Part shown: in pieces, positions 1 through 63,644 of the stretch
Position numbering within the stretch: position 1 is the stretch's first letter
Layout: every line of letters begins with the position of its first letter
Made by a program: the position numbers and the translations under genes
The notes under the pieces: model-generated
What the model was told of the DNA's origin: nothing
The model's database searches: none
The model's input: the letters and a program-made list of their open reading frames with translations, nothing else
Origin: a virus
DNA: 63,644 nucleotides
Reading direction: 5' to 3' (one strand)
Virus record (IMG/VR): IMGVR_UViG_3300050821_007791
Coordinates: 1 to 63,644 of that record

Positions 1-43
1 GTCCGTCCTTTCGGACAACTCTATCGCTCAGAGCCCTCCGTCC
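1..43. repeat. Terminal direct repeat, left copy
   Basis: The 43 bases here are identical to positions 63602-63644. A short exact end overlap is what an assembler leaves when it walks around a circular or circularly permuted molecule. The gene frame that runs through it supports closure of the ends. It also contains a small dyad, GTCCG...CGGAC. Confidence 0.9.
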
Positions 44-412
44 GTTCGTTGCGTCTCGGAAATCCTGCGCTCGCTCTTTGGTCCGACGCGGTGGAACGCG
101 CGGGCGTCCGCAGCGCTTGGCATGTGCGCTCGCCACGTTCGCTATCTGGCGCGGGGGGAGCGCCCGCTTACCCGTCGCCATGTCGCTCGCTTGCTGGCCG
201 TGGCAGAGCATAGACACAAGGCGCTAGCGACGGAGCGGCGGCTCGCTCATGAGAAGGTGGACAAACTATACGATGCTGCCAACAAGGCGCTGTTACAGGC
301 GCGTATCGATTTGAATAGATTAGCAGAAATGCGGGCGAAAACAAAGAGAAAGGGCGCCCCTAGAGGACGCCCGTTCCCGAGAAAGCAAGCGGGTTTAGAA
401 CACTCGGATTGA
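1..412 (+). CDS. Junction-spanning HTH-type small protein, C-terminal part
   Basis: The frame is open from base 2 and, once the terminal repeats are merged, continues back to an ATG at 63582, giving a 143-residue protein beginning MPYDIAPSV. If the contig were linear, the first ATG would be at 122 (96 aa). The middle of the protein (RASAALGMCARHVRYLARGE) resembles a helix-turn-helix of the 'AALGxxxRxVRxxxxGxRP' type, and the C-terminal half is a charged helix. The last residues read through a GC-rich dyad near 355-375. Its MP[YF]D start is shared with several other small proteins of this genome. A DNA-binding role is inferred. Confidence 0.5.
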   Translation, partial: SVLSDNSIAQSPPSVRCVSEILRSLFGPTRWNARASAALGMCARHVRYLARGERPLTRRHVARLLAVAEHRHKALATERRLAHEKVDKLYDAANKALLQARIDLNRLAEMRAKTKRKGAPRGRPFPRKQAGLEHSD

Positions 413-620
413 GCGGCTTAGTCGCACCGTCGATCCGTAGGCCGTTTCCAATGTCGGTCTCGACGTAAGGCACAGGCACCATCGGCAACACGGGCCGCAC
501 GCCATAGCGATAAGCGCCGTACTCGTTATCTAGCCTGTCGGCGCGGCGAGTCGCGCGACGCCGCGTCTCATAGGTGCCTACAACATCACCCGTCTTGCGG
601 TCGTACACCTGATAACGCAT
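360..620 (-). CDS. Small conserved phage protein (MRYQVYDRKTG type)
   Basis: This 86-residue protein begins with MRYQVYDRKTGDVVGTYE followed by an Arg-rich stretch and a tyrosine-rich segment (YGAYRYGVRP). The short N-terminal beta-type motif 'YxVxDxxTGxxVG' is common in small proteins of proteobacterial phages, but I know of no assigned function. It converges on the rightward frame ending at 412. The start codon at 620 has an AAGG-type ribosome site just upstream on this strand. It is the most distal gene of a leftward block that starts at 2233. Confidence 0.7.
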   Translation of the reverse strand: MRYQVYDRKTGDVVGTYETRRRATRRADRLDNEYGAYRYGVRPVLPMVPVPYVETDIGNGLRIDGATKPLNPSVLNPLAFSGTGVL

Positions 621-639
621 TCGATTCCCCTTCCTTTGG

Positions 640-837
640 TTAGAGGCTCTTCACCATCTGCCCGGTTGACCGACGCCGCAGCATTGCAATCTCTAGGTCA
701 GCGTCCGCTCGCAACACACCAGCCACCATGCGTATCTGTGCCGCATGCTCGCTCGGCACCAATACCGTCACACTCACCATGCCAGCCGCTTGCTGCCGAG
801 CTAGCCATTTCGCTTGTCTCTCCGCTGCCGTTGCCAT
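640..837 (-). CDS. Ribbon-helix-helix-like small DNA-binding protein
   Basis: A 65-residue protein with N-terminal AAERQAKWLARQQAAGMVSV, then TVLVPSEHAAQIRMVAGVLR. This is the usual pattern of short phage and plasmid proteins in which a basic helix precedes a beta strand (VTVLVP) and two helices, as in RHH/Arc-type regulators. It lies between the DUF932 gene and the 86-residue gene in the same leftward block. DNA binding and repression of nearby promoters are inferred from the fold pattern only. Confidence 0.65.
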   Translation of the reverse strand: MATAAERQAKWLARQQAAGMVSVTVLVPSEHAAQIRMVAGVLRADADLEIAMLRRRSTGQMVKSL

Positions 838-967
838 GTCGCTCTTCCCTCCCCGTCATATCTAACGGCCTATTAGAACCACAGTCGGCGGGGAAACGTC
901 AATCTCTTTGTCGTCCGGAAAAGAAAAAGGGCGCCCCGCTAGGAGCGCCCCTTGCTCGAAAGCTGGC

Positions 968-1966
968 TTACTTGGCGCTCACGGGGCGCTGGAGAAGGTC
1001 CGGGAGCCCATCGGCGAAGGCAAGGGCGCCAGAGAAGATGTCCGCCTTGCGCGTGGCGTTCGCTCCGAACCACGTTGACGTTAGCCGCGTGTCGGGAGAG
1101 CGGCCGGCATGATGGTCGAAATGCTCGGTCGCGGCGTTCACCAGACCCCAGGCCGTTCCGTTGGCGCTCGCGAGCGTTGAGCCCTTTGCCTCACCAGAGA
1201 AGAGCCGCAGGATCTCGCCCATCGGCCGGGCGTTCGGCTGGTCGTCCGCTGACTTCTCAGGATCGCCCATCGCCGCAATGAGGATCTTCGCCGCTTCCCG
1301 CTTCGTGAGCTTGCGGGAGGAAAGCCGCTCACACTGCCCGGCAAACGTCTCCCATTGCCGATCAAGGAGTCCCATCTCCACTTGCACCTTGGTCGCCTTG
1401 AACTCGGTCGAGTGCCGCACCTTGATTGCGCTCTTGGCCCCCATCATCGCCGCATCCAACGTGTTGTTACAAACCACCCGAACGCTCGTAACCATACCCG
1501 TGGTTGCGAGGGAACCATCCGCCGACGTTGCCAGGAGAACGTACCCGTTCACCTTGTCGCCACCAGCGAGCGCGAAGTTGTGCGGGAGACGAGCGAGCGC
1601 CCAATAGACGGAACCGCCCTTCAGCGTTCCCGCAGTCTCCAATTTCAGAGACAGATTGTCGCACAAATTGCGGAAAAACTCCAACACTTCCGCGGGTTGC
1701 ACGATCTGATAGCGATTCGACACAACCGCGAAAGGCGCCTTGGTATCGTTGCGGAAAAGGACGTGACGGTCGTCCCATACCTCGGGATTCTCGTTAGCTC
1801 CGAAACGGACGCGCGAGCGGCAAATCTTGTAGCTCATCCCCGCTTCGACCAGCCACGTTTCGATCGGCGCGTCAGCCGTCAGAACCTGCCCGAGACCATG
1901 CCATGGCGTTGCGCCGATATACGCCATTGACGCCCGACCGTCCATAATCGTGAGATTGTGTGCCAT
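968..1966 (-). CDS. DUF932 phage/plasmid-like protein (TIGR03299 type)
   Basis: The 332-residue product matches the DUF932 family. It has an early WHGLG motif (residues 23-27), a conserved central region around VVSNRYQIVQPAEVLEFF, and a C-terminal half with SVRVVCNNTL. The family is found on plasmids and phages. Its biochemical function is not established, although it is often located with anti-restriction or DNA-metabolism genes. The start at 1966 follows an AAGGGGA ribosome site that lies inside a nested hairpin (see 1967-2008). The gene is in the leftward block with two small RHH-like proteins. I am confident of the family, not of the role. Confidence 0.9.
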   Translation of the reverse strand: MAHNLTIMDGRASMAYIGATPWHGLGQVLTADAPIETWLVEAGMSYKICRSRVRFGANENPEVWDDRHVLFRNDTKAPFAVVSNRYQIVQPAEVLEFFRNLCDNLSLKLETAGTLKGGSVYWALARLPHNFALAGGDKVNGYVLLATSADGSLATTGMVTSVRVVCNNTLDAAMMGAKSAIKVRHSTEFKATKVQVEMGLLDRQWETFAGQCERLSSRKLTKREAAKILIAAMGDPEKSADDQPNARPMGEILRLFSGEAKGSTLASANGTAWGLVNAATEHFDHHAGRSPDTRLTSTWFGANATRKADIFSGALAFADGLPDLLQRPVSAK

Positions 1967-2008
1967 TGTGCTGTTCCCCTTGCGAGCGGAATTGCTCGCT
2001 ACAGCACA
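1967..2008 (-). promoter_or_regulatory. Nested hairpin in the leader of the DUF932 gene
   Basis: Outer arms TGTGCTGT (2001-2008 on the minus strand) and ACAGCACA (1967-1974) pair over 8 bp. Inside them GCGAGC/GCTCGC pairs over 6 bp. The 3' outer arm abuts the ATG at 1966, and the AAGGGGA ribosome site lies between the arms. This could gate translation of the DUF932 gene. The pairing is seen in the sequence; the regulation is inferred. Confidence 0.5.
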
Positions 2009-2018
2009 AGGTAATAGA

Positions 2019-2030
2019 GGCGCTAGCGCC
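2019..2030. promoter_or_regulatory. Palindrome GGCGCTAGCGCC, candidate operator
   Basis: A perfect 12-bp palindrome immediately downstream of the 63-residue RHH-like gene and upstream of the DUF932 gene. An 11-bp copy lies on the other side of the RHH gene (2251-2261), and GCGCTAGCG recurs at 221-229. Confidence 0.4.
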
Positions 2031-2041
2031 CGTCAATAGCT

Positions 2042-2233
2042 TTAACGCCGTTCTAGTAAAATAAATTTACGCTCCCGCTCCTCTAGCTCCCTCTTCACCA
2101 AATCCGTTAGCCACGTCGATGGCGCCTTGCAGTCGATCGCCGCTAGCTCCCTTACCTTCGATTGCAATTCGGAGCCTAGGCGCAGGTAGAACCCCTTGCG
2201 CCCGCTCCATCCGCTCTTTCCTGATAGGCTCAT
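2042..2233 (-). CDS. Ribbon-helix-helix-like regulator
   Basis: A 63-residue basic protein, GFYLRLGSELQSKVRELAAI followed by a helix ending in VKRELEERE. A beta strand followed by two helices is the RHH/CopG layout. It is flanked on both sides by copies of the palindrome GGCGCTAGCGC (2019-2030 and 2251-2261), which makes autoregulation and control of the divergent promoter at 2291 plausible. It is the first gene of the leftward block ending at 360. Confidence 0.65.
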   Translation of the reverse strand: MSLSGKSGWSGRKGFYLRLGSELQSKVRELAAIDCKAPSTWLTDLVKRELEERERKFILLERR

Positions 2234-2250
2234 ACGCCGCTTATAGCGCG

Positions 2251-2261
2251 GGCGCTAGCGC
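2251..2261. promoter_or_regulatory. Second copy of the CTAG palindrome, candidate operator
   Basis: GGCGCTAGCGC lies between the RHH-like gene (start 2233) and the rightward promoter at 2291. It is identical to the copy at 2019-2029. Confidence 0.4.
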
Positions 2262-2290
2262 ATACACAACATTATTACACGTAAAACCGT

Positions 2291-2319
2291 TTGACACTCT
2301 CTATGCGCTCGCTTACGCT
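2291..2319 (+). promoter_or_regulatory. Sigma70-type early promoter
   Basis: TTGACA (2291-2296), a 17-bp spacer, and TACGCT (2314-2319), about 30 bp ahead of the first rightward gene, which has a GGGGAG ribosome site. It is placed back to back with the leftward RHH gene. Confidence 0.6.
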
Positions 2320-2346
2320 CTTACGTGACAGATAGGGGAGTCCACC

Positions 2347-2637
2347 ATGTATGAAATCGTAACGTCGCGTGAGACTTATTCGTTAGGCGCTGATGGCAAA
2401 ATCGGACGCCCCGAAATAAAGATGCTGCCAAGTGGCAAGTGGCTGATGCTCGGACTATACGAGTATCGCGGATTCGGCGGCTCCTTTATTCCGTTAGCCG
2501 ACGTTCTCAATCGCCTTGATACTTTGCCATGGAAGTACAAGAACGGCAAGGAGCGATTCCATATTCGCGACCTTGACCATGGCACCGTTCGCCAATGGGG
2601 CGAAAGCGTCACTTGCATTCGTCGCGTGACGCCATGA
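2347..2637 (+). CDS. Hypothetical early protein
   Basis: A 96-residue protein with no family I recognise. It is a mix of short beta-type segments (YEIVTSRETYSLGADG) and a conserved-looking aromatic middle (GLYEYRGFGGSFIPLADVLN). It has a strong GGGGAG ribosome site and is the first gene behind the promoter at 2291. Its end overlaps the first copy of a 42-bp repeat that carries a mini-ORF. Confidence 0.65.
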   Translation: MYEIVTSRETYSLGADGKIGRPEIKMLPSGKWLMLGLYEYRGFGGSFIPLADVLNRLDTLPWKYKNGKERFHIRDLDHGTVRQWGESVTCIRRVTP

Positions 2638-2672
2638 CCGACTCCGCTCGTTCGCTTGCTCGGCAATAGGAG
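2631..2672 (+). repeat. 42-bp direct repeat with 11-codon ORF and ribosome site, copy 1
   Basis: Identical to 2901-2942. It contains ATG at 2634, ten further codons (MTDSARSLARQ) and a TAG stop that overlaps AGGAG, the ribosome site of the gene that follows. It therefore looks like a portable leader and translation-start cassette. Confidence 0.8.
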
Positions 2673-2678
2673 CCCATC

Positions 2679-2864
2679 ATGTTCAATCTCCGCATTGCGA
2701 CCAATACATCGTCTGCTTTCAAACAGGGACAAGGAAAGCCAGAAATCGCCCGAATCTTGCGGGAACTAGCCGATAGAATCGAGGCTATTGACGGCGCGAT
2801 AGGTCAAGGCAACGTCCGCGACGGAAATGGTTATCTCGTCGGCTCCTTTGATTGCGAGGAATAA
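2679..2864 (+). CDS. Small phage protein with IARILRELADRIE helix
   Basis: A 61-residue protein. The central helix KPEIARILRELADRIEAIDG followed by a short 'RDxNGxxVGxF' strand is typical of many tiny phage early proteins of unknown function. The ribosome site AGGAG comes from the 42-bp repeat just upstream. It stands in an early cassette of similarly small genes. Confidence 0.7.
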   Translation: MFNLRIATNTSSAFKQGQGKPEIARILRELADRIEAIDGAIGQGNVRDGNGYLVGSFDCEE

Positions 2865-2868
2865 TACC

Positions 2869-2901
2869 ATGAATCGCAAGACATTGAACGAGGCGCGGTA
2901 G
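2869..2901 (+). CDS. 10-residue mini-ORF MNRKTLNEAR
   Basis: ATG at 2869 to TAG at 2899-2901. It starts with MNRKTL, matching the N-terminus of the 26-residue ORF at 3167 (MNRNTL). Because it sits just before the second 42-bp repeat copy, it may be a truncated duplicate of that ORF. Translation is not proven. Confidence 0.25.
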   Translation: MNRKTLNEAR

Positions 2902-2942
2902 CCATGACCGACTCCGCTCGTTCGCTTGCTCGGCAATAGGAG
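2901..2942 (+). repeat. 42-bp direct repeat with 11-codon ORF and ribosome site, copy 2
   Basis: Exact copy of 2631-2672. It again supplies the AGGAG site of the next gene (start 2949). Confidence 0.8.
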
Positions 2943-2948
2943 ACTACC

Positions 2949-3170
2949 ATGCTTAGACTCAATCGCGATGTCTGCGCCGGCTTTGGTCCTGGTGCGCCTG
3001 GATATGCGGCGACCTACCCAAAAGGGACGGAAGTTATCAAGGTAGTGGGCGGTTGCGGCGGATACGCCATCCGCAGCGAGAAATTGGTCCGAGAACTCAC
3101 GCACAACGCCCATGACGCACGTTGCCGTTGGGTCTTCGTACCTGCCGATGCAGTGGAGATCGTACCATGA
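2949..3170 (+). CDS. Hypothetical early protein, Gly-rich
   Basis: A 73-residue protein, glycine-rich in the first half (CAGFGPGAPGYAATYPKG) and with a beta-type C-terminus (RWVFVPADAVEIV). I recognise no family. Translation starts from the ribosome site inside the second 42-bp repeat. The stop overlaps the start of the 26-residue ORF at 3167 (ATGA). Confidence 0.65.
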   Translation: MLRLNRDVCAGFGPGAPGYAATYPKGTEVIKVVGGCGGYAIRSEKLVRELTHNAHDARCRWVFVPADAVEIVP

Positions 3171-3247
3171 ATCGCAACACATTGGAATGCATCGAAGGGG
3201 CGAGCGTCGATTCGTACTATTCACGCGGCGTTGCCGTCTACAAGTGA
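3167..3247 (+). CDS. 26-residue mini-gene MNRNTLECIEG...
   Basis: ATG at 3167 overlaps the stop of the previous gene in an ATGA junction. The frame runs 26 codons to TGA at 3245-3247. Its first residues repeat those of the 10-residue ORF at 2869. The overlap makes coupled translation plausible. No function can be assigned. Confidence 0.4.
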   Translation: MNRNTLECIEGASVDSYYSRGVAVYK

Positions 3248-3279
3248 GGACCTACCAACATAACATGAGGGGAATCAAC

Positions 3280-3813
3280 ATGGCACGCAAAACGACACGG
3301 AAGACCGCCACACGTAAGCGCAAAGCGCCAGCCAAGAAGCGCAAGACAGACTCGCTCATCGGCTGGCATTTCGCCGAGGAATCCCGCCGTCTTCGTTATG
3401 GTGATGGACGGGAGATCGTCGTCGGCAAAACGCATCGCGTGAAGTGCGTGCCTGTCTTATGCGAGATCGGACTCCATGCGAGCGAACGAGCGTTTGATGC
3501 TCTCAAATACGCGCCAGAACCAATCCTCTACCGCGTCCAGCTTGGCGGAAAGATCGTGCGCGGCAACGACAAAGCCGTTGCAACGTCGCGCAAGTATCTC
3601 GCCGAGATCGACGCAACGCCCATTCTACGCCAGTTCGCACGTAAATGCGCGCTCAAAGTCATTCACCTTTGGGATGCGCCGCGTGTCGTTCGCGACTACC
3701 TCGAAACCGGCGATGAGTCGTTGAGGGCCGCCGCGAGGGACGCCGCGGAAAAAGAACAGGCGGAAATCCTTGAGGCGCTATGTCTCGCCGCTATCGCCAA
3801 GGTGTCCCCATGA
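3280..3813 (+). CDS. DUF7666-like phage protein
   Basis: 177 residues from the ATG at 3280, chosen because GAGGGG lies just upstream; the frame is open further upstream without a better start. A Lys/Arg-rich N-terminus (residues 1-23) leads into a domain with GLHASERAFDALKYAPEPIL, then LWDAPRVVRDYLETGDESLR. This 'GLHAS...YLxTGDExLRxAA' pattern is typical of a phage family often labelled DUF7666, of unknown function. The C-terminus is a charged helix. The stop overlaps the next start (ATGA at 3810). Confidence 0.75.
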   Translation: MARKTTRKTATRKRKAPAKKRKTDSLIGWHFAEESRRLRYGDGREIVVGKTHRVKCVPVLCEIGLHASERAFDALKYAPEPILYRVQLGGKIVRGNDKAVATSRKYLAEIDATPILRQFARKCALKVIHLWDAPRVVRDYLETGDESLRAAARDAAEKEQAEILEALCLAAIAKVSP

Positions 3814-3995
3814 CCGGACAACCGCCACGCATGGCAACGCTCCTGCGCCCCGTAGAAATCACGTACACCACCATGCTCTACGGACGACGGCACGTTGTCA
3901 CGCTCTACACCTACGCCGAGGTAGTGGCGTGGCTGCTCCTCATGACGGGACCGGGGAAGCCGTCGCTACTCATCATAAACGTACGTCAGCCCTAA
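3810..3995 (+). CDS. Small hypothetical protein with hydrophobic segment
   Basis: 61 residues starting in the ATGA overlap with the previous gene. It contains a tyrosine-rich strand (ITYTTMLYGRRHVVTLYTYA) followed by a moderately hydrophobic helix (EVVAWLLLMTG) that could associate with the membrane. It is the last gene of the first rightward early run. The 220 bases after it (3996-4218) hold no gene I can support and separate it from the convergent leftward block. Confidence 0.55.
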   Translation: MTGQPPRMATLLRPVEITYTTMLYGRRHVVTLYTYAEVVAWLLLMTGPGKPSLLIINVRQP

Positions 3996-4218
3996 CGAAA
4001 CGGTCCCGACGTGTCGCGCGGTTGACCGCCGATCGTGCACGCTCACTTAGCACACAACCGCAACTTTTCTTGTTGCCGGACATTAGCGAGCGGCAAGACG
4101 CCAGAACGGCGCGCGCCCGCAATCACAGCGGCAACGCCACACGCGCGAGCGGCTGACGCCCATTTGGAATTTCGTCAACCGCTTCGCAACAAGACGCCCA
4201 AAGCGCTTTCCCTTGAGG

Positions 4219-4431
4219 TTAAGCGCATACGACACGGCGCGATAGCTCCTCCCGTATCGCCTGAACCGAGGCGTGCAGCTTGCAAACGATCGCTGCCGTT
4301 TGTCCCATGGACGACGTTAGCTCGTCAATGAGCGTGTAGCGAGTCGTCAACATGCGGTTGAGTTGATCGTCCGACGTTTCATGAAGAGCGAGCGGGACGA
4401 CCGAACGGGTCGAGAGACCATCATACGGCAT
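4219..4431 (-). CDS. Small MPYDG-start protein
   Basis: 70 residues from the ATG at 4431, which has GGAGGG five bases upstream and overlaps the stop of the preceding gene. A much longer open frame exists here but overlaps two better genes. The N-terminus MPYDGLS is shared with the MPFDG set (see 14876-15991). The rest is a long helix with DQLNRMLTTRYTLIDELTSS. Function unknown. Confidence 0.65.
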   Translation of the reverse strand: MPYDGLSTRSVVPLALHETSDDQLNRMLTTRYTLIDELTSSMGQTAAIVCKLHASVQAIREELSRRVVCA

Positions 4432-4738
4432 GGGACGCCCTCCATGCGCGGGCGCGAGAGAGAGCGGCGCCCATCGTCCAATTCTGTCGCTCACCCCACG
4501 CCCCGCAAATACCAGTACCGTAAGAGACAACTCTGTGCTCAATGTCATCGGCCGTACGGAAGTACGTTCCACCCGCCGCCGTGACATCAAACCCGCGCGC
4601 TCTCCCATACATACAAAGCAAACAGCCGTGGATATCGTTGTAGTCGTACGTCTCATTCGGATCGCGCGTTTCCAACCACGCGATGAGATCGTCCAACGTC
4701 GGTTCCGTCTCGGTGTATGTCGTGCTGTCCAGTGGCAT
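4421..4738 (-). CDS. MPLDS-start protein, DUF6197-like
   Basis: 105 residues. A short N-terminal MPLDS stretch is followed by an acidic helix (LDDLIAWLETRD) and YDYNDIHGCLLCMYGRARG, where a Cys-x-x-Cys motif stands in the place of the 'CLxGAL' signature of the DUF6197-like paralogues at 14876 and 15271. The translation start carries the same 21-base cassette (ribosome site GAGGGAG) as the next gene upstream at 5209. No function is known for this family. Confidence 0.7.
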   Translation of the reverse strand: MPLDSTTYTETEPTLDDLIAWLETRDPNETYDYNDIHGCLLCMYGRARGFDVTAAGGTYFRTADDIEHRVVSYGTGICGAWGERQNWTMGAALSRARAWRASHAV

Positions 4739-4756
4739 GATGAAACTCCCTCGTTA
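4736..4756 (-). repeat. 21-base translation-start cassette, copy 1
   Basis: The 21 bases ending at the ATG at 4738, which include the GAGGGAG ribosome site, are identical to those at 5207-5227. Two adjacent genes therefore use a duplicated translation-initiation region. Confidence 0.65.
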
Positions 4757-5209
4757 CTCGGTTTCGTCCGTGAGTGGAATCGCTGCGGGAACGCCCGTTG
4801 CGGCGTACGCTCGGCGCTTGCCCGGCATCCATGCGTCGGCGTCGCCGTCGCTCGATATGCGCCATACATCAGGCGCGTGATAGTTCGCCATCAAGAGAAT
4901 GGCACACACCACGACATCGTATGGCTTGTGTGCCGTCTTGCAGAAAGCGAACGTGCTGCCGTCAGGAACCGGAATGCGCGGCGCCTGCTTGAAGCGTTCC
5001 AACAGGAACGTCTCATGCCCGTTCTCGCCGACGCCATTGAAGCGGATCTCGTCAACGCTCAGGGGCGGCGCTTCGTCAGGATCATCATACTCGCGGGCAA
5101 GTTTCACGTCGCCGCTTTCCGAAATGATCGCCCGCGCCGCGTCTAGGATGGCGATCCACTCGGCGGGCGTGGCGTCGCGCTTCTGATACCAATAATGTGT
5201 GTACCCCAT
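4754..5209 (-). CDS. Conserved phage protein MGYTHYWYQ
   Basis: 151 residues beginning MGYTHYWYQKRDATPAEW, a start seen in a widespread family of phage and plasmid proteins of unknown function. The middle has EAPPLSVDEIRFNGVGENGHETF and the later part CKTAHKPYDVVVCAILLMAN, both typical of that family. It is the first leftward gene of the 5.2-4.2 kb block and lies behind the leftward promoter at 5238-5266. The ribosome site is in the 21-base cassette at 5207-5227. Confidence 0.8.
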   Translation of the reverse strand: MGYTHYWYQKRDATPAEWIAILDAARAIISESGDVKLAREYDDPDEAPPLSVDEIRFNGVGENGHETFLLERFKQAPRIPVPDGSTFAFCKTAHKPYDVVVCAILLMANYHAPDVWRISSDGDADAWMPGKRRAYAATGVPAAIPLTDETE

Positions 5210-5227
5210 GATGAAACTCCCTCGTTA
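5207..5227 (-). repeat. 21-base translation-start cassette, copy 2
   Basis: Identical to 4736-4756. It carries the ribosome site and start codon of the 151-residue gene. Confidence 0.65.
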
Positions 5228-5237
5228 AGACACACGT

Positions 5238-5266
5238 AGCGTCTCACAAACGAACGCCCATGTCAA
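5238..5266 (-). promoter_or_regulatory. Leftward promoter, back to back with 5272
   Basis: On the minus strand TTGACA (5266-5261), a 17-bp spacer, and GACGCT (5243-5238). The -35 box is an inverted neighbour of the rightward -35 at 5272, separated by only 5 bp. Confidence 0.45.
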
Positions 5267-5271
5267 ACATC

Positions 5272-5300
5272 TTGACGGACATTTCGTTTCGTATTATGGT
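5272..5300 (+). promoter_or_regulatory. Rightward early promoter
   Basis: TTGACG (5272-5277), a 17-bp spacer and TATGGT (5295-5300); an alternative TATTAT lies at 5292. It drives the gene at 5329, which has a GAGGGAG ribosome site. Confidence 0.55.
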
Positions 5301-5328
5301 GAGGCGTCTTTAACCGAGGGAGTCCAAC

Positions 5329-5925
5329 ATGACACACCGCGCATCCTGCCGTCTGCCAAAGAGGCCGTCCGCTCTCATACGCTTGGCTATCGCCGACTTG
5401 AAGAAAGCGGAACGAACGGAGGGGTACAGAGTCGATATGAATACGTGGCATGATGGCGCCACGCTCGGCGAGACGCTTTACGACCCAGCTACCTGCATCA
5501 CTACGGAAACCGAGGCCGCGTCCCCGTGTGTCGTGTGCTTCGCCGGCTCCGTCATGGCGTTTTCGCTCAATGCCCCACAGACACGAAACACACGACCCGA
5601 AGATTACCCCGAAGACGTTGCAATCGCCCTATCTGCACTCGATAAATTCGGCATGGGGTGGGTTTTCATTGCTCTTGTGAGGATGGGCATTAGCAACCGG
5701 CGGATCGACAAGGCCGTAAAGGCTGTCGGCGGCGGCGGATATCTCGAAGTCGTCGATTACGAAGACGACCCCGCCGCCTTCAAGCGTAAGATGCTGTGGA
5801 TCGCCACCAAAGCTCGCCAAGATCGGCCTTTAGAAACGATGGGCGGGAGCGCGCTTGAGGGAGGGGAAAAGCGCAACTCCCGCCCGTCCCTCACGTCACG
5901 TCGGGGAGGCGTGACGGGGACTTGA
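5329..5925 (+). CDS. Conserved phage protein (RPSALIRLAIADL type)
   Basis: 198 residues. The N-terminal PSALIRLAIADLKKAERTEG and the SPCVVCFAGSVMAFSL segment (Cys-x-x-Cys-like with an alanine-rich helix) are the signature of a small phage family seen in alpha- and betaproteobacterial phages, with no known function. The C-terminal 30 residues are low complexity and basic. It has its own promoter at 5272 and a strong ribosome site. Confidence 0.75.
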   Translation: MTHRASCRLPKRPSALIRLAIADLKKAERTEGYRVDMNTWHDGATLGETLYDPATCITTETEAASPCVVCFAGSVMAFSLNAPQTRNTRPEDYPEDVAIALSALDKFGMGWVFIALVRMGISNRRIDKAVKAVGGGGYLEVVDYEDDPAAFKRKMLWIATKARQDRPLETMGGSALEGGEKRNSRPSLTSRRGGVTGT

Positions 5926-5970
5926 GATTTAAGATAGTCAAAAAAAGTGACGGATGCAACGAAAAAGTTC

Positions 5971-5999
5971 TTGTCAAACGGATTTACGTCCGTCATACA
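5971..5999 (+). promoter_or_regulatory. Probable promoter with ACGGA/TCCGT dyad
   Basis: TTGTCA (5971-5976), a 17-bp spacer, CATACA (5994-5999). The spacer holds the inverted repeat ACGGA-6-TCCGT. A related perfect palindrome, ACGGACGTCCGT, is at 63481-63492. This supports starting the next gene at 6034 rather than at the upstream GTG at 5947. Confidence 0.4.
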
Positions 6000-6033
6000 T
6001 ATTGACGGAACGCTATCACGGGGAGCCGCACAC

Positions 6034-6759
6034 ATGGAACTCACACGCGAAGTCGCCGCCAAGGTTCTCAGCGTCGTGGACGCCGGCCTATCCAAAGGAC
6101 TCGGCACTCCGACGCCAGGCCATATGTGCGTGGAGGCAGCGATCTGCCACGCGCTCGGCCTACCACATAGCGACAGGCCGCCATGCGTCGCTCCAGTTCT
6201 GCGAAACCTCAAGATCGCGCTCAACGATAAAAATTGGTCCTCGAAAGAAGCGCGCGCCAAAGGAATGCGCCGCCTCGCCGTCGCCCAACTCGGCAGTGCG
6301 GGCGTCTTGGACGAAAAGGCGTTCCTCGCCAATGTCGTGGATATGACGATCCGAAAGATCGTCCCGCGCGCCATGCGGGCGGCGATTCCTCGACAAACCG
6401 ACCAAAAGCACAAGGACGCGCTTGAAGCGGCAGCCATCGGCTGCGAGCAGCAAGGTACACGCGAGTCTGCTTTGCAGGCAAAAGCCGCCGCCGCCGCCGC
6501 CGCCTACGCCGCCGCCGACGCCGCCGCCGCCGCCGACGCCGCCGCCGCCGCCGCCGCCTACGCCGCCGCCGCCGCCGCCGCCGACGCCGCCGCCGCCGCC
6601 TACGCCGCCGCCGCCGCCGACGCCGCCGCCGCCGCCGCCGCCGACGCCGCCGCCTCGCGGAACCGCGAACTAGCGTTCTTCGCCGAAGAGGTCGTTCAGA
6701 TCCTCATCGCCATGAAGGCGCCGGGAACGGAATGGCTCGACCTGACGGAGAGCGTGTAA
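6034..6759 (+). CDS. Phage protein with Ala/Tyr/Asp repeat tract
   Basis: 241 residues from the ATG at 6034, which has GGGGAG upstream; an in-frame GTG at 5947 lies across the probable promoter and is less likely. Residues 1-60 (VLSVVDAGLSKGLGTPTPGH and CVEAAICHALGLPHSD) belong to a family often seen in phages and some bacteria, function unknown. Residues 151-206 are almost only Ala interrupted by Tyr and Asp, encoded by GCC, TAC and GAC triplets. The last 30 residues return to normal composition. The stop overlaps the next start (TAATG). Confidence 0.8.
   Translation: MELTREVAAKVLSVVDAGLSKGLGTPTPGHMCVEAAICHALGLPHSDRPPCVAPVLRNLKIALNDKNWSSKEARAKGMRRLAVAQLGSAGVLDEKAFLANVVDMTIRKIVPRAMRAAIPRQTDQKHKDALEAAAIGCEQQGTRESALQAKAAAAAAAYAAADAAAAADAAAAAAAYAAAAAAADAAAAAYAAAAADAAAAAAADAAASRNRELAFFAEEVVQILIAMKAPGTEWLDLTESV
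6484..6654 (+). repeat. GCC-triplet tract within the coding region
   Basis: About 170 bases made almost entirely of GCC codons punctuated by TAC and GAC. It is an imperfect trinucleotide repeat that stays in frame. Such tracts change length easily by slippage. Confidence 0.85.
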
Positions 6760-7367
6760 TGCCACACGTCACACGTCCATTCGACCAAGGCGCCCTACGG
6801 GCCGCCGCTCTCGCAACAGGCATGACCGTTAAGGAGTTCGGGACGTTCTCGGGCGTCGGAGTTACCATGATCCACAAGCTGGAACGTCTCGGGCGTATCA
6901 CGGACGATATGCTCGGGCGTATCAATGCCGCCCTCAAGTCAAAGGGCGTCGCGCCGATCGTTCCGACCGACGCTCCCGTGGCTGAGCACATTGAAGAGGC
7001 CGCCCCGCCCTCCCGTCAACGAGGGCGTAACGTCGAAATGGTGCCTTCGGGGTTCATCGCCCATGCGATCGAAACGTTGGGCGTAACGAACCAAGAGTTG
7101 GCGCGTCTCGCCGGCCTCTCGGCCGCATCAATCGACAACTACAAACGCAATGGCTTCTGTCCGCTCTCGTTCCGTGCGACCGTCAATGGACTTTTGGCGG
7201 AGCACGCGGCGGGCGGAACCAAACAACTCGGAAGCGTCCCCGAGAAAGCTGCCAAGAGACGCTATGTCAACGGGCGCTTTACCCTATTGGTCGAAGAGAC
7301 CGACATGAGCGCTGCCGTCTCGCTCCTGGCGACGCACGGCATCCGTGTAACCGTAACCAAGGAGTGA
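6759..7367 (+). CDS. Two-domain XRE-like regulator
   Basis: 202 residues from the ATG at 6759, which overlaps the previous stop (TAATG). Two separate helix-turn-helix-like units are visible: residues about 11-60 (ALATGMTVKEFGTFSGVGVT) and about 95-145 (ETLGVTNQELARLAGLSAAS, then a lysine/arginine-rich turn). The C-terminal 40 residues form a possible ligand or dimer strand region. A tandem-HTH regulator is inferred. The next gene encodes another XRE-type protein. Confidence 0.7.
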   Translation: MPHVTRPFDQGALRAAALATGMTVKEFGTFSGVGVTMIHKLERLGRITDDMLGRINAALKSKGVAPIVPTDAPVAEHIEEAAPPSRQRGRNVEMVPSGFIAHAIETLGVTNQELARLAGLSAASIDNYKRNGFCPLSFRATVNGLLAEHAAGGTKQLGSVPEKAAKRRYVNGRFTLLVEETDMSAAVSLLATHGIRVTVTKE

Positions 7368-7369
7368 CA

Positions 7370-7708
7370 ATGGCTACCAAAACTGTGACGGGTTATCGTT
7401 GGTTGGCACGCGATCCTATCCTTGACGTGTTCAAGGCCGCGAAAGCGGCGTCGGGCAAAACCAACGAAGAGATTGCCCGAGATTCGGGCGTGACGCAAGC
7501 GACGCTGCACAAGTGGGACTACGGCGACACCAAGAAGCCGCAACATCTCACACTCGCCGCCGCCATGCTCGCGTGCGGATACGAAGAGACGTTCCGCAAT
7601 CATCGGACGGGCGATACGCTCTCGGCGTCCTACGCCAAGCCCAATCGTCCGCCCAAGAAACCCAAGAAGGCGATCGTCAAGACGCCCATTCCTGCAACCC
7701 CAACCTAA
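7370..7708 (+). CDS. XRE/Cro-type HTH protein
   Basis: 112 residues from the ATG at 7370 (AAGGAG six bases upstream). FKAAKAASGKTNEEIARDSG followed by VTQATLHKWDYGDTKKP is a clear Cro/C1-type helix-turn-helix with the recognition helix around TQATLHKW. The C-terminus is Pro/Lys-rich (NRPPKKPKK) and probably disordered. It lies two bases after the stop of the previous regulator and just before the AAA+ ATPase. Confidence 0.75.
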   Translation: MATKTVTGYRWLARDPILDVFKAAKAASGKTNEEIARDSGVTQATLHKWDYGDTKKPQHLTLAAAMLACGYEETFRNHRTGDTLSASYAKPNRPPKKPKKAIVKTPIPATPT

Positions 7709-7726
7709 CGAAGGACACAACACACC

Positions 7727-9253
7727 ATGGCCGCACCGAAAGCCGCACCAATGACAAGCGGCGATGCCATCTCTCGCCTTGTCGCCGCCCTCACGGGCGA
7801 AACGCCGTTCGCCACAACGGAAGCCGGCGTCTCTTGGGAAGGATCGAAGATCGTCCTTCCCGCTCTCCCCCGCCATATGTCCTATGACGAGGGAATCGCG
7901 TGGCTCCACCGCATGTCCGAGCAGGACAACAAGGAGATCCGAATCTACGCCACGATCGACTGCTTTCCTTTGGACGGAGCGGTCGCTTTCTCCAAGGCGC
8001 TCCGCCGCATCTTCGGATGGTCGTCGCCCGTTCCGACGCCGGGGTTCTTCGGCTCATCTCCCCCGACAGCCGTCACCGTCAAGACGGGACACAATACCTC
8101 GGAACAAGTCTTTTGGGGCAACTTCGAGGTTCCTGGTATCGACGGCAAGCTCGGCACCGACGCCAATTGGGGGCAGATGAAGTTCATCGTCGGCGGCGTC
8201 GTCAAGCAGCGCAACGCCAAGGATGTCCAGGCCATCATCGATCTCACCAAGAAGATCGTCGCCGAGGAGTCCATCTACCGGGGGAAAGCATTTCGTCTCA
8301 TCATGGACTCCGATGGTAACTTCGACAAGTCCAAAGAGCCGGAGTTCTTCGACACCGAATCTATCAACCCCATGGAGATGGTGTTCTCCGACGACCTCAT
8401 GGAGCAGATCGAAACCAACCTCTTCGCTCCAATCGAGAACACCGCAGCCTGCCGGCTCCACAAGATCCCCCTGAAGCGCTCGGTCCTCTTGGAAGGTCCG
8501 TTCGGCACCGGCAAGACCCTCTGCGCCGCCGTCACGTCCAAGACCTGCGTCGCCAACGGGTGGACGTTCATCTCCGTGGAGAGAGTCACGGCTCTTCGTG
8601 ACGCCCTCCTCCTCGCCCGCCTCTACCAACCCTGTGTGGTCTTCGTCGAGGATATCGACCGCGAGATGGAAGGCGAGCGCACCGCGGAAATGGACGACAT
8701 CCTCAACACCGTGGATGGGGTGATCTCCAAGGGGACGGAGATCATGATGGTCCTCACCTCAAACAAAGCCGAAGCCATCAACCGCGCCATGCTCCGACCC
8801 GGCCGGCTCGACGCCGTATTGCGAATCGACGCTCCCGACGCGGAAGCGGCCGAGAAGCTCATGCGGATCTACGGTCGGGGATTGATTCCTCACCAGGAGT
8901 CCCTGGAACAGTCCAAGGAAGCCCTCGCCGGCCAGATCCCCGCGGTCATCCGTGAATGCGTCGAGCGGGCCAAGCTGTGGGCGATCGGACGGGGCGTTAC
9001 CTCCATGGCCCTGACGGACGGCGATATCGTCAGGGCAGCGAGGGGAATGAAACGGCACCTGGAACTCCTCCAGGGACCGGCTCCCGCCGAGTCGACTCTG
9101 GAGCATCAGGTCGGGGCGGCGCTCGGAAGGCTTCTCAACCACACGCTCGCCAACGGCCATGACGACGGGTTCTCCAAGGACTTCGCCCGTCTCAGCGAGC
9201 AAATCGGAGATATGCACCGCAGCATGTCTAATCGCAACGGGACGGGCGTCTAA
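7727..9253 (+). CDS. AAA+ ATPase
   Basis: 508 residues. Walker A GPFGTGKT at 257-264, Walker B VVFVEDID at 304-311, sensor-1 TSN at 344-346 and a second region of homology NRAMLRPGRLD at 352-362 with the arginine finger. The arrangement is that of classic AAA proteins (FtsH/Cdc48-like ATPase domain) but no protease or membrane segment is present. The first 240 residues form a substrate or adaptor domain I do not recognise. Phage AAA proteins of this size are often annotated only as ATP-binding protein. Roles in protein remodelling or replication are possible. Confidence 0.9.
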   Translation: MAAPKAAPMTSGDAISRLVAALTGETPFATTEAGVSWEGSKIVLPALPRHMSYDEGIAWLHRMSEQDNKEIRIYATIDCFPLDGAVAFSKALRRIFGWSSPVPTPGFFGSSPPTAVTVKTGHNTSEQVFWGNFEVPGIDGKLGTDANWGQMKFIVGGVVKQRNAKDVQAIIDLTKKIVAEESIYRGKAFRLIMDSDGNFDKSKEPEFFDTESINPMEMVFSDDLMEQIETNLFAPIENTAACRLHKIPLKRSVLLEGPFGTGKTLCAAVTSKTCVANGWTFISVERVTALRDALLLARLYQPCVVFVEDIDREMEGERTAEMDDILNTVDGVISKGTEIMMVLTSNKAEAINRAMLRPGRLDAVLRIDAPDAEAAEKLMRIYGRGLIPHQESLEQSKEALAGQIPAVIRECVERAKLWAIGRGVTSMALTDGDIVRAARGMKRHLELLQGPAPAESTLEHQVGAALGRLLNHTLANGHDDGFSKDFARLSEQIGDMHRSMSNRNGTGV

Positions 9254-9285
9254 CGGGCGTCCGTCTCTCTCTTACGGAGAACGTC

Positions 9286-9585
9286 ATGGAGTGCAAGTTC
9301 CAAGTGGGCGATATGGTCGTGTGCGTTAACGCGGCGTTCTATCATTCATTCCACATCGCCCCATTGACAGAAAACCGCATCTACACCGTCCGTGGACTTT
9401 ACCCCAACCCACTACATGGTGATATTGGCTTGTGGCTGGAGGAGCTCGTCAACCCGCCCAATGACTACGGGCCACCCTGCGGCCACGTCGAACCGTCCTA
9501 CCATCACACCGCATTTCGGGCCGTCCGCAAGACGAACATCGAGGCGCTACGGGCGCTCGTCCTTACGCCCAAGGTCACGACATGA
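9286..9585 (+). CDS. Small phage protein with GDMVVCVN start
   Basis: 99 residues with KFQVGDMVVCVNAAFYHSFH and then ENRIYTVRGLYPN, a small SH3-like beta-barrel pattern (VGDxVVCVN ... L..G..YTVR) common in phage early genes. A C-terminal HHTAFRAVRKTNIEALRALV follows. Function unknown. GGAG ribosome site; the stop overlaps the next start (ATGA at 9582). Confidence 0.7.
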   Translation: MECKFQVGDMVVCVNAAFYHSFHIAPLTENRIYTVRGLYPNPLHGDIGLWLEELVNPPNDYGPPCGHVEPSYHHTAFRAVRKTNIEALRALVLTPKVTT

Positions 9586-9728
9586 ACAATACGCTCATCT
9601 ACGTCGCTATAGGCATCGTCTCCATTTGTGCGTTCGTTTACGCTGAGTGGACGGGGATTGAGTGTAGAGAGCGTGGAGGAGCGGTTATCTTCTTGGATTG
9701 TGTGATGGTCTTTGGAGATGACCGATAA
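9582..9728 (+). CDS. 48-residue membrane peptide
   Basis: ATG at 9582 in an ATGA overlap, TAA at 9726-9728. Residues 4-19 (TLIYVAIGIVSICAFVY) form one transmembrane helix, followed by ECRERGGAVIFLD and a short acidic tail. It resembles the small single-pass proteins frequent in phage early operons. Function unknown. Confidence 0.5.
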   Translation: MNNTLIYVAIGIVSICAFVYAEWTGIECRERGGAVIFLDCVMVFGDDR

Positions 9729-9779
9729 TTGTCTACCGTGACTACTTGAACGAGCTTATCATGCTTGGAGGACTCTGTC

Positions 9780-10028
9780 ATGACCACACAGGAGAAGGGG
9801 CCGTTCGTGCGCGATGCCCTGCGCGACACGCTTATCGACATCGCCCGTGCGGGAATCCCGAAACCGAAGATCGTCACTGACTTCTGGATGAAGCCGATTC
9901 CGCTGCGCCAATTCGATTGGACCGCAACGGAAGACGGCTGGGAGCCGGGGATGCCATACGGCCATGGCGCAACAGAGGCGGAAGCTATCGCCGATCTGGA
10001 GAGGGAAATTGAGGAGGCAAAGCCGTGA
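9780..10028 (+). CDS. Hypothetical small protein
   Basis: 82 residues from the ATG at 9780 (GGAGGA eight bases upstream). It contains 'GWEPGMPYGHGATEAEAIAD', a pattern like the short beta-hairpin-helix 'GxTxxEAIxDL' domain found in HicB-type and other small antitoxin-like proteins, but no DNA-binding part is evident. The stop overlaps the GTG start of the next gene. Confidence 0.6.
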   Translation: MTTQEKGPFVRDALRDTLIDIARAGIPKPKIVTDFWMKPIPLRQFDWTATEDGWEPGMPYGHGATEAEAIADLEREIEEAKP

Positions 10029-10306
10029 GCCAACCCCTCCGTACCGCCCTGCGCGACATAGCCGAGGGGAATTGTCCCGGTTCCCTAATCGACGCGACCG
10101 CAAGCGCGCCGACACAGGCCGAAGCGCAGCGACAATTCCACATGGCGCTGACATCGTGGATGCAGAGAGTGGCCCGCGCCGCGCTCGCCACCCCCGACGA
10201 GGCGCCCGCTCAATGGCGCTGCAACATATGCGGCGGCCTAGTTGACCTTACGAACGCCGAGAAACCGACTGCCTTCGTCGGGCCGGGCAATAGAGGTGAG
10301 AAATGA
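10025..10306 (+). CDS. Hypothetical protein with one CxxC pair
   Basis: 93 residues from GTG at 10025 (GTGA overlap with the preceding stop). Mostly helical with a terminal CNICGGLVDLTN segment, half of a zinc ribbon. The following gene also begins with a Cys-x-x-Cys pair. I recognise no family. Confidence 0.6.
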   Translation: MSQPLRTALRDIAEGNCPGSLIDATASAPTQAEAQRQFHMALTSWMQRVARAALATPDEAPAQWRCNICGGLVDLTNAEKPTAFVGPGNRGEK

Positions 10307-10608
10307 GCGAAAGAACATGCGCTGTCTGCGGGAAGCTCGTTCGTCAAGGTGATGAGACGGAGCATCTCCGTACCAATCATCTCGGCCCACACTACTTCTG
10401 GTTCGATGCGCGGAAGTATCGCACGGAAGAACCGTCAATGACGGCGGGTGAAATTCGCAAAATGGTTGATTGCGGATGGGCTGGCGATGTGGTGGAGGAC
10501 CGCGAGGGGAAGTGGATTTACTACAGCAATGATACGGCTATCGACCTGACGCACGAGCCGCATCTATTCAAATTGCTGCCGGCAACCATGTGGAGCCACC
10601 ATGCCTGA
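10303..10608 (+). CDS. Small zinc-finger-like protein
   Basis: 101 residues. MSERTCAVCGKLVRQGDETE followed by HLRTNH gives a C2H2-type arrangement (C6, C9, H20, H25). The remainder includes WAGDVVEDREGKWIYYSND. Zinc binding and nucleic-acid contact are inferred. ATGA overlap with the gene before and overlap with the next small ORF. Confidence 0.65.
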   Translation: MSERTCAVCGKLVRQGDETEHLRTNHLGPHYFWFDARKYRTEEPSMTAGEIRKMVDCGWAGDVVEDREGKWIYYSNDTAIDLTHEPHLFKLLPATMWSHHA

Positions 10609-10735
10609 CCGCCGCCCCGGAAACTCAAAGCTCGTCTATGACAAGAAGACTCGTTCGATCGTAACTGAAAAGACGGCCACCCCCGACGAGTCGGAGGCCC
10701 TGCGCCACCGCTCCAGCCAGGACAAGGGGACATGA
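10601..10735 (+). CDS. 44-residue basic peptide
   Basis: ATG at 10601 lies within the end of the preceding gene; TGA at 10733-10735 overlaps the next ATG (10732). Sequence type: Lys/Arg-rich first half (KLVYDKKTRSIVTEK), acidic middle. Its position within a run of exact stop/start overlaps is the main reason to accept it. Function unknown. Confidence 0.45.
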   Translation: MPDRRPGNSKLVYDKKTRSIVTEKTATPDESEALRHRSSQDKGT

Positions 10736-10953
10736 CCATGACGGACGCGACGAAACCGACGTACGACGAACTCGCCGACGCCTACCGCGATCTCCTAGCT
10801 ACCGCGTTAGCCATCAACGACAAACTCCACATCATCGGCGATCACGTCGAGTGCAACGTCTCAACGGACGAAGCGGACGAACTCAACGATGTCGTCAACG
10901 AACATCTAATCGACTGGGAAGACTTCCTGTTCGGAGAGGAGATCGACGAATGA
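10732..10953 (+). CDS. Acidic small protein
   Basis: 73 residues, strongly acidic, predicted helical throughout (YDELADAYRDLLATALAIND, then NDVVNEHLIDWEDFLFGEE). Charge and size resemble DNA-mimic or inhibitor proteins, but there is no motif to support a specific claim. Overlaps on both sides by ATGA. Confidence 0.6.
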   Translation: MTMTDATKPTYDELADAYRDLLATALAINDKLHIIGDHVECNVSTDEADELNDVVNEHLIDWEDFLFGEEIDE

Positions 10954-11063
10954 CGTACTTTCTTCGCATGATGGCGCTCTACCTCGGCGCTGCGCTCGTC
11001 GGTTCGTTCGTGGCGCTCGCCGCCGTGGGCGTCGTCGATCTCGTCAAATGGGCGTTTCCATGA
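10950..11063 (+). CDS. 37-residue membrane peptide
   Basis: ATG at 10950 overlaps the previous stop; TGA at 11061-11063 overlaps the next ATG at 11060. One hydrophobic helix covers most of the protein (LYLGAALVGSFVALAAVGVV). It is a probable single-pass inner-membrane peptide of unknown role. Confidence 0.5.
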   Translation: MTYFLRMMALYLGAALVGSFVALAAVGVVDLVKWAFP

Positions 11064-11296
11064 GCGAGTCGTACGATTCCATGGAGGCGTGGTTAGCGTC
11101 ACGTCCCGAATGCGTTCAGAAACTCGCCGCCGAGTTTCCGCACGGAACACAAGTCACGGACGCCAGCGGAACCGTGTTCTATCTCCTGGGCTACACGGAG
11201 GACGATCGTCTCATCGTCTCGCCCATCTCTCCGTTCGATGATTACGATCGAGCGATGGAAGAACGGACGTACGTTTGTGCGGAGCACTTACGATGA
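11060..11296 (+). CDS. Hypothetical small protein
   Basis: 78 residues from the ATG at 11060 in the ATGA overlap. A helix (SMEAWLASRPECVQKLAAEF) precedes strands VFYLLGYTEDDRLIVSPISP. The shape 'YLLGYTEDDxLIVSPxxP' suggests a small beta-barrel like the one encoded at 9286. No function known. The stop overlaps the lipoprotein start. Confidence 0.6.
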   Translation: MSESYDSMEAWLASRPECVQKLAAEFPHGTQVTDASGTVFYLLGYTEDDRLIVSPISPFDDYDRAMEERTYVCAEHLR

Positions 11297-11571
11297 GAGC
11301 GCTCGCCCTCGCAACGCTGACGCTCCTTTCGGCGTGCGTCTCATCACCACCACCCGACGTTGACGCCCATCGCTACAACGTCGATCGCGTGGCGTGCGGA
11401 CAAGAAGCGGTAAAACGCCATGACTTTCCAGGTCGGAAGTATCTCGGCCTCGGCCCGCTCGGGGCGACGATCGTCGATAAGTTCGTCCCGACCGAAACGA
11501 GCGACGATGACTTTACGAAAGCGTGCATGAAGACGAAAGGATACGAACTTCCGAACGACGTACGTTTGTAG
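11293..11571 (+). CDS. Small lipoprotein
   Basis: 92 residues starting at 11293 (ATGA overlap). A hydrophobic signal ALALATLTLLSAC ends in the lipobox LLSA-C15, so the mature protein is predicted to be lipidated and membrane-anchored. The mature part has one further Cys pair (C35 and a C-terminal C). It is the last gene of the early rightward run. It could be a superinfection-exclusion or envelope protein; a spanin role is less likely because it is far from the late genes. Confidence 0.7.
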   Translation: MRALALATLTLLSACVSSPPPDVDAHRYNVDRVACGQEAVKRHDFPGRKYLGLGPLGATIVDKFVPTETSDDDFTKACMKTKGYELPNDVRL

Positions 11572-11639
11572 ATGAACGAACGTAAGAGCGTAACGTCTTA
11601 GCGAGTGTTCTTAACGCCCTACGCAAGCGTGGGGAGGCG

Positions 11640-11992
11640 GCACAGACTCTCCCTATCCGAAGGGAGAGTCGTGCATTCGGCAATCGCGGGTCCCATCATC
11701 CGAACACAGTGACGACTAGCTCGCCCTTCCAGCCCTCGCGGGCTGTTCTTGGCTGGGGTCGGTCAGCGGTAATCCCATTACGGCGGTTCCATCTGACGGT
11801 CGCTTGAAGCTCTGTCGTGCCAACGCCGTCGCCCGACGTTGATTGCACGCATGGATATTCATTGGATGAAAGATCGGTCCCGTGGGCGGTCCTACCGGGG
11901 ACCACGGGCGGCGGCGCCTCATAGCGCATCCAAGGACGTGTGAGCGTCCTATCTCGCTCGGCCAGAGCCGCTATCTGCCCGGCTCTAGCGAG
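11640..11992. ncRNA. Densely structured non-coding region, candidate RNA
   Basis: No convincing gene covers this stretch. It holds a series of strong dyads: GACTCTCCCT/AGGGAGAGTC (11645-11670, 10 bp, 6-base loop); AGCCC/GGGCT (11731-11744); GTCAG/CTGAC enclosing GTAAT/ATTAC (about 11763-11798); CCCGTGG/CCACGGG (11879-11908); AGGACG/CGTCCT (11933-11950); and CTCGCT/AGCGAG enclosing AGAGCCG/CGGCTCT (11954-11992). None has a long T tract. The strand is not determined. It could be a structured RNA or part of an origin. Confidence 0.35.
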
Positions 11993-11994
11993 TA

Positions 11995-12023
11995 TTGACA
12001 TTTGACGTTACTTGTCGTATGTC
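11995..12023 (+). promoter_or_regulatory. Strong sigma70-type promoter
   Basis: TTGACA (11995-12000), exactly 17 bp, TATGTC (12018-12023). A transcript from about 12030 would meet a hairpin terminator at 12062-12106 before any gene. Confidence 0.6.
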
Positions 12024-12029
12024 TCTGCT

Positions 12030-12106
12030 CAGGAACGTGCGGCGGGCACCGAACGTATCCAGAAACCCACGACGGACCAAGAATCCTCGTGGGTTTCGCT
12101 TTAATT
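12030..12106 (+). ncRNA. Candidate small RNA or attenuated leader
   Basis: About 77 nt between a strong promoter and an intrinsic-terminator-like hairpin, without an ORF of its own. It either produces a stable small RNA or acts as an attenuator ahead of the release-factor-like gene at 12236. Confidence 0.4.
12062..12106 (+). terminator. Intrinsic terminator-like hairpin
   Basis: GAAACCCACGA (12062-12072) pairs with TCGTGGGTTTC (12087-12097), 11 bp with a 14-base loop, followed by the T-rich GCTTTAATT. Confidence 0.55.
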
Positions 12107-12187
12107 ACGTTGCACTATCCGCTCGGATATGGCAACATGAATCTCGTGTGGTCCTTTGTCATGTTGGTTCCCCATCGTCCACTTCGG

Positions 12188-12222
12188 GCGGGCGCCTTGT
12201 AAACGCCCGCTCGCTTTCTTTC
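12188..12222 (+). terminator. Second GC-rich hairpin with T-rich tail
   Basis: GCGGGCG (12188-12194) pairs with CGCCCGC (12204-12210) over 7 bp with a 9-base loop, followed by TCGCTTTCTTTC. It is only 14 bp ahead of the ATG at 12236, so it could be a terminator or attenuator in that gene's leader. Confidence 0.45.
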
Positions 12223-12235
12223 AGGCGCTCCACCC

Positions 12236-12661
12236 ATGGCACGCGAACTCATCTTCTCCGCAACGAAGAAAGACTTCCGTATTGATTACTTCTCCGGTAC
12301 AGGAGCGGGCGGTCAATACAGGAATAAACACCAGAACTGCGTTCGTATAACGCACATAGAAACGGGTATCGTAACTACTGGGCAAAATCAACGTAGTCGT
12401 GAGGCTAATACCAAAGAAGCCTTCCACAAGATGGCAGATCTCTTAGTTAAGCGCGTTCTCGGCGATCAACGTAAGGCACGTTGGCCTGGAAACGACGAAA
12501 CGATCCGCACGTACCATGCGCCCGACAACCGCGTGGTTGATCATCTGAGCGGGTTTCGCCAGCCATACGGCGTCGTCATTGGCTGTAAGCAGCTTGACGA
12601 GATGATTGAGGCGCGGCGAGCGGCGATGATCGAGCGCCGCGTCACTCAGGAGGACGTTTAA
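12236..12661 (+). CDS. Release-factor-like (RF-1 domain) GGQ protein
   Basis: 141 residues that match the catalytic domain of class I release factors and of ArfB/YaeJ-type rescue hydrolases. The GGQ motif is at 25-27 in GTGAGGQYRNKHQN, followed by VRITHIETGIVTTGQNQRSR, the usual 'V.i.H..TGI.v.cq..RSq' signature. There is no codon-recognition domain, so it should hydrolyse peptidyl-tRNA on ribosomes rather than read stop codons. The C-terminus ends RRAAMIERRVTQED and is only moderately basic. It sits behind two hairpins and a candidate small RNA, suggesting attenuation. It converges on the leftward gene ending at 12642 with a 20-base overlap. Confidence 0.85.
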   Translation: MARELIFSATKKDFRIDYFSGTGAGGQYRNKHQNCVRITHIETGIVTTGQNQRSREANTKEAFHKMADLLVKRVLGDQRKARWPGNDETIRTYHAPDNRVVDHLSGFRQPYGVVIGCKQLDEMIEARRAAMIERRVTQEDV

Positions 12662-13103
12662 GCCGCTCCATTTCAGCGAGTTCGTCCGACCGCAGGAGAT
12701 CCGTAGGTCCGACGTACGCCAACGCCCCTGGCGGCCCACAAGGGGCCGGCGCTCTCCATACACCGCTACGGCGGTAGAGCTTGAAGATGGCCTCCCACGT
12801 GGCGTGGGTCAGACTTAGCCACGTGGCCTCGCCTAATGCGGAATCTGAGCGAGTCGCCGTGGGGGTCTCGTCCGCCCATCGTTCGCCGTTCAGAAAAGTC
12901 GCCGGCAAACACACGAATCGACGTTCTTTGCCAGCAACATAGGCGGCGTATCGGCGCGTCCCCTCCATGATCTCCTCCACGGAGGCTTTCTTGAGGGCTC
13001 GGCGGAAGGCTAGGCGAGCGGCGCCCTTCGCGTCCTTTCTCGGATATAGAGCGTACCACTCGGAAAATAAAGGATCATCTGGTATAATCGTGTCCTTCAC
13101 CAT
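12642..13103 (-). CDS. Phage replication-type protein
   Basis: 153 residues from the ATG at 13103 (GGGAG just upstream); the frame could begin at 13139. FSEWYALYPRKDAKGAARLA, VEEIMEGTRRYAAYVAGKER and LPATFLNGERWADE are the features of the helical domain found at the C-terminus of phage replication initiators and DnaT-like or primosome-loader proteins. The N-terminal DNA-binding winged helix typical of full-length forms is absent, so it may be a reduced version. It is the last gene of the leftward block behind the promoter at 14767. Confidence 0.65.
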   Translation of the reverse strand: MVKDTIIPDDPLFSEWYALYPRKDAKGAARLAFRRALKKASVEEIMEGTRRYAAYVAGKERRFVCLPATFLNGERWADETPTATRSDSALGEATWLSLTHATWEAIFKLYRRSGVWRAPAPCGPPGALAYVGPTDLLRSDELAEMERLKRPPE

Positions 13104-13479
13104 GGACGACTCCCATGATAGACTGTTCGTAGTCGCCATCGCCCTTCGGGTTGAGCGCCCGAATCGGGAGTTTCAGTTCGTCCGCCCACGCGATTTCCAT
13201 GGCGAGCCCCCTGGACTCCTTCCACCCGTCGATCGCCAGGACGAGCAATCCAACGGACGTACGTACCAAGGCGTGGTTGTAGGCGCTCCAAAACGCCGCG
13301 TCGGTCGGTAGACCGTGCTTCACGGCGATCTCATGGCAATGGACGATGGGCGAGTAGACCCACACTCCTCCTTTGAGGAGCCAAGCGGTACAGTCAGCGG
13401 CCGACTCGTAGCGGCTGTGGCGTATTGCCGCAGCGGCGTGCGAGTAAGGGCTGCCGAGATAAAAGTAGCCCCCGCTCAT
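13075..13479 (-). CDS. DUF1937 (nucleoside deoxyribosyltransferase-like) protein
   Basis: 134 residues from the ATG at 13479, which overlaps the methyltransferase stop (ATGA). YFYLGSPYSHAAAAIRHSRY, then GVWVYSPIVHCHEIAVKHGL and DGWKESRGLAMEIAWADEL define DUF1937, a Rossmann-like fold close to nucleoside 2-deoxyribosyltransferases. The glutamate of MEIAWA sits where the catalytic Glu of those enzymes is expected. A role in nucleotide salvage or base modification is plausible, and the adjacent methyltransferase fits that. Confidence 0.85.
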   Translation of the reverse strand: MSGGYFYLGSPYSHAAAAIRHSRYESAADCTAWLLKGGVWVYSPIVHCHEIAVKHGLPTDAAFWSAYNHALVRTSVGLLVLAIDGWKESRGLAMEIAWADELKLPIRALNPKGDGDYEQSIMGVVHGEGHDYTR

Positions 13480-14093
13480 ATCCAACCCAGTGTTGGCGGA
13501 CCTTCATGTCCGACTTTCCAGATGAACCATGACATGGCGACCATGCCGCTTGCGTCCTCGTCCGTCGCCATCCGTCCCCGCTGGAGGGAGAGGCGGCGTC
13601 GAAACACGAGCACGCGGGCGAGCGGCGTCGAGTCGTATATGCCCCCCCGAGTCGCGCCCTCAAGACAGGCGAGTCGTAGGAGCATGGCAACCTTGCCCGT
13701 CGAGAGGTTGACGGCGTGGCGAATGAACTCCGTGGAGAGCTTGAACGGCGGGTTCGTCACAATGTTTGGGGCGAGCGCCCGCGTCTCCATGAGGAAGTCG
13801 ACTCGCGGGGTGCCGTAGCCACGATCGACGAGATCCGTGCTGATGACTTCGTAGCCGGCCGCCTCAAGAACCTTGCTCATGGCGCCATCCCCGCAAGCGC
13901 ACTCCCATATAGGGCCATCAAACGACTCGGCCCGCAAGAGCGCTTCCGTGCCCTCAGGCGGGGTGGGGTACCAGTCATCTTTCTCACGGTTCTCACGGTC
14001 GACCGCCACGCCCGTTGAGCGATGAGCGGGATTAACGGTGCTGTGACCAAAGAGATCAACGGGCGGCACGGACGATGCGGACATCAATTCCAT
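13476..14093 (-). CDS. DNA methyltransferase, adenine-type (NPPF)
   Basis: 205 residues. SAM-binding motif I is ECACGDG at 64-70 and the catalytic motif IV is TNPPF at 113-117, the (D/N)PP(Y/F) signature of N6-adenine and N4-cytosine enzymes. DWYPTPPEGTEALLRAE at about 40-57 precedes motif I, as in small phage methyltransferases. No target-recognition domain is obvious, so specificity is unclear. No cognate endonuclease is adjacent, which points to self-protection or regulation. Start at 14093 or 14084. It overlaps DUF1064 upstream and DUF1937 downstream. Confidence 0.88.
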   Translation of the reverse strand: MELMSASSVPPVDLFGHSTVNPAHRSTGVAVDRENREKDDWYPTPPEGTEALLRAESFDGPIWECACGDGAMSKVLEAAGYEVISTDLVDRGYGTPRVDFLMETRALAPNIVTNPPFKLSTEFIRHAVNLSTGKVAMLLRLACLEGATRGGIYDSTPLARVLVFRRRLSLQRGRMATDEDASGMVAMSWFIWKVGHEGPPTLGWI

Positions 14094-14403
14094 ACTGGTG
14101 GCTCACGTGATTCAGTTTCCAATGAGCGAGCGCGGTGGTTACGCCCTTGAAGTCCTCCAGCACACGCTTTCCGTCTTCCACATAGACGAAATCGAGGATA
14201 GCATGACCCAAGAGTCCGCCCCCTTGTGCATTTAACGGAAACTTCACCTGACGCTGCAATCCGCTGATCGCCCCCGCCTTCTCAAGGAGCTTCAGTTCGC
14301 CCCATCGCTTCGCCTCGCCCGTGGAGGCAAAGCGCATGCCGTCAACGATCGTCGGGACGGCGCCGTACTTCTGCTTGCGCCGGAGCGGCAGGCGCGCAAT
14401 CAC
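14056..14403 (-). CDS. DUF1064 nuclease-like protein
   Basis: 115 residues from GTG at 14403. KYGAVPTIVDGMRFASTGEA followed by KRWGELKLLEKAGAISGLQR, HAILDFVYVEDGKRVLEDFK and GV is the DUF1064 pattern, a PD-(D/E)xK-type fold with D (in LDF), E (in EDFK) and K as putative active residues. Members are phage endonucleases, sometimes annotated as Holliday-junction resolvase-like. It lies with the methyltransferase and the replication-type protein, which fits a recombination or replication role. Confidence 0.85.
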   Translation of the reverse strand: MIARLPLRRKQKYGAVPTIVDGMRFASTGEAKRWGELKLLEKAGAISGLQRQVKFPLNAQGGGLLGHAILDFVYVEDGKRVLEDFKGVTTALAHWKLNHVSHQYGIDVRIVRAAR

Positions 14404-14594
14404 GCTGCGATCCGTGGCGAGCGTTCGTTGCGAATCAGATAGCGCATAATGTCCATCTGCGTACGTCCTGGTAACGCGAAGTACGTTCGATTGGCGTACG
14501 CTGTGATGGCGCTATCGTCCCAATGGTCGCGCCACGATTCAACGATGTCGCTCTCGGCGATCGTGAAATGATTGAACGGAAACGTCTCACGCAT
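14400..14594 (-). CDS. Hypothetical small protein
   Basis: 64 residues from the ATG at 14594, which overlaps the end of the HTH gene (an upstream in-frame start exists at 14612). It begins MRETFPFNHFTIAESD and continues WRDHWDDSAITAYANRTYFA. I recognise no family. It sits between the regulator and DUF1064 with tight overlaps. Confidence 0.55.
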   Translation of the reverse strand: MRETFPFNHFTIAESDIVESWRDHWDDSAITAYANRTYFALPGRTQMDIMRYLIRNERSPRIAA

Positions 14595-14760
14595 CGTCGC
14601 GTTTCTTCGCAATGGCGTCCTCTATGAGACGCTCACCTAAACGCGATACCTCGCTTTGCTGCCAATTCCATATGGTTTGTCGTGTGACCCCTAGCTCCTT
14701 CGCTAGGAGCGTCGGGCCGCCATATAGAGTGAGCGCGCGTTGCAGCGCCTTCAGCGACAT
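14587..14760 (-). CDS. Cro/YdaS-type HTH regulator
   Basis: 57 residues, ATG at 14760. LQRALTLYGGPTLLAKELGV followed by TRQTIWNWQQSEVSR is a textbook small Cro/YdaS helix-turn-helix, with the recognition helix TRQTIWNWQ. It was found by direct translation of the minus strand. The -10 box of its probable promoter ends seven bases before the ATG, so its mRNA should be leaderless, like the lambda CI transcript from PRM. It stands opposite the strong rightward promoter at 14808, which suggests a genetic switch. Confidence 0.75.
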   Translation of the reverse strand: MSLKALQRALTLYGGPTLLAKELGVTRQTIWNWQQSEVSRLGERLIEDAIAKKRDDA

Positions 14761-14766
14761 GCCAAG

Positions 14767-14796
14767 AGATTAGACGTTTTATTATCGCCACGTCAA
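14767..14796 (-). promoter_or_regulatory. Promoter for the HTH regulator, predicted leaderless
   Basis: Minus strand TTGACG (14796-14791), an 18-bp spacer, and TAATCT (14772-14767). The expected transcription start falls on or next to the ATG at 14760. Confidence 0.55.
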
Positions 14797-14807
14797 CGTA
14801 AAAGTTG

Positions 14808-14836
14808 TTGACACGGTTTCCGCCATGGGGTTAGAT
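14808..14836 (+). promoter_or_regulatory. Rightward middle/early promoter
   Basis: TTGACA (14808-14813), a 17-bp spacer, and TTAGAT (14831-14836). It points at the MPFDG gene cluster. Only 11 bp separate it from the leftward -35 box. Confidence 0.6.
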
Positions 14837-14875
14837 GACGTCGGTCATGCCGTTAACCCATGGGGAGTTCCGAAA

Positions 14876-15256
14876 ATGCCATTCGATGGTCAATCCGTTC
14901 CGACGCCGATCGCCGACGCCCTCCGCCGCGTTCTCGACGGCGGCAACAAATGGTGCAAGTACACGCAGCGCAGAAGCGACGGCAAACACTGCATCTTGGG
15001 GGCGGTGAACTTTGGGTTCAACTATCACGGACGCCCCGCTTGGTCGGACTTGCGTCTTGCGGTCATGCGCAGCGATCCGCGGGCCATGGAGAAAGCGGCA
15101 ACGGAAACCGCGATCCGCTCACAAGGCTCGTTGTCTGAGGATACCGTCTTCCTCGCCCAATGGAACAACGCCGACGAAACGACATACGCCGACATTGAGC
15201 GAGCGATCGACGCTTTCGCCGACATCGAGCGTCAACGCGCGCTCGTCAACGCCTAA
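14876..15256 (+). CDS. DUF6197-like protein, MPFDG family member 1
   Basis: 126 residues from the ATG at 14876 (GGGGAG upstream); an upstream ATG at 14825 lies inside the promoter. After the MPFDG start comes TPIADALRRVLDGGNKWCKY and DGKHCILGAVNFGFN, the 'W..........C.xGA' signature of DUF6197-like proteins. The later part has FLAQWNNADETTYADIERAI. It is first of three tandem paralogues behind the promoter at 14808. No function is known. Confidence 0.75.
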   Translation: MPFDGQSVPTPIADALRRVLDGGNKWCKYTQRRSDGKHCILGAVNFGFNYHGRPAWSDLRLAVMRSDPRAMEKAATETAIRSQGSLSEDTVFLAQWNNADETTYADIERAIDAFADIERQRALVNA

Positions 15257-15270
15257 CCGGGAGAACGAAC

Positions 15271-15657
15271 ATGCCATTCGACGGAACGACACGTACGTCC
15301 ATCGCCGACAAGATGCGGGCGATCCTCGATAGGGGGTGGTGCAAGCGCCACCTACGTGACAACGACGGCGCCCATTGCCTCATGGGCGCGCTCTTGGAGG
15401 CGCGAGAAGAGTTTAGGCCGGGTGTGCCGTCGTTTCTCTACGACTTCCTTACGTACAACGCCACTCCCGACGTGGTAGCGCTCTCGGAAGCCGTTGCCAA
15501 GGTATCGCAGCACCACAAGCGCCTCCACGGCAGCAATCACTGGTCGCGCATCGCGACGTTCAACAACGACCCCGCCACGTCGTACGACGACATCGTACGT
15601 GTGCTCGACGAGTTCGCCGCACGTACCGCAACGAAGGAGCTTCAAAATGCCATTTGA
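15271..15657 (+). CDS. DUF6197-like protein, MPFDG family member 2
   Basis: 128 residues. MPFDGTTRTSIADKMRAILD then GWCKRHLRDNDGAHCLMGAL parallel the previous gene; the end, TFNNDPATSYDDIVRVLDEF, matches that protein's FLAQWNNADETTYADIERAI. It is clearly a tandem duplicate that has diverged. GGGAG ribosome site at about 15260. The stop overlaps the third member. Confidence 0.78.
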   Translation: MPFDGTTRTSIADKMRAILDRGWCKRHLRDNDGAHCLMGALLEAREEFRPGVPSFLYDFLTYNATPDVVALSEAVAKVSQHHKRLHGSNHWSRIATFNNDPATSYDDIVRVLDEFAARTATKELQNAI

Positions 15658-15991
15658 TGGGAAGATCACGATGACGCGCCTGCAAAAGCTGGAGCGTCTG
15701 CGGGAGTTGCTGGACGAAGCGACGGACGAGGAACAGTCGGATTGCGGGCTGTGTTTGCTCAACCGAGCGATGAATGACGACGTTCTGCGGGCGGCGGGTT
15801 TCAATACCCCGAGCCTTCCAAGGAGCCCGCTTCGCTATTTTCGCCCAGCCTGCTGGTCTCCCGCATTGAGAGCGGGGTACGAGTTCTTCGGAACGACTAT
15901 CAAACAGAGGTTGTTTGATTCATGCGGTGTCGCCGAGAAGCGCGCGACGCTCGACCGAATCATCGCGCATGAACGGACGCTCGTGGAGTAA
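15647..15991 (+). CDS. MPFDG family member 3
   Basis: 114 residues from the ATG at 15647 (GAAGGAG upstream), overlapping the stop of member 2 in another frame. MPFDGKITMTRLQKLERLRE leads to CGLCLLNRAMNDDVL, a Cys motif aligned with HCLMGAL of member 2, but the C-terminal half differs. Its shared N-terminus shows either common descent or a selected translation-start region. Confidence 0.7.
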   Translation: MPFDGKITMTRLQKLERLRELLDEATDEEQSDCGLCLLNRAMNDDVLRAAGFNTPSLPRSPLRYFRPACWSPALRAGYEFFGTTIKQRLFDSCGVAEKRATLDRIIAHERTLVE

Positions 15992-15994
15992 GCC

Positions 15995-16858
15995 ATGGCA
16001 CAGCAAGCAAAGGTGATTCCCTTGACGCCGCCGCGCACCATGGAGATGACGCCGAGCGAGTGGTCGCTCATTCCCGCGAATCCGCGGCAGCGCGACACGG
16101 AGCGCCATCTTCGGAAGGCGAAACATCTCCTCACGCCAAACCCGACGCACGCTCGCGTTGCCATGGCTGTGTCGCCGAAGGGTGAGCGGTGGAAAATCGA
16201 CGGTCACACAAGATCACTTGCCTGGGATCGTAATATGGTGCAGCCGCCGCCAATTCTCTACGTGGACGCGTACCCTGTCCGTGACGCCGCTGCTGCGGCT
16301 GAACTCTATCGTTGCTTCGACGCCAAGGAAGCGGTCGAGACTGCGGGCGATCAGGTGTCTGGAGCGTATCGGGAGCATGGGTTCGTCCCGCAATCGAAGC
16401 TCTTTGCGAGCGGCATTCTCGCGAACTCCATACGCCTCGCCGATGGCCTCTCTCGGGGAAATCGGCAGGCGACTCGTCCGTCCGAGGCGTCCGTCTACCG
16501 CGTTTTCGGCGATTGGATCAACGAAGTACGAGCGTTGGACGAACTCAACGTCAACAAGCGCCGGTTCCCCGGTCCCATCGTGACGGCGGCGCTTCTCTCG
16601 TTCAGGAAGAGAGGAAAGAACGCCCGCGACTTCTGGCGCCTGTTCTCAGAGGATGCGGGAGAGAAGCTCGCGGGAGCGATTGACCCCGTGGAGGCTCTGT
16701 CACGCTTCATGTTGGAGAACCGCGTCGTCGGCGGCCCCGTGGAGATGGTCGGCAAAGCCTTGGCGGCATTTGAAGCTCACGAAGAACATCGTACGATCAC
16801 ACGTAACCTTCAGGCAATCGACCCGTCACGATACCTCGTGCGGGCGAAACGGACGTAA
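15995..16858 (+). CDS. ParB-like nuclease/DNA-binding-type protein
   Basis: 287 residues. WSLIPANPRQRDTERHLRKA and the central KIDGHTRSLAWDRN resemble the 'DGHTRxxAW' core of ParB/sulfiredoxin-like N-terminal domains. The C-terminal two thirds (from about 110) is helical with FRKRGKNARDFWRLFSEDAG. Phage ParB-like proteins act in replication control, as nucleases or as transcription regulators; which applies here cannot be told. It sits inside the MPFDG gene cluster. Confidence 0.7.
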   Translation: MAQQAKVIPLTPPRTMEMTPSEWSLIPANPRQRDTERHLRKAKHLLTPNPTHARVAMAVSPKGERWKIDGHTRSLAWDRNMVQPPPILYVDAYPVRDAAAAAELYRCFDAKEAVETAGDQVSGAYREHGFVPQSKLFASGILANSIRLADGLSRGNRQATRPSEASVYRVFGDWINEVRALDELNVNKRRFPGPIVTAALLSFRKRGKNARDFWRLFSEDAGEKLAGAIDPVEALSRFMLENRVVGGPVEMVGKALAAFEAHEEHRTITRNLQAIDPSRYLVRAKRT

Positions 16859-16870
16859 GGGAGAGCACAC

Positions 16871-17260
16871 ATGCCGTTCGATTCAGCACCACAACAAGCC
16901 GACGATCTCTTGACGTTCACGCCCGGACGTGAGGGCTTGCGTAAGCTCGCCACGCTCCTCCGCATGCAGATGCCGCCGACGTTTGAGTGGGACTACGCTT
17001 ACTCAGAGATTACGAGTGAGTGTGGAACGCAAGGTTGCGCGTTTGGTCTATGTCGAGTCATGTGGCCGGAATCCTTTGAGAAGGAGCGACGGGGATTTAG
17101 GATGGTCACGCAAATGGCCACCAGATTTGGCCTTTCTTTTGATGATTCGAGAGAACTTTTCCAGTCGTCATATGGGCGAGAAAGCGCTCATAAGTGGTCG
17201 AACGTCCGCCCCGCCGAAGTCGCCGACGCAATCGACGCCTATCTCGCGCGCACGTCATGA
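16871..17260 (+). CDS. MPFDS family member
   Basis: 129 residues. It starts MPFDSAPQQADDLL and has ECGTQGCAFGLCRVMWPESF, a Cys-rich segment in the place of the CLxGAL motif of the family, and a C-terminal helix (RPAEVADAIDAYLARTS). GGGAG ribosome site. A more diverged relative of 14876 and 15271. Function unknown. Stop and next start overlap (ATGA at 17257). Confidence 0.7.
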   Translation: MPFDSAPQQADDLLTFTPGREGLRKLATLLRMQMPPTFEWDYAYSEITSECGTQGCAFGLCRVMWPESFEKERRGFRMVTQMATRFGLSFDDSRELFQSSYGRESAHKWSNVRPAEVADAIDAYLARTS

Positions 17261-17406
17261 TCCGACGACTCGTCCGGCGTTGGCTACGAAAGCGCTCGTC
17301 GATTCGTCCCATGTCGAGTGGGACGTTGTTCCAACGTGTCATCACGGCGCACGTTGCGGACGCGAGCGATACGATAACGAGCGCTCTTGATGGAGAACGT
17401 TCATGA
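17257..17406 (+). CDS. 49-residue basic peptide
   Basis: ATG at 17257 in an ATGA overlap; the TGA at 17404-17406 overlaps the next ATG. The N-terminus is very basic (MIRRLVRRWLRKRSSIR), the rest uncharged. Accepted mainly on the exact overlaps on both sides. No function. Confidence 0.45.
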   Translation: MIRRLVRRWLRKRSSIRPMSSGTLFQRVITAHVADASDTITSALDGERS

Positions 17407-18269
17407 ACGAAGAGGAGTCGAACGATGGACATAGGAAAGCCAATACGGAAACGAACGGTGGTTCCTCTCAAGGCGCCAGTGACGGCGCCGGAGCCGACAG
17501 CGCCCCCGTTGCCGGTCAGGGAACCAGCGGAACCGGCACGCCAGCCGTAGCGGGTGGAATAGTCGGGTACGTCATGTGCGTGCAATCGTCGTCGGGATGG
17601 ACGGCGGCGCTTCCCGCTGGCGCCATATCAATGGGTGTAATGTGGCAATCGGGACATTCCGGTTTCGTGCCCGTGGTTGCGTATGGCTATGCGACCCCGC
17701 CCCCACCGGAGCCCAAGCTCGAATCCGTGCCGCCCGAAGTCGGCGAGATCATCGCGTGGCGGGCGTGGCAAGTCGTCAAGACGGGCGGAGGCCACCGCCT
17801 CAAGAGCGTGACGCAGAAGAACGTATGGGCGCCTGACGAGCCTATGTATGGTGTGCCAGGATTGTATTATGAGGGCATCTACGCCGCTAAGACGCGCGAC
17901 GCCATCGCTGGCAGCGACTACGCCACGTACAACGTCATTGGCGAGGTCGCCCTATGGGGCGATGTCGTTGAGCATGAGCGCGGCTACCGGGCTCAATACG
18001 CTAAGGTCATGAGCCTTAAGTTGCTACCGATCCTGCCGGCTGTTCATGGTAAGAATAAAAACGATCACTTGTCCTTCCCCGAAGGAGAAGACGCCATACG
18101 CCTCATCAACGAACTCCGACGTACGTACGGACTTCCGTACGAGCCGCCGCCAAAGAAACGGTGGGGACGTACGATCATGAAGTGGGCGTTGTGGAGCGTG
18201 TTGGCGGTGTGTTGGTCGATCCTCATCTATGATGTGATCCAATGGCTGACGCAAACCCCGGCGCAGTGA
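17403..18269 (+). CDS. Phage protein with C-terminal membrane anchor
   Basis: 288 residues. Residues 1-50 are a Gly/Ser/Ala-rich linker; the central domain contains EIIAWRAWQVVKTGGGHRLK, MYGVPGLYYEGIYAAKT and VIGEVALWGDVVEHERGYRA, the 'GEVALWGxVVEHExGYRA' pattern of a widespread phage protein of unknown function. The C-terminus WALWSVLAVCWSILIYDVIQ is a transmembrane helix, so the protein is probably displayed at the inner membrane. Confidence 0.75.
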   Translation: MNEEESNDGHRKANTETNGGSSQGASDGAGADSAPVAGQGTSGTGTPAVAGGIVGYVMCVQSSSGWTAALPAGAISMGVMWQSGHSGFVPVVAYGYATPPPPEPKLESVPPEVGEIIAWRAWQVVKTGGGHRLKSVTQKNVWAPDEPMYGVPGLYYEGIYAAKTRDAIAGSDYATYNVIGEVALWGDVVEHERGYRAQYAKVMSLKLLPILPAVHGKNKNDHLSFPEGEDAIRLINELRRTYGLPYEPPPKKRWGRTIMKWALWSVLAVCWSILIYDVIQWLTQTPAQ

Positions 18270-18284
18270 TTTGTGAGTTGGAAA

Positions 18285-18833
18285 ATGCCAGGGTCTAAGG
18301 GTGCCAATCAACGGTTCGTAAATCGAAAACTAACTTTCTCGGAAGTTCGCAGAATCCTTGATTATGACCCTGATACGGGGCTGTTTCGGTGGAAACATCG
18401 ACCGGAAATGAGTGGGCAAAGAAACGGGAAGTTTGCTGGCGCTCTCGCGGGGAATGTGAGACCTGATGGATGTATAGACATAAAAATACACGGCAAACTG
18501 TATAGAAGTCATAGAATCGCATGGTTTTGGATGACTGGAGAGTGGCCCAGTGCCCAAATTGACCATAGGGATTTGAATAGGGGAAATAATAAGTGGAACA
18601 ATCTGCGGGAAGCAACTCACTCGCAAAACCTGTGGAATAGGGGGATCAATGCGAGTAACACGTCTGGGTATAAGGGCGTTTCCTACAACAAGGGGTGTAA
18701 GAAGTGGCAGGCTTATATAAGCGTTTCGGGGCGACGCAGGCACCTAGGTCTCTTCGCTACACCAGAAGAGGCGCACGCGGCGTATAGTTTGGCAGCAACG
18801 GAGTTGCACGGGGATTTTGCGAGGGTCGAATGA
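18285..18833 (+). CDS. HNH endonuclease with AP2 domain
   Basis: 182 residues from the ATG at 18285 (a GTG at 18273 is an alternative). KLYRSHRIAWFWMTGEWPSA followed by QIDHRDLNRGNNKWNNLREA is the HNH core (IDH ... N ... N), and GYKGVSYNKGCKKWQAYISV then HLGLFATPEEAHAAYSLAA is an AP2-type DNA-binding domain, the common layout of phage free-standing homing endonucleases. Base composition is clearly more AT-rich than its neighbours. The stop overlaps the start of the next gene, so it looks inserted at a gene boundary. Confidence 0.9.
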   Translation: MPGSKGANQRFVNRKLTFSEVRRILDYDPDTGLFRWKHRPEMSGQRNGKFAGALAGNVRPDGCIDIKIHGKLYRSHRIAWFWMTGEWPSAQIDHRDLNRGNNKWNNLREATHSQNLWNRGINASNTSGYKGVSYNKGCKKWQAYISVSGRRRHLGLFATPEEAHAAYSLAATELHGDFARVE

Positions 18834-19570
18834 GTGATTCTCTTAATCAACGGGCGGTCATCGGAGCAAATTTTCCGCCACCAGATTCGCCATTCGAGGA
18901 CGCATCTCGCCGAGTGAACGACGTATACGAGGAAGCTGCCTCATGGTTAAATGGTGAGCGCGTTCAGGACCAAGAAACCGCAAACGGCATCGCGAATCTC
19001 ATTGCGCTCATCGGCAAGGCGTGGGACGTTGCAGAGACCGCCCGCAAGGCGGAAAAGAAACCCTTCGACGACGGCGCGAATGCCGTTCAGGACAAGTACC
19101 TCCCTCTCCTCAAGAGGGCCGAGCTTGCCAAGCAAGCATGCAAGAAGGCGCTCCAGCCATGGCTACAGAAGCTCGCCGACGAGATCGAGGCGAAAGCCCG
19201 CGCCGCCCGTGATGAGGCGGATCGTAAGCGTCGTGAGGCGGAGGCCGCCATACGCAAGGCCGCTCCCGAGAACCTCACCGAGAGAGCGGCGGCGGAAGCG
19301 CTCATCGTCGGAGCGAAGCACGCTGAGACCGTCGCCCGAAAGGCCGAGACGACGACGGCGAAGGCGGGCGGAACGTTTGGACGCGCGACGGGGTTACGTT
19401 CGGTCTATACGCCGGTTCTTACGGACGCCAGAAAGGCCATGACCGCCTACTGGGCGACGAACAAGGACGAGATCCTACAGTTCGTGGAGTCGCTCGCCCA
19501 ACGTGATGTACGGAACGGGAAGCGGGAGATCCCCGGCTTCCGAATTGACGAAACGAAGGTGCCAGTCTGA
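18830..19570 (+). CDS. Coiled-coil phage protein upstream of SSB-like gene
   Basis: 246 residues, largely helical. A long charged coiled coil spans roughly 90-180 (DEIEAKARAARDEADRKRRE), and the C-terminus has VRNGKREIPGFRIDETKVPV. Proteins of this shape sit next to recombination or single-strand-binding genes in many phages (DUF1351-like). Here it precedes an OB-fold-like gene, DUF1367 and a DUF968-like nuclease. A role in recombination is inferred from context. Confidence 0.65.
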   Translation: MSDSLNQRAVIGANFPPPDSPFEDASRRVNDVYEEAASWLNGERVQDQETANGIANLIALIGKAWDVAETARKAEKKPFDDGANAVQDKYLPLLKRAELAKQACKKALQPWLQKLADEIEAKARAARDEADRKRREAEAAIRKAAPENLTERAAAEALIVGAKHAETVARKAETTTAKAGGTFGRATGLRSVYTPVLTDARKAMTAYWATNKDEILQFVESLAQRDVRNGKREIPGFRIDETKVPV

Positions 19571-19581
19571 GGGAGTCACAC

Positions 19582-19923
19582 ATGGAACGGATATCGGAGG
19601 AAAGTGTTTCGGTCTCTGCCGTTTGCGGCGCGGTCGGCGCCGTGGAGTTCATCCAAGCGGTGTTTGGATCGCCCGACAACGTTGAGATAAAGTTCGGCGT
19701 CGGGTTCAGCCAGAAGCAACAAAAGTGGGCCGTCATCGCGTCGTGTGGTGAAGCGACGTGCGCGCTGGACGTGAATGATGCTCGGAAAGCGGCAGGCATC
19801 CTTGAGAAAGGAATCGCGCTCTTTCCCAATTTTGCATATCGTGGAACGGTCGAGCAGATGATCGAGTCGTTCCGCACATGCGCGGACACCGTTGAACAGA
19901 TGACGAGTGGAGTGAGGCAATGA
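19582..19923 (+). CDS. Hypothetical protein
   Basis: 113 residues with no family I recognise. A strand-rich middle (NVEIKFGVGFSQKQQKWAVI) is followed by a helix (ARKAAGILEKGIALF) and a helical C-terminus. The GGAG ribosome site is good, and the stop overlaps the start of the SSB-like gene (ATGA at 19920). Confidence 0.65.
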   Translation: MERISEESVSVSAVCGAVGAVEFIQAVFGSPDNVEIKFGVGFSQKQQKWAVIASCGEATCALDVNDARKAAGILEKGIALFPNFAYRGTVEQMIESFRTCADTVEQMTSGVRQ

Positions 19924-20429
19924 CGAGCGGAACGGTAATCGAGGTATTCGGGACGAAGTGGGGTCATGGAATCAAGGTACGTGATAGCGATGGAAACGAA
20001 CGCAGAATGTTCGGTAAAGATCAGGCCCCCAACCTCTCGCCAGGAACGCCTATCACTTTCAAGGTGACGCGGAAGGGGCAGAACTACCACTACGACAATC
20101 TACAGGCCGTTGGCCAACCCGCGGCTGGCGCTTGGCCGCAACAAGCGCCACAGAACCCATATCCCGAACGTCCGCACGGCGGGCCGCAGACACCCGCTCC
20201 AACGCGGCCCGAGGCGTCCAACAAAGACACCCGCATGATGTTCATCACACGGATCGTGGGGGACGCCATGTCGTCTGGACAGTTCGGCATGGTCGATATC
20301 GTCATGTTGACGTTAACGGCGGCGGACGCTTTCGACGAATTGCAGAAGCCACGTAAGGCGCAGCGTACGGAAGAACCGCCGCCCCCGAGCGAGGCGGACT
20401 ACGGCGGCGATGCGCCGCCTGAGTGGTGA
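19920..20429 (+). CDS. OB-fold, SSB-like protein
   Basis: 169 residues. The first 65 (GTVIEVFGTKWGHGIKVRDS then RMFGKDQAPNLSPGTPITFK) look like a five-strand OB-fold. A Pro/Gln/Gly-rich linker follows at about 70-100, then a helical segment MFITRIVGDAMSSGQFGMVD, and a flexible acidic tail ending GGDAPPEW. An OB-fold, a disordered linker and a terminal acidic aromatic tip are the build of single-strand DNA-binding proteins. The assignment is by layout, not by strong motif. Confidence 0.55.
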   Translation: MTSGTVIEVFGTKWGHGIKVRDSDGNERRMFGKDQAPNLSPGTPITFKVTRKGQNYHYDNLQAVGQPAAGAWPQQAPQNPYPERPHGGPQTPAPTRPEASNKDTRMMFITRIVGDAMSSGQFGMVDIVMLTLTAADAFDELQKPRKAQRTEEPPPPSEADYGGDAPPEW

Positions 20430-20440
20430 GGAGAACGAAC

Positions 20441-20680
20441 ATGAAAGAGATGCTCGTGATCGCGTGGTGCCTTTGCGGAATTTTCAACTACGCGGCAACA
20501 CTCGCGTACTTTCAGGGTAAGTATGCCCTTATTGCCCGTGAGACGGTGGTCCACGACCGTACATTTGCTGTCTTGATGGGGATCATTGGTCCGATCGGGC
20601 TTCTTGCTGGATGGATAGTTGCCACCGCTAAAGGCAGTGGACCACGCGGACAGTTCGCGTACGGCCTTCGCTTCTGGTGA
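20441..20680 (+). CDS. Small membrane protein
   Basis: 79 residues from the ATG at 20441 (GAGGAG upstream). Two hydrophobic segments: MLVIAWCLCGIFNYAATLAY near the start and VLMGIIGPIGLLAGWIVATA near residue 55. A small inner-membrane protein of unknown role in an otherwise DNA-metabolism operon. Confidence 0.65.
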   Translation: MKEMLVIAWCLCGIFNYAATLAYFQGKYALIARETVVHDRTFAVLMGIIGPIGLLAGWIVATAKGSGPRGQFAYGLRFW

Positions 20681-21099
20681 TGTCGCACGCCTACCGTAAA
20701 CGAGACGGACGCCTTGAGCCCGCCGACGAGCGGGCGCGCGAGACGCTCGCTCGCGTGAAGGACGGCGATTACGTGCTCGTAGACGTGAAGCGGCTGCGGA
20801 ATCCGAGACATCATCGGAAGATGTTCGCTTTGCTAAACCTGATTTTCGAGAACCAGAGCAGATACCATTCGATCGACGACATGCTTGGCGCCATTAAGGT
20901 GTTTCTCGGGCACACAAGAACTGTTAGAATGAGGGACGGCAGAGAGTTCGTGCTTCCAAAGTCAATCGCCTTTGATAAAATGGACCAGACAGAGTTTGAG
21001 GTATTCTACGCTCGCGTCATTGATTGCGTGATATCTGAAATCATCCCGCGTCTTAGCAGAAAAGACTTGGAAAGAGAACTCTTGGAATTTGTTGAATGA
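20680..21099 (+). CDS. DUF1367 phage protein
   Basis: 139 residues from the ATG at 20680 (GTG at 20677 possible). VKRLRNPRHHRKMFALLNLI followed by LGAIKVFLGHT and LPKSIAFDKMDQTEFEVFYA matches DUF1367, a phage family usually found with recombination and NinB-type genes; function unknown. The second half is more AT-rich than the first. The stop overlaps the start of an HNH gene. Confidence 0.8.
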   Translation: MSHAYRKRDGRLEPADERARETLARVKDGDYVLVDVKRLRNPRHHRKMFALLNLIFENQSRYHSIDDMLGAIKVFLGHTRTVRMRDGREFVLPKSIAFDKMDQTEFEVFYARVIDCVISEIIPRLSRKDLERELLEFVE

Positions 21100-21575
21100 C
21101 GGACAAAAGAGGGTGGCGTCCGCCGAAGGGCACGCCGATCGCAGATAGGCTAATGATGGGCGTGGTGGTTGATATCAAGACGCGATGCTGGATATGGCAA
21201 TGCGCGACGGCCTCGACTCCTCCATGCGTGTATCCGTCGATAACTATTAATGGGAAGGCTCGAAGAACTCATCGAGTTTCTTATGAGACGTTCGTCGGAC
21301 CAATCCCAAAAGGATTGGTGATCGACCACCTTTGCAATAACACGCTTTGTATTAATCCAGACCACCTTGAGCCGAAAACACAGCGCGATAACGTCTTGCG
21401 GAGTAATAGCCAAACAGCTAGGCAAGCGCGGCAAACACACTGTGTGCATGGACATCCTCTATCAGGTAGCAACTTGTACCTGTACAGGACAAAGAGAGGA
21501 GGTCTTAAACGGGGGTGTCGGGTATGTCGTGCTGAGTCAGCAAGGCGTCTACGTGACCCTGCCGCGCAAACGTAA
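21096..21575 (+). CDS. HNH endonuclease
   Basis: 159 residues. RTHRVSYETFVGPIPKGLVI then DHLCNNTLCINPDHLEPKTQ is the HNH core with two Cys of a zinc-binding loop (C..C in CNNTLC), and a C-terminal CVHGHPLSG...CRVCRAESARR zinc-ribbon follows. AT-rich relative to flanking genes. It begins in the stop codon of DUF1367 and its 3' end overlaps the DUF968-like gene, as expected for a free-standing homing endonuclease inserted between two host genes. Confidence 0.88.
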   Translation: MTDKRGWRPPKGTPIADRLMMGVVVDIKTRCWIWQCATASTPPCVYPSITINGKARRTHRVSYETFVGPIPKGLVIDHLCNNTLCINPDHLEPKTQRDNVLRSNSQTARQARQTHCVHGHPLSGSNLYLYRTKRGGLKRGCRVCRAESARRLRDPAAQT

Positions 21576-21918
21576 GCGCGCCCGCTCGGGCATCATGAGG
21601 GCGCCGCGGCGTGCGTATCCGGCGCACCGTAAATTTGTGCGCGGCCATGATTGCGTGGTTGAGGGATGCCCTGACGGGCCAATAGAGTTCGCCCATGTAC
21701 GTCTTGGAGCGAAGGACAACGGGAAGGGGATTAAACCTCATGATTGCTACGGCGTGTCTCTTTGCCACGCCCATCACGCTGAGAGTCATTCTCATGGCGA
21801 AGCGACGTTCCAACGTAAGTACGCCATCGATCTCATCGCCGTGGCGTTGGAGTTCGCGGCGAAATCGCCTGTCGTCGAAGTGAGAGAATACGCTAAGATG
21901 GTCAGGAGTATGAAATGA
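21553..21918 (+). CDS. DUF968/Ref-like HNH nuclease
   Basis: 121 residues from a GTG at 21553, the first plausible start before the conserved domain; the open frame continues upstream through the HNH gene, so the native start may have been altered by that insertion. CVVEGCPDGPIEFAHVRLGA, then KPHDCYGVSLCHAHHAESHS and HGEATFQRKY give the 'C..C ... AHxR ... D ... LCxxHHxxxHxxGExxF' pattern of DUF968-type phage recombination nucleases. It lies next to DUF1367, as in other phages. Confidence 0.72.
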   Translation: MTLPRKRKRARSGIMRAPRRAYPAHRKFVRGHDCVVEGCPDGPIEFAHVRLGAKDNGKGIKPHDCYGVSLCHAHHAESHSHGEATFQRKYAIDLIAVALEFAAKSPVVEVREYAKMVRSMK

Positions 21919-22220
21919 CGAACGGACGCTATATCCTCAAAGGTCATGAGACAGTGGAATGCGATGACCTGATGGAGTGGGCGAATTATATAGAATCAGA
22001 GACGCGCCACGTTGGTGACACCATGGTTGGTGGCGTGAGAATCTCAACCGTGTTTCTCGGGTTGGATCATTCGTTCGGTGGAGAGCGTCCTGTACTCTTT
22101 GAGACGATGATCTTCGGCGGAGAGCACGACGAATACCAAGAGCGCTACTCCACGTGGGATGAAGCGGAAGTCGGTCATGCCGCGGCAGTCAAACTCGTTG
22201 AAACGTCGGCCAAGGGGTAA
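21915..22220 (+). CDS. Widespread phage protein (VSTVFLGLDH type)
   Basis: 101 residues. RYILKGHETVECDDLMEWAN, then VRISTVFLGLDHSFGGERPV, LFETMIFGG and YSTWDEAEVGH identify a very common small phage protein with no known function. The conserved 'STVFLGLDHxFGxxxPxLFETMxFGG' core is intact. ATGA overlap with the gene before. Confidence 0.82.
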   Translation: MTNGRYILKGHETVECDDLMEWANYIESETRHVGDTMVGGVRISTVFLGLDHSFGGERPVLFETMIFGGEHDEYQERYSTWDEAEVGHAAAVKLVETSAKG

Positions 22221-22458
22221 GGGAATCGGCGTCAATCCCCATCCGTCCGCCCATCCGCTCGTCAAGCAACTGTTCGCCATTGCCAAGCAACAGGGCGTTA
22301 GCGCGGAGGAGTTGTCGTCGCGTTCGGGCGTCTATACGAGCACGCTCATGATATGGGCGGGGCTCTACCGAAATGGTAAAATCACCAACCCGACGATTGG
22401 CAATCTCGTCGCGGCGTTCAACGCTCTCGGGTGCGAGCTTGTCGTGAAGGGACGATGA
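22177..22458 (+). CDS. XRE-type HTH protein
   Basis: 93 residues from the ATG at 22177; 22159 is an alternative. A basic N-terminal arm (SNSLKRRPRGKG) precedes LFAIAKQQGVSAEELSSRSG and VYTSTLMIWAGLYRNGKITN, a Cro/C1-type HTH, and NLVAAFNALGCELVV, the usual closing helix and strand. It overlaps the end of the previous gene. It is the last gene of the rightward middle region and converges on the late leftward operon. Confidence 0.72.
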   Translation: MPRQSNSLKRRPRGKGIGVNPHPSAHPLVKQLFAIAKQQGVSAEELSSRSGVYTSTLMIWAGLYRNGKITNPTIGNLVAAFNALGCELVVKGR

Positions 22459-22459
22459 G

Positions 22460-22726
22460 TTACTGTTCTCGTCCGTCGTCAACCTTGTCGAGAGCGTCGG
22501 CGTGCTGGATCGCACGAAGCGTATGCTGCGGTCCCCATAGCCACTTGTCTGTATCAAGGCGCTTGGCAAGCCATTTCGCTGCCCACGTCTCGAATCGATT
22601 ATGCCCTATCGCCTCGCCCCGAGCTACCCTTCCCGTTTCCGATGAGATCGTCTCCTGGGGGAGGGCGCCAAATAAGCTCGCTACGGCCCTATCCGCGTTA
22701 TAGAGGAAGTTGAAAATTCTGCTCAC
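22460..22726 (-). CDS. Late small protein (LYNADRAVASLFG type)
   Basis: 88 residues. MSRIFNFLYNADRAVASLFG then ALPQETISSETGRVARGEAI and AAKWLAKRLDT form a pattern seen at the distal end of several phage late operons beside holin-like genes. It may be a lysis or host-membrane accessory protein, but no function is established. It is the last gene of the leftward virion operon. Confidence 0.65.
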   Translation of the reverse strand: MSRIFNFLYNADRAVASLFGALPQETISSETGRVARGEAIGHNRFETWAAKWLAKRLDTDKWLWGPQHTLRAIQHADALDKVDDGREQ

Positions 22727-23121
22727 GACGGCGCGCCTTCATGTTATTAAATGCCAAACGTTGGGCGGCACTCCAAGGGACACCCTTCTTATGTCCTGCC
22801 CGAGGAACATTACGGCTTTTCCATATTTGGATAACCTCACGAATCTTGGATTGTCGTCTCTGACCAAGTAATGGATATATTGTCATCATCCACCCGACAG
22901 CCGGTTTACCGCCTAAAGAAATCCCGTAGGTGGATTTTATGGCCGTTTGTTATCGAGCATTTGAAAACCTTACGACCCACCAATCGTCCGATCCACTCCA
23001 TGACATCTAGGTCCGTCATGACGATCCTTAAGATCGGAGATTGCCATCGTTTATCAATTATGATGCAGCCCTCGCCCTCAACTAGCCCGGCGAATTTAGC
23101 TATATCTAATGTCGAAATCAC
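22698..23121 (-). pseudogene. Frameshifted LAGLIDADG homing endonuclease
   Basis: Frame one (23121-22906, GTG start) gives DIAKFAGLVEGEGCIIIDKR, a LAGLIDADG-type helix with the acidic residue, and IVMTDLDVMEWIGRLVG. It stops after 71 residues. A second frame starting in the same place reads LGGKPAVGWMMTIYPLLGQ, then RRQSKIREVIQIWKSRN, the normal C-terminal half of this family. The two halves join if one base is removed near 22910-22918. Either the gene is inactive or the assembly holds a one-base error. It overlaps the flanking genes at stop/start codons. Confidence 0.7.
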
Positions 23122-23579
23122 GGCGCCTTGACCACCACTGGCGCGTCCGTGATCGACGGCAATCCCTGCTTGAGATACGCACCGTCAGGCCCGCAATCGA
23201 ACGTGACTGAACCGCTATTCATCTCCGAACCAACGATGCCAGCACCAACACCACCCGAGCCTTGGAACGAGATCACCGCCTTGCCTTTACATTCGTACGC
23301 TCCGGGGTTGCGTCCAGCGACACCTAATTCATGAGCGCATGCCGAGAGGCCGAACGCCATGAGCGACGCAATGAGCAGCGCCTTTATTATTGGTGGAGTC
23401 GGCGCCGTTATTCCCGCGCTCGGTAGAGCGTGGCCAACGGCGTTTAGCGCCGCGACGGCGGGAACGACCCACGCCGGCAATGGCGATCCACTAGGCCAAG
23501 CCGCCACGAAAGAGCCAAAGCAGGCGTTCGCGATGATGAGCAACCATGAGACGTATTGCATGATCTGATTGAACGACAC
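23118..23579 (-). CDS. Membrane protein with internal lipobox (holin/spanin-like candidate)
   Basis: 153 residues from GTG at 23579 (GGAG upstream). Two hydrophobic segments at about 9-28 and 35-53 look holin-like. A third, KALLIASLMAFGLSAC, is a complete lipoprotein signal ending in the lipobox LSA-C81 in the middle of the protein. The rest (82-153) is a small extracytoplasmic domain with several Cys. It may be a fusion of a holin and a lipoprotein, or the lipoprotein part may be made separately, but no ATG/GTG/TTG precedes it at a suitable distance. Confidence 0.6.
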   Translation of the reverse strand: MSFNQIMQYVSWLLIIANACFGSFVAAWPSGSPLPAWVVPAVAALNAVGHALPSAGITAPTPPIIKALLIASLMAFGLSACAHELGVAGRNPGAYECKGKAVISFQGSGGVGAGIVGSEMNSGSVTFDCGPDGAYLKQGLPSITDAPVVVKAP

Positions 23580-23810
23580 GGGCTTAACTCCTGCGTTTGG
23601 GCGTCATAAAACCGACTCCGTATGGGTATATTCCGTAGGGTGACACCCAACCCCTAGCGTGCTACATTCAGAATCGCAATGGACCTCCATGAATGGTTTG
23701 AGCATTGCCGCCCGGCGCATCGTCGGGGGCACCATCACCACGGGATCATCGTGGTACTGACCGTTTCTGGAGTCTCTGTCGAGCTTCTTCCCAATGAGAG
23801 GATAACTGTC

Positions 23811-24125
23811 ATGGCAACCCTTCAAATCGGCCAAAGTGTAACCAACACCATCACCTTCCTTGACCAAAACGGCCATCCCCTGGTCGCAACGCCCATTCCT
23901 GATTCGGTACCGGTGTGGACGAACGATACCCCAGGCGTCGAGTCGCTCACCGTAGCAACCAACGGCCTGTCTGCCGTTCTCAAGGCGATCTCGCCCGGCG
24001 TTGACACAACGACTGTCGTCGTAATCGTCGGCGGAACGAAGTTCAGCGCAACGGTCATGGATACCGTCGCCGTCACGCCGCAGGTTCTTACCTCCATCGC
24101 GATCGTCCAGAGCATCCCGGCCTAA
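23811..24125 (+). CDS. Ig-like (Big_2-type) small virion protein
   Basis: 104 residues from the ATG at 23811 (GAGAGG nine bases upstream). ATLQIGQSVTNTITFLDQNG, then VWTNDTPGVESLTVATNGLS and TTTVVVIVGGTKFSATVMDT is a single bacterial Ig-like beta sandwich. Small phage proteins of this type decorate capsids or tails. It is the only rightward gene inside the leftward late operon. The 230 bases ahead of it (23580-23810) hold no other gene and presumably carry its promoter, which I could not define. Confidence 0.7.
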   Translation: MATLQIGQSVTNTITFLDQNGHPLVATPIPDSVPVWTNDTPGVESLTVATNGLSAVLKAISPGVDTTTVVVIVGGTKFSATVMDTVAVTPQVLTSIAIVQSIPA

Positions 24126-24139
24126 GGTGTGAGGGGCGG

Positions 24140-24343
24140 TCACTTTTTCATCTCCGAAAGAGCTTCCGCCCTTCCCTCGGCCTTTGAGACGATCTTCTCC
24201 GATGTCACGATGGCGTCGTGCATGGAGTTCGTTTGCTTTTGGATCTTGTTAGCCTTGAACGCCGTGATAACGGACGCTATCGCCGCTATCGATCCGGGAA
24301 TCGAAACGATCAGCGCGGTGATGACGGCCTCGCTTACTTCCAC
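24140..24343 (-). CDS. Single-span membrane protein, holin candidate
   Basis: 67 residues. One transmembrane helix near the N-terminus (VITALIVSIPGSIAAIASVI) followed by a charged coiled coil (SEKIVSKAEGRAEALSEMKK). N-terminal TM plus cytoplasmic helix is a class III holin or small phage membrane protein layout. Neighbours are also membrane proteins, so this is the probable lysis region. Confidence 0.6.
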   Translation of the reverse strand: MEVSEAVITALIVSIPGSIAAIASVITAFKANKIQKQTNSMHDAIVTSEKIVSKAEGRAEALSEMKK

Positions 24344-24576
24344 ATGCGCTCCAACCGCTTACGTCTCTCTCTTCGATAGCGGTATTCCTCAACACCGTTC
24401 AGTACGCGAGTGAAGGCAAAGGCCAAGGCGCAAATCGTCAGAAGAGCATGAGCGGGGCTTTCCAAAAACGCGAAGGCAACCGTACAGACTAGCGTAATAG
24501 TTGCAGCGAAAGCGTCAATAATGGCCTCGCTGATCCAAGACATGCGCCCTGTGTCGTCTTTCCAATTAAACATCAA
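24334..24576 (-). CDS. Two-span membrane protein, holin candidate
   Basis: 80 residues. Two hydrophobic segments (AIIDAFAATITLVCTVAFAF and ALLTICALAFAFTRVL) and a strongly basic C-terminus YRYRRERRKRLERMWK, the charge pattern of class II holins. The start lies in an overlap with the gene upstream and the stop in an overlap with the gene at 24343. Confidence 0.6.
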   Translation of the reverse strand: MMFNWKDDTGRMSWISEAIIDAFAATITLVCTVAFAFLESPAHALLTICALAFAFTRVLNGVEEYRYRRERRKRLERMWK

Positions 24577-24977
24577 GAAGTTGCCAGAAGGATTGGGATG
24601 GCAGTCAGCGTACCTGAATTAGTGTTCTGAATAGCGGCAATTCTTCCACCAGCGGGAACGTAAAACTGACGAAAACGCCCCGCAGAGACGAACATCGTTC
24701 CAACGCCGCCCACAGACACCGCAGCGTCCGCTGTGGCTCCCGCGCCAGCGGCGCCCGTAGCGCCCGTAATGGCGATCCAACAATCCTGGTTGCCACACAC
24801 CTCCACCACAACGTCCGACGCGCCGTTGAACTGAGCGGTGATCGATGCGGGAGACTGAATTGCCAGGGCGCGGGCGTTGCTGAACTGTGAGCCCCAATCG
24901 AGTTGAACGGGCGCCATGGGTTGCCCGCCGCCCATCATGGTCTTACCCGTCGTTGGGCGATTCGTGAGCGGTGCCAT
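24573..24977 (-). CDS. Virion-type beta protein
   Basis: 134 residues with a disordered N-terminus and a beta-rich core (ALAIQSPASITAQFNGASDV, VVEVCGNQDCWIAITGATGA, RFRQFYVPAGGRIAAIQN). Alternating Ala/Gly/Thr strands suggest a small capsid- or tail-decoration protein. No specific family. Confidence 0.6.
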   Translation of the reverse strand: MAPLTNRPTTGKTMMGGGQPMAPVQLDWGSQFSNARALAIQSPASITAQFNGASDVVVEVCGNQDCWIAITGATGAAGAGATADAAVSVGGVGTMFVSAGRFRQFYVPAGGRIAAIQNTNSGTLTAIPILLATS

Positions 24978-24980
24978 CGC

Positions 24981-25310
24981 CTACCTCCGAACGATCAAGA
25001 GAGCGAGCATAAAGACCCCGTAGAGCCCGACTCCGATAAGCTGGTGGACGGACGGATCGGGGAGAACGCTAAGCCATAAGACGAATCCGCTTGCCAGGGC
25101 AATGATCGGCAATAGATGGGAAATGGCCAAGATGGTGCGTTGACTGAGTACAGAGAGAAGAAGCTGTATGAACTCGATGGCGGAAACATACGCCTTGCTC
25201 TCGACTTCAGAAGTCGATATCTTCTGAGGCGGCGTCGGTTGAGGCAGAGTGCTCGTTCCTTCCGGCACTTCCTCCTCGCCCAATACCTGAAATCGCGTCT
25301 TGGTGGCCAT
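24981..25310 (-). CDS. Two-span membrane protein
   Basis: 109 residues. A polar N-terminus (to about 45) followed by two hydrophobic helices (ILAISHLLPIIALASGFVLW and LIGVGLYGVFMLALLIVR). A possible holin or antiholin. The first 104 bases overlap the end of the gene at 25207-25521 in another frame, an unusually long overlap for this genome. Confidence 0.6.
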   Translation of the reverse strand: MATKTRFQVLGEEEVPEGTSTLPQPTPPQKISTSEVESKAYVSAIEFIQLLLSVLSQRTILAISHLLPIIALASGFVLWLSVLPDPSVHQLIGVGLYGVFMLALLIVRR

Positions 25311-25521
25311 TGAACGCCCGCTCGTCTCTATTCGGTGGCTCCAACTTCTTCAGCATGGCATAATAGTTGGTAATTGCCTTGAATGCACTCGTTTCTTGCT
25401 CGATAGGGAGTTCGTCTTCCCCCTCTCCGTCGAGTATTCGATCCATGAGATGGACGGCTATCTTGGCGAGGCGATCGCCGATCTCCGCTTGAGTCGGAGG
25501 CTTCGTGGTGTCACTCGTCAT
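25207..25521 (-). CDS. Hypothetical small protein in virion operon
   Basis: 104 residues. An acidic helical first half (QAEIGDRLAKIAVHLMDRIL ... ETSAFKAITNYYAMLKKL) and a low-complexity Gly/Ser C-terminus. The C-terminal 30 codons coincide with the N-terminus of the next membrane protein. No family recognised; a small accessory virion or packaging protein is possible. Confidence 0.6.
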   Translation of the reverse strand: MTSDTTKPPTQAEIGDRLAKIAVHLMDRILDGEGEDELPIEQETSAFKAITNYYAMLKKLEPPNRDERAFNGHQDAISGIGRGGSAGRNEHSASTDAASEDIDF

Positions 25522-27055
25522 TCGACTCTTTCGCCGCTACCGCAGCCGGCCCCGTGATGGGCGCCGATTCGCCGATCGCCCGTGTCGCCGCGCCAGCGGC
25601 CTTCGGTACGCCCCTTGCAGCGGCGTTCGTAGCGGCCATGCCGACTCGGGTGTATGGCAAGGCGGCAACACCAATAGCGGCCGGGACGTGGATTCCGATT
25701 TGATTACCACCCCCCGCAGCAGCGGCGATAAGTTCGGGCCACAAGATGCGGTTTGCCGTCCCGCTATCAGGCACGGATGACGGGAGCACCTGATCGCCAG
25801 CGCTCGCGATGTCCTGCAATAACCCATGCCCACGAGCAAACACCCCCCTTGGGGAAGACGTTTTGATATCTCCCAGGAGATCAGCGGGTGAGAATATGCC
25901 GGCAGACTTAACGCGGCGAATCGAAGCGCCTTGCGCCCGACTGAACGCTGCCCATGCGGAGTTTAGATCCTGTAGCTCTCCTGCGTGGGAAGGATTTGAG
26001 CGCTCAAGCGTATCCTTCAGAGCACCCCTGACATCTGTGACAATGCGAGAGAACTCTCTTTGAGCGGGATCGGCCGCGCGTGCATACATCCGTTGGACGT
26101 AATTGAGTTCCGCCTCTATCTGCTTGTAGATGAAGCCATTGACGGTTCCGTTCGGGATTCTGGAGTGGATGTCGGTAAGGAGAGAAGTCAATTGTTGCCG
26201 TTGGGCGGGCGGAAGGCGACTCGCCGCTACTTTTGTGATGTCCGTCAGATCGGTCACATATTGATTGTCGAGCCGCAGGGTGAGTTTTGGAAGGAGCGTG
26301 TCGTATTTTCTTCCGATCGCCTCTTCCACATGAGCTATCGCTTGCGGCCCCATTTCGACGCCCCTCGGGAGCTTTTCCCCGATTGGCGCAAGCGCTTTGT
26401 TCAACACGACACGGTTGAAGTCCTCAAAACTCTTCTTTTGAGCGGACGCTATGAAGTTGCCAACGATGGGCGTGCTGCGAGTGGCATCTTCAGCGCCCTT
26501 GACGATGCCATGAGCCCAGCGATGGGCGATCTGACCAGGGGTTAGCGTCACGCCTTCGTCGAGAAGACGTTGAACCGCCTTGCTATAGGACGGAAGCATT
26601 TTGCCAGCGGTGGCCAAGGACTTCGATATGGCCGCTGGCCCAAGGAGCGTTGCAACGTCCTCGCCAACGTTCGCAGCGAACTCTCCAGCGGCGCCTTTCG
26701 GCGCAGCCTTGCGGATTGGATCGCCGACGATCGCTCGCGCCGTCCCTGTGATGGGCGAGAACGCCTCTTGCATGGCGCCCGCGAGAAATGGAAGGCGGTC
26801 GGAGAAACTTTCCTCACCACCGGCCTGGATCTTCTCCTTGTTCTTTGCGGTCTGATCCTTAATCGTTTTAGCGCCAGAGAGAAAGTCATGCGCGATATCG
26901 CCAGGAATATCGCCAACTGTCTTGAACGCCTGAGACATGAGCGACGGTTTGTTGTTGGCGGCGTAGTCCTTCATCGCCTTATCAACGACTTCTGGTTTGG
27001 TCCCGTCAGGGAACTCATGGCTCACGCCATCGGCGGACTCCGTTTTAATCGTCAT
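25511..27055 (-). CDS. Putative DNA-ejection (internal virion) protein
   Basis: 514 residues. FPDGTKPEVVDKAMKDYAAN near the N-terminus is a short motif seen in ejection or pilot proteins of short-tailed phages. Long helical stretches follow (VQRLLDEGVTLTPGQIAHRW, LEDLNSAWAAFSRAQG-like) and the C-terminus is Ala/Gly-rich. There is no catalytic motif. With the next gene it forms the internal/ejection module downstream of the tail genes, the usual podovirus order. Confidence 0.7.
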   Translation of the reverse strand: MTIKTESADGVSHEFPDGTKPEVVDKAMKDYAANNKPSLMSQAFKTVGDIPGDIAHDFLSGAKTIKDQTAKNKEKIQAGGEESFSDRLPFLAGAMQEAFSPITGTARAIVGDPIRKAAPKGAAGEFAANVGEDVATLLGPAAISKSLATAGKMLPSYSKAVQRLLDEGVTLTPGQIAHRWAHGIVKGAEDATRSTPIVGNFIASAQKKSFEDFNRVVLNKALAPIGEKLPRGVEMGPQAIAHVEEAIGRKYDTLLPKLTLRLDNQYVTDLTDITKVAASRLPPAQRQQLTSLLTDIHSRIPNGTVNGFIYKQIEAELNYVQRMYARAADPAQREFSRIVTDVRGALKDTLERSNPSHAGELQDLNSAWAAFSRAQGASIRRVKSAGIFSPADLLGDIKTSSPRGVFARGHGLLQDIASAGDQVLPSSVPDSGTANRILWPELIAAAAGGGNQIGIHVPAAIGVAALPYTRVGMAATNAAARGVPKAAGAATRAIGESAPITGPAAVAAKESNDE

Positions 27056-28662
27056 GGCAAGCGATTCCCGCCACTGTCGTACTTTATGGTCTTTCCGCTG
27101 GAAGGCGGAGGTGCGGACGGAGCATCAGGTTTCGCGCCTCGCCTCTGGAATTTGATGGCGTCTTGGAACGTCTTCAGGCGATACGCCCCCTCCTCTTCCA
27201 TGGCTTTCGAGACGGCATCCCACGACGCAGGAGTCATGTTGATGTTCGCCCACTCCTGGGCCTTCTCCATAGCGCCCTGGTGCAGTTGGGCGATGGACGC
27301 TTGACCGCTCGACAGAATACGCGCCGATTCAACCGCAGCCGCTTGCATATAGAAGAACAAACTCGAATACGCGGGCTCGCCGGTCCATTTCTCTTCGCCA
27401 CGCGCAATGGCGTTGAGGACAGGTGACAGGTCGGTCGATCCCAGTTTACCCATCTCCTCCTTGACCTTGCCGATATTGAAAGACAACTGATCCACGGCCT
27501 GATGAGTGGCGCCAAGCATGGTGATAAGCTGAGTCTCGCTCCTCTTACCCGCCTGAAATTCGATGGTACGATTGGCCAATTCAAGGCCGGCATCTTCTGC
27601 CGATAGGCCCGGATCATCCTTCCTTATTTTTTCGATGGCAGCGGCACGGACCTTTTGACGCAAGGCCGTGGCGTCTTGGCGGTAGCCAGGGACGATCTGC
27701 GTCAACGGCTCTCCGCTTGCGGCCTGCCCCGCCATGGACTGAAGGTCTTCTGGAGAAACTTCAATCGAAGAGTTTCTCATGTTCGCTAAAAAATGCGAGA
27801 TTTGATCTGGCGACGCATCGGGGTTTAGTTCCAAAAATCGCTGTAGCGCGATAGACTGCGGAGTGCCCTGCTTCTCGAATTGCTTATGCAAATCAGAGAG
27901 CATCTTCACCTTTTTATCCCCTGTGGCCATCATCCACTCAGGGGTTTGCTTCATCTCCTCCGCCGCTTGCAGTTCGACGCTACGCCCGGTCATGATTTTG
28001 TTGACTTCAGTGCGCCACCTTCTGAAATTGTCGAGCGAAGCGTCCTTTCCGCGCAGCGCCTCTTCGACCACCCGCATATCGCCAGTCTCGGCGGCCTTGC
28101 GGGCGATGTCGTTCCCGTCCTGCGTTGCCAACATACGCCATTCGCCCATGAGAGCGTCGTGATTGTCCTTGTACTGATCGTACGCCGCCTTGTAGCGGTT
28201 CTGCTGCCATTCCGAGAGGCGTTCGGCGTATTCGCTTTGCGCCTTCCATTGAGCGAGGTTCTGTTGGTACGTCTCAAGATCGCGTTGGCGGTAGCCGTTC
28301 ATCGCGCCCGTAGCGGCCTTCAAGGAAGCCGTCAGAGGCGCGCGGGAGAGCAAGCCGCCGAGGATGCCCAAGACACTGGCGGCGCTGCCAAACATCTCCA
28401 TTGGGCTGCGCTGCTGTTCAGGGGGCATGGGCTTTGGAGGCTTGGAATCGCCCTGTGACGAATCGGGAACCTGTCTCCCCGAATCGTCGTACATGAAGCC
28501 GGGAGCGGGCGGCGGCCTGTCATTCCGAAGTTGATCGGAAATTTCACGCTGGCGTTTCCGGCTCCCGCTGCCCGCCATATGCTCGGTTTCGGTGATATGA
28601 CCCGACGCCTTCTTGATGAGGTCGTCCCACGAACTAACGTCGGGCGATGCAACGTCACTCAT
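27052..28662 (-). CDS. Putative internal virion protein
   Basis: 536 residues, mostly helical. Residues 80-120 carry an Ala/Gly/Leu segment (GSAASVLGILGGLLSRAPLT) that could cross a membrane, followed by a long coiled coil rich in Gln, Arg and Tyr (YQQNLAQWKAQSEYAERLSE). Such Ala/Gln-rich large proteins in tandem are typical of the ejection proteins of T7/P22-like phages. No enzymatic domain visible. Overlaps both neighbours. Confidence 0.7.
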   Translation of the reverse strand: MSDVASPDVSSWDDLIKKASGHITETEHMAGSGSRKRQREISDQLRNDRPPPAPGFMYDDSGRQVPDSSQGDSKPPKPMPPEQQRSPMEMFGSAASVLGILGGLLSRAPLTASLKAATGAMNGYRQRDLETYQQNLAQWKAQSEYAERLSEWQQNRYKAAYDQYKDNHDALMGEWRMLATQDGNDIARKAAETGDMRVVEEALRGKDASLDNFRRWRTEVNKIMTGRSVELQAAEEMKQTPEWMMATGDKKVKMLSDLHKQFEKQGTPQSIALQRFLELNPDASPDQISHFLANMRNSSIEVSPEDLQSMAGQAASGEPLTQIVPGYRQDATALRQKVRAAAIEKIRKDDPGLSAEDAGLELANRTIEFQAGKRSETQLITMLGATHQAVDQLSFNIGKVKEEMGKLGSTDLSPVLNAIARGEEKWTGEPAYSSLFFYMQAAAVESARILSSGQASIAQLHQGAMEKAQEWANINMTPASWDAVSKAMEEEGAYRLKTFQDAIKFQRRGAKPDAPSAPPPSSGKTIKYDSGGNRLP

Positions 28663-29618
28663 CCGCCGCCGCCAACCTTAATGGTCGTTCCCCCGCCGCC
28701 CGCCATCGACTCGGCGAACTTCAGAAGGGCGTCTTGGAACCCCTGATCCTGCTGTAATCCCGTGGTCAGGAGTTCGCTGAAGATGTTGCTCGACAAGCCC
28801 ATGTCGGCGAGTCCCTGCTTAGCCATGTCTTGGGCAAGAGCGAATCCACGGGCTTGCGCTGCCTGTTGTGCTTGGGCGATGGCCGAGGCTTCCATAGACG
28901 AACCGGTGAGCCCCATGGCGGCAAACTGCTGCCTAATCTGCGCCTCTTGCTGTTGCGTGACCTGATCAATCGACGCCTGCGCTCCAGGCGGGAGAACGCC
29001 CGTAGCCAATGGCTGAGAGAGCGCCTGACCGGCCGTCTGGAGGGTTCCGGCCTCCTGTACCAAGGCGGTGCCCGTTGGCCCCGGCTGAGCCCCGGCAGGG
29101 AGTTGCTGACCCGATCCTCCAATACCTCCTGGTTTGTTGGCAGCCTCGAATCCAAGGATACCCAAGCTGGCCAACGGACCGAGATTGCCCCCAACGGCAT
29201 TAAGGATCGAATCCACGCCTGGATTACGGATAGCGTTCATAACGCTATTAGAGCCCCCTGGAGCGCCTCCTCCTGACCCCCCTCCCATACCACCCCCACT
29301 GACATCCCCGCCACCAGAGCCCCCGCCCATGGTAGAGGGCGCTGCCATGGGAGCCCCCATTGGGTCAGAACCGACTCCCCCACGAAGACCGCCAATATCT
29401 GATGTCTGAGGATCGAATCCGGCTGGTGATGCGGATGGAGCGGAGAACGATGGTGCAGAGACAGCGCCGCCTCCTGCCGCCATAGCCGATGGCGGGGCGC
29501 CGAACGTCGGTCCCGCTGACGTGGCCGGAGGGGAGAACGAGAACGACGATGGATCGGCGACTCCGGTCGGCGAGTTAAACGACGTGGCGCCGCCGACATC
29601 GCCCGATTGATCGCTCAT
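28659..29618 (-). CDS. Gly/Ala-rich virion protein, paralogue of 30046
   Basis: 319 residues from the ATG at 29618, which overlaps the previous stop (ATGA) and has GGAG upstream; the longer frame to 29741 has no ribosome site. The first 200 residues are low-complexity Gly/Ser/Pro. The C-terminal module QIRQQFAAMGLTGSSMEASA, IAQAQQAAQARGFALAQDMA, SNIFSELLTTGLQQD closely parallels the end of the 30046 protein. Probably an internal or tail-associated structural protein. Confidence 0.7.
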   Translation of the reverse strand: MSDQSGDVGGATSFNSPTGVADPSSFSFSPPATSAGPTFGAPPSAMAAGGGAVSAPSFSAPSASPAGFDPQTSDIGGLRGGVGSDPMGAPMAAPSTMGGGSGGGDVSGGGMGGGSGGGAPGGSNSVMNAIRNPGVDSILNAVGGNLGPLASLGILGFEAANKPGGIGGSGQQLPAGAQPGPTGTALVQEAGTLQTAGQALSQPLATGVLPPGAQASIDQVTQQQEAQIRQQFAAMGLTGSSMEASAIAQAQQAAQARGFALAQDMAKQGLADMGLSSNIFSELLTTGLQQDQGFQDALLKFAESMAGGGGTTIKVGGGG

Positions 29619-30046
29619 GTTAACTCCAGCATATACGAAGGCGAAACGGGTAGAGCGCCAAACGGTTCGGCAATGGGGCCAAAGTCCGTCCCGTTGATAG
29701 CGGCCCAATACACCCTCGAAGCGCCCATCTCCTTCGACCATTCTATCACAATGGCCGTCATCGTCCGTAGTTCCTTTATGGCATTACCTAACGAAGCCAC
29801 GATGAGAAAGTGACCCGTCTTGAACGATGGCCTATAGGGCGCGGACTGTACCCATGCTACTATCCAAGCTCTATCGCCCCGTAAGAGAAGGTGGTTTGGG
29901 CTATTCATGAGTACTTTAATCCACTCCTCCGCCGTCTCGACATCGTAAGTACCGTCTTGGTAGCATTTCTCCCCCACCTTATGCAGCCATGCCGTATCCT
30001 CTACCGTTACTCGACGAATCGGGAAGAACTGCCCATTCAGGTGCAT
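29615..30046 (-). CDS. GNAT-like acyltransferase-fold protein A
   Basis: 143 residues. IRRVTVEDTAWLHKVGEKCY, then DRAWIVAWVQSAPYRPSFKT and AIKELRTMTAIVIEWSKEMG follow the strand-helix order of GNAT N-acetyltransferases, though the acetyl-CoA-binding 'RxxGxG' loop is not clear. It lies between two paralogous Gly/Ala-rich structural proteins. Related GNAT-like genes occur in the tail regions of other short-tailed phages. Substrate unknown; a structural adaptor role is possible. Confidence 0.6.
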   Translation of the reverse strand: MHLNGQFFPIRRVTVEDTAWLHKVGEKCYQDGTYDVETAEEWIKVLMNSPNHLLLRGDRAWIVAWVQSAPYRPSFKTGHFLIVASLGNAIKELRTMTAIVIEWSKEMGASRVYWAAINGTDFGPIAEPFGALPVSPSYMLELT

Positions 30047-31335
30047 TAAACGATGCCTCTCGCCTTCAATTGCCTGATGACGTTCTGAAACTGCTCTGGA
30101 GGCAATCCGCTGCTCATAAGGGCCGAAAACACACCCTGATCCGAGATTCCCGCCGACGCCATGGCCTCTTGGACCGCTGTTGAGCGTTGCGCTGCCTGTT
30201 GATCCGCCTGTTGTATGGCTCTTTGCTCCATGGGAGAGCCAGAAATGCCTGAATTGGCGAACTGAGCGCGAATCGCGTTGTCCTGGCTCCTTTGAAAGTC
30301 ATCCGAAGCGCTCTGAAACGCCCCTGTAGGCACCGCGGCGGGCGTTGTGGCTGGTTGAGAGGCCGCGATCTGTGATGCTGGCTGAGCGCCCCCTATCGGA
30401 GGCTCAACGGAAGGCGTTGTTCCTGCCGTAAGTGATGGTCCCGTTCCTGCCATGGACCTCGGTTGCGCTGGATTGACTAGCGAATCGACGGAAGCCGCAA
30501 GGTGAGCGGCAGAGGAAAGATCCTGGGCGCCCTGCGCTATCTGAGAAAGGGGCGGAGCGCCTCCAATGGGCGCCTGCGCGCCTGTACCGAGCGCTGGAGC
30601 GCCGGGCGTAGTCGCTGTTCCAGTAGCACCGCCGCCAATTGTCTGTGACGTTGACGGATCGGTGCCGAGCGAGGCGCCTGGACCGCTCCCGCCACTTGTG
30701 GCCGGGGCGGCGCCCGTTCCGCTGATGCCCGTAGTGGGATTGAATCCCGTAGAGGTGCCGCTCGCTGCGCCGGCCGCTCCACCCTCAACGGGTCCGGTAA
30801 GGCCGATCGTTCCGCCAGCCTCTAAACCAGAGGCGCCACCAACCGAAGCATTACCGGCCTCCGTAGCGAAGGTGTCGCTGGTTGTTGCGCCGGCCCCCAC
30901 ACCCGACAGAGAGCCTCCAGCCGCTCCGCCCACCAATCCACCAGTTATTCCACCGATCTGCGCTCCCTGGGCTCCGCCAAGATCGTGCCCGGCCGCTGTG
31001 CCAGCCGCCAAACCCGCTTCGCCGAAAAGAGAGTTTCCCCCAGTCGCCACCCCGATAACGGCGGTAGCCGCGGGAATGATGATGTCGCTGACCGGATCGA
31101 TTCGGTTGGTAGATTGACCGAATCCAGTCAAAACATCGTTCCTTATCCAAGGATCAAGGCCACCAGCGGGGTTAAGATTAACTCCAGACCCCTTCGGCCC
31201 ACGTACTCGGTTCATCGCCTCCATGACTGACGGATCGCTAAGGGAGATGCCCGGTGGCAATTGCCCTGTAGCGTGATAGAACACTGCCACATCGTTCGCT
31301 TGGCGGGTGTCGAGTTCCACGTTACGCCTCCTCAA
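30046..31335 (-). CDS. Gly/Ala-rich virion protein, paralogue of 28659
   Basis: 429 residues. The N-terminal 25 (NDVAVFYHATGQLPPGISLS) are distinct; residues about 70-330 are extremely Gly/Ala/Thr-rich. The C-terminus IRAQFANSGISGSPMEQRAI, QQADQQAAQRSTAVQEAMAS and VFSALMSSGLPPEQ aligns with the end of the 28659 protein, indicating duplication of that module. Probably a tail-associated or internal structural protein. Confidence 0.7.
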   Translation of the reverse strand: MRRRNVELDTRQANDVAVFYHATGQLPPGISLSDPSVMEAMNRVRGPKGSGVNLNPAGGLDPWIRNDVLTGFGQSTNRIDPVSDIIIPAATAVIGVATGGNSLFGEAGLAAGTAAGHDLGGAQGAQIGGITGGLVGGAAGGSLSGVGAGATTSDTFATEAGNASVGGASGLEAGGTIGLTGPVEGGAAGAASGTSTGFNPTTGISGTGAAPATSGGSGPGASLGTDPSTSQTIGGGATGTATTPGAPALGTGAQAPIGGAPPLSQIAQGAQDLSSAAHLAASVDSLVNPAQPRSMAGTGPSLTAGTTPSVEPPIGGAQPASQIAASQPATTPAAVPTGAFQSASDDFQRSQDNAIRAQFANSGISGSPMEQRAIQQADQQAAQRSTAVQEAMASAGISDQGVFSALMSSGLPPEQFQNVIRQLKARGIV

Positions 31336-31789
31336 ACGAAAGAACGTAGATCGTCTTCTTTCGGCACGGCGTCTTGAACGATTGCAACGCCGGCTGAACG
31401 TTCGTGCTCATGCCAACGTCCGTGTCCAAGCCAAATATACACTCTCTCGCTCGGATTTGCTGCGACCATTCCTTCACGTACTTGTAGAGTAATACCTGCT
31501 CCTCCATCGTGGCGTTGTCGCTCGAACGAACGAACTTCTCGACGATGATCGGCTCCGGCTCAAGGATATCGCTCGCCGAATGCCACATGCCAACGACGTT
31601 CGCTGTACGTATGAAGAGCGTCCGCCTGTCACCAATGGCGGACTTGAACCAATAGCTGATGCCGTCCGTATGGAGGCGCGGCCACCGCTTCTGCAAAGCA
31701 GGAAGCAACCACGGACAGATCGTGTCTAGGTCGCTGTCAGTTATGCGCCATACGAGCGGCGTTATGGGACGTTTGTTAGCCTCTGCCAT
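31322..31789 (-). CDS. GNAT-like acyltransferase-fold protein B
   Basis: 155 residues from the ATG at 31789 (AGGAA nine bases upstream; the frame opens at 31822). ITDSDLDTICPWLLPALQKR, RTLFIRTANVVGMWHSASDI and LYKYVKEWSQQIRARECIFG follow the GNAT fold. It differs from the protein at 29615 but shares its size and position in the operon. Substrate unknown. Confidence 0.6.
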   Translation of the reverse strand: MAEANKRPITPLVWRITDSDLDTICPWLLPALQKRWPRLHTDGISYWFKSAIGDRRTLFIRTANVVGMWHSASDILEPEPIIVEKFVRSSDNATMEEQVLLYKYVKEWSQQIRARECIFGLDTDVGMSTNVQPALQSFKTPCRKKTIYVLSFEEA

Positions 31790-32112
31790 TGAAAGTGTTC
31801 CTGAAAATGAAGCTGCAACCATGACTCGAAGTTATTAACGTCTTTGACGTTGAGACTCGACAGGTCGTTCCCCGCAACGCCGAGAACGCCGTTGATCTCG
31901 TTATGGCTTTGTTGGTGCCGAATGAGGAAATTATTCATGTCGGCTTCGGAGATTGGATCAAGGATGTAGCGATTGACATTGGCATTGCCCTGGGCACGCA
32001 GGACGGCCACGACGAGATCGTGATGATTAGCGTTTGGAAACGAAAAGGACGAAAGTTGCGTCATGTCCTTGGGGCGGTTGAGTAGATCGGCGATCATGAG
32101 AAAACGTTCCAA
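31762..32112 (-). CDS. Small virion operon protein (INGVLG type)
   Basis: 116 residues. Conserved-looking HQQSHNEINGVLGVAGNDLS and WLQLHFQEHFQWQRL segments occur in short proteins of phage structural operons, with no known role. Overlaps the genes on both sides. Confidence 0.6.
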   Translation of the reverse strand: MERFLMIADLLNRPKDMTQLSSFSFPNANHHDLVVAVLRAQGNANVNRYILDPISEADMNNFLIRHQQSHNEINGVLGVAGNDLSSLNVKDVNNFESWLQLHFQEHFQWQRLTNVP

Positions 32113-32600
32113 TTCCCATGATCGGCCACAAGCGACTCGGCGAAGCAGTCGATTTTGAAGTCCTTCCTCCCTCCATCAAGACGCGCAAGCTGGTTTTTGG
32201 CCGCGTTCCTTTGACCATTGACGCTATGCGTCAGCTTTAGGAGCTTGTCCTGCTCATCGCCTCCCGCCCGAGCTTTCGATTCGTTCTCCCATATGAACCT
32301 GTTCGTGAGCATGATCATCGCTATCGCATGAATGTCGCTCGCCGTCACCCGCTGACCACGCGCGAACAACTCCGCCAGGATCACGTCAATGTCGTGCTCT
32401 ATTAGAGCACGTTCAGCGATGTACTCTTCACGATGTTCTGGAATGAAGATGGCCTTCAATTGAACGATGGTGAGGCGATCCACAAGATCAGAGATCGTCG
32501 GTAAGTAACGTCGCGCGTTACGTCCGATATGCACGTCATTTGAACGGTCTCTACCGAGAACAAGGTCCTGTCCGTCAGACATGGAAAGGTGTTCAGGCAT
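32094..32600 (-). CDS. Conserved virion-operon protein (SINGxRNxAKN type)
   Basis: 168 residues from the ATG at 32600 (GGAG upstream); 32582 is possible. PTISDLVDRLTIVQLKAIFI, then IMLTNRFIWENESKARAGGD and LLKLTHSVNGQRNAAKNQLA is a helical pattern found repeatedly in phage genomes next to glycosyl- or carbamoyltransferase-type genes, function unknown. It overlaps the radical SAM stop by eight bases. Confidence 0.65.
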   Translation of the reverse strand: MPEHLSMSDGQDLVLGRDRSNDVHIGRNARRYLPTISDLVDRLTIVQLKAIFIPEHREEYIAERALIEHDIDVILAELFARGQRVTASDIHAIAMIMLTNRFIWENESKARAGGDEQDKLLKLTHSVNGQRNAAKNQLARLDGGRKDFKIDCFAESLVADHGNWNVFS

Positions 32601-34044
32601 CCGCTGTCTCCAGAAGTTTGCGCTTCAATCGGAATTTCGTCATGTCGCGTACGTGAGCGAGCGTTTCCGCTCCGAACTTACGTTCAATCATGCTAAGATA
32701 CGATGGATCGGTGAAGTACGTCACGAACGCATCGTCGCGGAAGCGAAGAACGGTCGCCGCGTCTACGTGCTCAGTGTCGAGCGGGCGAGTGTCGGCATTG
32801 TGCTGGCTGTAGCCCGACCATGTGGCGGGGAGAACGGCGCCGCCCTTCAGTGCATCGTCGTAGAGCTTGCTTCCGGGGTAGGCCATGGCTGAATAGAAGT
32901 TGGCGAACTCTGTGTTGCATTCGAGTGCGAGGTCAAGGGTTGCCTGCATAGAGGACATATCGTCATCCGGGAGGCCAAAGATATAATTTCCGATGACGTT
33001 GATGCCGGCAGATTGGATCGACCGAACCACACCAACAATATCCTCAGTCCTAAGAGCTTTCTCAGTCCCATCCCGAACATGTTTGCTCCCGCTCTCTATC
33101 CCCAACGCCAACCAACGTATGCCTGCCTTCTTAAACATCGCCAGCGTATGTGGTTTCACCGTATCGACGCGAGCGTACGCCCATATGTTCAGTTCATCGC
33201 CGAATCCGCTCTCGATTAGCTCGTTGCAGATCGCCGTATAGTGACGCTCGTTCAAAACGAACATCTCATCAACGATCTTGAACGTCTTCACGCCGTATTG
33301 GCTATAGAGCATGCCGATTTCGTCTACTACGTCCGTGGGCGAACGCATGCGATAGCGATTGGATTGGAACGGAGCATTAATGCAACAGAACGAGCACTTG
33401 TAGGGGCATCCGAGTGACGTATAGATGCTGGCGTACGGTTGGCGCTTCGATAAATCACCGAAACACTGCCAATTGTGCGCGCGGTAGCGCTCCATGGGGA
33501 GCAAATCCCATGCGTTGCCGTGGAGTTCGTTAACGTCAAGGAGCGGGGCGGACGGATTTACGTTGTAGATGCCCCAAACGAGCCCCGGAATCGACGGCAA
33601 CGGCTTTTCTTCCAACAATCCAACGATTGTCGCCGGTCCCTCTCCGTTACATGCGTAATCGATCGCCTCTTCACGCAACGTACGCTCTGGTAACGCCGCA
33701 ACGTGACCACCAACCATGATGATCGGAACGTCCGAACGTGCTTTGATGGCTTTCGCCGAGGCGCCAGCGCCTACCATCTGCTGTGTCGATGCGCTTGGTT
33801 GATGCCCATACGATGCTATACAAACGAGACGCGGAGCGTATGTATCAACGACTGAAGCGATACGTTCGGGCGAAAGGTGGAGCGCCTCCGCATCTATGAT
33901 GCGGACGGAGTACCCGCGATCACGAACGTAACCGGCGATGAGACGGCACCAAAGAGGGGGCTCAATTGCAATGAGATTGTCGGCGATGTCAGTTCCGTAC
34001 ACGCCATGGGCGGCGGAAGGATTGATGATGACGAGATCGATCAT
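32593..34044 (-). CDS. Cobalamin-type radical SAM enzyme
   Basis: 483 residues. Residues 1-140 form a Rossmann-like B12-binding domain with PPLWCRLIAGYVRDRGYSVR, RIIDAEALHLSPERIA and IIMVGGHVAALPE; the DxHxxG histidine is replaced, as in many members of this class. The radical SAM cluster is CPYKCSFC with C213, C217 and C220. IWAYARVDTVKPHTLAMFKK and NVIGNYIFGLPDDD complete the barrel. Members methylate or rearrange unreactive carbons on lipids, sugars, antibiotics or peptides. The substrate here is unknown; genes beside it encode a glycosyltransferase and an HNH enzyme. An unusual cargo for a phage. Confidence 0.92.
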   Translation of the reverse strand: MIDLVIINPSAAHGVYGTDIADNLIAIEPPLWCRLIAGYVRDRGYSVRIIDAEALHLSPERIASVVDTYAPRLVCIASYGHQPSASTQQMVGAGASAKAIKARSDVPIIMVGGHVAALPERTLREEAIDYACNGEGPATIVGLLEEKPLPSIPGLVWGIYNVNPSAPLLDVNELHGNAWDLLPMERYRAHNWQCFGDLSKRQPYASIYTSLGCPYKCSFCCINAPFQSNRYRMRSPTDVVDEIGMLYSQYGVKTFKIVDEMFVLNERHYTAICNELIESGFGDELNIWAYARVDTVKPHTLAMFKKAGIRWLALGIESGSKHVRDGTEKALRTEDIVGVVRSIQSAGINVIGNYIFGLPDDDMSSMQATLDLALECNTEFANFYSAMAYPGSKLYDDALKGGAVLPATWSGYSQHNADTRPLDTEHVDAATVLRFRDDAFVTYFTDPSYLSMIERKFGAETLAHVRDMTKFRLKRKLLETADA

Positions 34045-34532
34045 GACGAGAGGAGCGCTTCCATGAGAAGCGCCTTACGACGTTTGGTTATGCGCGGTTT
34101 AGGCGTTGTAACGCCTCGGCGTTTGTTGGTTGATATGCGATTGCACTCACGGCACTTACGCCATCCCTTCTTTTCAATGTACGTATTCTCGAAATTGTAT
34201 TCGTGACCTTGAGGGCAGTGAGTGGCCTCTATGTGCTTTCTAACGATAGTCTCACCACGACGCAGGTTCTCACGCCGCGTGACTGGCTCTAGATGATCGG
34301 GATTCACACAGCACCGCACACGACAGAGATGGTCAAGTTCCAATCCTTCGGGAATCTCTCCCTTGTGTATGACGTAAGAGATTCGGTGTGCCAATTTAGG
34401 TCGGCTATCGACCGTTAGTCTTCCGTATCCATCGGTGCTGATGGTGCTCGTCCACAACCAGCAGCCACTATTCGGTTCCGGCGAGACGTATCGCCAAAAT
34501 CTCTCCTCAACAGTTCCTTTTGCTCCTGGCAT
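34041..34532 (-). CDS. HNH endonuclease
   Basis: 163 residues. AHRISYVIHKGEIPEGLELD, HLCRVRCCVNPDHLEPVTRR is the HNH core with a CRVRCC zinc loop, and THCPQGHEYNF...CRECNRIST is a second zinc ribbon. Same build as the HNH gene at 21096. AT-richer than its neighbours. Its stop overlaps the radical SAM start (ATGA), so it sits exactly between the glycosyltransferase and the radical SAM gene. Confidence 0.9.
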   Translation of the reverse strand: MPGAKGTVEERFWRYVSPEPNSGCWLWTSTISTDGYGRLTVDSRPKLAHRISYVIHKGEIPEGLELDHLCRVRCCVNPDHLEPVTRRENLRRGETIVRKHIEATHCPQGHEYNFENTYIEKKGWRKCRECNRISTNKRRGVTTPKPRITKRRKALLMEALLSS

Positions 34533-34534
34533 GA

Positions 34535-35929
34535 TTAATCGGCGGCCTCCTGAACGACTTGTTTAGGACCACCATCTTTAGCAAATGAGCCACGAAAGGT
34601 AAACGATCCGGTGTGACTCAACTCGATTTCTGGAGCCATGAACAATTTTCCGCCTATCGATCGCCATCGGTAGCAGAAGCTGAAGTCTTCACTTGCGTAC
34701 CTTCTGTGATGGACGATCGGATTAAATAAAGCCCACTCTTCCTCTCCCGTGATCCCAACATACGTCAATTCAGGATATGCTTTCACCATCTTGTCAGCAC
34801 AGACTCTCGTTATGAGAGCGAACGCAAAGCCGATCTCGCTCACCTCCATCGTTCCTGATTCTACGTCGTAAACAAGTGGCAGCGGATCGCCAGCGTCGTT
34901 AGCCCAATTAGCCGCGAAACTCAAAGGCAGCCTCTTCTTAGGCCCCGCTCCAGCGACAAAATCTTTCTTCGCTGCAAAGAGGCGCACGACTTCCTGTGGA
35001 CCGAATCCCATATCGGTGTCTACCCAAAGGCAGTGTGTGCACTTGGAACGATAGAAAGCAGAGAATAGTTTAGCACGAGCTAAACACACGTCTGCCGTGT
35101 GGCGCTCTTCAGCCAATTCACAATGCACCCCTTGTTGCTCCAACATTTTCATCGTTTGGAACAGCCCCACCATATACGATGACTCATAGCGACCATCATG
35201 CGCTGGCGACGCAATCATCAGGCGTACACCGCTGAAGTCCGGTTTTAGGAGCCTAACGCCGCTCTTCTCCTGAAGAGCGCGTACCTTCTTTACACAATCG
35301 TCCTTTTCGTACGCCACCCACTCCTTGAAACGCGCCTCGTCGTGCTGCCACAAGAGGCTGTTCTTGTCCATCGTCGGGCCGATGACGCCCTGGAGAGCTT
35401 CGTGAAGGTGTTTCACCATCACGTCCATGCGTACTTCCCAACACCCCGTCTCTCTGCCGAGCGTTTCAAAGAGATCGTCGTGGAAGATATGGCGTAGACG
35501 GTCGGGAAACAGGTATCCAACCGCTCTCAACAAGTCGCCCGAGAAGCACACAGCCCCGTGCATACGATTGGGAGCCTGCCAACCATCGTTCGATGACACG
35601 AAGTTCCATCCACGCAACGATCCTATGAGTTGCGTGTCCCAATTAGGCGTACATGGAACGTGATCGTCGGCGAGCAGGCCAACCCACTTCATGTCCTTGA
35701 TACGCGACCACACGGCGCGGATGGACTCTCCGTACGTCGTCGCGTCTACACGTAAGAACGACCATCCATCTAGGAGATGCTGAGCAATGGAGTCGTAATC
35801 GGACGTGTCGCTCTTGTTTAGGATGATGAGACCGGGGGTGGATGTCCCGATCTCACGGGCGGAACGGAGGAAGCGTTTGAGATTGTCGGGACGACCGCGT
35901 GTCGGGAGGAGCCAAATACCGTCGTTCAT
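34535..35929 (-). CDS. Two-domain glycosyltransferase
   Basis: 464 residues made of two GT-A-like halves. The first (1-225) starts WLLPTRGRPDNLKRFLRSAR with ADDH at 87-90 as the acidic metal motif. The second (about 230-464) has RLMIASPAHDGRYESSYMVG, then LWVDTDMGFGPQEVVRLFAA with the DTD motif at 304-306 and a C-terminal HHRRYASEDFSFCYRWRSIG segment. Donor sugar and acceptor unknown. It lies directly after the tail genes, so virion glycosylation is a reasonable idea. Confidence 0.85.
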   Translation of the reverse strand: MNDGIWLLPTRGRPDNLKRFLRSAREIGTSTPGLIILNKSDTSDYDSIAQHLLDGWSFLRVDATTYGESIRAVWSRIKDMKWVGLLADDHVPCTPNWDTQLIGSLRGWNFVSSNDGWQAPNRMHGAVCFSGDLLRAVGYLFPDRLRHIFHDDLFETLGRETGCWEVRMDVMVKHLHEALQGVIGPTMDKNSLLWQHDEARFKEWVAYEKDDCVKKVRALQEKSGVRLLKPDFSGVRLMIASPAHDGRYESSYMVGLFQTMKMLEQQGVHCELAEERHTADVCLARAKLFSAFYRSKCTHCLWVDTDMGFGPQEVVRLFAAKKDFVAGAGPKKRLPLSFAANWANDAGDPLPLVYDVESGTMEVSEIGFAFALITRVCADKMVKAYPELTYVGITGEEEWALFNPIVHHRRYASEDFSFCYRWRSIGGKLFMAPEIELSHTGSFTFRGSFAKDGGPKQVVQEAAD

Positions 35930-35930
35930 G

Positions 35931-36911
35931 TCAGTTGGCCGATTGCACAGCTACAAAACTGCCTGGAGATGTCCCCGGTATCCACGGAGGGTTAAGGCTG
36001 GTGTTTCCGGGGTGGAACGTGTCGATCTGGCCTCCCGTCCTGATGAAGAACTTGGGGCCTTGAAAGAACGGCATGCTGAAGTTGCTGAATGGAATTGCTG
36101 CTTGGACGATGGCATTATTCTGAGCGCACTCAAAGCCCAGTGACCACCCCGTCTCGACGAGGATGCTCCAGAGGTTATTTTCGCCGTTGCCGTTCCACAG
36201 GATCTCGCCGCCCATCTCGCCTGCCAGCATCACGCATTGAGCATAGCCGTGGAACTCGTAATAGCCGCTCCCGGTGATCCCAAAAGGATCGGCGAGGCCG
36301 GGCGGCTGGAATATCACCAGACCAAGACCCGCCGTCACATGATTCATCGGCAAGATGCCTGATCCAGCGGGCGCCGACTGCGGAGACAGAAAGCTGATGT
36401 TGCCGATGAGGTCTATTTCACCGCCTTGACCGGATGTAAGGTCGCCCTGCCCACAGCAATTCCCGGCGTTCTCAAGCGCCAAACCACCTAGCGTCATCAT
36501 GCAATTTGTCGCGTCTACGGCGTCACTACCCGTCGCAATGACAATTGCATTGGCGATGGTCCCAGGCGAGGCCGTTGAACCAGTCGCCATAGGTTGGCCG
36601 ATTACCTCGACCTGTCGAGCGTTTACCTGACCCAACAACTGGCCGGAGCACACCATCTGATCTGTGTGTGGAGACCCAACGTATTCGATCATGATCGGGG
36701 TACCGTTAGACAAATCGTAATTTTGCCGAAGCGTCTGCCATATATGAGTGAATGTGGCACACGGCGCGGACTGCGAGCAGGAACCGTTGTCGCTACCTCC
36801 TGATGCGGCCTTATAAAAGATCGTCGGAGAGGTGAGAAAAGTGCGCTGAGCCATGACGTTGCTACAAAACACCAACATCATAGCCAAAACTGATGGTATA
36901 ATCTTCACCAT
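35931..36911 (-). CDS. Tail-spike/adhesin-like protein with signal peptide
   Basis: 326 residues. The N-terminus IIPSVLAMMLVFCSNVMAQ is a Sec-type signal peptide with cleavage likely after MAQ (residue 22). The rest is beta-rich and contains six or more Cys (GSCSQSAPCATF, NAGNCCGQGDLT). It follows the tail fibre gene and could be a spike or host-binding protein. A signal peptide is unusual for a virion protein; secretion to the host periplasm or surface is the alternative. Confidence 0.6.
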   Translation of the reverse strand: MVKIIPSVLAMMLVFCSNVMAQRTFLTSPTIFYKAASGGSDNGSCSQSAPCATFTHIWQTLRQNYDLSNGTPIMIEYVGSPHTDQMVCSGQLLGQVNARQVEVIGQPMATGSTASPGTIANAIVIATGSDAVDATNCMMTLGGLALENAGNCCGQGDLTSGQGGEIDLIGNISFLSPQSAPAGSGILPMNHVTAGLGLVIFQPPGLADPFGITGSGYYEFHGYAQCVMLAGEMGGEILWNGNGENNLWSILVETGWSLGFECAQNNAIVQAAIPFSNFSMPFFQGPKFFIRTGGQIDTFHPGNTSLNPPWIPGTSPGSFVAVQSAN

Positions 36912-36931
36912 GTTGAAAACATTCCCTTTTC

Positions 36932-37774
36932 CTATCGAGCCCTACGAGCTTGCATTGCACCAAACCCGCTCGCGGTGTTAGTGGTGAAGGATGACTGTAC
37001 CACCAAAAACACTTGACTGCTACTAGCGGTCACTGAAAATCGTACCGGACCTAGAGGAGCGATAGCCATTGGATTGGCATTGGCGAACCCTGTGAAACTG
37101 TTGAAGGGGAATGACGTAGAAAACGGAGGCACTTGATTCAGTGTGTTTGATACATTGTTGATGCTGGCTACCACGGCATTTAGCACTGTCGCTGCGTTAC
37201 CCGTGAAATATGGGCTAGCCCAAACATCCCAATCTCCAGATGTCAAAGAAATAGATGTTATGTTCGCCGCGCTTACGTTGGTAAGCGCGATTGCCGATCC
37301 CTGAACGACTATAGAAGACAAATACTCACCGACGTTTCCAGTATTGGCACTGTCGTTCGTCGCTGTCCCCGGTATCTGACCAACAGGGTAATTCGGCCCC
37401 CCGATGATCACCCATCCTCCGACGCTAGAATTGAGCGCCGAGTTGAACATTACGACATATTGACGCGCCGCGACGATCGACCCGTTCCCTACCTGTGTCA
37501 CTCCATCAGCGAAGTAGACGTTCAACGCCGCCAGCGATCCAACCTGAAGAGTGACATTGCCAGTGGATGAATTAACAGCAACGAAGCTGAATTGGATGAG
37601 GTTCGCATACGCTGAAATTAGCGTCGTGTTCGCCAGTGGGCTGAGCGTGATGACGTTCGTTCCAGATGCCGTACAAGGCACGATACCCTGCGCCCCAAGG
37701 TCGGCGATCGAATCGTCCAAAAAACTCATTTGGGGATTTGTGATGCCCGCATAGGGCGTGTGACGAATCGCCAT
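36932..37774 (-). CDS. Tail fibre / virion surface protein
   Basis: 280 residues. GNVTLQVGSLAALNVYFADG, then GEYLSSIVVQGSAIALTNVS and SISLTSGDWDVWASPYFTGN match a common phage tail-protein segment (GEYLSSxxVxGSAxxLTxxxAxNITSISLTxGDWDV). The N-terminus THTPYAGITNPQMSF-like is a short collar. The C-terminus FTTNTASGFGAMQARRAR is basic. Placed after the tail tube genes, consistent with a fibre. Confidence 0.8.
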   Translation of the reverse strand: MAIRHTPYAGITNPQMSFLDDSIADLGAQGIVPCTASGTNVITLSPLANTTLISAYANLIQFSFVAVNSSTGNVTLQVGSLAALNVYFADGVTQVGNGSIVAARQYVVMFNSALNSSVGGWVIIGGPNYPVGQIPGTATNDSANTGNVGEYLSSIVVQGSAIALTNVSAANITSISLTSGDWDVWASPYFTGNAATVLNAVVASINNVSNTLNQVPPFSTSFPFNSFTGFANANPMAIAPLGPVRFSVTASSSQVFLVVQSSFTTNTASGFGAMQARRAR

Positions 37775-38493
37775 TATTTGTTCGGCCTGTTTTTCACAGC
37801 CGCCTCCATGAGCATGTATAGGTCTTCTATGGAGCCATCACTTTTAGCTCGGTTCAGACCAAAAAGAAGGAAGTGGCAGTTGTCTTTGGTGTAACCCTTG
37901 CTGTTATCAACCCGATCGATACTGGCTGAAAACATTGATGGACCGCTCCTTCGGCCTCTCTCTGGCGGAAGAAGGAGGAATGGAATACCCGTCATTTCAC
38001 AATTTCCTGTCCATCGTTCCTTTGCCCACTCAATAGTGAGATCGAACGCAAGGCCATTGGCCTTAGCTCGACCCTTAGCACTCAAAATCATTCCATAGAA
38101 CGGCGTATCAAAGAACCGTCTTGTGACGGCAGCATGGACTCTATCGGGATGATTGGCATTATAAGTCTTGGAAAAACGCCGTTTCTTTTCCACAAACTGT
38201 GGGTCTTGCATCCTTCTTGCGTGGTAAGATCGTTTCAAACATTTATCGCTGCAATATTTCGCATTGCTACGGCGATAAAATGTTGCCCTGCATCCCACAC
38301 AAACCTGCGCCTTTGGTCTTACCTTAAGAGCCAATTGTTTAGCCATGAAGTGCGGCGTTGAGCGAATCCGCATATAATGCGCTCGTTTCATGCACCGATC
38401 GCTACAAAACAGTCCGTCTCGACGCGGCACAAATGGTGATCCGCACTCTGCGCAGTTATTAGTGCCGCCGATGGCGATGTTTGCCTTGCTCAT
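37774..38493 (-). CDS. HNH-type homing endonuclease with zinc fingers
   Basis: 239 residues from the ATG at 38493. Two zinc-finger units, CAECGSPFVPRRDGLFCSDR and CVGCRATFYRRSNAKYCSDK, precede NCEMTGIPFLLL and SIDRVDNSKGYTKDNCHFLL, an HNH-like core (DRxDNxxGYxxxNC). AT-rich relative to the virion genes around it. It has its own promoter within the 3' end of the tail gene (38500-38529). A longer frame upstream overlaps that tail gene and is not used. Confidence 0.85.
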   Translation of the reverse strand: MSKANIAIGGTNNCAECGSPFVPRRDGLFCSDRCMKRAHYMRIRSTPHFMAKQLALKVRPKAQVCVGCRATFYRRSNAKYCSDKCLKRSYHARRMQDPQFVEKKRRFSKTYNANHPDRVHAAVTRRFFDTPFYGMILSAKGRAKANGLAFDLTIEWAKERWTGNCEMTGIPFLLLPPERGRRSGPSMFSASIDRVDNSKGYTKDNCHFLLFGLNRAKSDGSIEDLYMLMEAAVKNRPNK

Positions 38494-38499
38494 GCCGAT

Positions 38500-38529
38500 A
38501 TTATAACACGATTCCATCTCCGCTACCAA
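38500..38529 (-). promoter_or_regulatory. Promoter of the 239-residue HNH gene
   Basis: Minus strand TTGGTA (38529-38524), an 18-bp spacer, and a perfect TATAAT (38505-38500). It lies across the 3' end of the tail nozzle gene, and the TSS is 5-8 bases before the ATG, so the endonuclease may be made from a leaderless transcript independent of late transcription. Confidence 0.55.
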
Positions 38530-40619
38530 TTCGTTGCTGTCTGTTGAGCCAATAGTGTCATGGAGATGAGCGTTACGTCCGTAGCAGTTGTCTGCACGCC
38601 CAATCCCATGATTACGCCAGAAGCGTTGATCGTCGTCGGCGCGAGCGCGCCCGTTCCCGTCGCCTGCCATGTCACCGGGAGTCCTCCCGTAGCCGTCCAA
38701 TTCGCCACAACGCCACCCGTTGCCGTCCATGTCGCTCCAAACACGTTCGTTAGCGTTATAGGAGAAGAAGAATTGTTCTCCGTATCTATGGTGACGGTGA
38801 ACGTCGATTGGTTGTTGTCGTTGGACTTGAATAATCCAAAGAGCGTCATTGAGTTCTTCGTCAGCATGTACGTAGGTGTGTCCCACAGCTTCGACTGAAG
38901 AACCTTGTTGATCGCATTGGATGGCGTTTGGAATAGCGGATAGATCGAATGTCCGTCCGTTCCGTACGCCGTGAGTGAGGAATTGATCTCCTGACTCGCA
39001 ATCTGCGTGAGCGTCGTGCTCGGTTGGGCGGTGAACCACTTCGATCCGTCCCAACACATGAGTTGGTTGGCTTGTTTCTGAGTGAATGGATCGATAATGG
39101 GTAAGAGCAGGGCGTAAACGTGAATACCGAAGATGATCGTCACGGCAGCGCTTGGTACGATGCCGGCAATAGTGGGTGGATTGCCAACGGCAGGAACAGT
39201 CGTATATATGCCGTCAAGGGGCGACGAAACTTTCTGCACCGCCCCTCCATAGAGCGCGTGAATGCCGAACGTATTCGCCATGACGATGGAACGAGAGTAT
39301 ACTTGAGCACTATTAGGCCACGGAGAGCCGATCTGCGGGTCAACGTTCAGATTCGAGAACGTCGTGATACCCGCCGACACCTGAATGCCTGAGATATAGT
39401 TTATCGACGAGTCACCAACGAGATAAAGGAACCCGTTAGACTGTTTGAGCGCGTGATATCCGACTCTCAGAAACGAATCCGTCGAAACGAACGTTCCCGC
39501 CGCGTCGATAACGCTGAAATCCGTAGGAGACCCAGGCGCAGAGAACACAACGAGTGACTTCGGAGGCGGAGTCGATGGTGCTGAGCCGTTTGCTATCCAA
39601 ACGCGCGACTGAAACGTCTCAATCGCCGTTCCTTGGATGCCAAACGGCATGATCGCCACCGTCGCTTGGGCAACGGGGTTGTTGACATCGGTGATGTAAA
39701 CCGTGGGAGGGTCTTGGTAGAGTTGTCCAGGCGTAACGGTCGTAACCGACGAGATTGCCCCACCAGTGGAAGCCGCTACCGCGGTTGCCGTCGCTCCAAT
39801 ACCCCCGCCGCCAAGAAGCTGGACCTTAACCGCACCAGTATATCCCGATCCACCCGTTACGACCGCGATCGCTCCCACACCGTTGGTGCTGTTCAACACA
39901 GCCGTAGCCACGGCGGTCGCCGCCGTTCCGATTCCGCCGCCAGTGAACGCAAGCGCCACGATGTCGGACGAGTCGAACCCCGTCCCCGCACCCGTGACGG
40001 TGATCGACGAAACCTGCCCTCCCGATGTAACGGTGGAAGTGAACGTCGGTCCCGATCCCTGTCCGCCAAATGCCGTTATCGTCGGAGATGACGTGTAGCC
40101 GTTACCTCCGTTCGTTATCGTGACGAACGGACCAATGGTGCCTGATTGGTAGAAAACCGTGCCATCCCATATGAAATATCCGTTAGTCTGTGGGGCGCAT
40201 ATGAGAATGAATTGAGACCCCCACTGAGACATGCCAATCTGATTGGTGGGATTGGCAATCGTACCTGCCCCCGCCATGGAGGTGGTAACTTTGGTAGATG
40301 TATTGATCTGTGTAATGCTGCCATTGTTGTTGAATGAAACGCAAATCGGCTTGTCGGCAATGTTGCCGAAGTAAAACGCCGACACGGACGCACCAGAGTT
40401 GGCGGTGAAGATGGGAGCCCCAACGTCGTATAATGTACGGATGTTGTCGGGGCCGAGCGGCATCCAATTGAAACACCAAGAGGTCTCCGTGTCGGTGATC
40501 GCCGGACGGCTGGCCTTAGTGTTGAGTCCGGTGAACCCATGAAAGACGAGCGGGTTCATGTTCTCGGGTAGACCGAGAACTTTCGGTGGCGCCGCCACGT
40601 TCTGAAGGTCGCCCATCAC
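38523..40619 (-). CDS. Tail nozzle (gp12-like tubular B) protein with GxGY repeats
   Basis: 698 residues. MNPLVFHGFTGLNTKASRPA and TSWCFNWMPLGPDNIRTL near the start are typical of podovirus nozzle proteins (T7 gp12 type), as are LVVFSAPGSPTDFSVIDAAG and FLRVGYHALKQSNGFLYL. Inserted at about 165-310 are several beta repeats of the form 'ITNGGNGYTSSPTITAFGG', the same module present in the two genes upstream. Overlaps the connector gene by four bases. Confidence 0.82.
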   Translation of the reverse strand: MMGDLQNVAAPPKVLGLPENMNPLVFHGFTGLNTKASRPAITDTETSWCFNWMPLGPDNIRTLYDVGAPIFTANSGASVSAFYFGNIADKPICVSFNNNGSITQINTSTKVTTSMAGAGTIANPTNQIGMSQWGSQFILICAPQTNGYFIWDGTVFYQSGTIGPFVTITNGGNGYTSSPTITAFGGQGSGPTFTSTVTSGGQVSSITVTGAGTGFDSSDIVALAFTGGGIGTAATAVATAVLNSTNGVGAIAVVTGGSGYTGAVKVQLLGGGGIGATATAVAASTGGAISSVTTVTPGQLYQDPPTVYITDVNNPVAQATVAIMPFGIQGTAIETFQSRVWIANGSAPSTPPPKSLVVFSAPGSPTDFSVIDAAGTFVSTDSFLRVGYHALKQSNGFLYLVGDSSINYISGIQVSAGITTFSNLNVDPQIGSPWPNSAQVYSRSIVMANTFGIHALYGGAVQKVSSPLDGIYTTVPAVGNPPTIAGIVPSAAVTIIFGIHVYALLLPIIDPFTQKQANQLMCWDGSKWFTAQPSTTLTQIASQEINSSLTAYGTDGHSIYPLFQTPSNAINKVLQSKLWDTPTYMLTKNSMTLFGLFKSNDNNQSTFTVTIDTENNSSSPITLTNVFGATWTATGGVVANWTATGGLPVTWQATGTGALAPTTINASGVIMGLGVQTTATDVTLISMTLLAQQTATNW

Positions 40620-41554
40620 GCTCGACCATAGAAATTCGTTGTCCCACGGGGATTACTTACCTGTCTTGCACGCTTCATGAACTTCTCAAACTCTTGCCAC
40701 ATACGATCAGCGTCCGTGAACCGCTGCTTTCCGCTGAAGGCGTAGTACGCCGCCAAAAACGGGACACAATCAGTCCAAGGATATGGCAGGGCTTCAGTGT
40801 CGGTATCCACCGCCAACGCATTAGGAAGGCACATGCAGTCCCACTCCATCTGGTACTGCTGATTCGGCAGCGGATACAGGTAGACCGATCCGCTCGCTCC
40901 CTGTCCGAATTGCGTGAACACGACGGGGACATCCAGGTATCCCGCCGTGTAGTTACGCACATACGCTTGGTAGCGAGAGAACGACAGACGTATCGTCGTG
41001 TAACGGAACGTCGCGAAGATGAGCGAGATCGAATTGACGCTCATGATCGACGAGATGCCCGATCCGCTGGTCGCCACCATGGGATTGACGGCGGAGAACG
41101 GATACACTTCCTGCTGAAGCGTCGTGACGTTTATGCCGCTGACGTTCGCAATCGCCTTGGCGCCCGTGCCGGCGCCCGACGTGATCGTTACGGTCGGTTG
41201 GAAGTATCCGGCGCCGGCGTTTTGGATCGTGATCGACGTGACCGTCGTTCCCGTGAGGTTCGCCGAGGCCGTTGCCTGTAGCCCACCAGGATTATTTGCA
41301 AGCCCCGAGAGACTGTCGGGAGGAGTAATCGTTACCGTAGGCGCGGAGGTATAGCCCGTACCCGAAACCGTGACGGTAATTGAATTTATGGAGCCATTGA
41401 TGGGCGGAAGTACCCGGACGCACTGACCCTCCGCGGCAATCTGTGACCTCGCCGTGTTGATGTATGTCGTGAGCGTAGCAGTGGGGTATAATGCGCCCCC
41501 ACTGCCCGTCCCCAACAGATTTTGGAGCGCAACTAGGTAAGCGTTGAGCGCGAT
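40616..41554 (-). CDS. Tail adaptor (gp11-like tubular A) protein, AUC start likely
   Basis: 312 residues if started at the AUC codon 41554-41552, five bases after a strong GGGAGG site. No ATG/GTG/TTG gives a complete N-terminus: the first possible in-frame TTG (about 41513) falls after IALNAYLVALQNLL, a segment normally at the start of this family. Then comes LYPTATLTTYINTARSQIAA, and the C-terminus EALPYPWTDCVPFLAAYYAF and MWQEFEKFMKRAR, typical of podovirus tail adaptors. Residues about 60-130 contain two GxGY repeats (VSGTGYTSAPTVTITPP). Confidence 0.72.
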   Translation of the reverse strand: MALNAYLVALQNLLGTGSGGALYPTATLTTYINTARSQIAAEGQCVRVLPPINGSINSITVTVSGTGYTSAPTVTITPPDSLSGLANNPGGLQATASANLTGTTVTSITIQNAGAGYFQPTVTITSGAGTGAKAIANVSGINVTTLQQEVYPFSAVNPMVATSGSGISSIMSVNSISLIFATFRYTTIRLSFSRYQAYVRNYTAGYLDVPVVFTQFGQGASGSVYLYPLPNQQYQMEWDCMCLPNALAVDTDTEALPYPWTDCVPFLAAYYAFSGKQRFTDADRMWQEFEKFMKRARQVSNPRGTTNFYGRA

Positions 41555-41572
41555 TGCCGCCTCCCATTGGGA

Positions 41573-42787
41573 TTAGAGCGGCTGGACGTAGACCGTATCC
41601 GTGATGCCGCCCATCGTGAGCGCCAACGTCGGGTTCACCACGACGCCCATGCCCGTGCCCGAGCTTTGCAGAGGACCGGGGAGAACAAACGCCGTGGGCG
41701 CCGCCGTGAAGAAGCCAGGATCGATGATGGCACTTCCAACCGTGCCCGTGACGTTATTGCCAAGGATGGCGACGCCCGAACCCGAACCAATCGTGCCGGC
41801 AATCTGCGCCTGACGCGGGATCAATAGACCGGACTGAACGATGTTATTCGCTAGCAACGTTACGCCCGTGCCCGAGGTCTGCGAGAAGAGCGAGCCGCCA
41901 AACGTCGAGATGCCAATAGCGCCACTAAAGCCCGATCCAGGAGTCGTAACCGTGATGTTCTGGATGCTCTGCGCGAGGATCGCCGTGGCCAAGGCGCCCG
42001 AGCCGGCAAAGCCCGTGGCCGCCGCGATGGTGAGCGCGGGAGCGACGTTCTGAGGCTGCGTTCCTTCGTTCGTCATCAAGATCGCCGTGACGTTACCAGC
42101 GAAGGACAGGGACGCGGTGAGAACGGCGTTCTTCGTCGCAACCGTGCTCGTCAAGCTGTTGAAGTTCGTGTCGCTCGCCTGCGGGATGACATACACTGCG
42201 GGAACCGCCGTATAGCCGGCGCCAGGGTTGACGATCGTAATCGTCGTAATCGTTCCACCCGAGATCGTGCAAGTCGCCGTGGCGGGGACGCCAGGAGCGG
42301 GAGGAACGGCGATATTCAGGATCGGCGGGACGGTGTAGCCCGAACCCGACCCCGCGGCGGCGGGAACGATCGTCGAAAGAGCGCCGCCAGTGAGCGCAAT
42401 CCACGTCGAGCCCTGACCGCCCGCCACCGTAACGGTCGGCGCGGCGGTGTAACCCGTGCCCGAGTTCGTAACGACGGCGCCAATCGGGAAACCAGTGGGA
42501 TTGATGACACGGTAGTTCTGGCCGTCGCTCTCAACCGTAACCGCCTCGTTCACCATCTGCGTGGTATACGGGAACCATGTCGTCGTAACCGGGTCGAAGA
42601 CCTGAATCTGCGAAACGATGCCGGGCGAAACGAGGAACCGGCCGGCAGGGAGCGTGAAGTCCTCACCGGCCGAGAGCGAAACGCGGTTCGTGCCAATCAG
42701 GTCGGGGAGGAACCCACCCGCGATGATCGGAAAGAGCGCCTGCGGAACCGGGAGGTTGACGCCAACTGCGCCGATGATGGTGGCCAT
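41573..42787 (-). CDS. Virion decoration protein with GxGY repeats
   Basis: 404 residues. The N-terminal 100 (PVPQALFPIIAGGFLPDLIG, LVSPGIVSQIQVFDPVTTTW) form the unique part, then repeated 'GAVVTNSGTGYTAAPTVTVA' units at about 100, 145 and 190 and more diverged ones later. It lies directly downstream of the major capsid gene, where decoration or fibre-type head proteins are found. The same repeats occur in the two tail genes that follow. Confidence 0.75.
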   Translation of the reverse strand: MATIIGAVGVNLPVPQALFPIIAGGFLPDLIGTNRVSLSAGEDFTLPAGRFLVSPGIVSQIQVFDPVTTTWFPYTTQMVNEAVTVESDGQNYRVINPTGFPIGAVVTNSGTGYTAAPTVTVAGGQGSTWIALTGGALSTIVPAAAGSGSGYTVPPILNIAVPPAPGVPATATCTISGGTITTITIVNPGAGYTAVPAVYVIPQASDTNFNSLTSTVATKNAVLTASLSFAGNVTAILMTNEGTQPQNVAPALTIAAATGFAGSGALATAILAQSIQNITVTTPGSGFSGAIGISTFGGSLFSQTSGTGVTLLANNIVQSGLLIPRQAQIAGTIGSGSGVAILGNNVTGTVGSAIIDPGFFTAAPTAFVLPGPLQSSGTGMGVVVNPTLALTMGGITDTVYVQPL

Positions 42788-43833
42788 TAGAAAGCTCCCG
42801 TCGTGATACCGTTGATTACGGCGTTAGCCAACGGCTTGCTCGTCACAAGCTGCATGCCGAGAATCATCACGCCCACCTGGGCGATCTGCATCAGTGGAAT
42901 TGCGCTATAGAAGCCGCTGAAAGCGAACGGAGCATCTTCAGAAATGTACCAACTTGTGTACTTCGAGTTAACCGCGAAGACGCTGCCCTTTGGGCAGAAG
43001 TGATCCATGAAGATCGGAATGCCAGCGATGATGATGTTCGGGAACGCCGAACGGATCGGCGTGTCCATGCTGTACTCCTTGCCAGGATCGACGAACACCG
43101 TCTCAATCGGCGTGTTACCGCTGTTCGTGGCGATGAAGTTGCTGTTCAACGTCGCGAAATCGCTCGGCGACATGACGACGTAATCAGGCGCTTCACCACC
43201 GGCAAGGTCCGTAATCTGGATCAAGAACTGCGCTGCCGATTGGCGCGTTGAGAACGCTGTGGCGTTCGTGTAAACCTGCCCCTGCCAGAAGGAGTTCGAC
43301 GCCACGTTGCGGTTGATACCGCCGTACGTCGCGACGGTCGTTCCGTTGTCAAACCCGTCAATGAACGACGACGGCATGAGAGGGTTGTTCGTGTTGTTCG
43401 TGAACGTCGCCGATCCCAATTGCTGCATGGTCACGGCGTACACATCGTTCATGCGAACGTCGAGGATCGGAACGACGGCTTCCGTGGACTGAAGCAACGC
43501 CTCACCAAGCACCAACGGAACTGGAACGGTGAAGTACGCGGTGTTGAACGCCGCGTTCTGAACGCCGGGGATGACCTGCGGCTTGTTGAACGAGCCCGAG
43601 TAACCCGTCCATGCGCCCTGAACCATGGACGCGCCCTGAACGGGGAACGTGATCTGGTTGAGACCGCCAGCAGAGCGTTGGGCGTTGCCCATCAAGAGCA
43701 TCAGCGTTGGCGTACTGAAATAGAGTTGGCATGTGACCTTGGGAACGAATGCGCGACGAGTCAGCGCGTTAAGCTCCGCGAAGGACGCCGTAGATGCTCC
43801 AGGTACAACACCAGTTCCGCCGAGTACAGCCAT
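42787..43833 (-). CDS. Major capsid protein
   Basis: 348 residues. NALTRRAFVPKVTCQLYFST and TLMLLMGNAQRSAGGLNQIT open the protein; QPQ-like strands LNQITFPVQGASMVQGAWTG, APDYVVMSPSDFATLNSNFI and MDHFCPKGSVFAVNSKYTSW follow the HK97-type order of strands and the long spine helix. Immediately downstream of a scaffold-like gene and upstream of the tail module, as expected for a head protein. No procapsid protease is seen. Confidence 0.88.
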   Translation of the reverse strand: MAVLGGTGVVPGASTASFAELNALTRRAFVPKVTCQLYFSTPTLMLLMGNAQRSAGGLNQITFPVQGASMVQGAWTGYSGSFNKPQVIPGVQNAAFNTAYFTVPVPLVLGEALLQSTEAVVPILDVRMNDVYAVTMQQLGSATFTNNTNNPLMPSSFIDGFDNGTTVATYGGINRNVASNSFWQGQVYTNATAFSTRQSAAQFLIQITDLAGGEAPDYVVMSPSDFATLNSNFIATNSGNTPIETVFVDPGKEYSMDTPIRSAFPNIIIAGIPIFMDHFCPKGSVFAVNSKYTSWYISEDAPFAFSGFYSAIPLMQIAQVGVMILGMQLVTSKPLANAVINGITTGAF

Positions 43834-43868
43834 TTACTTTCTCCTCGATCCCTTACGGCGCCCGTACA

Positions 43869-44504
43869 TCACACCCTCGCGCGGCGGTTCGGACGAATCT
43901 CGGCGTAGAATTTGTTGATCTCGCTGTTCGTAACGTCGTTGATCGCCTTCTGAGCGCCAGCGGCAGGGCGCGGCCTCAGTGCGGCAATCCAAGGATTGCC
44001 TTCGGGTGGGCTGAAGAGGGCGGAGCCACGCCCATAGTCGCCAGGGACGAACGGCGCTGCGTTGTCGCTCTTGTTCTCACGCTCGAAGAACGCCTCGGCC
44101 GCTTCGTAGTCAGCGAGACCCCGCTCTTGCATCACCTTCTCGACGCCCTTGATTCCGTCGTCGTTGTAGCCGAGCTTCCGAAGGAGGGCGCGACCGCTTT
44201 CGATCCGTCCATCCACCTCGGCGTTGCGTTTGCGCTCGTCGCTCGCCTTCGCATCGTCGGCGAGTTGCTTCTTCAGGTCATCAAGCTCTTTCTGCGTGCT
44301 GTTGAGCTTATCGAGGAAGGGCTTGGCAGCGTCGATCTCGGGGATGACGAGATCGGGATTGGCTTCCTTCATAAGCTCAAGTACGCGGCCCCGTGTCTTG
44401 GGGTTGCTGCCGAGCTTGTCGAGAAGCGCCTTGGAGGGAGCGAACGAATCCCGCTCCGCTTTCAGCCTCCGATATTCGCCATCTTCAACTTCGATAAGCG
44501 CCAT
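43869..44504 (-). CDS. Scaffold protein
   Basis: 211 residues, highly charged and helical (EVEDGEYRRLKAERDSFAPS, LDDLKKQLADDAKASDERKR) with an unstructured basic C-terminus. Small charged coiled-coil protein just before the major capsid gene is the classic scaffold arrangement. Start overlaps the previous stop (TAATG). Confidence 0.8.
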   Translation of the reverse strand: MALIEVEDGEYRRLKAERDSFAPSKALLDKLGSNPKTRGRVLELMKEANPDLVIPEIDAAKPFLDKLNSTQKELDDLKKQLADDAKASDERKRNAEVDGRIESGRALLRKLGYNDDGIKGVEKVMQERGLADYEAAEAFFERENKSDNAAPFVPGDYGRGSALFSPPEGNPWIAALRPRPAAGAQKAINDVTNSEINKFYAEIRPNRRARV

Positions 44505-44680
44505 TACTTCCTCACATGATCGATGTCGTACGCAGGGTCACGGGGGCGCGGACCGCGCCCGCTCCATGGTCCCTTCGCAAGATACTTCTGGTGAATGTCG
44601 CGATCGTCGCACTCATGCGAGGCCATCTTGTGTTGGAAGATGGCGTTCGTATTGGAACGATCTTGCGGTGCGTTCGCCAT
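44504..44680 (-). CDS. 58-residue virion-operon protein
   Basis: ATG at 44680, TAA at 44506-44504, overlapping the scaffold start (TAATG). Sequence begins MANAPQDRSNTNAIFQHKMA and ends YDIDHVRK; the middle is basic (KGPWSGRGPRPRDPAY). It was found by translating the gap upstream of scaffold. Two consecutive TAATG couplings strongly suggest that it is translated. Function unknown. Confidence 0.6.
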   Translation of the reverse strand: MANAPQDRSNTNAIFQHKMASHECDDRDIHQKYLAKGPWSGRGPRPRDPAYDIDHVRK

Positions 44681-44844
44681 TACTTACCGATATGGACAAT
44701 CGCATAGCTGTTTTTGCGATGCGCGCCGCTAATGTGCGACTTGCGAGCGCCGATGTCTTCCTTGTGGAAGTCGATACGCTCAACTTTCGGATCGCTCTCG
44801 GGGATGGACTTGCGTCCCTCTTGGAAGATGTCTGCCTTCGCCAT
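44680..44844 (-). CDS. 54-residue virion-operon protein
   Basis: ATG at 44844, TAA at 44682-44680, overlapping the next ATG. MAKADIFQEGRKSIPESDPK followed by an HKEDIGARKSHISGAHRKNS segment. Basic and hydrophilic. Same TAATG coupling as the gene after it. No family known. Confidence 0.6.
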   Translation of the reverse strand: MAKADIFQEGRKSIPESDPKVERIDFHKEDIGARKSHISGAHRKNSYAIVHIGK

Positions 44845-44856
44845 GCGTGTACTCCG

Positions 44857-45273
44857 TTATGCCGCTGCGGGCGGCGCGGGTTGTGGGGCGCCACCGCCAC
44901 CGGGAGAGCCACCACCGCCCATCGCGCGTAGGCGGGCGATCTCGGGTTGCTCCTGCTTCTGTTGCATCATCATTTGCTGCAACGACGATTGCTCGACTCC
45001 AGGGGACGTGGAGCCGGGCGGAACGTGCTTGGTCAGAGCGGTGATCGCCTTCATGATGTCTTTGCCCGGCTCCGTACCCGAGCCGATCAGGGGCAGCGAT
45101 TTCTCAAGAAGGCGTACCGCCCACTGCACCTGGGCGAGCGCCGCCGCCTGTAAGCCCTTGTTCATCGTCGGCATGGTCATGCCACCGGCCCCGCCTGCCG
45201 GGGGAGTGCCGGGGGGGCTTTGAGAACCTACAGGGGGAGTCGGCGACGCCGCGCCAGGGGCAGGGCTTTGCAT
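44857..45273 (-). CDS. Pro/Gly-rich structural-operon protein
   Basis: 138 residues. Pro-rich N-terminus (to about 30), a central helical domain (NKGLQAAALAQVQWAVRLLE, then DIMKAITALTKHVPPG) and a Gln/Met-rich helix (SSLQQMMMQQKQEQPE) ending in a Gly/Pro tail. Possibly a scaffold or assembly helper. Preceded by the tiny basic ORF at 45277. Confidence 0.65.
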   Translation of the reverse strand: MQSPAPGAASPTPPVGSQSPPGTPPAGGAGGMTMPTMNKGLQAAALAQVQWAVRLLEKSLPLIGSGTEPGKDIMKAITALTKHVPPGSTSPGVEQSSLQQMMMQQKQEQPEIARLRAMGGGGSPGGGGAPQPAPPAAA

Positions 45274-45276
45274 TAA

Positions 45277-45309
45277 CTACTTCCGGCGACGCTTGTGGCG
45301 ACGTGCCAT
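45277..45309 (-). CDS. 10-residue Arg/Lys-rich mini-gene MARRHKRRRK
   Basis: ATG at 45309 preceded by a strong GAGGAGAG ribosome site, TAG at 45279-45277. It is the first open frame of the scaffold-capsid transcript. The ribosome site is as strong as that of any gene here, and the peptide is almost wholly basic, like a nucleic-acid-binding tail. It could be a real micro-protein or a leader peptide. Confidence 0.45.
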   Translation of the reverse strand: MARRHKRRRK

Positions 45310-45397
45310 GATGCTCTCTCCTCGAAACGGCTCCCCGAGAGAACATCACCAGGGAGCCTCTGTTGGCGGAACGTCACCAACGCCGCAGTAATTCACA

Positions 45398-45411
45398 CAC
45401 TACGGGTAGTG
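45398..45411. promoter_or_regulatory. Palindrome CACTACGGGTAGTG, candidate operator
   Basis: A 14-bp inverted repeat (6-bp arms) overlapping the -10 region of the predicted leftward late promoter. It lies between the capsid operon and the rightward island whose first gene encodes a DNA-binding protein. Confidence 0.4.
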
Positions 45412-45435
45412 ATTCCTCTTGCACAATCAGTTCAA
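45407..45435 (-). promoter_or_regulatory. Predicted leftward promoter for scaffold/capsid operon
   Basis: Minus strand TTGAAC (45435-45430), a 17-bp spacer, and TCACTA (45412-45407). The transcript would begin near 45400 and run about 90 bases to the mini-gene at 45309, through a GGCTCCC/GGGAGCC hairpin (about 45328-45358). Confidence 0.4.
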
Positions 45436-45475
45436 ATGCGCCATCGTTAGCCAAACGACGCCAACGCCAAGTGGA

Positions 45476-45661
45476 ATGTCCCTGTTAAATGAATTGTGGA
45501 CGACGAAAGAATGCGCCGAAGCAATAGGTCACGGCGCGAGAACTTTAGTACGTTGGAGGAATCAACGAAGGGGACCGCCATTCATCCGAATTGAGGGCCG
45601 CGTTTACTACAATCGTTCAGACATTTACCAATGGATGTCTCATCTAGGCGCTAAGAGGTAA
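45476..45661 (+). CDS. MerR/excisionase-type HTH protein
   Basis: 61 residues from the ATG at 45476 (GTGGA upstream; the frame is open to 45419). LWTTKECAEAIGHGARTLVR followed by RWRNQRRGPPFIRIEGRVYY and NRSDIYQWM is the helix-turn-helix_17 pattern of small excisionase/MerR-like proteins. It is first in the rightward island and next to the palindrome at 45398, so it may control the divergent promoters. Confidence 0.72.
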   Translation: MSLLNELWTTKECAEAIGHGARTLVRWRNQRRGPPFIRIEGRVYYNRSDIYQWMSHLGAKR

Positions 45662-45662
45662 G

Positions 45663-46436
45663 ATGATCTCCATAGAACAACTTCAATCGTGGTTCCCCGA
45701 CGCCATCAAGTCTCTCTATTGGCACGGTATCGCTGAACTTCCGTGGCGCATGGAAGAACAACACGTCGCCGCGTTCGTCGATCACTTGAAGGCACGTCCC
45801 GTTTACCCAGGGCACGTCATCGTCCATGGCGATCGTAAGCCACGTTCGTTTGAAGAGGGGCGCTCGCTTGAGACGTGCTGCTACGAGATGGAGTCGGTCG
45901 TCACGGCGCCCTATTTCTTTGAATGGGCGCTGGCGCTTACGGACATCGCGGGGTTCTACCTCGGGGAGTTCCCTCGGATGTACTCCTGCAACGCCTTCTG
46001 GACGCGACCGGGATCGTCAGAGGACAACCCACACATTCAGGTGTGGCACCGTGACAGGGACGACCGTAAGTTCGTGGCGCTGTTCATGTACGGAACGGAC
46101 GTTCTCGAAGACGAAGATGGCCCACACCACTTCGCCACGCAATCACACAGATTCAACGACGGACAGAATAGGGCGCCCACGGCGAAAGAGCCCGTGGCGA
46201 GGGTGTTTGGGCCGGCTGGAACGATGTTCTTGGCCGCCGCCAGCGGGCTCCACCATGGGCCGAAACCCCAGTCGCATGAGCGCCTATTGGCATGGGCGCG
46301 GTGGTGCGTGTCAAAAGAGCCACACTCATACAAGTTCGATCAGCTACGCCCAGTGCCGGCGAGCAAGCTCGCGATCCCGCGTCCGCTCGACCGTCACGTT
46401 GAGAGCACGGCGATGGTCGTGGATTGGAACGCATGA
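45663..46436 (+). CDS. PhyH-like 2-oxoglutarate/Fe(II) dioxygenase
   Basis: 257 residues. The core has HIQVWHRDRDDRKFVALFMY with H129-x-D131 and the distal GLHHGPKPQSHERLLAWARW with H198 and R207, the HxD...H...R iron and 2-oxoglutarate ligands of the phytanoyl-CoA dioxygenase family. Such enzymes hydroxylate lipids, sugars and antibiotics, and in phages also modified bases. It lies with a hydrolase and several glycosyltransferases, so a small-molecule or sugar substrate is more likely than DNA. Confidence 0.8.
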   Translation: MISIEQLQSWFPDAIKSLYWHGIAELPWRMEEQHVAAFVDHLKARPVYPGHVIVHGDRKPRSFEEGRSLETCCYEMESVVTAPYFFEWALALTDIAGFYLGEFPRMYSCNAFWTRPGSSEDNPHIQVWHRDRDDRKFVALFMYGTDVLEDEDGPHHFATQSHRFNDGQNRAPTAKEPVARVFGPAGTMFLAAASGLHHGPKPQSHERLLAWARWCVSKEPHSYKFDQLRPVPASKLAIPRPLDRHVESTAMVVDWNA

Positions 46437-46606
46437 GCGAGCCAGTCAAAGAAATGGCTATCAGGCTCCTTGAGGATAACCGCAAGGGCAAACCATGCAC
46501 CACCAGCGACGGCAGGCCAACAAGGCGAGAAAGCTTCGATGAACTTCCATATGTCCTGCGTTGGGGATGGCTACAAGCGGCCAAGAAAGTCCTAAAGACC
46601 CAATGA
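46433..46606 (+). CDS. 57-residue protein of the island
   Basis: ATG at 46433 (ATGA overlap), TGA at 46604-46606 overlapping the next ATG. VKEMAIRLLEDNRKGKPCTT and YVLRWGWLQAAKKVLKTQ form two helices. No family recognised. Overlaps on both sides suggest coupled expression with the dioxygenase and the hydrolase. Confidence 0.55.
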   Translation: MSEPVKEMAIRLLEDNRKGKPCTTSDGRPTRRESFDELPYVLRWGWLQAAKKVLKTQ

Positions 46607-47217
46607 ACTACGAAGAACACCTCTTCGACACGCCGCTATGCGTCGTTGCGTTCGCCTCCGATGGAGGGCGTTCGATCATACCGGACGTTCCCGATTACGA
46701 GTTCGGCAACTACCTCGCAACGCTCGGATGTTCGTACGTTCTCATGCGCGATACGCCCGATCGTTGGTACACACAGGGCATTGAAGGCATAGGAGATAGT
46801 TGGGCAGTAGCTAAATACATCTACGACCTGCGCCAAACTTACGACAAGGTAATGACGACGGGCGTTTCGTTCGGGGCGTACGGAGCGTTGATGTACGGTG
46901 CGATGGCGCCCGCCGACGAAATCGTGGCGATCTCTCCATTAACGGCGATTGGGGCGGCAGCGGAGGCGGAGCTAGAACCTAAGTGGCATCATCGCATAAA
47001 GTCGGACAAAAGTCTCGACCTGAAGCCACTGTTCTCCATGGATGGGCACGTTACGAACGTCAAGATTTTCGTAAGCGATGGTGAGGGAGCGGAGTTGGAC
47101 CTATGGATGGCGGAGCGGTTGGGGATCAATCCCGTCACCATGATACGCGGTCATAGCCACGGTGGCTTGGCAAGGTGGATGAGGGATAACGGGTTCTTTG
47201 AGGAACTCTTTCGTTGA
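46603..47217 (+). CDS. Alpha/beta hydrolase
   Basis: 204 residues from the ATG at 46603. The nucleophile elbow is GVSFG at 87-91 with S89, followed by AYGALMYGAM; the late GHSHGGLARWM provides the catalytic His, and an Asp (in SDGEGAELD) precedes it. The N-terminal strand LCVVAFASDGG and the oxyanion area are as in esterases. Substrate unknown; deacylation of a glycan or lipid is possible given the glycosyltransferases next to it. Confidence 0.75.
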   Translation: MNYEEHLFDTPLCVVAFASDGGRSIIPDVPDYEFGNYLATLGCSYVLMRDTPDRWYTQGIEGIGDSWAVAKYIYDLRQTYDKVMTTGVSFGAYGALMYGAMAPADEIVAISPLTAIGAAAEAELEPKWHHRIKSDKSLDLKPLFSMDGHVTNVKIFVSDGEGAELDLWMAERLGINPVTMIRGHSHGGLARWMRDNGFFEELFR

Positions 47218-47627
47218 GGATCTTGTGGGTGGCGCCGAAAAACATCCACACCGAATCGGTCATCAGCGGCCTCATGTCGCTCGGCACGCACGAAGTCATC
47301 GTCCATTGGATGGGGCACAACGGCCCCGTTGACCGCGGCGCTCTCGACGCCGCCGATCATCACCGTCCCGACATCATCATCTATACGGGCGAGAACGGCG
47401 GTTGCCTCATGGTTACGACCGCAACACTCCGACGCCTGCGTACGTACGCCCCGACCGTCTTCATGTGCCACGATGCGTCCGACAGGACGTGGACGACGTT
47501 CCTTGACGACTTCATACGAAACGACGTGTTCTCAACGATGGTGTCGATCGACGGCAATCCGTCATGGAACCATCGTCCACAAGACATCACCGCGCTTACG
47601 CCCCATGACCCGAGGTTCTACGAATGA
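47214..47627 (+). CDS. Truncated CgeB-like glycosyltransferase (N-terminal domain only)
   Basis: 137 residues from TTG at 47214. ILWVAPKNIHTESVISGLMS, PVDRGALDAADHHRPDIIIY and DDFIRNDVFSTMVSIDGNPS, then ALTPHDPRFYE align with the N-terminal Rossmann domain of the glycosyltransferases at 47624, 48954 and 50473. It stops exactly where those continue into the catalytic C-terminal domain. Either a decayed copy or a separate sugar-nucleotide-domain subunit. ATGA overlap with the next gene. Confidence 0.72.
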   Translation: MRILWVAPKNIHTESVISGLMSLGTHEVIVHWMGHNGPVDRGALDAADHHRPDIIIYTGENGGCLMVTTATLRRLRTYAPTVFMCHDASDRTWTTFLDDFIRNDVFSTMVSIDGNPSWNHRPQDITALTPHDPRFYE

Positions 47628-48688
47628 ACAAGCCCAATATTTTAGTCCTGACAACTAGTACCTCAAATACAGCGGCCTTCATCGGCTCTCTCCAATGCCT
47701 CGATCTTTATAACGTCAGCCCCCTTCCATACGATAGGAAATGGCACGAACAAGCGGGCATGGCGATCCAACAGAACCCCGACTTTCTCAAGGCGCTACAG
47801 AACCGCCAAGCGCACATTCCCCGCGAGCGTTGCGCCATGGACGATCAAATGCTCATGGAAGCGAAGATCGGCAAGCCTGACGCCATCGTTTACATTTCCG
47901 CTTGGCAGGAAGATTACGTACCGCTCAATGAGACGCTTGGAGAACTCAACTCCATCGCCCCGCTCATCCACTTCCTCTGCGACGGAGCGGACTTCCCCTG
48001 GTGGCCTCAACTCAAGGAGTTTGAGCGACGCGGAACGTTCTCTCTCACCGTGAATATCGACGGCTCCCACTATTGGCCTGGGGGCAAAGACTGGCCTGAT
48101 GTAGGAGTCACGGCCAGAGAGCCGGATGGCTCAGAAACTTTGCTCCCCAAAATCTCCAACGCCATGACGTTACTAACGCCCGTTGACGTAAGCAAGTTCC
48201 CCCATACCGGGGTTGCGTACACCGAACGTCCATACGCCATCGGTTACGGAGGAAACAACGGCGGTCATATGCGGTCGGTCATCGTTCAGCGTATGCAGCG
48301 TGTGCCAGGGTTTGCCTTCAAGCAGCGCGACGTAAACCCGGAGACCTACCAAGGATATGCGGACTTCCTCTCCCATTGTCGAGTGAGCGTGAACGTCCCA
48401 TTCACGGGAACCGGATTGCATCGTCACGTTAAGGGGCGAGTGTTGGAAACGGGCTTCGCGGGAGCGTGTCTGTTGGAGTGGGAGAACGAAGCGACGCGAG
48501 CGTGGTTTTCTCCTCGCAACGAATTTTTCGAATATAACACGATTGACGGCTGCGCGGATATCGCCGAATGGCTTTCCAACCATCCACGGATCGCCGAGGA
48601 AACGGCGCGAGCGTTGAACGAACGTGTCGTGCGCGATCATCATCCGTGCGTGTTTTGGTCGAAAGTCCTAGGAGCGGTGATGAAATGA
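47624..48688 (+). CDS. CgeB-like glycosyltransferase 1
   Basis: 354 residues. N-terminal domain PNILVLTTSTSNTAAFIGSL and APLIHFLCDGADFPWWPQLK; C-terminal domain CRVSVNVPFTGTGLHRHVKG then RVLETGFAGACLLEWENEAT with the glutamate-containing 'RxLExGxAGxCLLE' motif of Glyco_trans_1_2 proteins. It is longer than its paralogues at the N-terminus. Acceptor unknown. Confidence 0.82.
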   Translation: MNKPNILVLTTSTSNTAAFIGSLQCLDLYNVSPLPYDRKWHEQAGMAIQQNPDFLKALQNRQAHIPRERCAMDDQMLMEAKIGKPDAIVYISAWQEDYVPLNETLGELNSIAPLIHFLCDGADFPWWPQLKEFERRGTFSLTVNIDGSHYWPGGKDWPDVGVTAREPDGSETLLPKISNAMTLLTPVDVSKFPHTGVAYTERPYAIGYGGNNGGHMRSVIVQRMQRVPGFAFKQRDVNPETYQGYADFLSHCRVSVNVPFTGTGLHRHVKGRVLETGFAGACLLEWENEATRAWFSPRNEFFEYNTIDGCADIAEWLSNHPRIAEETARALNERVVRDHHPCVFWSKVLGAVMK

Positions 48689-48957
48689 GCGAATGGCAAC
48701 CGATCGACACGGCACCAACGGATGGTCGTAGATTTTTGGTCTTTGCCACGGGGGAATGTTCAATTGGTCCAGCGAAGAATAAATTCTCTGGCGTGTTCGT
48801 AGCTTGGTATTCCCAGCCGTCGATCATCGGCTCAACTCGTGACGAAAGATTGGCCGCCATAGAAAAGACATTGCCGCCATACTTAAGCATAGATTGCGGC
48901 TCGTTTTCCAAAGCGGAAGCCAAACATTGGATGCCATTTCCAGACCCTCCGAGATGA
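48685..48957 (+). CDS. DUF551-like protein
   Basis: 90 residues from the ATG at 48685 (ATGA overlap). EWQPIDTAPTDGRRFLVFAT is the DUF551 start ('W.pi.taP.dG...l.'), common in phages with no known function; the end has KAEAKHWMPFPDPP, the usual 'THWxPLPxPP' terminus. It stands between two glycosyltransferases. Confidence 0.8.
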   Translation: MSEWQPIDTAPTDGRRFLVFATGECSIGPAKNKFSGVFVAWYSQPSIIGSTRDERLAAIEKTLPPYLSIDCGSFSKAEAKHWMPFPDPPR

Positions 48958-49862
48958 GCGTCCTATGGTGGGCTTTCTCACTTTGTACCGCTACCCCGTG
49001 GCATAGGTCGCTGCCTAATGCCAAATTTTTCTACTACTACGATAAGGTATCTCACCCGCCAGGACTCCTTCCGATTCCACCCGATCGCGCCATGCTTGAC
49101 ATCGCTGCAAAAGAACGTCCCGATCTTATGCTCTTCGATGGGATCGCCGATGGCGCTAGAATGCCCCAGCCATCAACGCTACGGGCGTTACGTTCTATCG
49201 CCCCGCTCGTTCTCTTGTCTGGAGACCTTAGCGATCCGCCGTGGTGGCCATATCTTGAGACGTTCAAAGACGAGCGTTGCTTTGACGTAATGGTGAATTT
49301 TGATGGGAATCCATCGTGGCCTAAGCCGGAACGCTCACTCGACCTACTCACACCCATCGCGCACGAGTTCTACCCCATGCCGCTGAAGCCGCTTGCTCAA
49401 CGTATCATCCAATTCGGATTCGCGGGCGGGTGTGCTTCGCCATCCCGATGGGAGATCATCGGGTATCTCGTCGATCACGCCGGCCTGAAGATAATGCCAC
49501 GAGATGAAACCTACGGTTCGTACGGGCGTTTCGCTCGCTACATGATGGAATGCCAGTTGACGGTGAATGTCCCAATTTCAGGTTCCGATAATTCTCGTCA
49601 GTGCAAGGGGCGTGTGTTGGAGGCAGGATTAGCGGGAACGTGCCTATTGGAACACGAAAGCTCCGCCGCGCAGTTTTGGTTTGAAGCGGGGCGTGATTAC
49701 GTCGTGTACCGTACGCGGGAGGAAGCGGCGGAGTTGTCGCGTGAGTTATTGGCGGACGTGCCTAGGATGGAAGCCATCGCACAGCGCCTGCAACGGAAGG
49801 TGCGGGAGAACCATTCGCCAGCCATCTTTTGGCAGCGTATTTTCGAGGCGGTCGGCAAATGA
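48954..49862 (+). CDS. CgeB-like glycosyltransferase 2
   Basis: 302 residues from the ATG at 48954 (ATGA overlap). PLVLLSGDLSDPPWWPYLET and MVNFDGNPSWPKPERSLDLL in the first half; LTVNVPISGSDNSRQCKGRV and LEAGLAGTCLLEHESSAAQF in the second give the same donor-side motif as its paralogues. A tandem relative of 47624 and 50473. Overlaps the HNH gene that follows. Confidence 0.82.
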   Translation: MSVLWWAFSLCTATPWHRSLPNAKFFYYYDKVSHPPGLLPIPPDRAMLDIAAKERPDLMLFDGIADGARMPQPSTLRALRSIAPLVLLSGDLSDPPWWPYLETFKDERCFDVMVNFDGNPSWPKPERSLDLLTPIAHEFYPMPLKPLAQRIIQFGFAGGCASPSRWEIIGYLVDHAGLKIMPRDETYGSYGRFARYMMECQLTVNVPISGSDNSRQCKGRVLEAGLAGTCLLEHESSAAQFWFEAGRDYVVYRTREEAAELSRELLADVPRMEAIAQRLQRKVRENHSPAIFWQRIFEAVGK

Positions 49863-50476
49863 GAAAGAACGAAGCTAAAGAGAGGGCCTACCTCCTTGGT
49901 CTAAAGCAATACGTAACACCCGACAAGCCATGCTGTCGCGGTCACACCTCTCCGCGAAGAGTAGATACCGGAGCTTGCATTGAATGTCTGCGCCATCACA
50001 TGGCTAAATATTACCAAAAAAACCGCGAGGCAAGGCTTAAATATCAGCGCGACAATCTCCATAGGACACAGGAACTCATCAGGAAGCGCCGAGAAATTAA
50101 CCCCGACAAATACAAGCAACAAGCACTTGCATATTCTCGGAAAAGAATGACACGTCCAGAAGTCAAGGTCAGCAACAGAGTCAGAGTGCAGATGCACAAA
50201 TTACTGAGGGGAGGAAAGGGTGGTCGGCGATGGGAGGAATTGGTAGGATATAGTAAAGAGATGCTCAAGGTTCATTTAGAGAAACAATTCACTAAAGGCA
50301 TGTGTTGGGAAAACATGGGAGAGTGGCACATAGATCACATAGTACCGCTTTCTTCCTTCAACTTTTCAACACCTGAAGACCCTGACTTCAGGCGCGCTTG
50401 GGCTTTGACTAATCTTCGCCCACTATGGGCTTCGGAGAACATAGCAAAGCACGCGAGAAGGACGCTCCTTCTATGA
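49859..50476 (+). CDS. HNH endonuclease
   Basis: 205 residues from the ATG at 49859 (ATGA overlap). A basic N-terminal part with CCRGHTSPRRVDTGACIECL (a zinc ribbon) and a C-terminal EWHIDHIVPLSSFNFSTPED, then LTNLRPLWASENIAKHAR, the HNH core (IDHIxP ... TNLRPL). AT-rich relative to the glycosyltransferases on either side, which it separates. The stop overlaps the next start. Confidence 0.85.
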   Translation: MRKNEAKERAYLLGLKQYVTPDKPCCRGHTSPRRVDTGACIECLRHHMAKYYQKNREARLKYQRDNLHRTQELIRKRREINPDKYKQQALAYSRKRMTRPEVKVSNRVRVQMHKLLRGGKGGRRWEELVGYSKEMLKVHLEKQFTKGMCWENMGEWHIDHIVPLSSFNFSTPEDPDFRRAWALTNLRPLWASENIAKHARRTLLL

Positions 50477-51396
50477 AAGTGCTTTGGCTTTCACCTTCGG
50501 ATATGTTGACGTACTGGATCATTGGCTCGATTGATTGCCTGAATGATCATGATGTGCATATATGCCGATATGACCGCATCGGACTCCCCGTCGATCGGGG
50601 CATGCTTGACTTCGCTGACCGGGTTAAGCCGGATGTGATTTTGTACGTCAGTCAGGCCGATGGACCGTTCGTAGCCGAACCATCAACATTCCGGCGTCTG
50701 CGAGACACCGCACCAACAGTGCATCTCTGCTTTGATGCCGGGGATATCGGATTTGAACGGCTGCTCAATACGTACAAAGAGAAACAATGCTTTGATGTAA
50801 CGGTGGCGTGCGACGGGTGCAACATGGGGCCTGTGGATCTTGTGCTATTTCATCCGGTTGACCCGCGACCGTACGCCGAACCTCTACAGCGAGACATCGC
50901 GCTAGGAACTTGTGGTGGGTTCCCGTATGGCTTACGAAAAGATGTGTCTGAGCATTTGGTACGAAAGAGCGGTTTGATTATTAAACCTCGCGAGGAGTGG
51001 TACAATTCATATCCTCGATTTGCGGACTTTTTGAAGCGGTGTCGTATCGTCCTCGATTGCGCTCTCAGCGCTGGAGGGCACGACGGTAAGGGGCCGTACA
51101 CCCGTACGCTGAAGACCCGCGCCATAGAGACCGGACTGGCGGGGGCCTGTCTCCTTGAGCTTCGTGGATGCGCGCTTAGTAAATACGCCGTGGAAGATCG
51201 CGATTACGTGACATACGAGACGAAAGAGGAGGCCGAGGACAAAGTATCCGATCTCATGCGTGATTGGGATCGTGCGGCGGCGATTGCCGCTCGCTTTCAT
51301 ACGCTCGTTACCACGCGATTGTCCCCACGAGTCTTCTGGCATGAAATATGGACCTACTTACGGGCACATTCACTATTGTCCGAGTACCAATCGTAA
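50473..51396 (+). CDS. CgeB-like glycosyltransferase 3
   Basis: 307 residues from the ATG at 50473. KVLWLSPSDMLTYWIIGSID and PVDRGMLDFADRVKPDVILY match the truncated copy at 47214; the second half has CRIVLDCALSAGGHDGKGPY and TRAIETGLAGACLLELRGCA. Its N-terminus is thus the closest relative of the orphan domain at 47214. The 3' end overlaps the epimerase gene on the other strand by 43 bases. Confidence 0.82.
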   Translation: MKVLWLSPSDMLTYWIIGSIDCLNDHDVHICRYDRIGLPVDRGMLDFADRVKPDVILYVSQADGPFVAEPSTFRRLRDTAPTVHLCFDAGDIGFERLLNTYKEKQCFDVTVACDGCNMGPVDLVLFHPVDPRPYAEPLQRDIALGTCGGFPYGLRKDVSEHLVRKSGLIIKPREEWYNSYPRFADFLKRCRIVLDCALSAGGHDGKGPYTRTLKTRAIETGLAGACLLELRGCALSKYAVEDRDYVTYETKEEAEDKVSDLMRDWDRAAAIAARFHTLVTTRLSPRVFWHEIWTYLRAHSLLSEYQS

Positions 51397-52274
51397 GTCT
51401 CTTTCAACCCCCTGGCAAGGCTGTACTCTGGCATGAAACCGAGCGCACGTAGTCTCGCCATGTCGTATTGGCGATGCTTCTGCCCTACGGGTTTCGACGT
51501 ATCCCACTCAACGACATCATGCTTTGAATGGATGCCTAGAGTTTCCGCCGCTTGGCGGATCGTATAAGAGTCGCCCGTCGAGAGGTTAATCGCCCCCTCG
51601 CCGCTCTCCATCATCATTACGAGACCGCGTACAGCGTCCTTCACGTAGAGGAAGTCCCTCGTAGCCGAGCCATCACCCCATATGCTCACGGGCGTTCCAT
51701 CACGTTTCGCTTCGTAGAACTTCCGTACGAGTGACGGAATGACGTGTCCATGCTCAATGTCGAAACGATCGTGGGCACCGTATAGGTTCGTGCTGATGGC
51801 GCAGGCGTAGCTGATGCCGTAGTCGTTCTTATAGCATTCAAGCTGAGCAAGCATGTGGCGCTTGGCATTTCCGTATCCGTACTCCGATGAATGCGGCTGG
51901 CCTTCCCATAGATCGGACTCGCTATAGTGCTCGCTCTTCTTGTCGGGATACATCGCCACAGTACCCATGGCGACGATCTTACGAACGGACACTTCTCGAC
52001 AGGCGTCAATGACGTTCATATTTATGGTTGTGTTTCGGACGAACGAGTACGACTGAGCCTTCATGTTACCGGCGATGCCACGAACGTACGCCGCCATGTG
52101 GAAGACGTACGTCGGCTTGATTTGAGCGAACGCCGCTTTCGTGTAGTACGGTGACATGAGATCGACGTTCGATATGCAAACGTCTGTGTATCCCGCCTCC
52201 GTGAGATGGTTGAGGAGATGCTTCCCCACCATCCCTCTTCCACCCGTTATGAGGATGCGATCCGTTTTCTCCAT
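51354..52274 (-). CDS. NAD-dependent epimerase, GDP-L-fucose-synthase-like
   Basis: 306 residues of the short-chain epimerase family. ILITGGRGMVGKHL carries the GxxGxxG nucleotide site at 11-17, TVAMYPDKK gives the Thr, and YGYGNAK holds the catalytic Y134 and K138. The sequence LYGAHDRFDIEHGHVIPSLV and WGDGSATRDFLYVKDAVRGL are those of GDP-fucose synthases (WcaG/Fcl). It would supply a deoxy-sugar nucleotide to the glycosyltransferases of the adjacent island. It is the last gene of the leftward block and is preceded by three CTATGCGCAA repeats. Confidence 0.9.
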   Translation of the reverse strand: MEKTDRILITGGRGMVGKHLLNHLTEAGYTDVCISNVDLMSPYYTKAAFAQIKPTYVFHMAAYVRGIAGNMKAQSYSFVRNTTINMNVIDACREVSVRKIVAMGTVAMYPDKKSEHYSESDLWEGQPHSSEYGYGNAKRHMLAQLECYKNDYGISYACAISTNLYGAHDRFDIEHGHVIPSLVRKFYEAKRDGTPVSIWGDGSATRDFLYVKDAVRGLVMMMESGEGAINLSTGDSYTIRQAAETLGIHSKHDVVEWDTSKPVGQKHRQYDMARLRALGFMPEYSLARGLKETYDWYSDNSECARK

Positions 52275-52289
52275 ATCTTCACTCCCACT

Positions 52290-52329
52290 CTATGCGCAAC
52301 CTATGCGCAACCATCCCCTCTATGCGCAA
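52290..52329 (-). repeat. Three CTATGCGCAA repeats ahead of the epimerase
   Basis: CTATGCGCAA at 52290-52299, 52301-52310 and 52320-52329 (as TTGCGCATAG on the coding strand). Spaced 11 and 19 bases, in the short gap between the KTSC gene and the epimerase. Operator-like; no protein is known to bind it. Confidence 0.6.
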
Positions 52330-52788
52330 TCACTGCCTCCCAAACTTCCCGTAGACGTACGTTCCAACGAACGAATCGGGCGATGATGCCGCCGTCAGCG
52401 ACTCCGCTACGTCACCGCCGACTCCAACGAACGTATCCGATCCGCCCCCAACGTACGATAGCGTCATGACCTGTGAACGGGCATTGTAACTCACGAACCG
52501 TAGCGTTGACGATCGTAAAACTGAACGCACCCAATCGTACGTAAGGGGTGGTTGAAAGATGTCCGGTACAGTGAATGGTGGTGGTGGAGCGGTGACGGGA
52601 GGCGGTGGCGGTGGAACGAACGGGGCGGGGAGAGCGCCGGAACCGGGCCAATATTGGACTTGAAAGTAGCTTTTCGACCAAAAATTGCCCCAATACGGCT
52701 TCGAATGCGCTGGAGTCGGAACGAGTCCGGTCTTCGGCCAGAATTTTCGCTGCCAGAATGAGTTTGGCCAAAAACTCGCCGCAAACAT
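52330..52788 (-). CDS. KTSC-domain virion protein with aromatic N-terminus
   Basis: 152 residues. The first 50 are rich in Trp and Phe (SFWPNSFWQRKFWPKTGLVP), then a polyproline linker, then STLRFVSYNARSQVMTLSYV and VGGGSDTFVGVGG, a KTSC-type beta domain. The N-terminal aromatic repeats ('F.ANYWA'-like) occur in proteins of large phage virions. Probably a structural accessory protein. Confidence 0.65.
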   Translation of the reverse strand: MFAASFWPNSFWQRKFWPKTGLVPTPAHSKPYWGNFWSKSYFQVQYWPGSGALPAPFVPPPPPPVTAPPPPFTVPDIFQPPLTYDWVRSVLRSSTLRFVSYNARSQVMTLSYVGGGSDTFVGVGGDVAESLTAASSPDSFVGTYVYGKFGRQ

Positions 52789-52791
52789 CGG

Positions 52792-53469
52792 TTAACTCAG
52801 CACTACTGCGGTGCGGTTCCCCGAACTATCGCAGCTAGCCGTTAGCCGCGTCGTCCCCGCCGCGCTGATCGCCGATATAGTGAACGTACTCGTCAACGCT
52901 CCCACCGTTACGCCCGCGCTCGCCGCCGCCGTATAGCGCAACGCCTGACGTGGCGTAACGTTCGTCTCAATGCCGCTCACATTGTCCCAAACGGCGTTTG
53001 CAATGGCCGTCTCTTCGCCCGACGTGAGGCTATACCCCGTCTTATCGTTGTTTGTTCCGACCGTCACTGTTCCCGTGACCGTAACTGATGGCGTACCGCT
53101 TACCTGTGTCTGAATGAGTCCGCCAATTAGTGTGGCGGGAGTAGAACCGCCGATCGTCACGACGTTGACGCCAAGTTGATTGAACGATGTGAACGTAAGC
53201 GTGATCGGAACAATGATGGTGTTCGCTGAACTGCTGTTGCCGCCAATCCAGACCGTATTGAATTGCGTCTCTGCGGATGTGAGGGCGAGGACGTAAGCGC
53301 CCCTGAGACCGGCGCCGCTCGGCTCCACAATGCTATTCGTCGGCGCCGCTACCGTTCCATCCTTGATGAGCCTCAACGTAATGTTGGCGGTGTCTCCGAC
53401 GACGTACGCACCCGTTGTCGTGTTGTACGACATGACGACCGCTTGCGTAGAGACGCCTTGGCTCGACAT
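52792..53469 (-). CDS. Virion beta protein
   Basis: 225 residues. VVMSYNTTTGAYVVGDTANI, LRLIKDGTVAAPTNSIVEPS and YVLALTSAETQFNTVWIGGN match a family of small beta-sandwich virion proteins found in several phages. The C-terminal part (RQALRYTAAASAGVTVGAL) is helical. Located between portal-side structural genes. Confidence 0.7.
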   Translation of the reverse strand: MSSQGVSTQAVVMSYNTTTGAYVVGDTANITLRLIKDGTVAAPTNSIVEPSGAGLRGAYVLALTSAETQFNTVWIGGNSSSANTIIVPITLTFTSFNQLGVNVVTIGGSTPATLIGGLIQTQVSGTPSVTVTGTVTVGTNNDKTGYSLTSGEETAIANAVWDNVSGIETNVTPRQALRYTAAASAGVTVGALTSTFTISAISAAGTTRLTASCDSSGNRTAVVLS

Positions 53470-53470
53470 A

Positions 53471-54157
53471 TCACCCGACTCCTAACTGGAAGGGCGGATA
53501 TGGTTTTGTGGTACTCCCCGTGGTCTTCAAGGCAACGATTGCCGTCGCCGTAAAGTCCGCGAGGCTTAGCGTCCATGTGGCAGAGTAAGTGGTTGCAGTG
53601 GTTACGGCTCGGTCAGAAAGATCGAGGACATTGTTATTTCCGCCGCTGGTAATTACTGAAAGCCGATTTGTGAACGCCGCGTCGTCAGTAACGGTCAGGT
53701 TTGCGCCGCTGTTACCCGTCTGAATGACGCCAAGCAATATGTCATTTGCAATTGTCGTAGTGGCGGCTTGGGTGGCCATCAACGCCGCCGCGCCTTGGTC
53801 AGTGGATGGAGAGACATCTACGGCAGAGGCGCTGACAATTAAACTATATTCAGCGATCATCCACCTGACTGTTGACGATGCAGAAAAAGTCACGGTTACA
53901 GTCGGCGTTCCCGAAAGTGTGTTCGGTCGCACAGCGACATATAGCCTATCACCACCTAGAGAATCGTTTTGATTGACTACCGGCGCCGCCCAATTACCAG
54001 CATTCGTGTCGTCGGCAATCGACGTAAAATTATCCGTGGAACTTCCGTATCTAACTATGGTAACTAGACAATTACCAGCGGCTACAGGATTGGTGAATTT
54101 AAGTGTGGTACTAGACACGCTTCCCGCATCGGCGGTCTTTCCCTGAACGAAACTCAT
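53471..54157 (-). CDS. Virion beta-sandwich protein
   Basis: 228 residues, Ser/Thr/Ala-rich beta strands throughout (GTPTVTVTFSASSTVRWMIA, TTATTYSATWTLSLADFTAT). Composition and position between the portal gene and the previous gene suggest a surface or adhesion-like virion protein. No family name. Overlaps the portal stop by four bases. Confidence 0.65.
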   Translation of the reverse strand: MSFVQGKTADAGSVSSTTLKFTNPVAAGNCLVTIVRYGSSTDNFTSIADDTNAGNWAAPVVNQNDSLGGDRLYVAVRPNTLSGTPTVTVTFSASSTVRWMIAEYSLIVSASAVDVSPSTDQGAAALMATQAATTTIANDILLGVIQTGNSGANLTVTDDAAFTNRLSVITSGGNNNVLDLSDRAVTTATTYSATWTLSLADFTATAIVALKTTGSTTKPYPPFQLGVG

Positions 54158-55839
54158 TTCTTCTTTCCACCGCCCATGAGCGCCTTGGCGATCTCGGGAT
54201 GCTGGATGATCTCCTCCTTCATCTTCTCCTGTTGCTCCGCCTTCTTCTTCTGCATATCGGCGTAGCGGACCTTCAAGATGTCTCTCATGGGAACGGAGAG
54301 GAGATCCAACAGCGACTCACCGTCGATTACGCCCAGCTTGGCGAGGAACTCCGCAATCTGCTTGTGGTCCTCTTCGTAGATCGGGGACGACGAATGGCTG
54401 TCAACAAGGACGCGGTAATCCTCTGGTATCTGAGCCAGAAGGAACCCCTTGCCGTCCTTCGTCCAGTATTCCGTGTCGTCCTTCGCTCGTAACGCCTCAA
54501 CGACCTTGTGCGCTAGATCGGCGCACTGACGCTCAACGAGCAACGCTCGGTCCCTGAGTCGCGGACTCGCCGTCTTCAGAAGCGTCTCGGCGTGGTTTCC
54601 CGCCCTGACCCCAGGCTCTCCTTGGCCTGAGAGGATGTTCTGAAACCCTGAGACCTCATCGATCATCTTCAGGATTTCGTGGATATCTTGGAACGCTTCT
54701 TTCGGAAGCTCCGGGGTTAAGTCCTCAACCTTGGCACCCGACTCCAAGTTGATATACCCCGCCGTTCTGAACTGATCGTACGCTTCGTCCGTGATTCCAC
54801 TTCCACCAGAGAACGCAAGGAGACGGTCGTACTGAAGGGACATAAGGCGCTTGATGTCTTCGAGTCTGTCTCTGAGTAGATGCTGGAGTTTCAGCATGTC
54901 CGACAACTCAGAGCGTCCAAAGAAGTACCCGCTCATGCCGTTCGGACGCACGACTCCGTATGGAATCTCTTCGGGGACGAACATATTCTTGGCTTTAAAA
55001 CGCGGAGCGATTACAATATCAGGTTCCGCTATCTGAATCGTCGTCCAATCCTCCGTTTCATCATCACGAACCCACAGTTCATGAACGCAGATGAGGTCTT
55101 GCGCCACTTCAGGCGCCATGATGGCGCCCATGGGGTTCGCTTGGACTTGAGCAAGTCCTCCGGGTTGTGTGGTGAATGGCGGATCGGTCTGAACGATGGG
55201 CGGAGAGCCGGCGAGAAGTACCTGATGGAAGAAATTCTCCGTCTCTTCACCCCCACTGCGCTTCTTGGCGTACGAAACCGCTTTCTTGAAGAGCTTCTCG
55301 GCGTCGGGAAGGTGGCTGATGCGCCTCCACATATCGTGTGGGGTGACTAGATTCGTCTCAACCATCGCCTCCTGTTCGTTGAGATCGGTCTTGCCCTCCC
55401 GATACACCCCGAATTGCCAGGGCATGACGAGCTTACAGGTGATGCCGTCGTGAGTGTTGATGACCTTCAGGATACAGCACCCGTAGGTGAGGGCGAGATC
55501 CACCCCCTCACCAAACGCCATGTCGATATCCCGACGCTCAAACTCTCTCGTTAACACTCTCGCCGCGACTTCCGCCTGATCCAGAATGTTCTTTTCGTAA
55601 TTGTGCGTGAAATCCATGTGAAATCGGAGGTCGTTCGGCGAGAAGAGGTAGGACGCCAAGCGGTCAATATGGTGTCCGAGTCGGTTGAGGATCGCCATTG
55701 AACCATCAGGCGATCCCGAGAAGCGCCACGTACGGTACGTCCGTGCCAACGCCGCTCTCGCGGACGCCGACGAACGACACTTTTCGATAATGTCCATCGC
55801 CCATGGGGCGAGCGTCTTCATGTCGCGAGGGACGCGCAT
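54154..55839 (-). CDS. Portal protein
   Basis: 561 residues from the ATG at 55839; a GTG at 55851 gives 565. Features: IDRLASYLFSPNDLRFHMDF near the start, DWTTIQIAEPDIVIAPRFKA, VRPNGMSGYFFGRSELSDML, and the helical clip/stem region RLEDIKRLMSLQYDRLLAFS and VRAGNHAETLLKTASPRLRD. This is the podovirus portal (head-tail connector) type. Lies directly downstream of the terminase large subunit with one small gene between. Confidence 0.88.
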   Translation of the reverse strand: MRVPRDMKTLAPWAMDIIEKCRSSASARAALARTYRTWRFSGSPDGSMAILNRLGHHIDRLASYLFSPNDLRFHMDFTHNYEKNILDQAEVAARVLTREFERRDIDMAFGEGVDLALTYGCCILKVINTHDGITCKLVMPWQFGVYREGKTDLNEQEAMVETNLVTPHDMWRRISHLPDAEKLFKKAVSYAKKRSGGEETENFFHQVLLAGSPPIVQTDPPFTTQPGGLAQVQANPMGAIMAPEVAQDLICVHELWVRDDETEDWTTIQIAEPDIVIAPRFKAKNMFVPEEIPYGVVRPNGMSGYFFGRSELSDMLKLQHLLRDRLEDIKRLMSLQYDRLLAFSGGSGITDEAYDQFRTAGYINLESGAKVEDLTPELPKEAFQDIHEILKMIDEVSGFQNILSGQGEPGVRAGNHAETLLKTASPRLRDRALLVERQCADLAHKVVEALRAKDDTEYWTKDGKGFLLAQIPEDYRVLVDSHSSSPIYEEDHKQIAEFLAKLGVIDGESLLDLLSVPMRDILKVRYADMQKKKAEQQEKMKEEIIQHPEIAKALMGGGKKK

Positions 55840-55841
55840 TA

Positions 55842-56366
55842 TCAGCCCCACTTACCTCCCGCCCGTATAGGGGGCGGGGCGCCATTAGCCTGCTGTATGG
55901 CGCTTAAAACGTTGGCGCCGGTCGAATGCCTCTCGGGGCCACTCTTCGCGTAGGCGAGCGCCTCAGGCGTTGATATGCCCATCTGAGGCTGCCAATGGCT
56001 TACCTCGGATTGGCCCATGGCATGTGATAGTTGCTGAACTTGCTGTTGGTAGTCTTTGGACGGCTGTGGCGCCATGGCGGCAACGTCGCCCTCACGGAGG
56101 TTGTCCTTGAGGTTCGTGATTTTCATGGACGGGTCGCCCGTCATTTCGGCGCGTATCTCGCCTGAGCGCTCTAGCTGGCGATACGTCAGATCAACCGCCT
56201 TGCCCTTATGTGTGCCGATGGAAACGAGCGGCGGCATGATGAGCGGCTCGCCCATGTAAGCCCCACAGCCAGGGCAATAATCTGGAGCGGGCTCCTCGCG
56301 GTTCAGATGAAGAAAACTGAACTCATGAGCACATTCGCAGCATCGGTACGTGCGTGTTACTGGCAA
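55842..56366 (-). CDS. Zinc-ribbon protein between terminase and portal
   Basis: 174 residues. Residues 1-40 form a FmdB-like zinc ribbon (YRCCECAHEF ... CPGCGAYMGE). The rest is Gln/Ala-rich and helical. It overlaps the portal gene's start. Small zinc-ribbon proteins in this position may bind DNA ends or the portal; not established. Confidence 0.65.
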   Translation of the reverse strand: MPVTRTYRCCECAHEFSFLHLNREEPAPDYCPGCGAYMGEPLIMPPLVSIGTHKGKAVDLTYRQLERSGEIRAEMTGDPSMKITNLKDNLREGDVAAMAPQPSKDYQQQVQQLSHAMGQSEVSHWQPQMGISTPEALAYAKSGPERHSTGANVLSAIQQANGAPPPIRAGGKWG

Positions 56367-56386
56367 TAAATGCTATGCTCGCAGTC

Positions 56387-58264
56387 TCACCAATTCCATC
56401 GCCCTTGGCGTTTGGCTAAACGTGTCGCACGTATTCTATCGTTTCTCGATCGATTAAAGAAGTCCCCAATCACGCCCTCTTGCCATATCTTGTTCAGGTC
56501 GTATATAGTGAACTCCTTGCGCTTCGCTTCTATCTCTTTCGTTCGCCCTTGAGAAGTGAGCGCTCTCCTTTCTCCATCCTCCCATGCGCGCACAGCAAGC
56601 GCAAGCGCCATTACTCGGTCGTATTTGGACGATCCCTCCCCTTTAATCGAATCACCATCACGGACGACTTTCTGCATCTCTCTAAGGCACTCCGTAGACT
56701 TGATTATTACCTGACCTGTGTTGAAGAGTGCCTTCAGGCGCTCGAAGATTTGCACCTTGCGCTTCGTCGTCGTCTCCCAATGGAACGCCGATGGGTTCTT
56801 GTTAAGCGAGTCCTCTTTCGACCATACGTACTCACGGACGTTACGGAAGATCGACGTGAGGTTCTTCTCTTCCGCCGCCTCTCGGAGATACCCCATGCCG
56901 ATGAGATTCTTCAGCGACTTGATCTCGTTCCACACGGCATGACCGGGGCCGTTCAATTCGAGGAGGAAGCGACAGTTGGCGTACGCTCCACATAGATGCG
57001 TGATCGCCCATGCGAACTGGCTTGTGTCAGGTTCCACAGAACAGAACTCCGCCACCTGTTCGACTCCATCAGCGTAGCAGCGAAGGACTTGAGCGACGCT
57101 ATTGAACGAATCCTCAGATGAACCGTACGCTGGATCGCAACCAATGACGTAGACGCCCTGGGGATCTGGTTCATCCCAAATCTTGAGCCACGCATGTCGA
57201 GAGTGACGCGCTGGCTCAATGATGGTGGCGGTGAACTCCTGCGTCATAAAATAGTTGAAGCCGTTTACTTTGAGTGGAGACGCCTTCTTGCGTGCCTCCG
57301 TCAGCTTGTCGGCGGGGAAGAACTGCGAGCCAGAAAGAAGAAAGGCGTCGCTCTCCGTCCACGGCAACTCCTGAGTCAGGATGTCTTGCCCCGCGTGCTC
57401 TCGCCCATCAGCTTCTTTGTTCGGATCGTATTCGTGGCGATACCACGCCAACTGTTCTATACTGACGCTGTGCCCGTAGAGACGGTACACCTCGTCGATC
57501 TTCTTCTGCTCATCCTCCGTTACCTCCGCCGTTCCGTAGCGCTCGAATAACGGCGTTCCTTTCTCGATAGCGTAAATCTCCTTCGCCCACCACCCGATGA
57601 AGATCGCCTTCTTCGTCAGGTCGTCAGCCTTAGCCTCCTCCCACAGATCGTAGAAAATATTGAAGCCGCGCGCCGTGCTTTCCCAAATGAAAAGCCGATC
57701 GGGGTATTGCTGAGCGAGCGAGCGTTGGTAAGAGCGCAACCCCTCGATGTCAGCCCACGACGAACATTCCGTATTGGCAGAGCAGTTGATGCCGCGGGAG
57801 CGGCCGAGGCCGCCTGACCCTTTGGACTTCTTGATGCCAGCAACGAAGTACGAAATACGCGACCCGTTCTCCAGATCGAGTTGGTTGCGGTTGTGACCGG
57901 AGGTTGGAATGCGGTGGCTGTCAGGAAGACGCGCGAGGAGAAGTTCGATTTCCTTACGAGCGTCCTCTTTATTCGACTCCGTGTCGTAGACCAAAGCTAC
58001 ACGAAGGCCACGGTGCATGAACGCCCAAAAGACAATCAACACACGGCATACTGTAGAAATTCCTAATTGTCTTGCTTTAAGGATCGTGAAATCGTGGATG
58101 TCGTTCTCTAGACCTTCAAAGACGCCGCGGAGAAACCGCTTCTGAGCGTCGTAGAGAACGAGGCGCGACTCGCCCGTCTCCTTGGAATCGATCCACACAT
58201 GCTTCAAGAAGTCGTTGAAAGCCTCCTTGAAGACCGCCGTTCGCTTAGCGTTCCATCCCGCCAC
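56387..58264 (-). CDS. terL: Terminase large subunit
   Basis: 625 residues from GTG at 58264. The ATPase domain has LKARQLGIST as a Walker A variant at 63-71 (typical of phage terminases), the SKGSGGLGRSRGIN loop and CSSWADIEGL as the Walker B region; VYVIGCDPAYGSSEDSFNSV is the first acidic motif of the RNase H-like nuclease domain. Packages DNA into the prohead through the portal encoded downstream. The small subunit is not certain; the HTH gene at 58820 is the best candidate. Confidence 0.92.
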   Translation of the reverse strand: MAGWNAKRTAVFKEAFNDFLKHVWIDSKETGESRLVLYDAQKRFLRGVFEGLENDIHDFTILKARQLGISTVCRVLIVFWAFMHRGLRVALVYDTESNKEDARKEIELLLARLPDSHRIPTSGHNRNQLDLENGSRISYFVAGIKKSKGSGGLGRSRGINCSANTECSSWADIEGLRSYQRSLAQQYPDRLFIWESTARGFNIFYDLWEEAKADDLTKKAIFIGWWAKEIYAIEKGTPLFERYGTAEVTEDEQKKIDEVYRLYGHSVSIEQLAWYRHEYDPNKEADGREHAGQDILTQELPWTESDAFLLSGSQFFPADKLTEARKKASPLKVNGFNYFMTQEFTATIIEPARHSRHAWLKIWDEPDPQGVYVIGCDPAYGSSEDSFNSVAQVLRCYADGVEQVAEFCSVEPDTSQFAWAITHLCGAYANCRFLLELNGPGHAVWNEIKSLKNLIGMGYLREAAEEKNLTSIFRNVREYVWSKEDSLNKNPSAFHWETTTKRKVQIFERLKALFNTGQVIIKSTECLREMQKVVRDGDSIKGEGSSKYDRVMALALAVRAWEDGERRALTSQGRTKEIEAKRKEFTIYDLNKIWQEGVIGDFFNRSRNDRIRATRLAKRQGRWNW

Positions 58265-58363
58265 TAATTGCTTAAGGCTCTCAGTCTGCGGCTCATCGCG
58301 TCAACGGAAAGTCGTGGCTGTGGCTGCCAATGGGCGACAACGTTACGTCAATAAGACGTACGA

Positions 58364-58597
58364 TCAACTCACAGCACGCCAAGCAACGGGCGCGAGCGTC
58401 CTCCATCTTCGGCTCACGGTTCGCCGCGCTCCAATCCATACGTGGCGGCGGCTAGACGACATCCACACGTACGGGGCGAGAGCCCATGCACGATCACGTA
58501 ACGAATGTCGGTAGTCCAAGTCCCAATCGACAACGAGCGTTGGGGCGATCTGTCGAATCGACGACACGGGGAATTGGATTACCTCTTCGTCGCTCAT
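58364..58597 (-). CDS. Small protein upstream of terL
   Basis: 77 residues. MSDEEVIQFPVSSIRQIAPT then VVDWDLDYRHSLRDRAWALA is helical and acidic at the start; the second half is basic and Trp/Arg-rich. No family recognised; a role in packaging can only be guessed from the neighbouring terminase. Confidence 0.55.
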   Translation of the reverse strand: MSDEEVIQFPVSSIRQIAPTLVVDWDLDYRHSLRDRAWALAPYVWMSSSRRHVWIGARRTVSRRWRTLAPVAWRAVS

Positions 58598-58833
58598 CGC
58601 ATTCCCGTCCGTACGCCACCGTAGCCGCTCGCCTCGACCGACCCCGATATTTTGTCGGTCAAGTATTTGAAGAACGACTTCTGATCGCTCTGCGTACCGA
58701 GCGTTACGAACTCTATGGGCTCGCCTTCCGGCGATACAATCACGGCGAAGCCGCTTATCGTTTGATCGTTAAGCGCTTTCATCAGCGCTACGTTGCGCTC
58801 CAAGATGGCGATGATCTTCTCAGGCTTTATCAT
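58594..58833 (-). CDS. Hypothetical small protein
   Basis: 79 residues from the ATG at 58833 (the frame opens at 59007 but overlaps the HTH gene). IIAILERNVALMKALNDQTI then FAVIVSPEGEPIEFVTLGTQ, a helix followed by two strands. Function unknown; ATGA overlap with the next gene. Confidence 0.6.
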   Translation of the reverse strand: MIKPEKIIAILERNVALMKALNDQTISGFAVIVSPEGEPIEFVTLGTQSDQKSFFKYLTDKISGSVEASGYGGVRTGMR

Positions 58834-59113
58834 TGACCGCCCCCTCTTGGCGCACGAAACGCCCATGTTCATTCCGACGTAATGGTTGCTTCCGCGATCC
58901 GCCGCGGGGGCGCAACTTAACGCCCATCTGGTTGAGGTGCAGATGGGCGTTGGTGTATGTGACCCCCATTTTGGCGGCGATTTGTCGGCAGGACAGTTTC
59001 CCGACATCGTACAGATGTATAGCCAGCTTTTTATCGAATGGCTTGCGTTTTCTAACGTATGTGCGTGGCGGTTCTTTATAGCCGCATTTCGGGCATTCGT
59101 GGCGCCAACTCAT
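58820..59113 (-). CDS. Zinc-ribbon plus HTH protein, small-terminase candidate
   Basis: 97 residues from the ATG at 59113 (TGATG overlap). SWRHECPKCGYKEPP gives a CxxC pair near the N-terminus; LAIHLYDVGKLSCRQIAAKM then GVTYTNAHLHLNQMGVKLR is a helix-turn-helix. DNA binding with a gene two positions upstream of terL makes it a candidate small terminase subunit, although size and motifs are not decisive. Confidence 0.62.
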   Translation of the reverse strand: MSWRHECPKCGYKEPPRTYVRKRKPFDKKLAIHLYDVGKLSCRQIAAKMGVTYTNAHLHLNQMGVKLRPRGGSRKQPLRRNEHGRFVRQEGAVNDKA

Positions 59114-59373
59114 CACTTCTCTTCCCTGAGATAGTCGTTGATCCACGCATGAATTGCTATATGCAAACGCCCCATAGCGTCGGGGAAGTTCATACAACCA
59201 CTTCGTTTCGATGACCACGTTTCGTCAAGATTACGAGTCACAACCATGACAGCCGATATGCTGCCAGCCTCCGCCTTGAGCAAAGCTTCTTTCAGTTCCT
59301 TAACGATGTCCTGTTGGATTTCCTCAGAAATCGCAGGCTTGGCAACAACGCCTATGGGCGTAACGGCTCTCAT
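59113..59373 (-). CDS. Hypothetical small protein
   Basis: 86 residues. VVAKPAISEEIQQDIVKELK, ALLKAEAGSISAVMVVTRNL and WSSKRSGCMNFPDAMGRLHI. Mixed helix and strand, no family recognised. Overlaps on both sides (stop with the HTH start). Confidence 0.6.
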   Translation of the reverse strand: MRAVTPIGVVAKPAISEEIQQDIVKELKEALLKAEAGSISAVMVVTRNLDETWSSKRSGCMNFPDAMGRLHIAIHAWINDYLREEK

Positions 59374-59711
59374 TGGCGCTTCATGGGGAGAGGCGTCGGA
59401 ACGCTATGCCCTAGCGCGTTACGTACGATGGGCGTTAGTTTGTCGGCCAAGACATTCGCCTGCTCTTGAGTGTCACACGGCGAGAGGAGAATCTGTACCG
59501 CCCACTTGCCAGCATGAACGTGCGTGTCGGGGAACTGACCTGTGTTCGTCTCAATGTCTACCTGGACGATAGACCACTTGAGGTAGTCCTGAAACCCCTT
59601 GCCGAACCCCTTCAGCACGCCAGCGCGCTCCGTGAGCACATTGCCAGTGGCGTTGTCGATCGTTGTTCTGGACTTCTCCAGATACGCGGTGACTTTTGGC
59701 TTCTTCTTCAT
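59370..59711 (-). CDS. Hypothetical protein
   Basis: 113 residues. VTAYLEKSRTTIDNATGNVL, FQDYLKWSIVQVDIETNTGQ and WAVQILLSPCDTQEQANVLA. A possible ferredoxin-like fold, but no named family. It lies between the nucleotidyltransferase and small genes of the packaging block, with overlapping start and stop codons. Confidence 0.6.
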   Translation of the reverse strand: MKKKPKVTAYLEKSRTTIDNATGNVLTERAGVLKGFGKGFQDYLKWSIVQVDIETNTGQFPDTHVHAGKWAVQILLSPCDTQEQANVLADKLTPIVRNALGHSVPTPLPMKRQ

Positions 59712-60307
59712 GCCGCCTCCAACATGCTCTCCAAGAACGCTTCCGCGTCGTCGTCCGATTCTATATCATAGAACACGCCGCAGTTCAGCACCATACGCTC
59801 CCGCGTCGCTTCCGCCAGAGAACCGCGTCGATTTCTCTTCAAGAGGCTATCAAGATAAGCAAACGACATGAGATAGTGGCACGCATTCTGATACTTCGGG
59901 TTCCCTAACTTACGGGCGTAGAGTACACTAACGCCCATACGTTCACCATGGAACTTCACGAACTCACGGAGATCAGCGTTGCATAACGTGTCGTCATTTA
60001 CAATAAGGACGTTATCGCTCTTCAGCTTGTCTCGCGCATGGAAGAGAGCGCCCAACGCTCCATCCTGTTTCGGCTCAACCGACACGACAATCTCAATCCC
60101 ATCGGCAGGGCGATCCATCTGCCACGCAAGTATCTTCTCCGAGAGGTATCCAGCGCACATGACGATACGACGTACACCGTATATCTTCAGTCTGGAGATG
60201 AGCCACTCAATGTACGGACGCCCGTTGATCAACGTGAGAACGCGCGGCGTTTCGTTACGTGTGCGAGCGCCGCAGAGAACGGCTACGTCGATCGTCGAGA
60301 GCGTCAT
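59708..60307 (-). CDS. Sugar-phosphate nucleotidyltransferase-like protein
   Basis: 199 residues from the ATG at 60307 (ATGA overlap; the open frame reaches 60352). AVLCGARTRNETPRVLTLIN, GRPYIEWLISRLKIYGVRRI resembles the N-terminal signature of NTP-transferase enzymes (normally GxGTR ... P K), though degenerate. GALGALFHARDKLKSDNVLI then VNDDTLCNADLREFVKFH holds the metal-binding ND. It would make an activated sugar, linking this block with the glycosyltransferases. Biochemical activity needs confirming. Confidence 0.75.
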   Translation of the reverse strand: MTLSTIDVAVLCGARTRNETPRVLTLINGRPYIEWLISRLKIYGVRRIVMCAGYLSEKILAWQMDRPADGIEIVVSVEPKQDGALGALFHARDKLKSDNVLIVNDDTLCNADLREFVKFHGERMGVSVLYARKLGNPKYQNACHYLMSFAYLDSLLKRNRRGSLAEATRERMVLNCGVFYDIESDDDAEAFLESMLEAA

Positions 60308-60768
60308 GCGGCATCCTCTTTCTCGTCCTCCAACGGAACGATCTTCAGACAATACCCTAACGCATTCAAGACGGCCTCGATGTTGTGTATTCGAGGGTTC
60401 ATCTTATCCCAGTGGTGAATGGTTGACGCCTCAACCCCTGACCTCTTACCTAACTGGCGGAAAGTCACATTATCGGAGTTCATGCGTCGGAATATGAAAC
60501 GGACGAACGGGTGACAGTGTTTGGGGATATCAAGCTGAAACCTTCTACCCATGAGCGGCGGGCGGCAGCCTAGTCCCAACTTCTTGCGCGCCTTGATGGA
60601 GCGAAGAGACTCCACCTTCACTCCGTATCGTTCGGCGATCTGTTTCCCAAACCACCTGGGACTGTTCCACATCTCCCTGAGATTCGCCAAATCCTCATTC
60701 GTCCACCATCGCCCACACGCCCTGACGACGGGCGCGTCTCCTAGAGCGGAGATTCGCTCCGTCCTCAA
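60304..60768 (-). CDS. Two-domain DNA-binding protein (GcrA-like plus XRE-like)
   Basis: 154 residues from TTG at 60768, which overlaps the stop of the gene before (ATGCGTTGA); AAAGG lies nine bases upstream. First domain WWTNEDLANLREMWNSPRWF, GKQIAERYGVKVESLRSIKA resembles GcrA/Myb-type HTH; second, FIFRRMNSDNVTFRQLGKRS then GVEASTIHHWDKMNP is Cro-like. Two different HTH folds in one protein suggest a regulator. Confidence 0.62.
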   Translation of the reverse strand: MRTERISALGDAPVVRACGRWWTNEDLANLREMWNSPRWFGKQIAERYGVKVESLRSIKARKKLGLGCRPPLMGRRFQLDIPKHCHPFVRFIFRRMNSDNVTFRQLGKRSGVEASTIHHWDKMNPRIHNIEAVLNALGYCLKIVPLEDEKEDAA

Positions 60769-61091
60769 CGCATGGCCTTTCTCGGGAACGAGCCGGCAGG
60801 CCACGTTCGTGTCGTACGCTCCGTCGTGTACGTTCCCGACATGGGACGCATGCCAGCGGCGTGATCCGTGGCGTGCGGATCGGCGTTCTGCATTAGGACT
60901 TTCAGAAGAGGGTTGGCGGCATATAGGTCCGCAATCGCATTGCGACGAACGTGCATCTCGCTGATGATCGCCTGACGCTCCCAAAAGAGCGCCCAAAACG
61001 CTCGGCGCTCCGCTTGCGTTCCGCCACCCTTGTATGCGTCCGATCCGCCATAATCAGCGGATTGCACGAACGTACACTCGCTTAGTTTCAT
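60765..61091 (-). CDS. Hypothetical small protein
   Basis: 108 residues. SDAYKGGGTQAERRAFWALF then ERQAIISEMHVRRNAIADLY is mostly helical; the C-terminus is basic. No family recognised. ATGA overlaps on both sides suggest coupled translation. Confidence 0.55.
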   Translation of the reverse strand: MKLSECTFVQSADYGGSDAYKGGGTQAERRAFWALFWERQAIISEMHVRRNAIADLYAANPLLKVLMQNADPHATDHAAGMRPMSGTYTTERTTRTWPAGSFPRKAMR

Positions 61092-61294
61092 TGGTGTCCA
61101 GCCCCGCTGCTGTCCGCTGGCGTGGCGCCAAACGAAGCTGGCGTGAACGAGCCGGGCGAACTACCAACGCCCACGATGAAATCACAGAAACGTTGCGCCG
61201 TTGCCATAACATCATCAAGTGAGCCGTTGTTGCGGTAGTGAAACTCCATCGCCTGAACGACCGCCCACCTACGGGTCTCAGCGTCGATCGTCAC
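61088..61294 (-). CDS. Hypothetical small protein
   Basis: 68 residues from GTG at 61294. RRWAVVQAMEFHYRNNGSLD then DVMATAQRFCDFIVGVGSSP, a short helical protein with a Gly/Ser tail, similar to other short phage proteins that begin 'RxWAVxxAxxxHxxxG'. Function unknown. Confidence 0.6.
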   Translation of the reverse strand: MTIDAETRRWAVVQAMEFHYRNNGSLDDVMATAQRFCDFIVGVGSSPGSFTPASFGATPADSSGAGHQ

Positions 61295-61404
61295 GAATGC
61301 GGTCCCTTCAAGTCATACCGACGCTGCGTTTTCGTGACCTTCGGCGTCAACGACGGCCCCTGCTTCGGAGGCTTGACCGAATGTTTTTTCATTTTCTTTG
61401 GCAT
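61291..61404 (-). CDS. 37-residue basic peptide
   Basis: ATG at 61404, TGA at 61293-61291 overlapping the next GTG. Very basic (MPKKMKKHSVKPPKQGPS, then KTQRRYDLKGPHS). It has the strongest ribosome site in the region (AAAGGAG) and follows the repeat leader at 61433-61560. Function unknown. Confidence 0.6.
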   Translation of the reverse strand: MPKKMKKHSVKPPKQGPSLTPKVTKTQRRYDLKGPHS

Positions 61405-61432
61405 TTACGTTCTCCTTTCGCTAATAAAGAAA

Positions 61433-61560
61433 AAGCCACACCATACCTAACCCCTCCTGACCCGACCGGGCCGGAACTTACCCCACCGTGCCTGACCGCT
61501 CCTAACCACGCCTCACCGCGTCACGCCGTACCGCTCCCTGACATGACCGACCTCACCGCA
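61433..61560 (-). repeat. Leader with degenerate 10-base periodic repeats
   Basis: About 128 bases between the GcrA-like gene and the basic-peptide gene, without an ORF. The plus strand runs as near-10-base units such as CCGTGCCTGA, CCGCTCCTAA, CCACGCCTCA, CCGCGTCACG, CCGTACCGCT, and CCGCACCTAA. On the transcribed (minus) strand this is a G-rich leader with few A, up to the AAAGGAG site of the next gene. Confidence 0.6.
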
Positions 61561-61561
61561 C

Positions 61562-61810
61562 CTAAACTCCTTTCGTAAACGAGCGCCGTCGCGATTGAAC
61601 GGCGCGCTGTCTCATTCCGGGTCCATCACCATAAACACATTTCGGGCGGGGCGGAAGCCCGATTCGGCGAGCCTTGCCGATCACCTGATTCTTCGTCAGG
61701 TGCATCGTCGTGCCGATCTTCGCTGCCGACAACCCACTGGCCCACAACTTCGCAAGCTTACGCTCCTCTTCCTCCGTCCATACGTGGTCTCCGTTGAAAC
61801 GTTCGCTCAT
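61562..61810 (-). CDS. GcrA-like DNA-binding protein
   Basis: 82 residues. VWTEEEERKLAKLWASGLSA, AKIGTTMHLTKNQVIGKARR is the GcrA domain ('W....E..L..LW..GlSas.Ia..l...T.nqVIGKa.RlgL'). GcrA is a methylation-dependent cell-cycle regulator of alphaproteobacteria and phage homologues are mostly in phages of these hosts. It ends with a basic unstructured tail. Start overlaps the gene before it (ATGA). Confidence 0.8.
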   Translation of the reverse strand: MSERFNGDHVWTEEEERKLAKLWASGLSAAKIGTTMHLTKNQVIGKARRIGLPPRPKCVYGDGPGMRQRAVQSRRRSFTKGV

Positions 61811-62094
61811 GTCGTGACGCCCTCCCGCTTCTCACGTAACGCCTTACGCTTGCGTCCGCCTCTCATGGACGACGCCTTCGCCGTTCTCCGCTCATCGCAA
61901 TACACACACTGCCCCTTTGGGGCGTACGAACGTCCGTCGCGCTTCGCTACGGGCGTACAGAATGACGCCGCCTCCGTCCACCCCAAACGAAAGAGACGAA
62001 AGCAAAGAACGTTGTACGGAATGCCTAAACGTCGAGCCACGTCAATGAGCGGCTCGCGTTTGCCAAAGTATTCCGTGAAACGCTTAATGTTCAT
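61807..62094 (-). CDS. Small HTH-like protein
   Basis: 95 residues. FTEYFGKREPLIDVARRLGI then PYNVLCFRLFRLGWTEAASF is a simple helix-turn-helix. A CVYCDERRTAK zinc pair and a strongly basic tail (RGGRKRKALREKRE) follow. DNA binding inferred. Confidence 0.65.
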   Translation of the reverse strand: MNIKRFTEYFGKREPLIDVARRLGIPYNVLCFRLFRLGWTEAASFCTPVAKRDGRSYAPKGQCVYCDERRTAKASSMRGGRKRKALREKREGVTT

Positions 62095-62103
62095 GTGAGT
62101 CGC

Positions 62104-62652
62104 TTAGGAAGGAGGCTGGCAGGAGCGCTTGTGGCGCTCGATTGCCGAGTCTCTCGCCCGCTCCAAGTCTACGCCCTCCATCCGCGAGTACGGATCAATG
62201 AGCGTTTTATATATAAACGCATCGCTCGCGTCCCGCTCTTGCTCGGCTTTCTCGGTGCTGATATTTTTGACGCGCACAATTCCAGAAACAGGATCTTCGA
62301 ACGCATCAAAGCCAGCGTTCCGCACGGCGTCGAGCAATTCTTTATGGTTCCCTGTGGCCTGGGTGATGGCGGCGGCGCATTGAATGAACTTCGCGGAATC
62401 CCGCAGGTACGGTTCGGGATGCGTAGTACGAGTGGCCATCTCGCGTTGGTCCGCCGCTTTCTCGTTCAGCCAGCGCGCCAGCTCTGCCGGTGTCGGGGTG
62501 TCAGGCATGGTCGGTGCAGGCTTAGATTTGCCGGTTCCTTGACAATCCGGGCATTGCTCGCTCCAAAAGTCGCTACGCTCCCCATGGTACATACGCTCGC
62601 AGTGAACATTTCCAGTTCCGCTACACCGCTTACATTGCGCGAGGTCAGCCAT
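62104..62652 (-). CDS. DnaJ-type zinc-finger protein
   Basis: 182 residues. CKRCSGTGNV...CPDCQGTGKS at residues 7-42 is a pair of CxxCxGTG knuckles, as in DnaJ. The rest is helical (PTPAELARWLNEKAADQREM) with no recognised domain. A chaperone or nucleic-acid adaptor role is possible. It overlaps the gene before it by eight bases. Confidence 0.68.
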   Translation of the reverse strand: MADLAQCKRCSGTGNVHCERMYHGERSDFWSEQCPDCQGTGKSKPAPTMPDTPTPAELARWLNEKAADQREMATRTTHPEPYLRDSAKFIQCAAAITQATGNHKELLDAVRNAGFDAFEDPVSGIVRVKNISTEKAEQERDASDAFIYKTLIDPYSRMEGVDLERARDSAIERHKRSCQPPS

Positions 62653-62896
62653 GCTCTACTCCTCCGTCACTCCGATAGGGCGGAAGAAACGTCATAATGC
62701 GGCCAAACCCACGATGGTAAATGGCGTACATGGGACTCCCAAACAAAACGACCTTGTGTAACTCCGTCCCGCGACGATCCGCTAACGGTTGACCAACACG
62801 ACACATCTCGTGTAATCGGGCGAGATCGCCGTCCGTCAGGCGTACCTGATAACGAGACAACGCACGTTTACAGGCGTGAGCGCACAATCGTGTCAT
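62645..62896 (-). CDS. Hypothetical small protein
   Basis: 83 residues. SRYQVRLTDGDLARLHEMCR, KVVLFGSPMYAIYHRGFGRI and MTFLPPYR; the pattern 'RLTxxDxxxxxxxxxxG...xxVVxxG..xxxvYxxxxxxIxTfLP' is shared with short phage proteins of unknown function. Its start lies within the end of the truncated GIY-YIG gene. Confidence 0.6.
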   Translation of the reverse strand: MTRLCAHACKRALSRYQVRLTDGDLARLHEMCRVGQPLADRRGTELHKVVLFGSPMYAIYHRGFGRIMTFLPPYRSDGGVEHG

Positions 62897-63098
62897 TGGT
62901 TGATATGCCTATCTTTAACGGACCCTCTCGGCGGGAGCCGATGATGTAGACGTGCCGCCCAGAGCTTTCGTCCGCAGAACCATCCTCACCCACGCCGATA
63001 AGCTCAGACCCGTCAGGTCCGCCTCCGCCTGGAACGCCCGCCGCTCCAGGTCCGTCACCCGTATTTTCAATGTCTGTGGCCTCATCTGTCCCACGCAC
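62868..63098 (-). CDS. Truncated GIY-YIG protein
   Basis: 76 residues from GTG at 63098 (GGAGAG upstream). After a disordered Gly/Glu-rich N-terminus, HVYIIGSRREGPLKIGIST gives the first two strands (the Y-I/G motif) of a T5orf172-type GIY-YIG nuclease, but the domain ends there, with the conserved Arg and Glu absent. No remnant is visible in other frames, so a deletion is likely. First gene of the leftward packaging block. Confidence 0.55.
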   Translation of the reverse strand: MRGTDEATDIENTGDGPGAAGVPGGGGPDGSELIGVGEDGSADESSGRHVYIIGSRREGPLKIGISTNDTIVRSRL

Positions 63099-63126
63099 GA
63101 CCTACACTCTCCGTGAAAATCGCTAC

Positions 63127-63155
63127 TGTGTAGCCCATACGTGGCTACAACGCAA
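63127..63155 (-). promoter_or_regulatory. Leftward promoter with dyad in the spacer
   Basis: Minus strand TTGCGT (63155-63150), a 17-bp spacer, and TACACA (63132-63127). The spacer holds the inverted repeat GTAGCC/GGCTAC (63130-63148), a likely repressor site. Confidence 0.45.
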
Positions 63156-63581
63156 GCGGAATCGTACGAGCGGACGAACGATCGTCAGCGGGAGTAATGA
63201 CTGCGGCGTAATGTCGCGACTCGTGCGCGGATTCTTTTGGGGCGGGTGATGGGGTGCCGCCCCACCCGCAGCGCGCACCGTCCCATCAGCCATTCCAACA
63301 CACAACGAACGAGCGTTCGCTCTACGCCATGACGACATGCGCGTAAGGGCCATTATGGGAAATCGCTCGCTAAGCCATTGATATCATTCATGTGCGGCGT
63401 TGGGCGATCGTCATGGCGTGACGCTCGACACAATATGTTGTGTCGCGTCAACGATTCACAGGATGCCTCTAGGACGCTCTACGGACGTCCGTGGCGAGCA
63501 AAAACGCGGGCGCTACCAGGGAGCGGGCGAATGAACGGACGCTGTGGAGCACAAGCGCATGCCCGTGGTAGGTTCTCAACC
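63156..63581. other. Non-coding regulatory region with palindromes
   Basis: No gene is supportable between the leftward promoter at 63155 and the ATG at 63582. It contains the 20-bp palindrome CGACACAATATGTTGTGTCG (63426-63445, 8-bp arms), the 12-bp palindrome ACGGACGTCCGT (63481-63492), and a strong stem GCGGGT...ACCCGC at 63243-63269 enclosing GGGG/CCCC. The region is the likely control region, and possibly an origin, near the genome ends. Confidence 0.5.
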
Positions 63582-63644
63582 ATGCCATACGACATAGCGC
63601 CGTCCGTCCTTTCGGACAACTCTATCGCTCAGAGCCCTCCGTCC
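63582..63644 (+). CDS. N-terminus of the junction-spanning HTH gene
   Basis: ATG at 63582 begins MPYDIAPSVLSDNSIAQS and stays open through the terminal repeat. After closing the circle it continues in the same frame to the stop at 410-412. The start shares MP[YF]D with the small-protein set at 4431, 4738 and 14876-16871. GGTAGG lies upstream. Confidence 0.5.
   Translation, partial: MPYDIAPSVLSDNSIAQSPPS
63602..63644. repeat. Terminal direct repeat, right copy
   Basis: Identical to positions 1-43. Together the copies indicate a closed circular or terminally redundant contig. Confidence 0.9.

What the first reader, a model, noticed from the sequence alone, without database searches (positions are those of the whole stretch)
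12236..12661. Phage-encoded GGQ ribosome-rescue-type hydrolase
The protein keeps the GGQ catalytic domain without a codon-reading domain, as in ArfB. It could free stalled ribosomes during infection, assist release at phage stops or sabotage host translation. The C-terminal tail that positions ArfB in the mRNA channel appears short and only moderately basic, which would alter function.
Basis: partly seen in the sequence, partly recalled or inferred. Interest (0 to 1): 0.55.

Follow-up and report, generated by a model that had tools for sequence, protein, structure and literature searches.

The report
Phage stand-alone mini release factor
A bacterial virus carries a cut-down release factor, the protein that frees finished chains from ribosomes, that kept its cutting end but lost the part that reads stop signals; it belongs to a phage clade in which some sister genes hold stop signals that seem to control their own production.

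Summary
The ORF is real (12236-12661, 141 aa; Pfam RF-1 68.5 bits against a cut-off of 35). It is not an ArfB: by profile, tree and fold it derives from RF1/RF2, having lost domains 1 and 2 but kept the GGQ domain and a remnant of RF domain 4. The ArfB tail is absent, not shortened. It belongs to a phage clade of stand-alone GGQ proteins (motif GGQ[YH]RNKHQNC) that is nearly absent from bacterial genomes. Most likely it is a codon-independent, ribosome-dependent peptidyl-tRNA hydrolase made during infection; no activity has been shown. The surprise lies in its sisters. One stand-alone gene (L017/L018) needs a +1 shift at CUU-UAG-C, with selection visible in both frames. The full-length sister release factors carry an in-frame UGA at one fixed Trp site in 48 of 48 loci examined, followed 8 nt later by a covarying stem-loop over which synonymous change is suppressed, in phages that otherwise use UGA as stop. 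In a 2016 review neither device was known in bacterial release-factor genes; Mimivirus uses both. The window gene itself has no in-frame stop.

The parts
12236..12661 (+). ORF of 141 aa: stand-alone RF-1 (GGQ) domain protein
   Evidence: relatives
12308..12340 (+). catalytic GGQ loop and clade signature GGQYRNKHQNC (residues 25-35); E. coli RF1 reads GGQHVNTTDSA here
   Evidence: alignments; E. coli RF1
12398..12481 (+). long helix of the GGQ domain (residues 55-82 of the model)
   Evidence: AlphaFold2 model
12503..12658 (+). C-terminal segment (residues 90-141) homologous to the RF1/RF2 C-terminus (domain 4); predicted hairpin plus helix; the RF stretch before it (switch loop) is shortened

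Best explanation
The ORF encodes a phage-specific mini release factor. It descends from a class-I bacterial release factor that lost domain 1 and the stop-codon-reading domain 2 but kept the GGQ domain and part of domain 4. I infer that it enters the ribosomal A site, places GGQ in the peptidyl-transferase centre and hydrolyses peptidyl-tRNA whatever codon is present, or when none is. The domain-4 remnant, not an ArfB tail, would be the part that reaches toward the small subunit. During infection this would free ribosomes that stall when host termination or rescue cannot keep up (cleaved mRNA or tRNA, scarce release factors). Shown: the ORF, homology, retained and lost domains, invariance of the catalytic loop, the phage clade. 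Inferred: activity, A-site binding, codon independence, benefit to the phage.
For: Pfam RF-1 matches 27 of 27 members of alignment A2. G23, G25-G26-Q27, R29, K31, H32, N34, C35 and R37 are invariant in those 27. The tail profile matches RF1/RF2 C-termini (L150 RF1 34.4 bits, L111 RF1 26.6, E. coli RF2 21.4, E. coli RF1 19.2) and reports no ArfB. The AlphaFold2 model (pLDDT 82.7, pTM 0.51) aligns over its whole length with RF1/RF2 on ribosomes (best Z 9.5, but rmsd about 9 A), and with ArfB (Z 6.4) and mtRF-R (Z 7.2) only over residues 3-81. There is one RF-1-domain gene per virus record in 31 of 31 and no widely shared neighbour (the commonest in 6 of the 53 regions compared, 52 loci and the window), which fits a one-component factor. 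Some relatives sit inside tRNA arrays (L017, L018, L101). Expression of a near relative is tied to a stop codon.
Against: No biochemical data. What places a protein without domain 2 and without a basic tail in the decoding centre is unknown. The model's low pTM means the tail's orientation is unsure. Nearness to tRNA genes is not significant: 6 of 53 loci within 300 b, 3.9 expected for other ORFs of the same loci, P=0.14. The window phage has no tRNA gene. The two tail types in the clade need not share one mechanism.
Confidence: 0.6

Rival explanations
1. It needs a partner: a host or phage protein fills the decoding centre or supplies the codon-reading part, as ArfA does for RF2 and MTRES1 may for mtRF-R (both from general knowledge).
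For: The retained domain-4 remnant has lost its domain-2 partner surface; structures of RF2 with ArfA or BrfA are among the fold matches.
Against: No gene is shared widely near the family; the commonest neighbour, a VWA-like protein, is in 6 of the 53 regions compared and not in the window. A host partner is not excluded.
Confidence: 0.15
2. It sabotages host translation by releasing chains indiscriminately.
For: Lack of a codon-reading domain would permit it.
Against: Phage genes need the same ribosomes; in L017/L018 expression is restrained by a stop codon rather than maximised.
Confidence: 0.1
3. It is a true ArfB that senses an empty mRNA channel with its tail.
For: Same overall size and a stand-alone GGQ domain.
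Against: ArfB model 19.2 bits against a cut-off of 100. Tail net charge -1 against +13. The ArfB tail residues R118, L119, K122, K129 and R132 (PMC3950681, passages) have no counterpart I could align. ArfB lies outside the clade in the tree.
Confidence: 0.07
4. It is a decaying fragment of a release factor without function.
For: It is a truncated RF in size.
Against: Intact ORFs with an invariant catalytic loop in 27 diverse members at 32-56% identity to the window; selection keeps both frames of the shifted L017/L018 gene.
Confidence: 0.05

Closest known systems
Bacterial release factors RF1/RF2 (prfA/prfB)
   Same: GGQ domain, C-terminal domain-4 segment, best profile, structure and tree kin
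   Different: domains 1 and 2 lost; GGQHVNxT(D/E)SA replaced by GGQYRNKHQNC; far below the equivalog cut-offs
ArfB/YaeJ and ICT1
   Same: stand-alone GGQ domain of similar length
   Different: no basic tail, no alpha-i insert in the model, distant in sequence
PrfH
   Same: RF-like GGQ protein lacking domain 1, rescue role (general knowledge)
   Different: PrfH keeps a domain-2-like part; 46.7 bits against a cut-off of 166.65
mtRF-R / C12orf65
   Same: stand-alone RF-type GGQ domain used in rescue
   Different: matches only residues 3-79 of the model; its tail is a basic helix
PHROG 3122 'RF-1 domain peptide chain release factor' (mycobacteriophages Nanosmite, Cane17)
   Same: stand-alone phage GGQ protein; the 'short' members of this clade share its C-terminus
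   Different: the window-type C-terminus is RF domain 4; mycophages read GGQNQNKRETG or GGQNRNKRDTA
Mimivirus R726 release factor (PMC3521657, passages seen)
   Same: UGA readthrough and CUU-UAG-C +1 frameshift, the two devices seen in sister genes of the window family
   Different: archaeo-eukaryotic class-I factor, unrelated protein; both stops in one gene

Membership tests
RF-1 domain superfamily (Pfam PF00472) | score over the curated cut-off | tested here: met
   68.5 bits against 35
Class-I release factor RF1/RF2 | codon-reading domain 2 with a PxT or SPF motif | tested here: not met
   only 24 residues precede GGQ, and the upstream ORFs show no such motif
Class-I release factor RF1/RF2 | NCBIfam equivalog cut-off | tested here: not met
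   65.1 against 423 bits (prfA), 54.6 against 370 (prfB)
ArfB/YaeJ | basic C-terminal tail with R118, L119, K122, K129, R132 | tested here: not met
   net charge -1 against +13; ArfB is not reported by the tail profile; residues from PMC3950681
ArfB/YaeJ | NCBIfam equivalog cut-off | tested here: not met
   19.2 against 100 bits
ArfB/YaeJ | hydrolysis on non-stop ribosomes | not testable with these tools
   needs biochemistry
PrfH | NCBIfam equivalog cut-off | tested here: not met
   46.7 against 166.65 bits
PrfH | gene next to the RNA ligase RtcB | not tested
   no RtcB search was run; no widely shared neighbour was found
Phage stand-alone GGQ clade defined here | GGQ[YH]RNKHQNC signature and tree placement | tested here: met

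The most novel reading that the evidence does not exclude
Phages own a separate clade of release factors, from domain-1-less codon-reading forms down to bare GGQ modules, and wire their synthesis to the state of host termination. The codon-reading forms are made by reading through one UGA helped by a stem-loop. At least one bare form is made by a +1 shift at CUU-UAG-C. The window gene is an ungated bare member that supplies codon-independent release. When host factors run short, the phage makes its own.
Probability: 0.4. Interest if true: 0.85.

Novelty: new variant of a known kind. Interest (0 to 1): 0.6.

Why it matters
Phage RF-1-domain proteins are annotated in bulk, but the searches made here showed me no tested function for them. 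This one shows that phages cut release factors down to a catalytic module by a route other than ArfB, so how such a module finds the A site is a testable question. The sister genes matter more: an in-frame UGA continuing in the same frame in a release-factor gene was proposed for bacteria but never found, and a UAG counterpart was called unknown (PMC5009743, passage). Both now have candidates in phages, matching the devices known in a giant amoeba virus.

Tried and rejected
Rejected or unsuccessful: ArfB membership. A recoded genome as the explanation for in-frame UGA in the sister genes: TGA ends 65 of 216 ORFs of at least 120 aa in 31 such loci, with a median in-frame run of 6 codons after TGA against 12.5 after TAA and 5.5 after TAG, and TGG makes 1.67% of codons. 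tRNA-array linkage as a statistical claim: P=0.14; two of the 55 loci given were dropped because the motif was not found. A partner gene: none shared widely. Close relatives of the window phage: none found by DNA, and none by the adjacent ATPase (6 stretches matched, none a relative). Known RNA in the 5' region: nothing at gathering level, and one chance-level match in the permissive search. Promoters: none found; terminators: no more than shuffles. An Rfam family for the readthrough element: none. L022 also needs a frame change near the same place, but it is a single sequence and may be an error. The long-clade member L225 was left out of the synonymous-site script because its upstream motif was missing. 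The pair count used 27 of the 33 contexts folded; L234, L236, L237, L238, L103 and L104 were left out, so the element is not shown for those six. Among six single folds of the element one is no better than shuffles (L239, z -0.5).

Full report
What is there. Window 12236-12661 (+) is an intact ORF of 141 aa. It matches Pfam RF-1 over residues 10-103 at E=6e-19 and no other Pfam family. The window is a virus record of 63,644 bases with tailed-phage genes such as terminase large subunit and DNA ejection protein, no tRNA gene and no Rfam match at gathering level. In the record the gene follows a stretch of about 660 bases without a clear ORF and points toward a block of minus-strand genes.

What it derives from. 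NCBIfam scores are prfA 65.1 bits, prfB 54.6, PrfH 46.7 and ArfB 19.2, none near a curated cut-off. The best solved-structure sequence matches are RF1 and RF2, and they include the C-terminal segment IRTYHAPDNRVVDH, which corresponds to RF domain 4 (the domain naming is general knowledge). A profile of the C-terminal part alone matches RF1/RF2 C-termini (34.4 to 13.2 bits in the five cellular RFs tested) and does not report ArfB; a profile of the whole protein scores the nine sister phage release factors 88-118 bits, cellular RF1/RF2 68-82 and ArfB about 10. The AlphaFold2 model (pLDDT 82.7, pTM 0.51) has the GGQ fold, one long helix (55-82), then a hairpin and a helix. It aligns from end to end with ribosome-bound RF1 and RF2 at Z up to 9.5, with rmsd near 9 A, probably because the two halves are angled differently, while ArfB, PrfH and mtRF-R align only over roughly the first 80 residues. 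So this is a release factor without domains 1 and 2, not an ArfB with a short tail.

Its family. Scans of viral contigs gave 48 relatives from the single sequence and 89 from an alignment, of which 80 were returned. One scan of 84,980 bacterial and archaeal species genomes with motif-based patterns found 2 relatives, both in metagenome-assembled genomes. The patterns require the clade's motif, so this shows the motif-bearing clade to be almost confined to phages, not that GGQ proteins are. The clade reads GGQ[YH]RNKHQNC where E. coli RF1 reads GGQHVNTTDSA. Two stand-alone forms exist: the window type, with an RF domain-4 tail (27 sequences aligned, 32-56% identity to the window), and a shorter type with another tail that it shares with mycobacteriophage 'RF-1' proteins (model). 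A third, long form keeps domain 2 with a PxT-like motif but lacks domain 1. In a tree of 73 GGQ cores (65 columns, many forks open) the window type groups with the long form at 99/94, and ArfB lies far outside. Each of 31 virus records has exactly one RF-1-domain gene. No neighbour is shared widely. Some relatives lie inside tRNA arrays, for example between tRNA-Thr and tRNA-Ile in L017 and L018 and between tRNA-Leu and tRNA-His in L101, but across 53 loci the nearness to tRNA genes is not significant.

Stop codons inside sister genes. (i) In L017 and L018 (84% identical DNA; L019 repeats L017) the gene reads to CUU-UAG-C and continues in the +1 frame. Between them substitutions fall 3/0/19 on codon positions 1/2/3 before the site and 8/5/38 after it when counted in the +1 frame, so selection acts in both frames. 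No TAG was found in this motif among 8,164 bacterial prfB genes (PMC12421855, passages). (ii) Long-form release factors carry TGA at one fixed place, 28 codons after the RAAEGG motif, where E. coli RF1 has Trp: 45 of 45 loci recognised by the script and the 3 it missed, thus 48 of 48, several being near-copies or the same contig fetched twice (33 distinct contexts among the 45). In 3 of the 45 the upstream motif was not seen and the place is known only by its distance to GGQ. Other Trp codons within the gene are TGG, and in four loci the same gene also ends in TGA. TGA serves as an ordinary stop elsewhere in these phages. In 19 sequences at about 73% identity or more, synonymous diversity falls to 0.24 in codons 4-15 after the UGA, against about 0.5-0.8 in most other windows; two other windows, at codons 52-63 and 124-135, fall to about 0.36. 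A stem-loop begins 8 nt after the UGA. On 27 ungapped sequences 85.5% of cells pair, against 33-43% when slid, and 31 cells change on both sides against 11.4 in shuffles (0 of 500 as high). RNAalifold alone predicts 17 of these pairs. Six single folds give z from -5.9 to -0.5. No Rfam family matches the element. I read this as programmed readthrough. Trp is inferred from the alignment; selenocysteine was not tested beyond the missing Rfam match.

What this says about the window gene. It has no in-frame stop, so it is not itself gated. But its nearest relatives include genes whose synthesis seems to depend on slow termination, which fits a phage supplying its own release activity when host factors run short. 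That is inference. The alternatives are a need for a partner, sabotage, ArfB-like sensing and decay, with the weights given.

Literature. RF-1-domain genes, Pth and tmRNA in mycobacterial and phage tRNA arrays were noted as possible rescue factors (PMC5966550, passages). Huge phages carry RF1, RF2, RRF, tmRNA and SmpB (PMC7162821, passages). A survey of release-factor evolution contains no mention of phages by term search (PMC6514570). A review of recoding says that an in-frame UGA continuing in the same frame was never seen in RF2 genes and that the UAG counterpart in RF1 genes is unknown, except for a giant virus (PMC5009743, passage). That giant-virus gene uses UGA readthrough and CUU-UAG-C shifting (PMC3521657, passages). 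Eight full-text searches listed no paper whose title or abstract start described the phage cases; the library lacks most subscription journals and bioRxiv.

Noticed in passing
L017 5983-6379, L018 5983-6379 (also L019): Window-type GGQ gene split by CUU-UAG-C; the product needs a +1 shift, with purifying selection visible in both frames. The stop is UAG, not the UGA of prfB. No Shine-Dalgarno-like stimulator is obvious close upstream.
   Followed up: partly
L205-L242, L023-L049, L103, L104 (for example L028 3940-4022, L205 4100-4182): Long phage release factors with one conserved in-frame UGA at a Trp site in 48 of 48 loci, followed 8 nt later by a covarying stem-loop of about 62 nt with suppressed synonymous change; the phages use UGA as stop elsewhere. 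Candidate programmed readthrough in a bacterial-virus release-factor gene.
   Followed up: yes
window 11572-12235: About 660 bases without a clear ORF directly upstream of the gene, folding more stably than 20 shuffles (z -3.7), with several hairpins and no Rfam match above chance; possible structured leader or small RNA.
   Followed up: partly
L022 5444-5800: Short-type member that also needs a frame change just after ..RDRISN; a single sequence, so an error is possible.
   Followed up: partly
L093 10239-10603: Phage contig with a predicted tmRNA gene and a stand-alone GGQ gene, about 3.9 kb apart.
   Followed up: no
L078, L080, L083, L084, L102, L108: A VWA-like protein gene (my naming, no family search) is shared by these six loci; in L080 it ends immediately before the GGQ gene.
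   Followed up: no
L223 1133-1597: GOLLD RNA in the tRNA-rich region upstream of a UGA-containing release-factor gene.
   Followed up: no
L070 1513-1588 and L085 11712-11810: tRNA-like genes reported with four-base anticodons (ctta, tagt) in phages that carry window-type genes.
   Followed up: no
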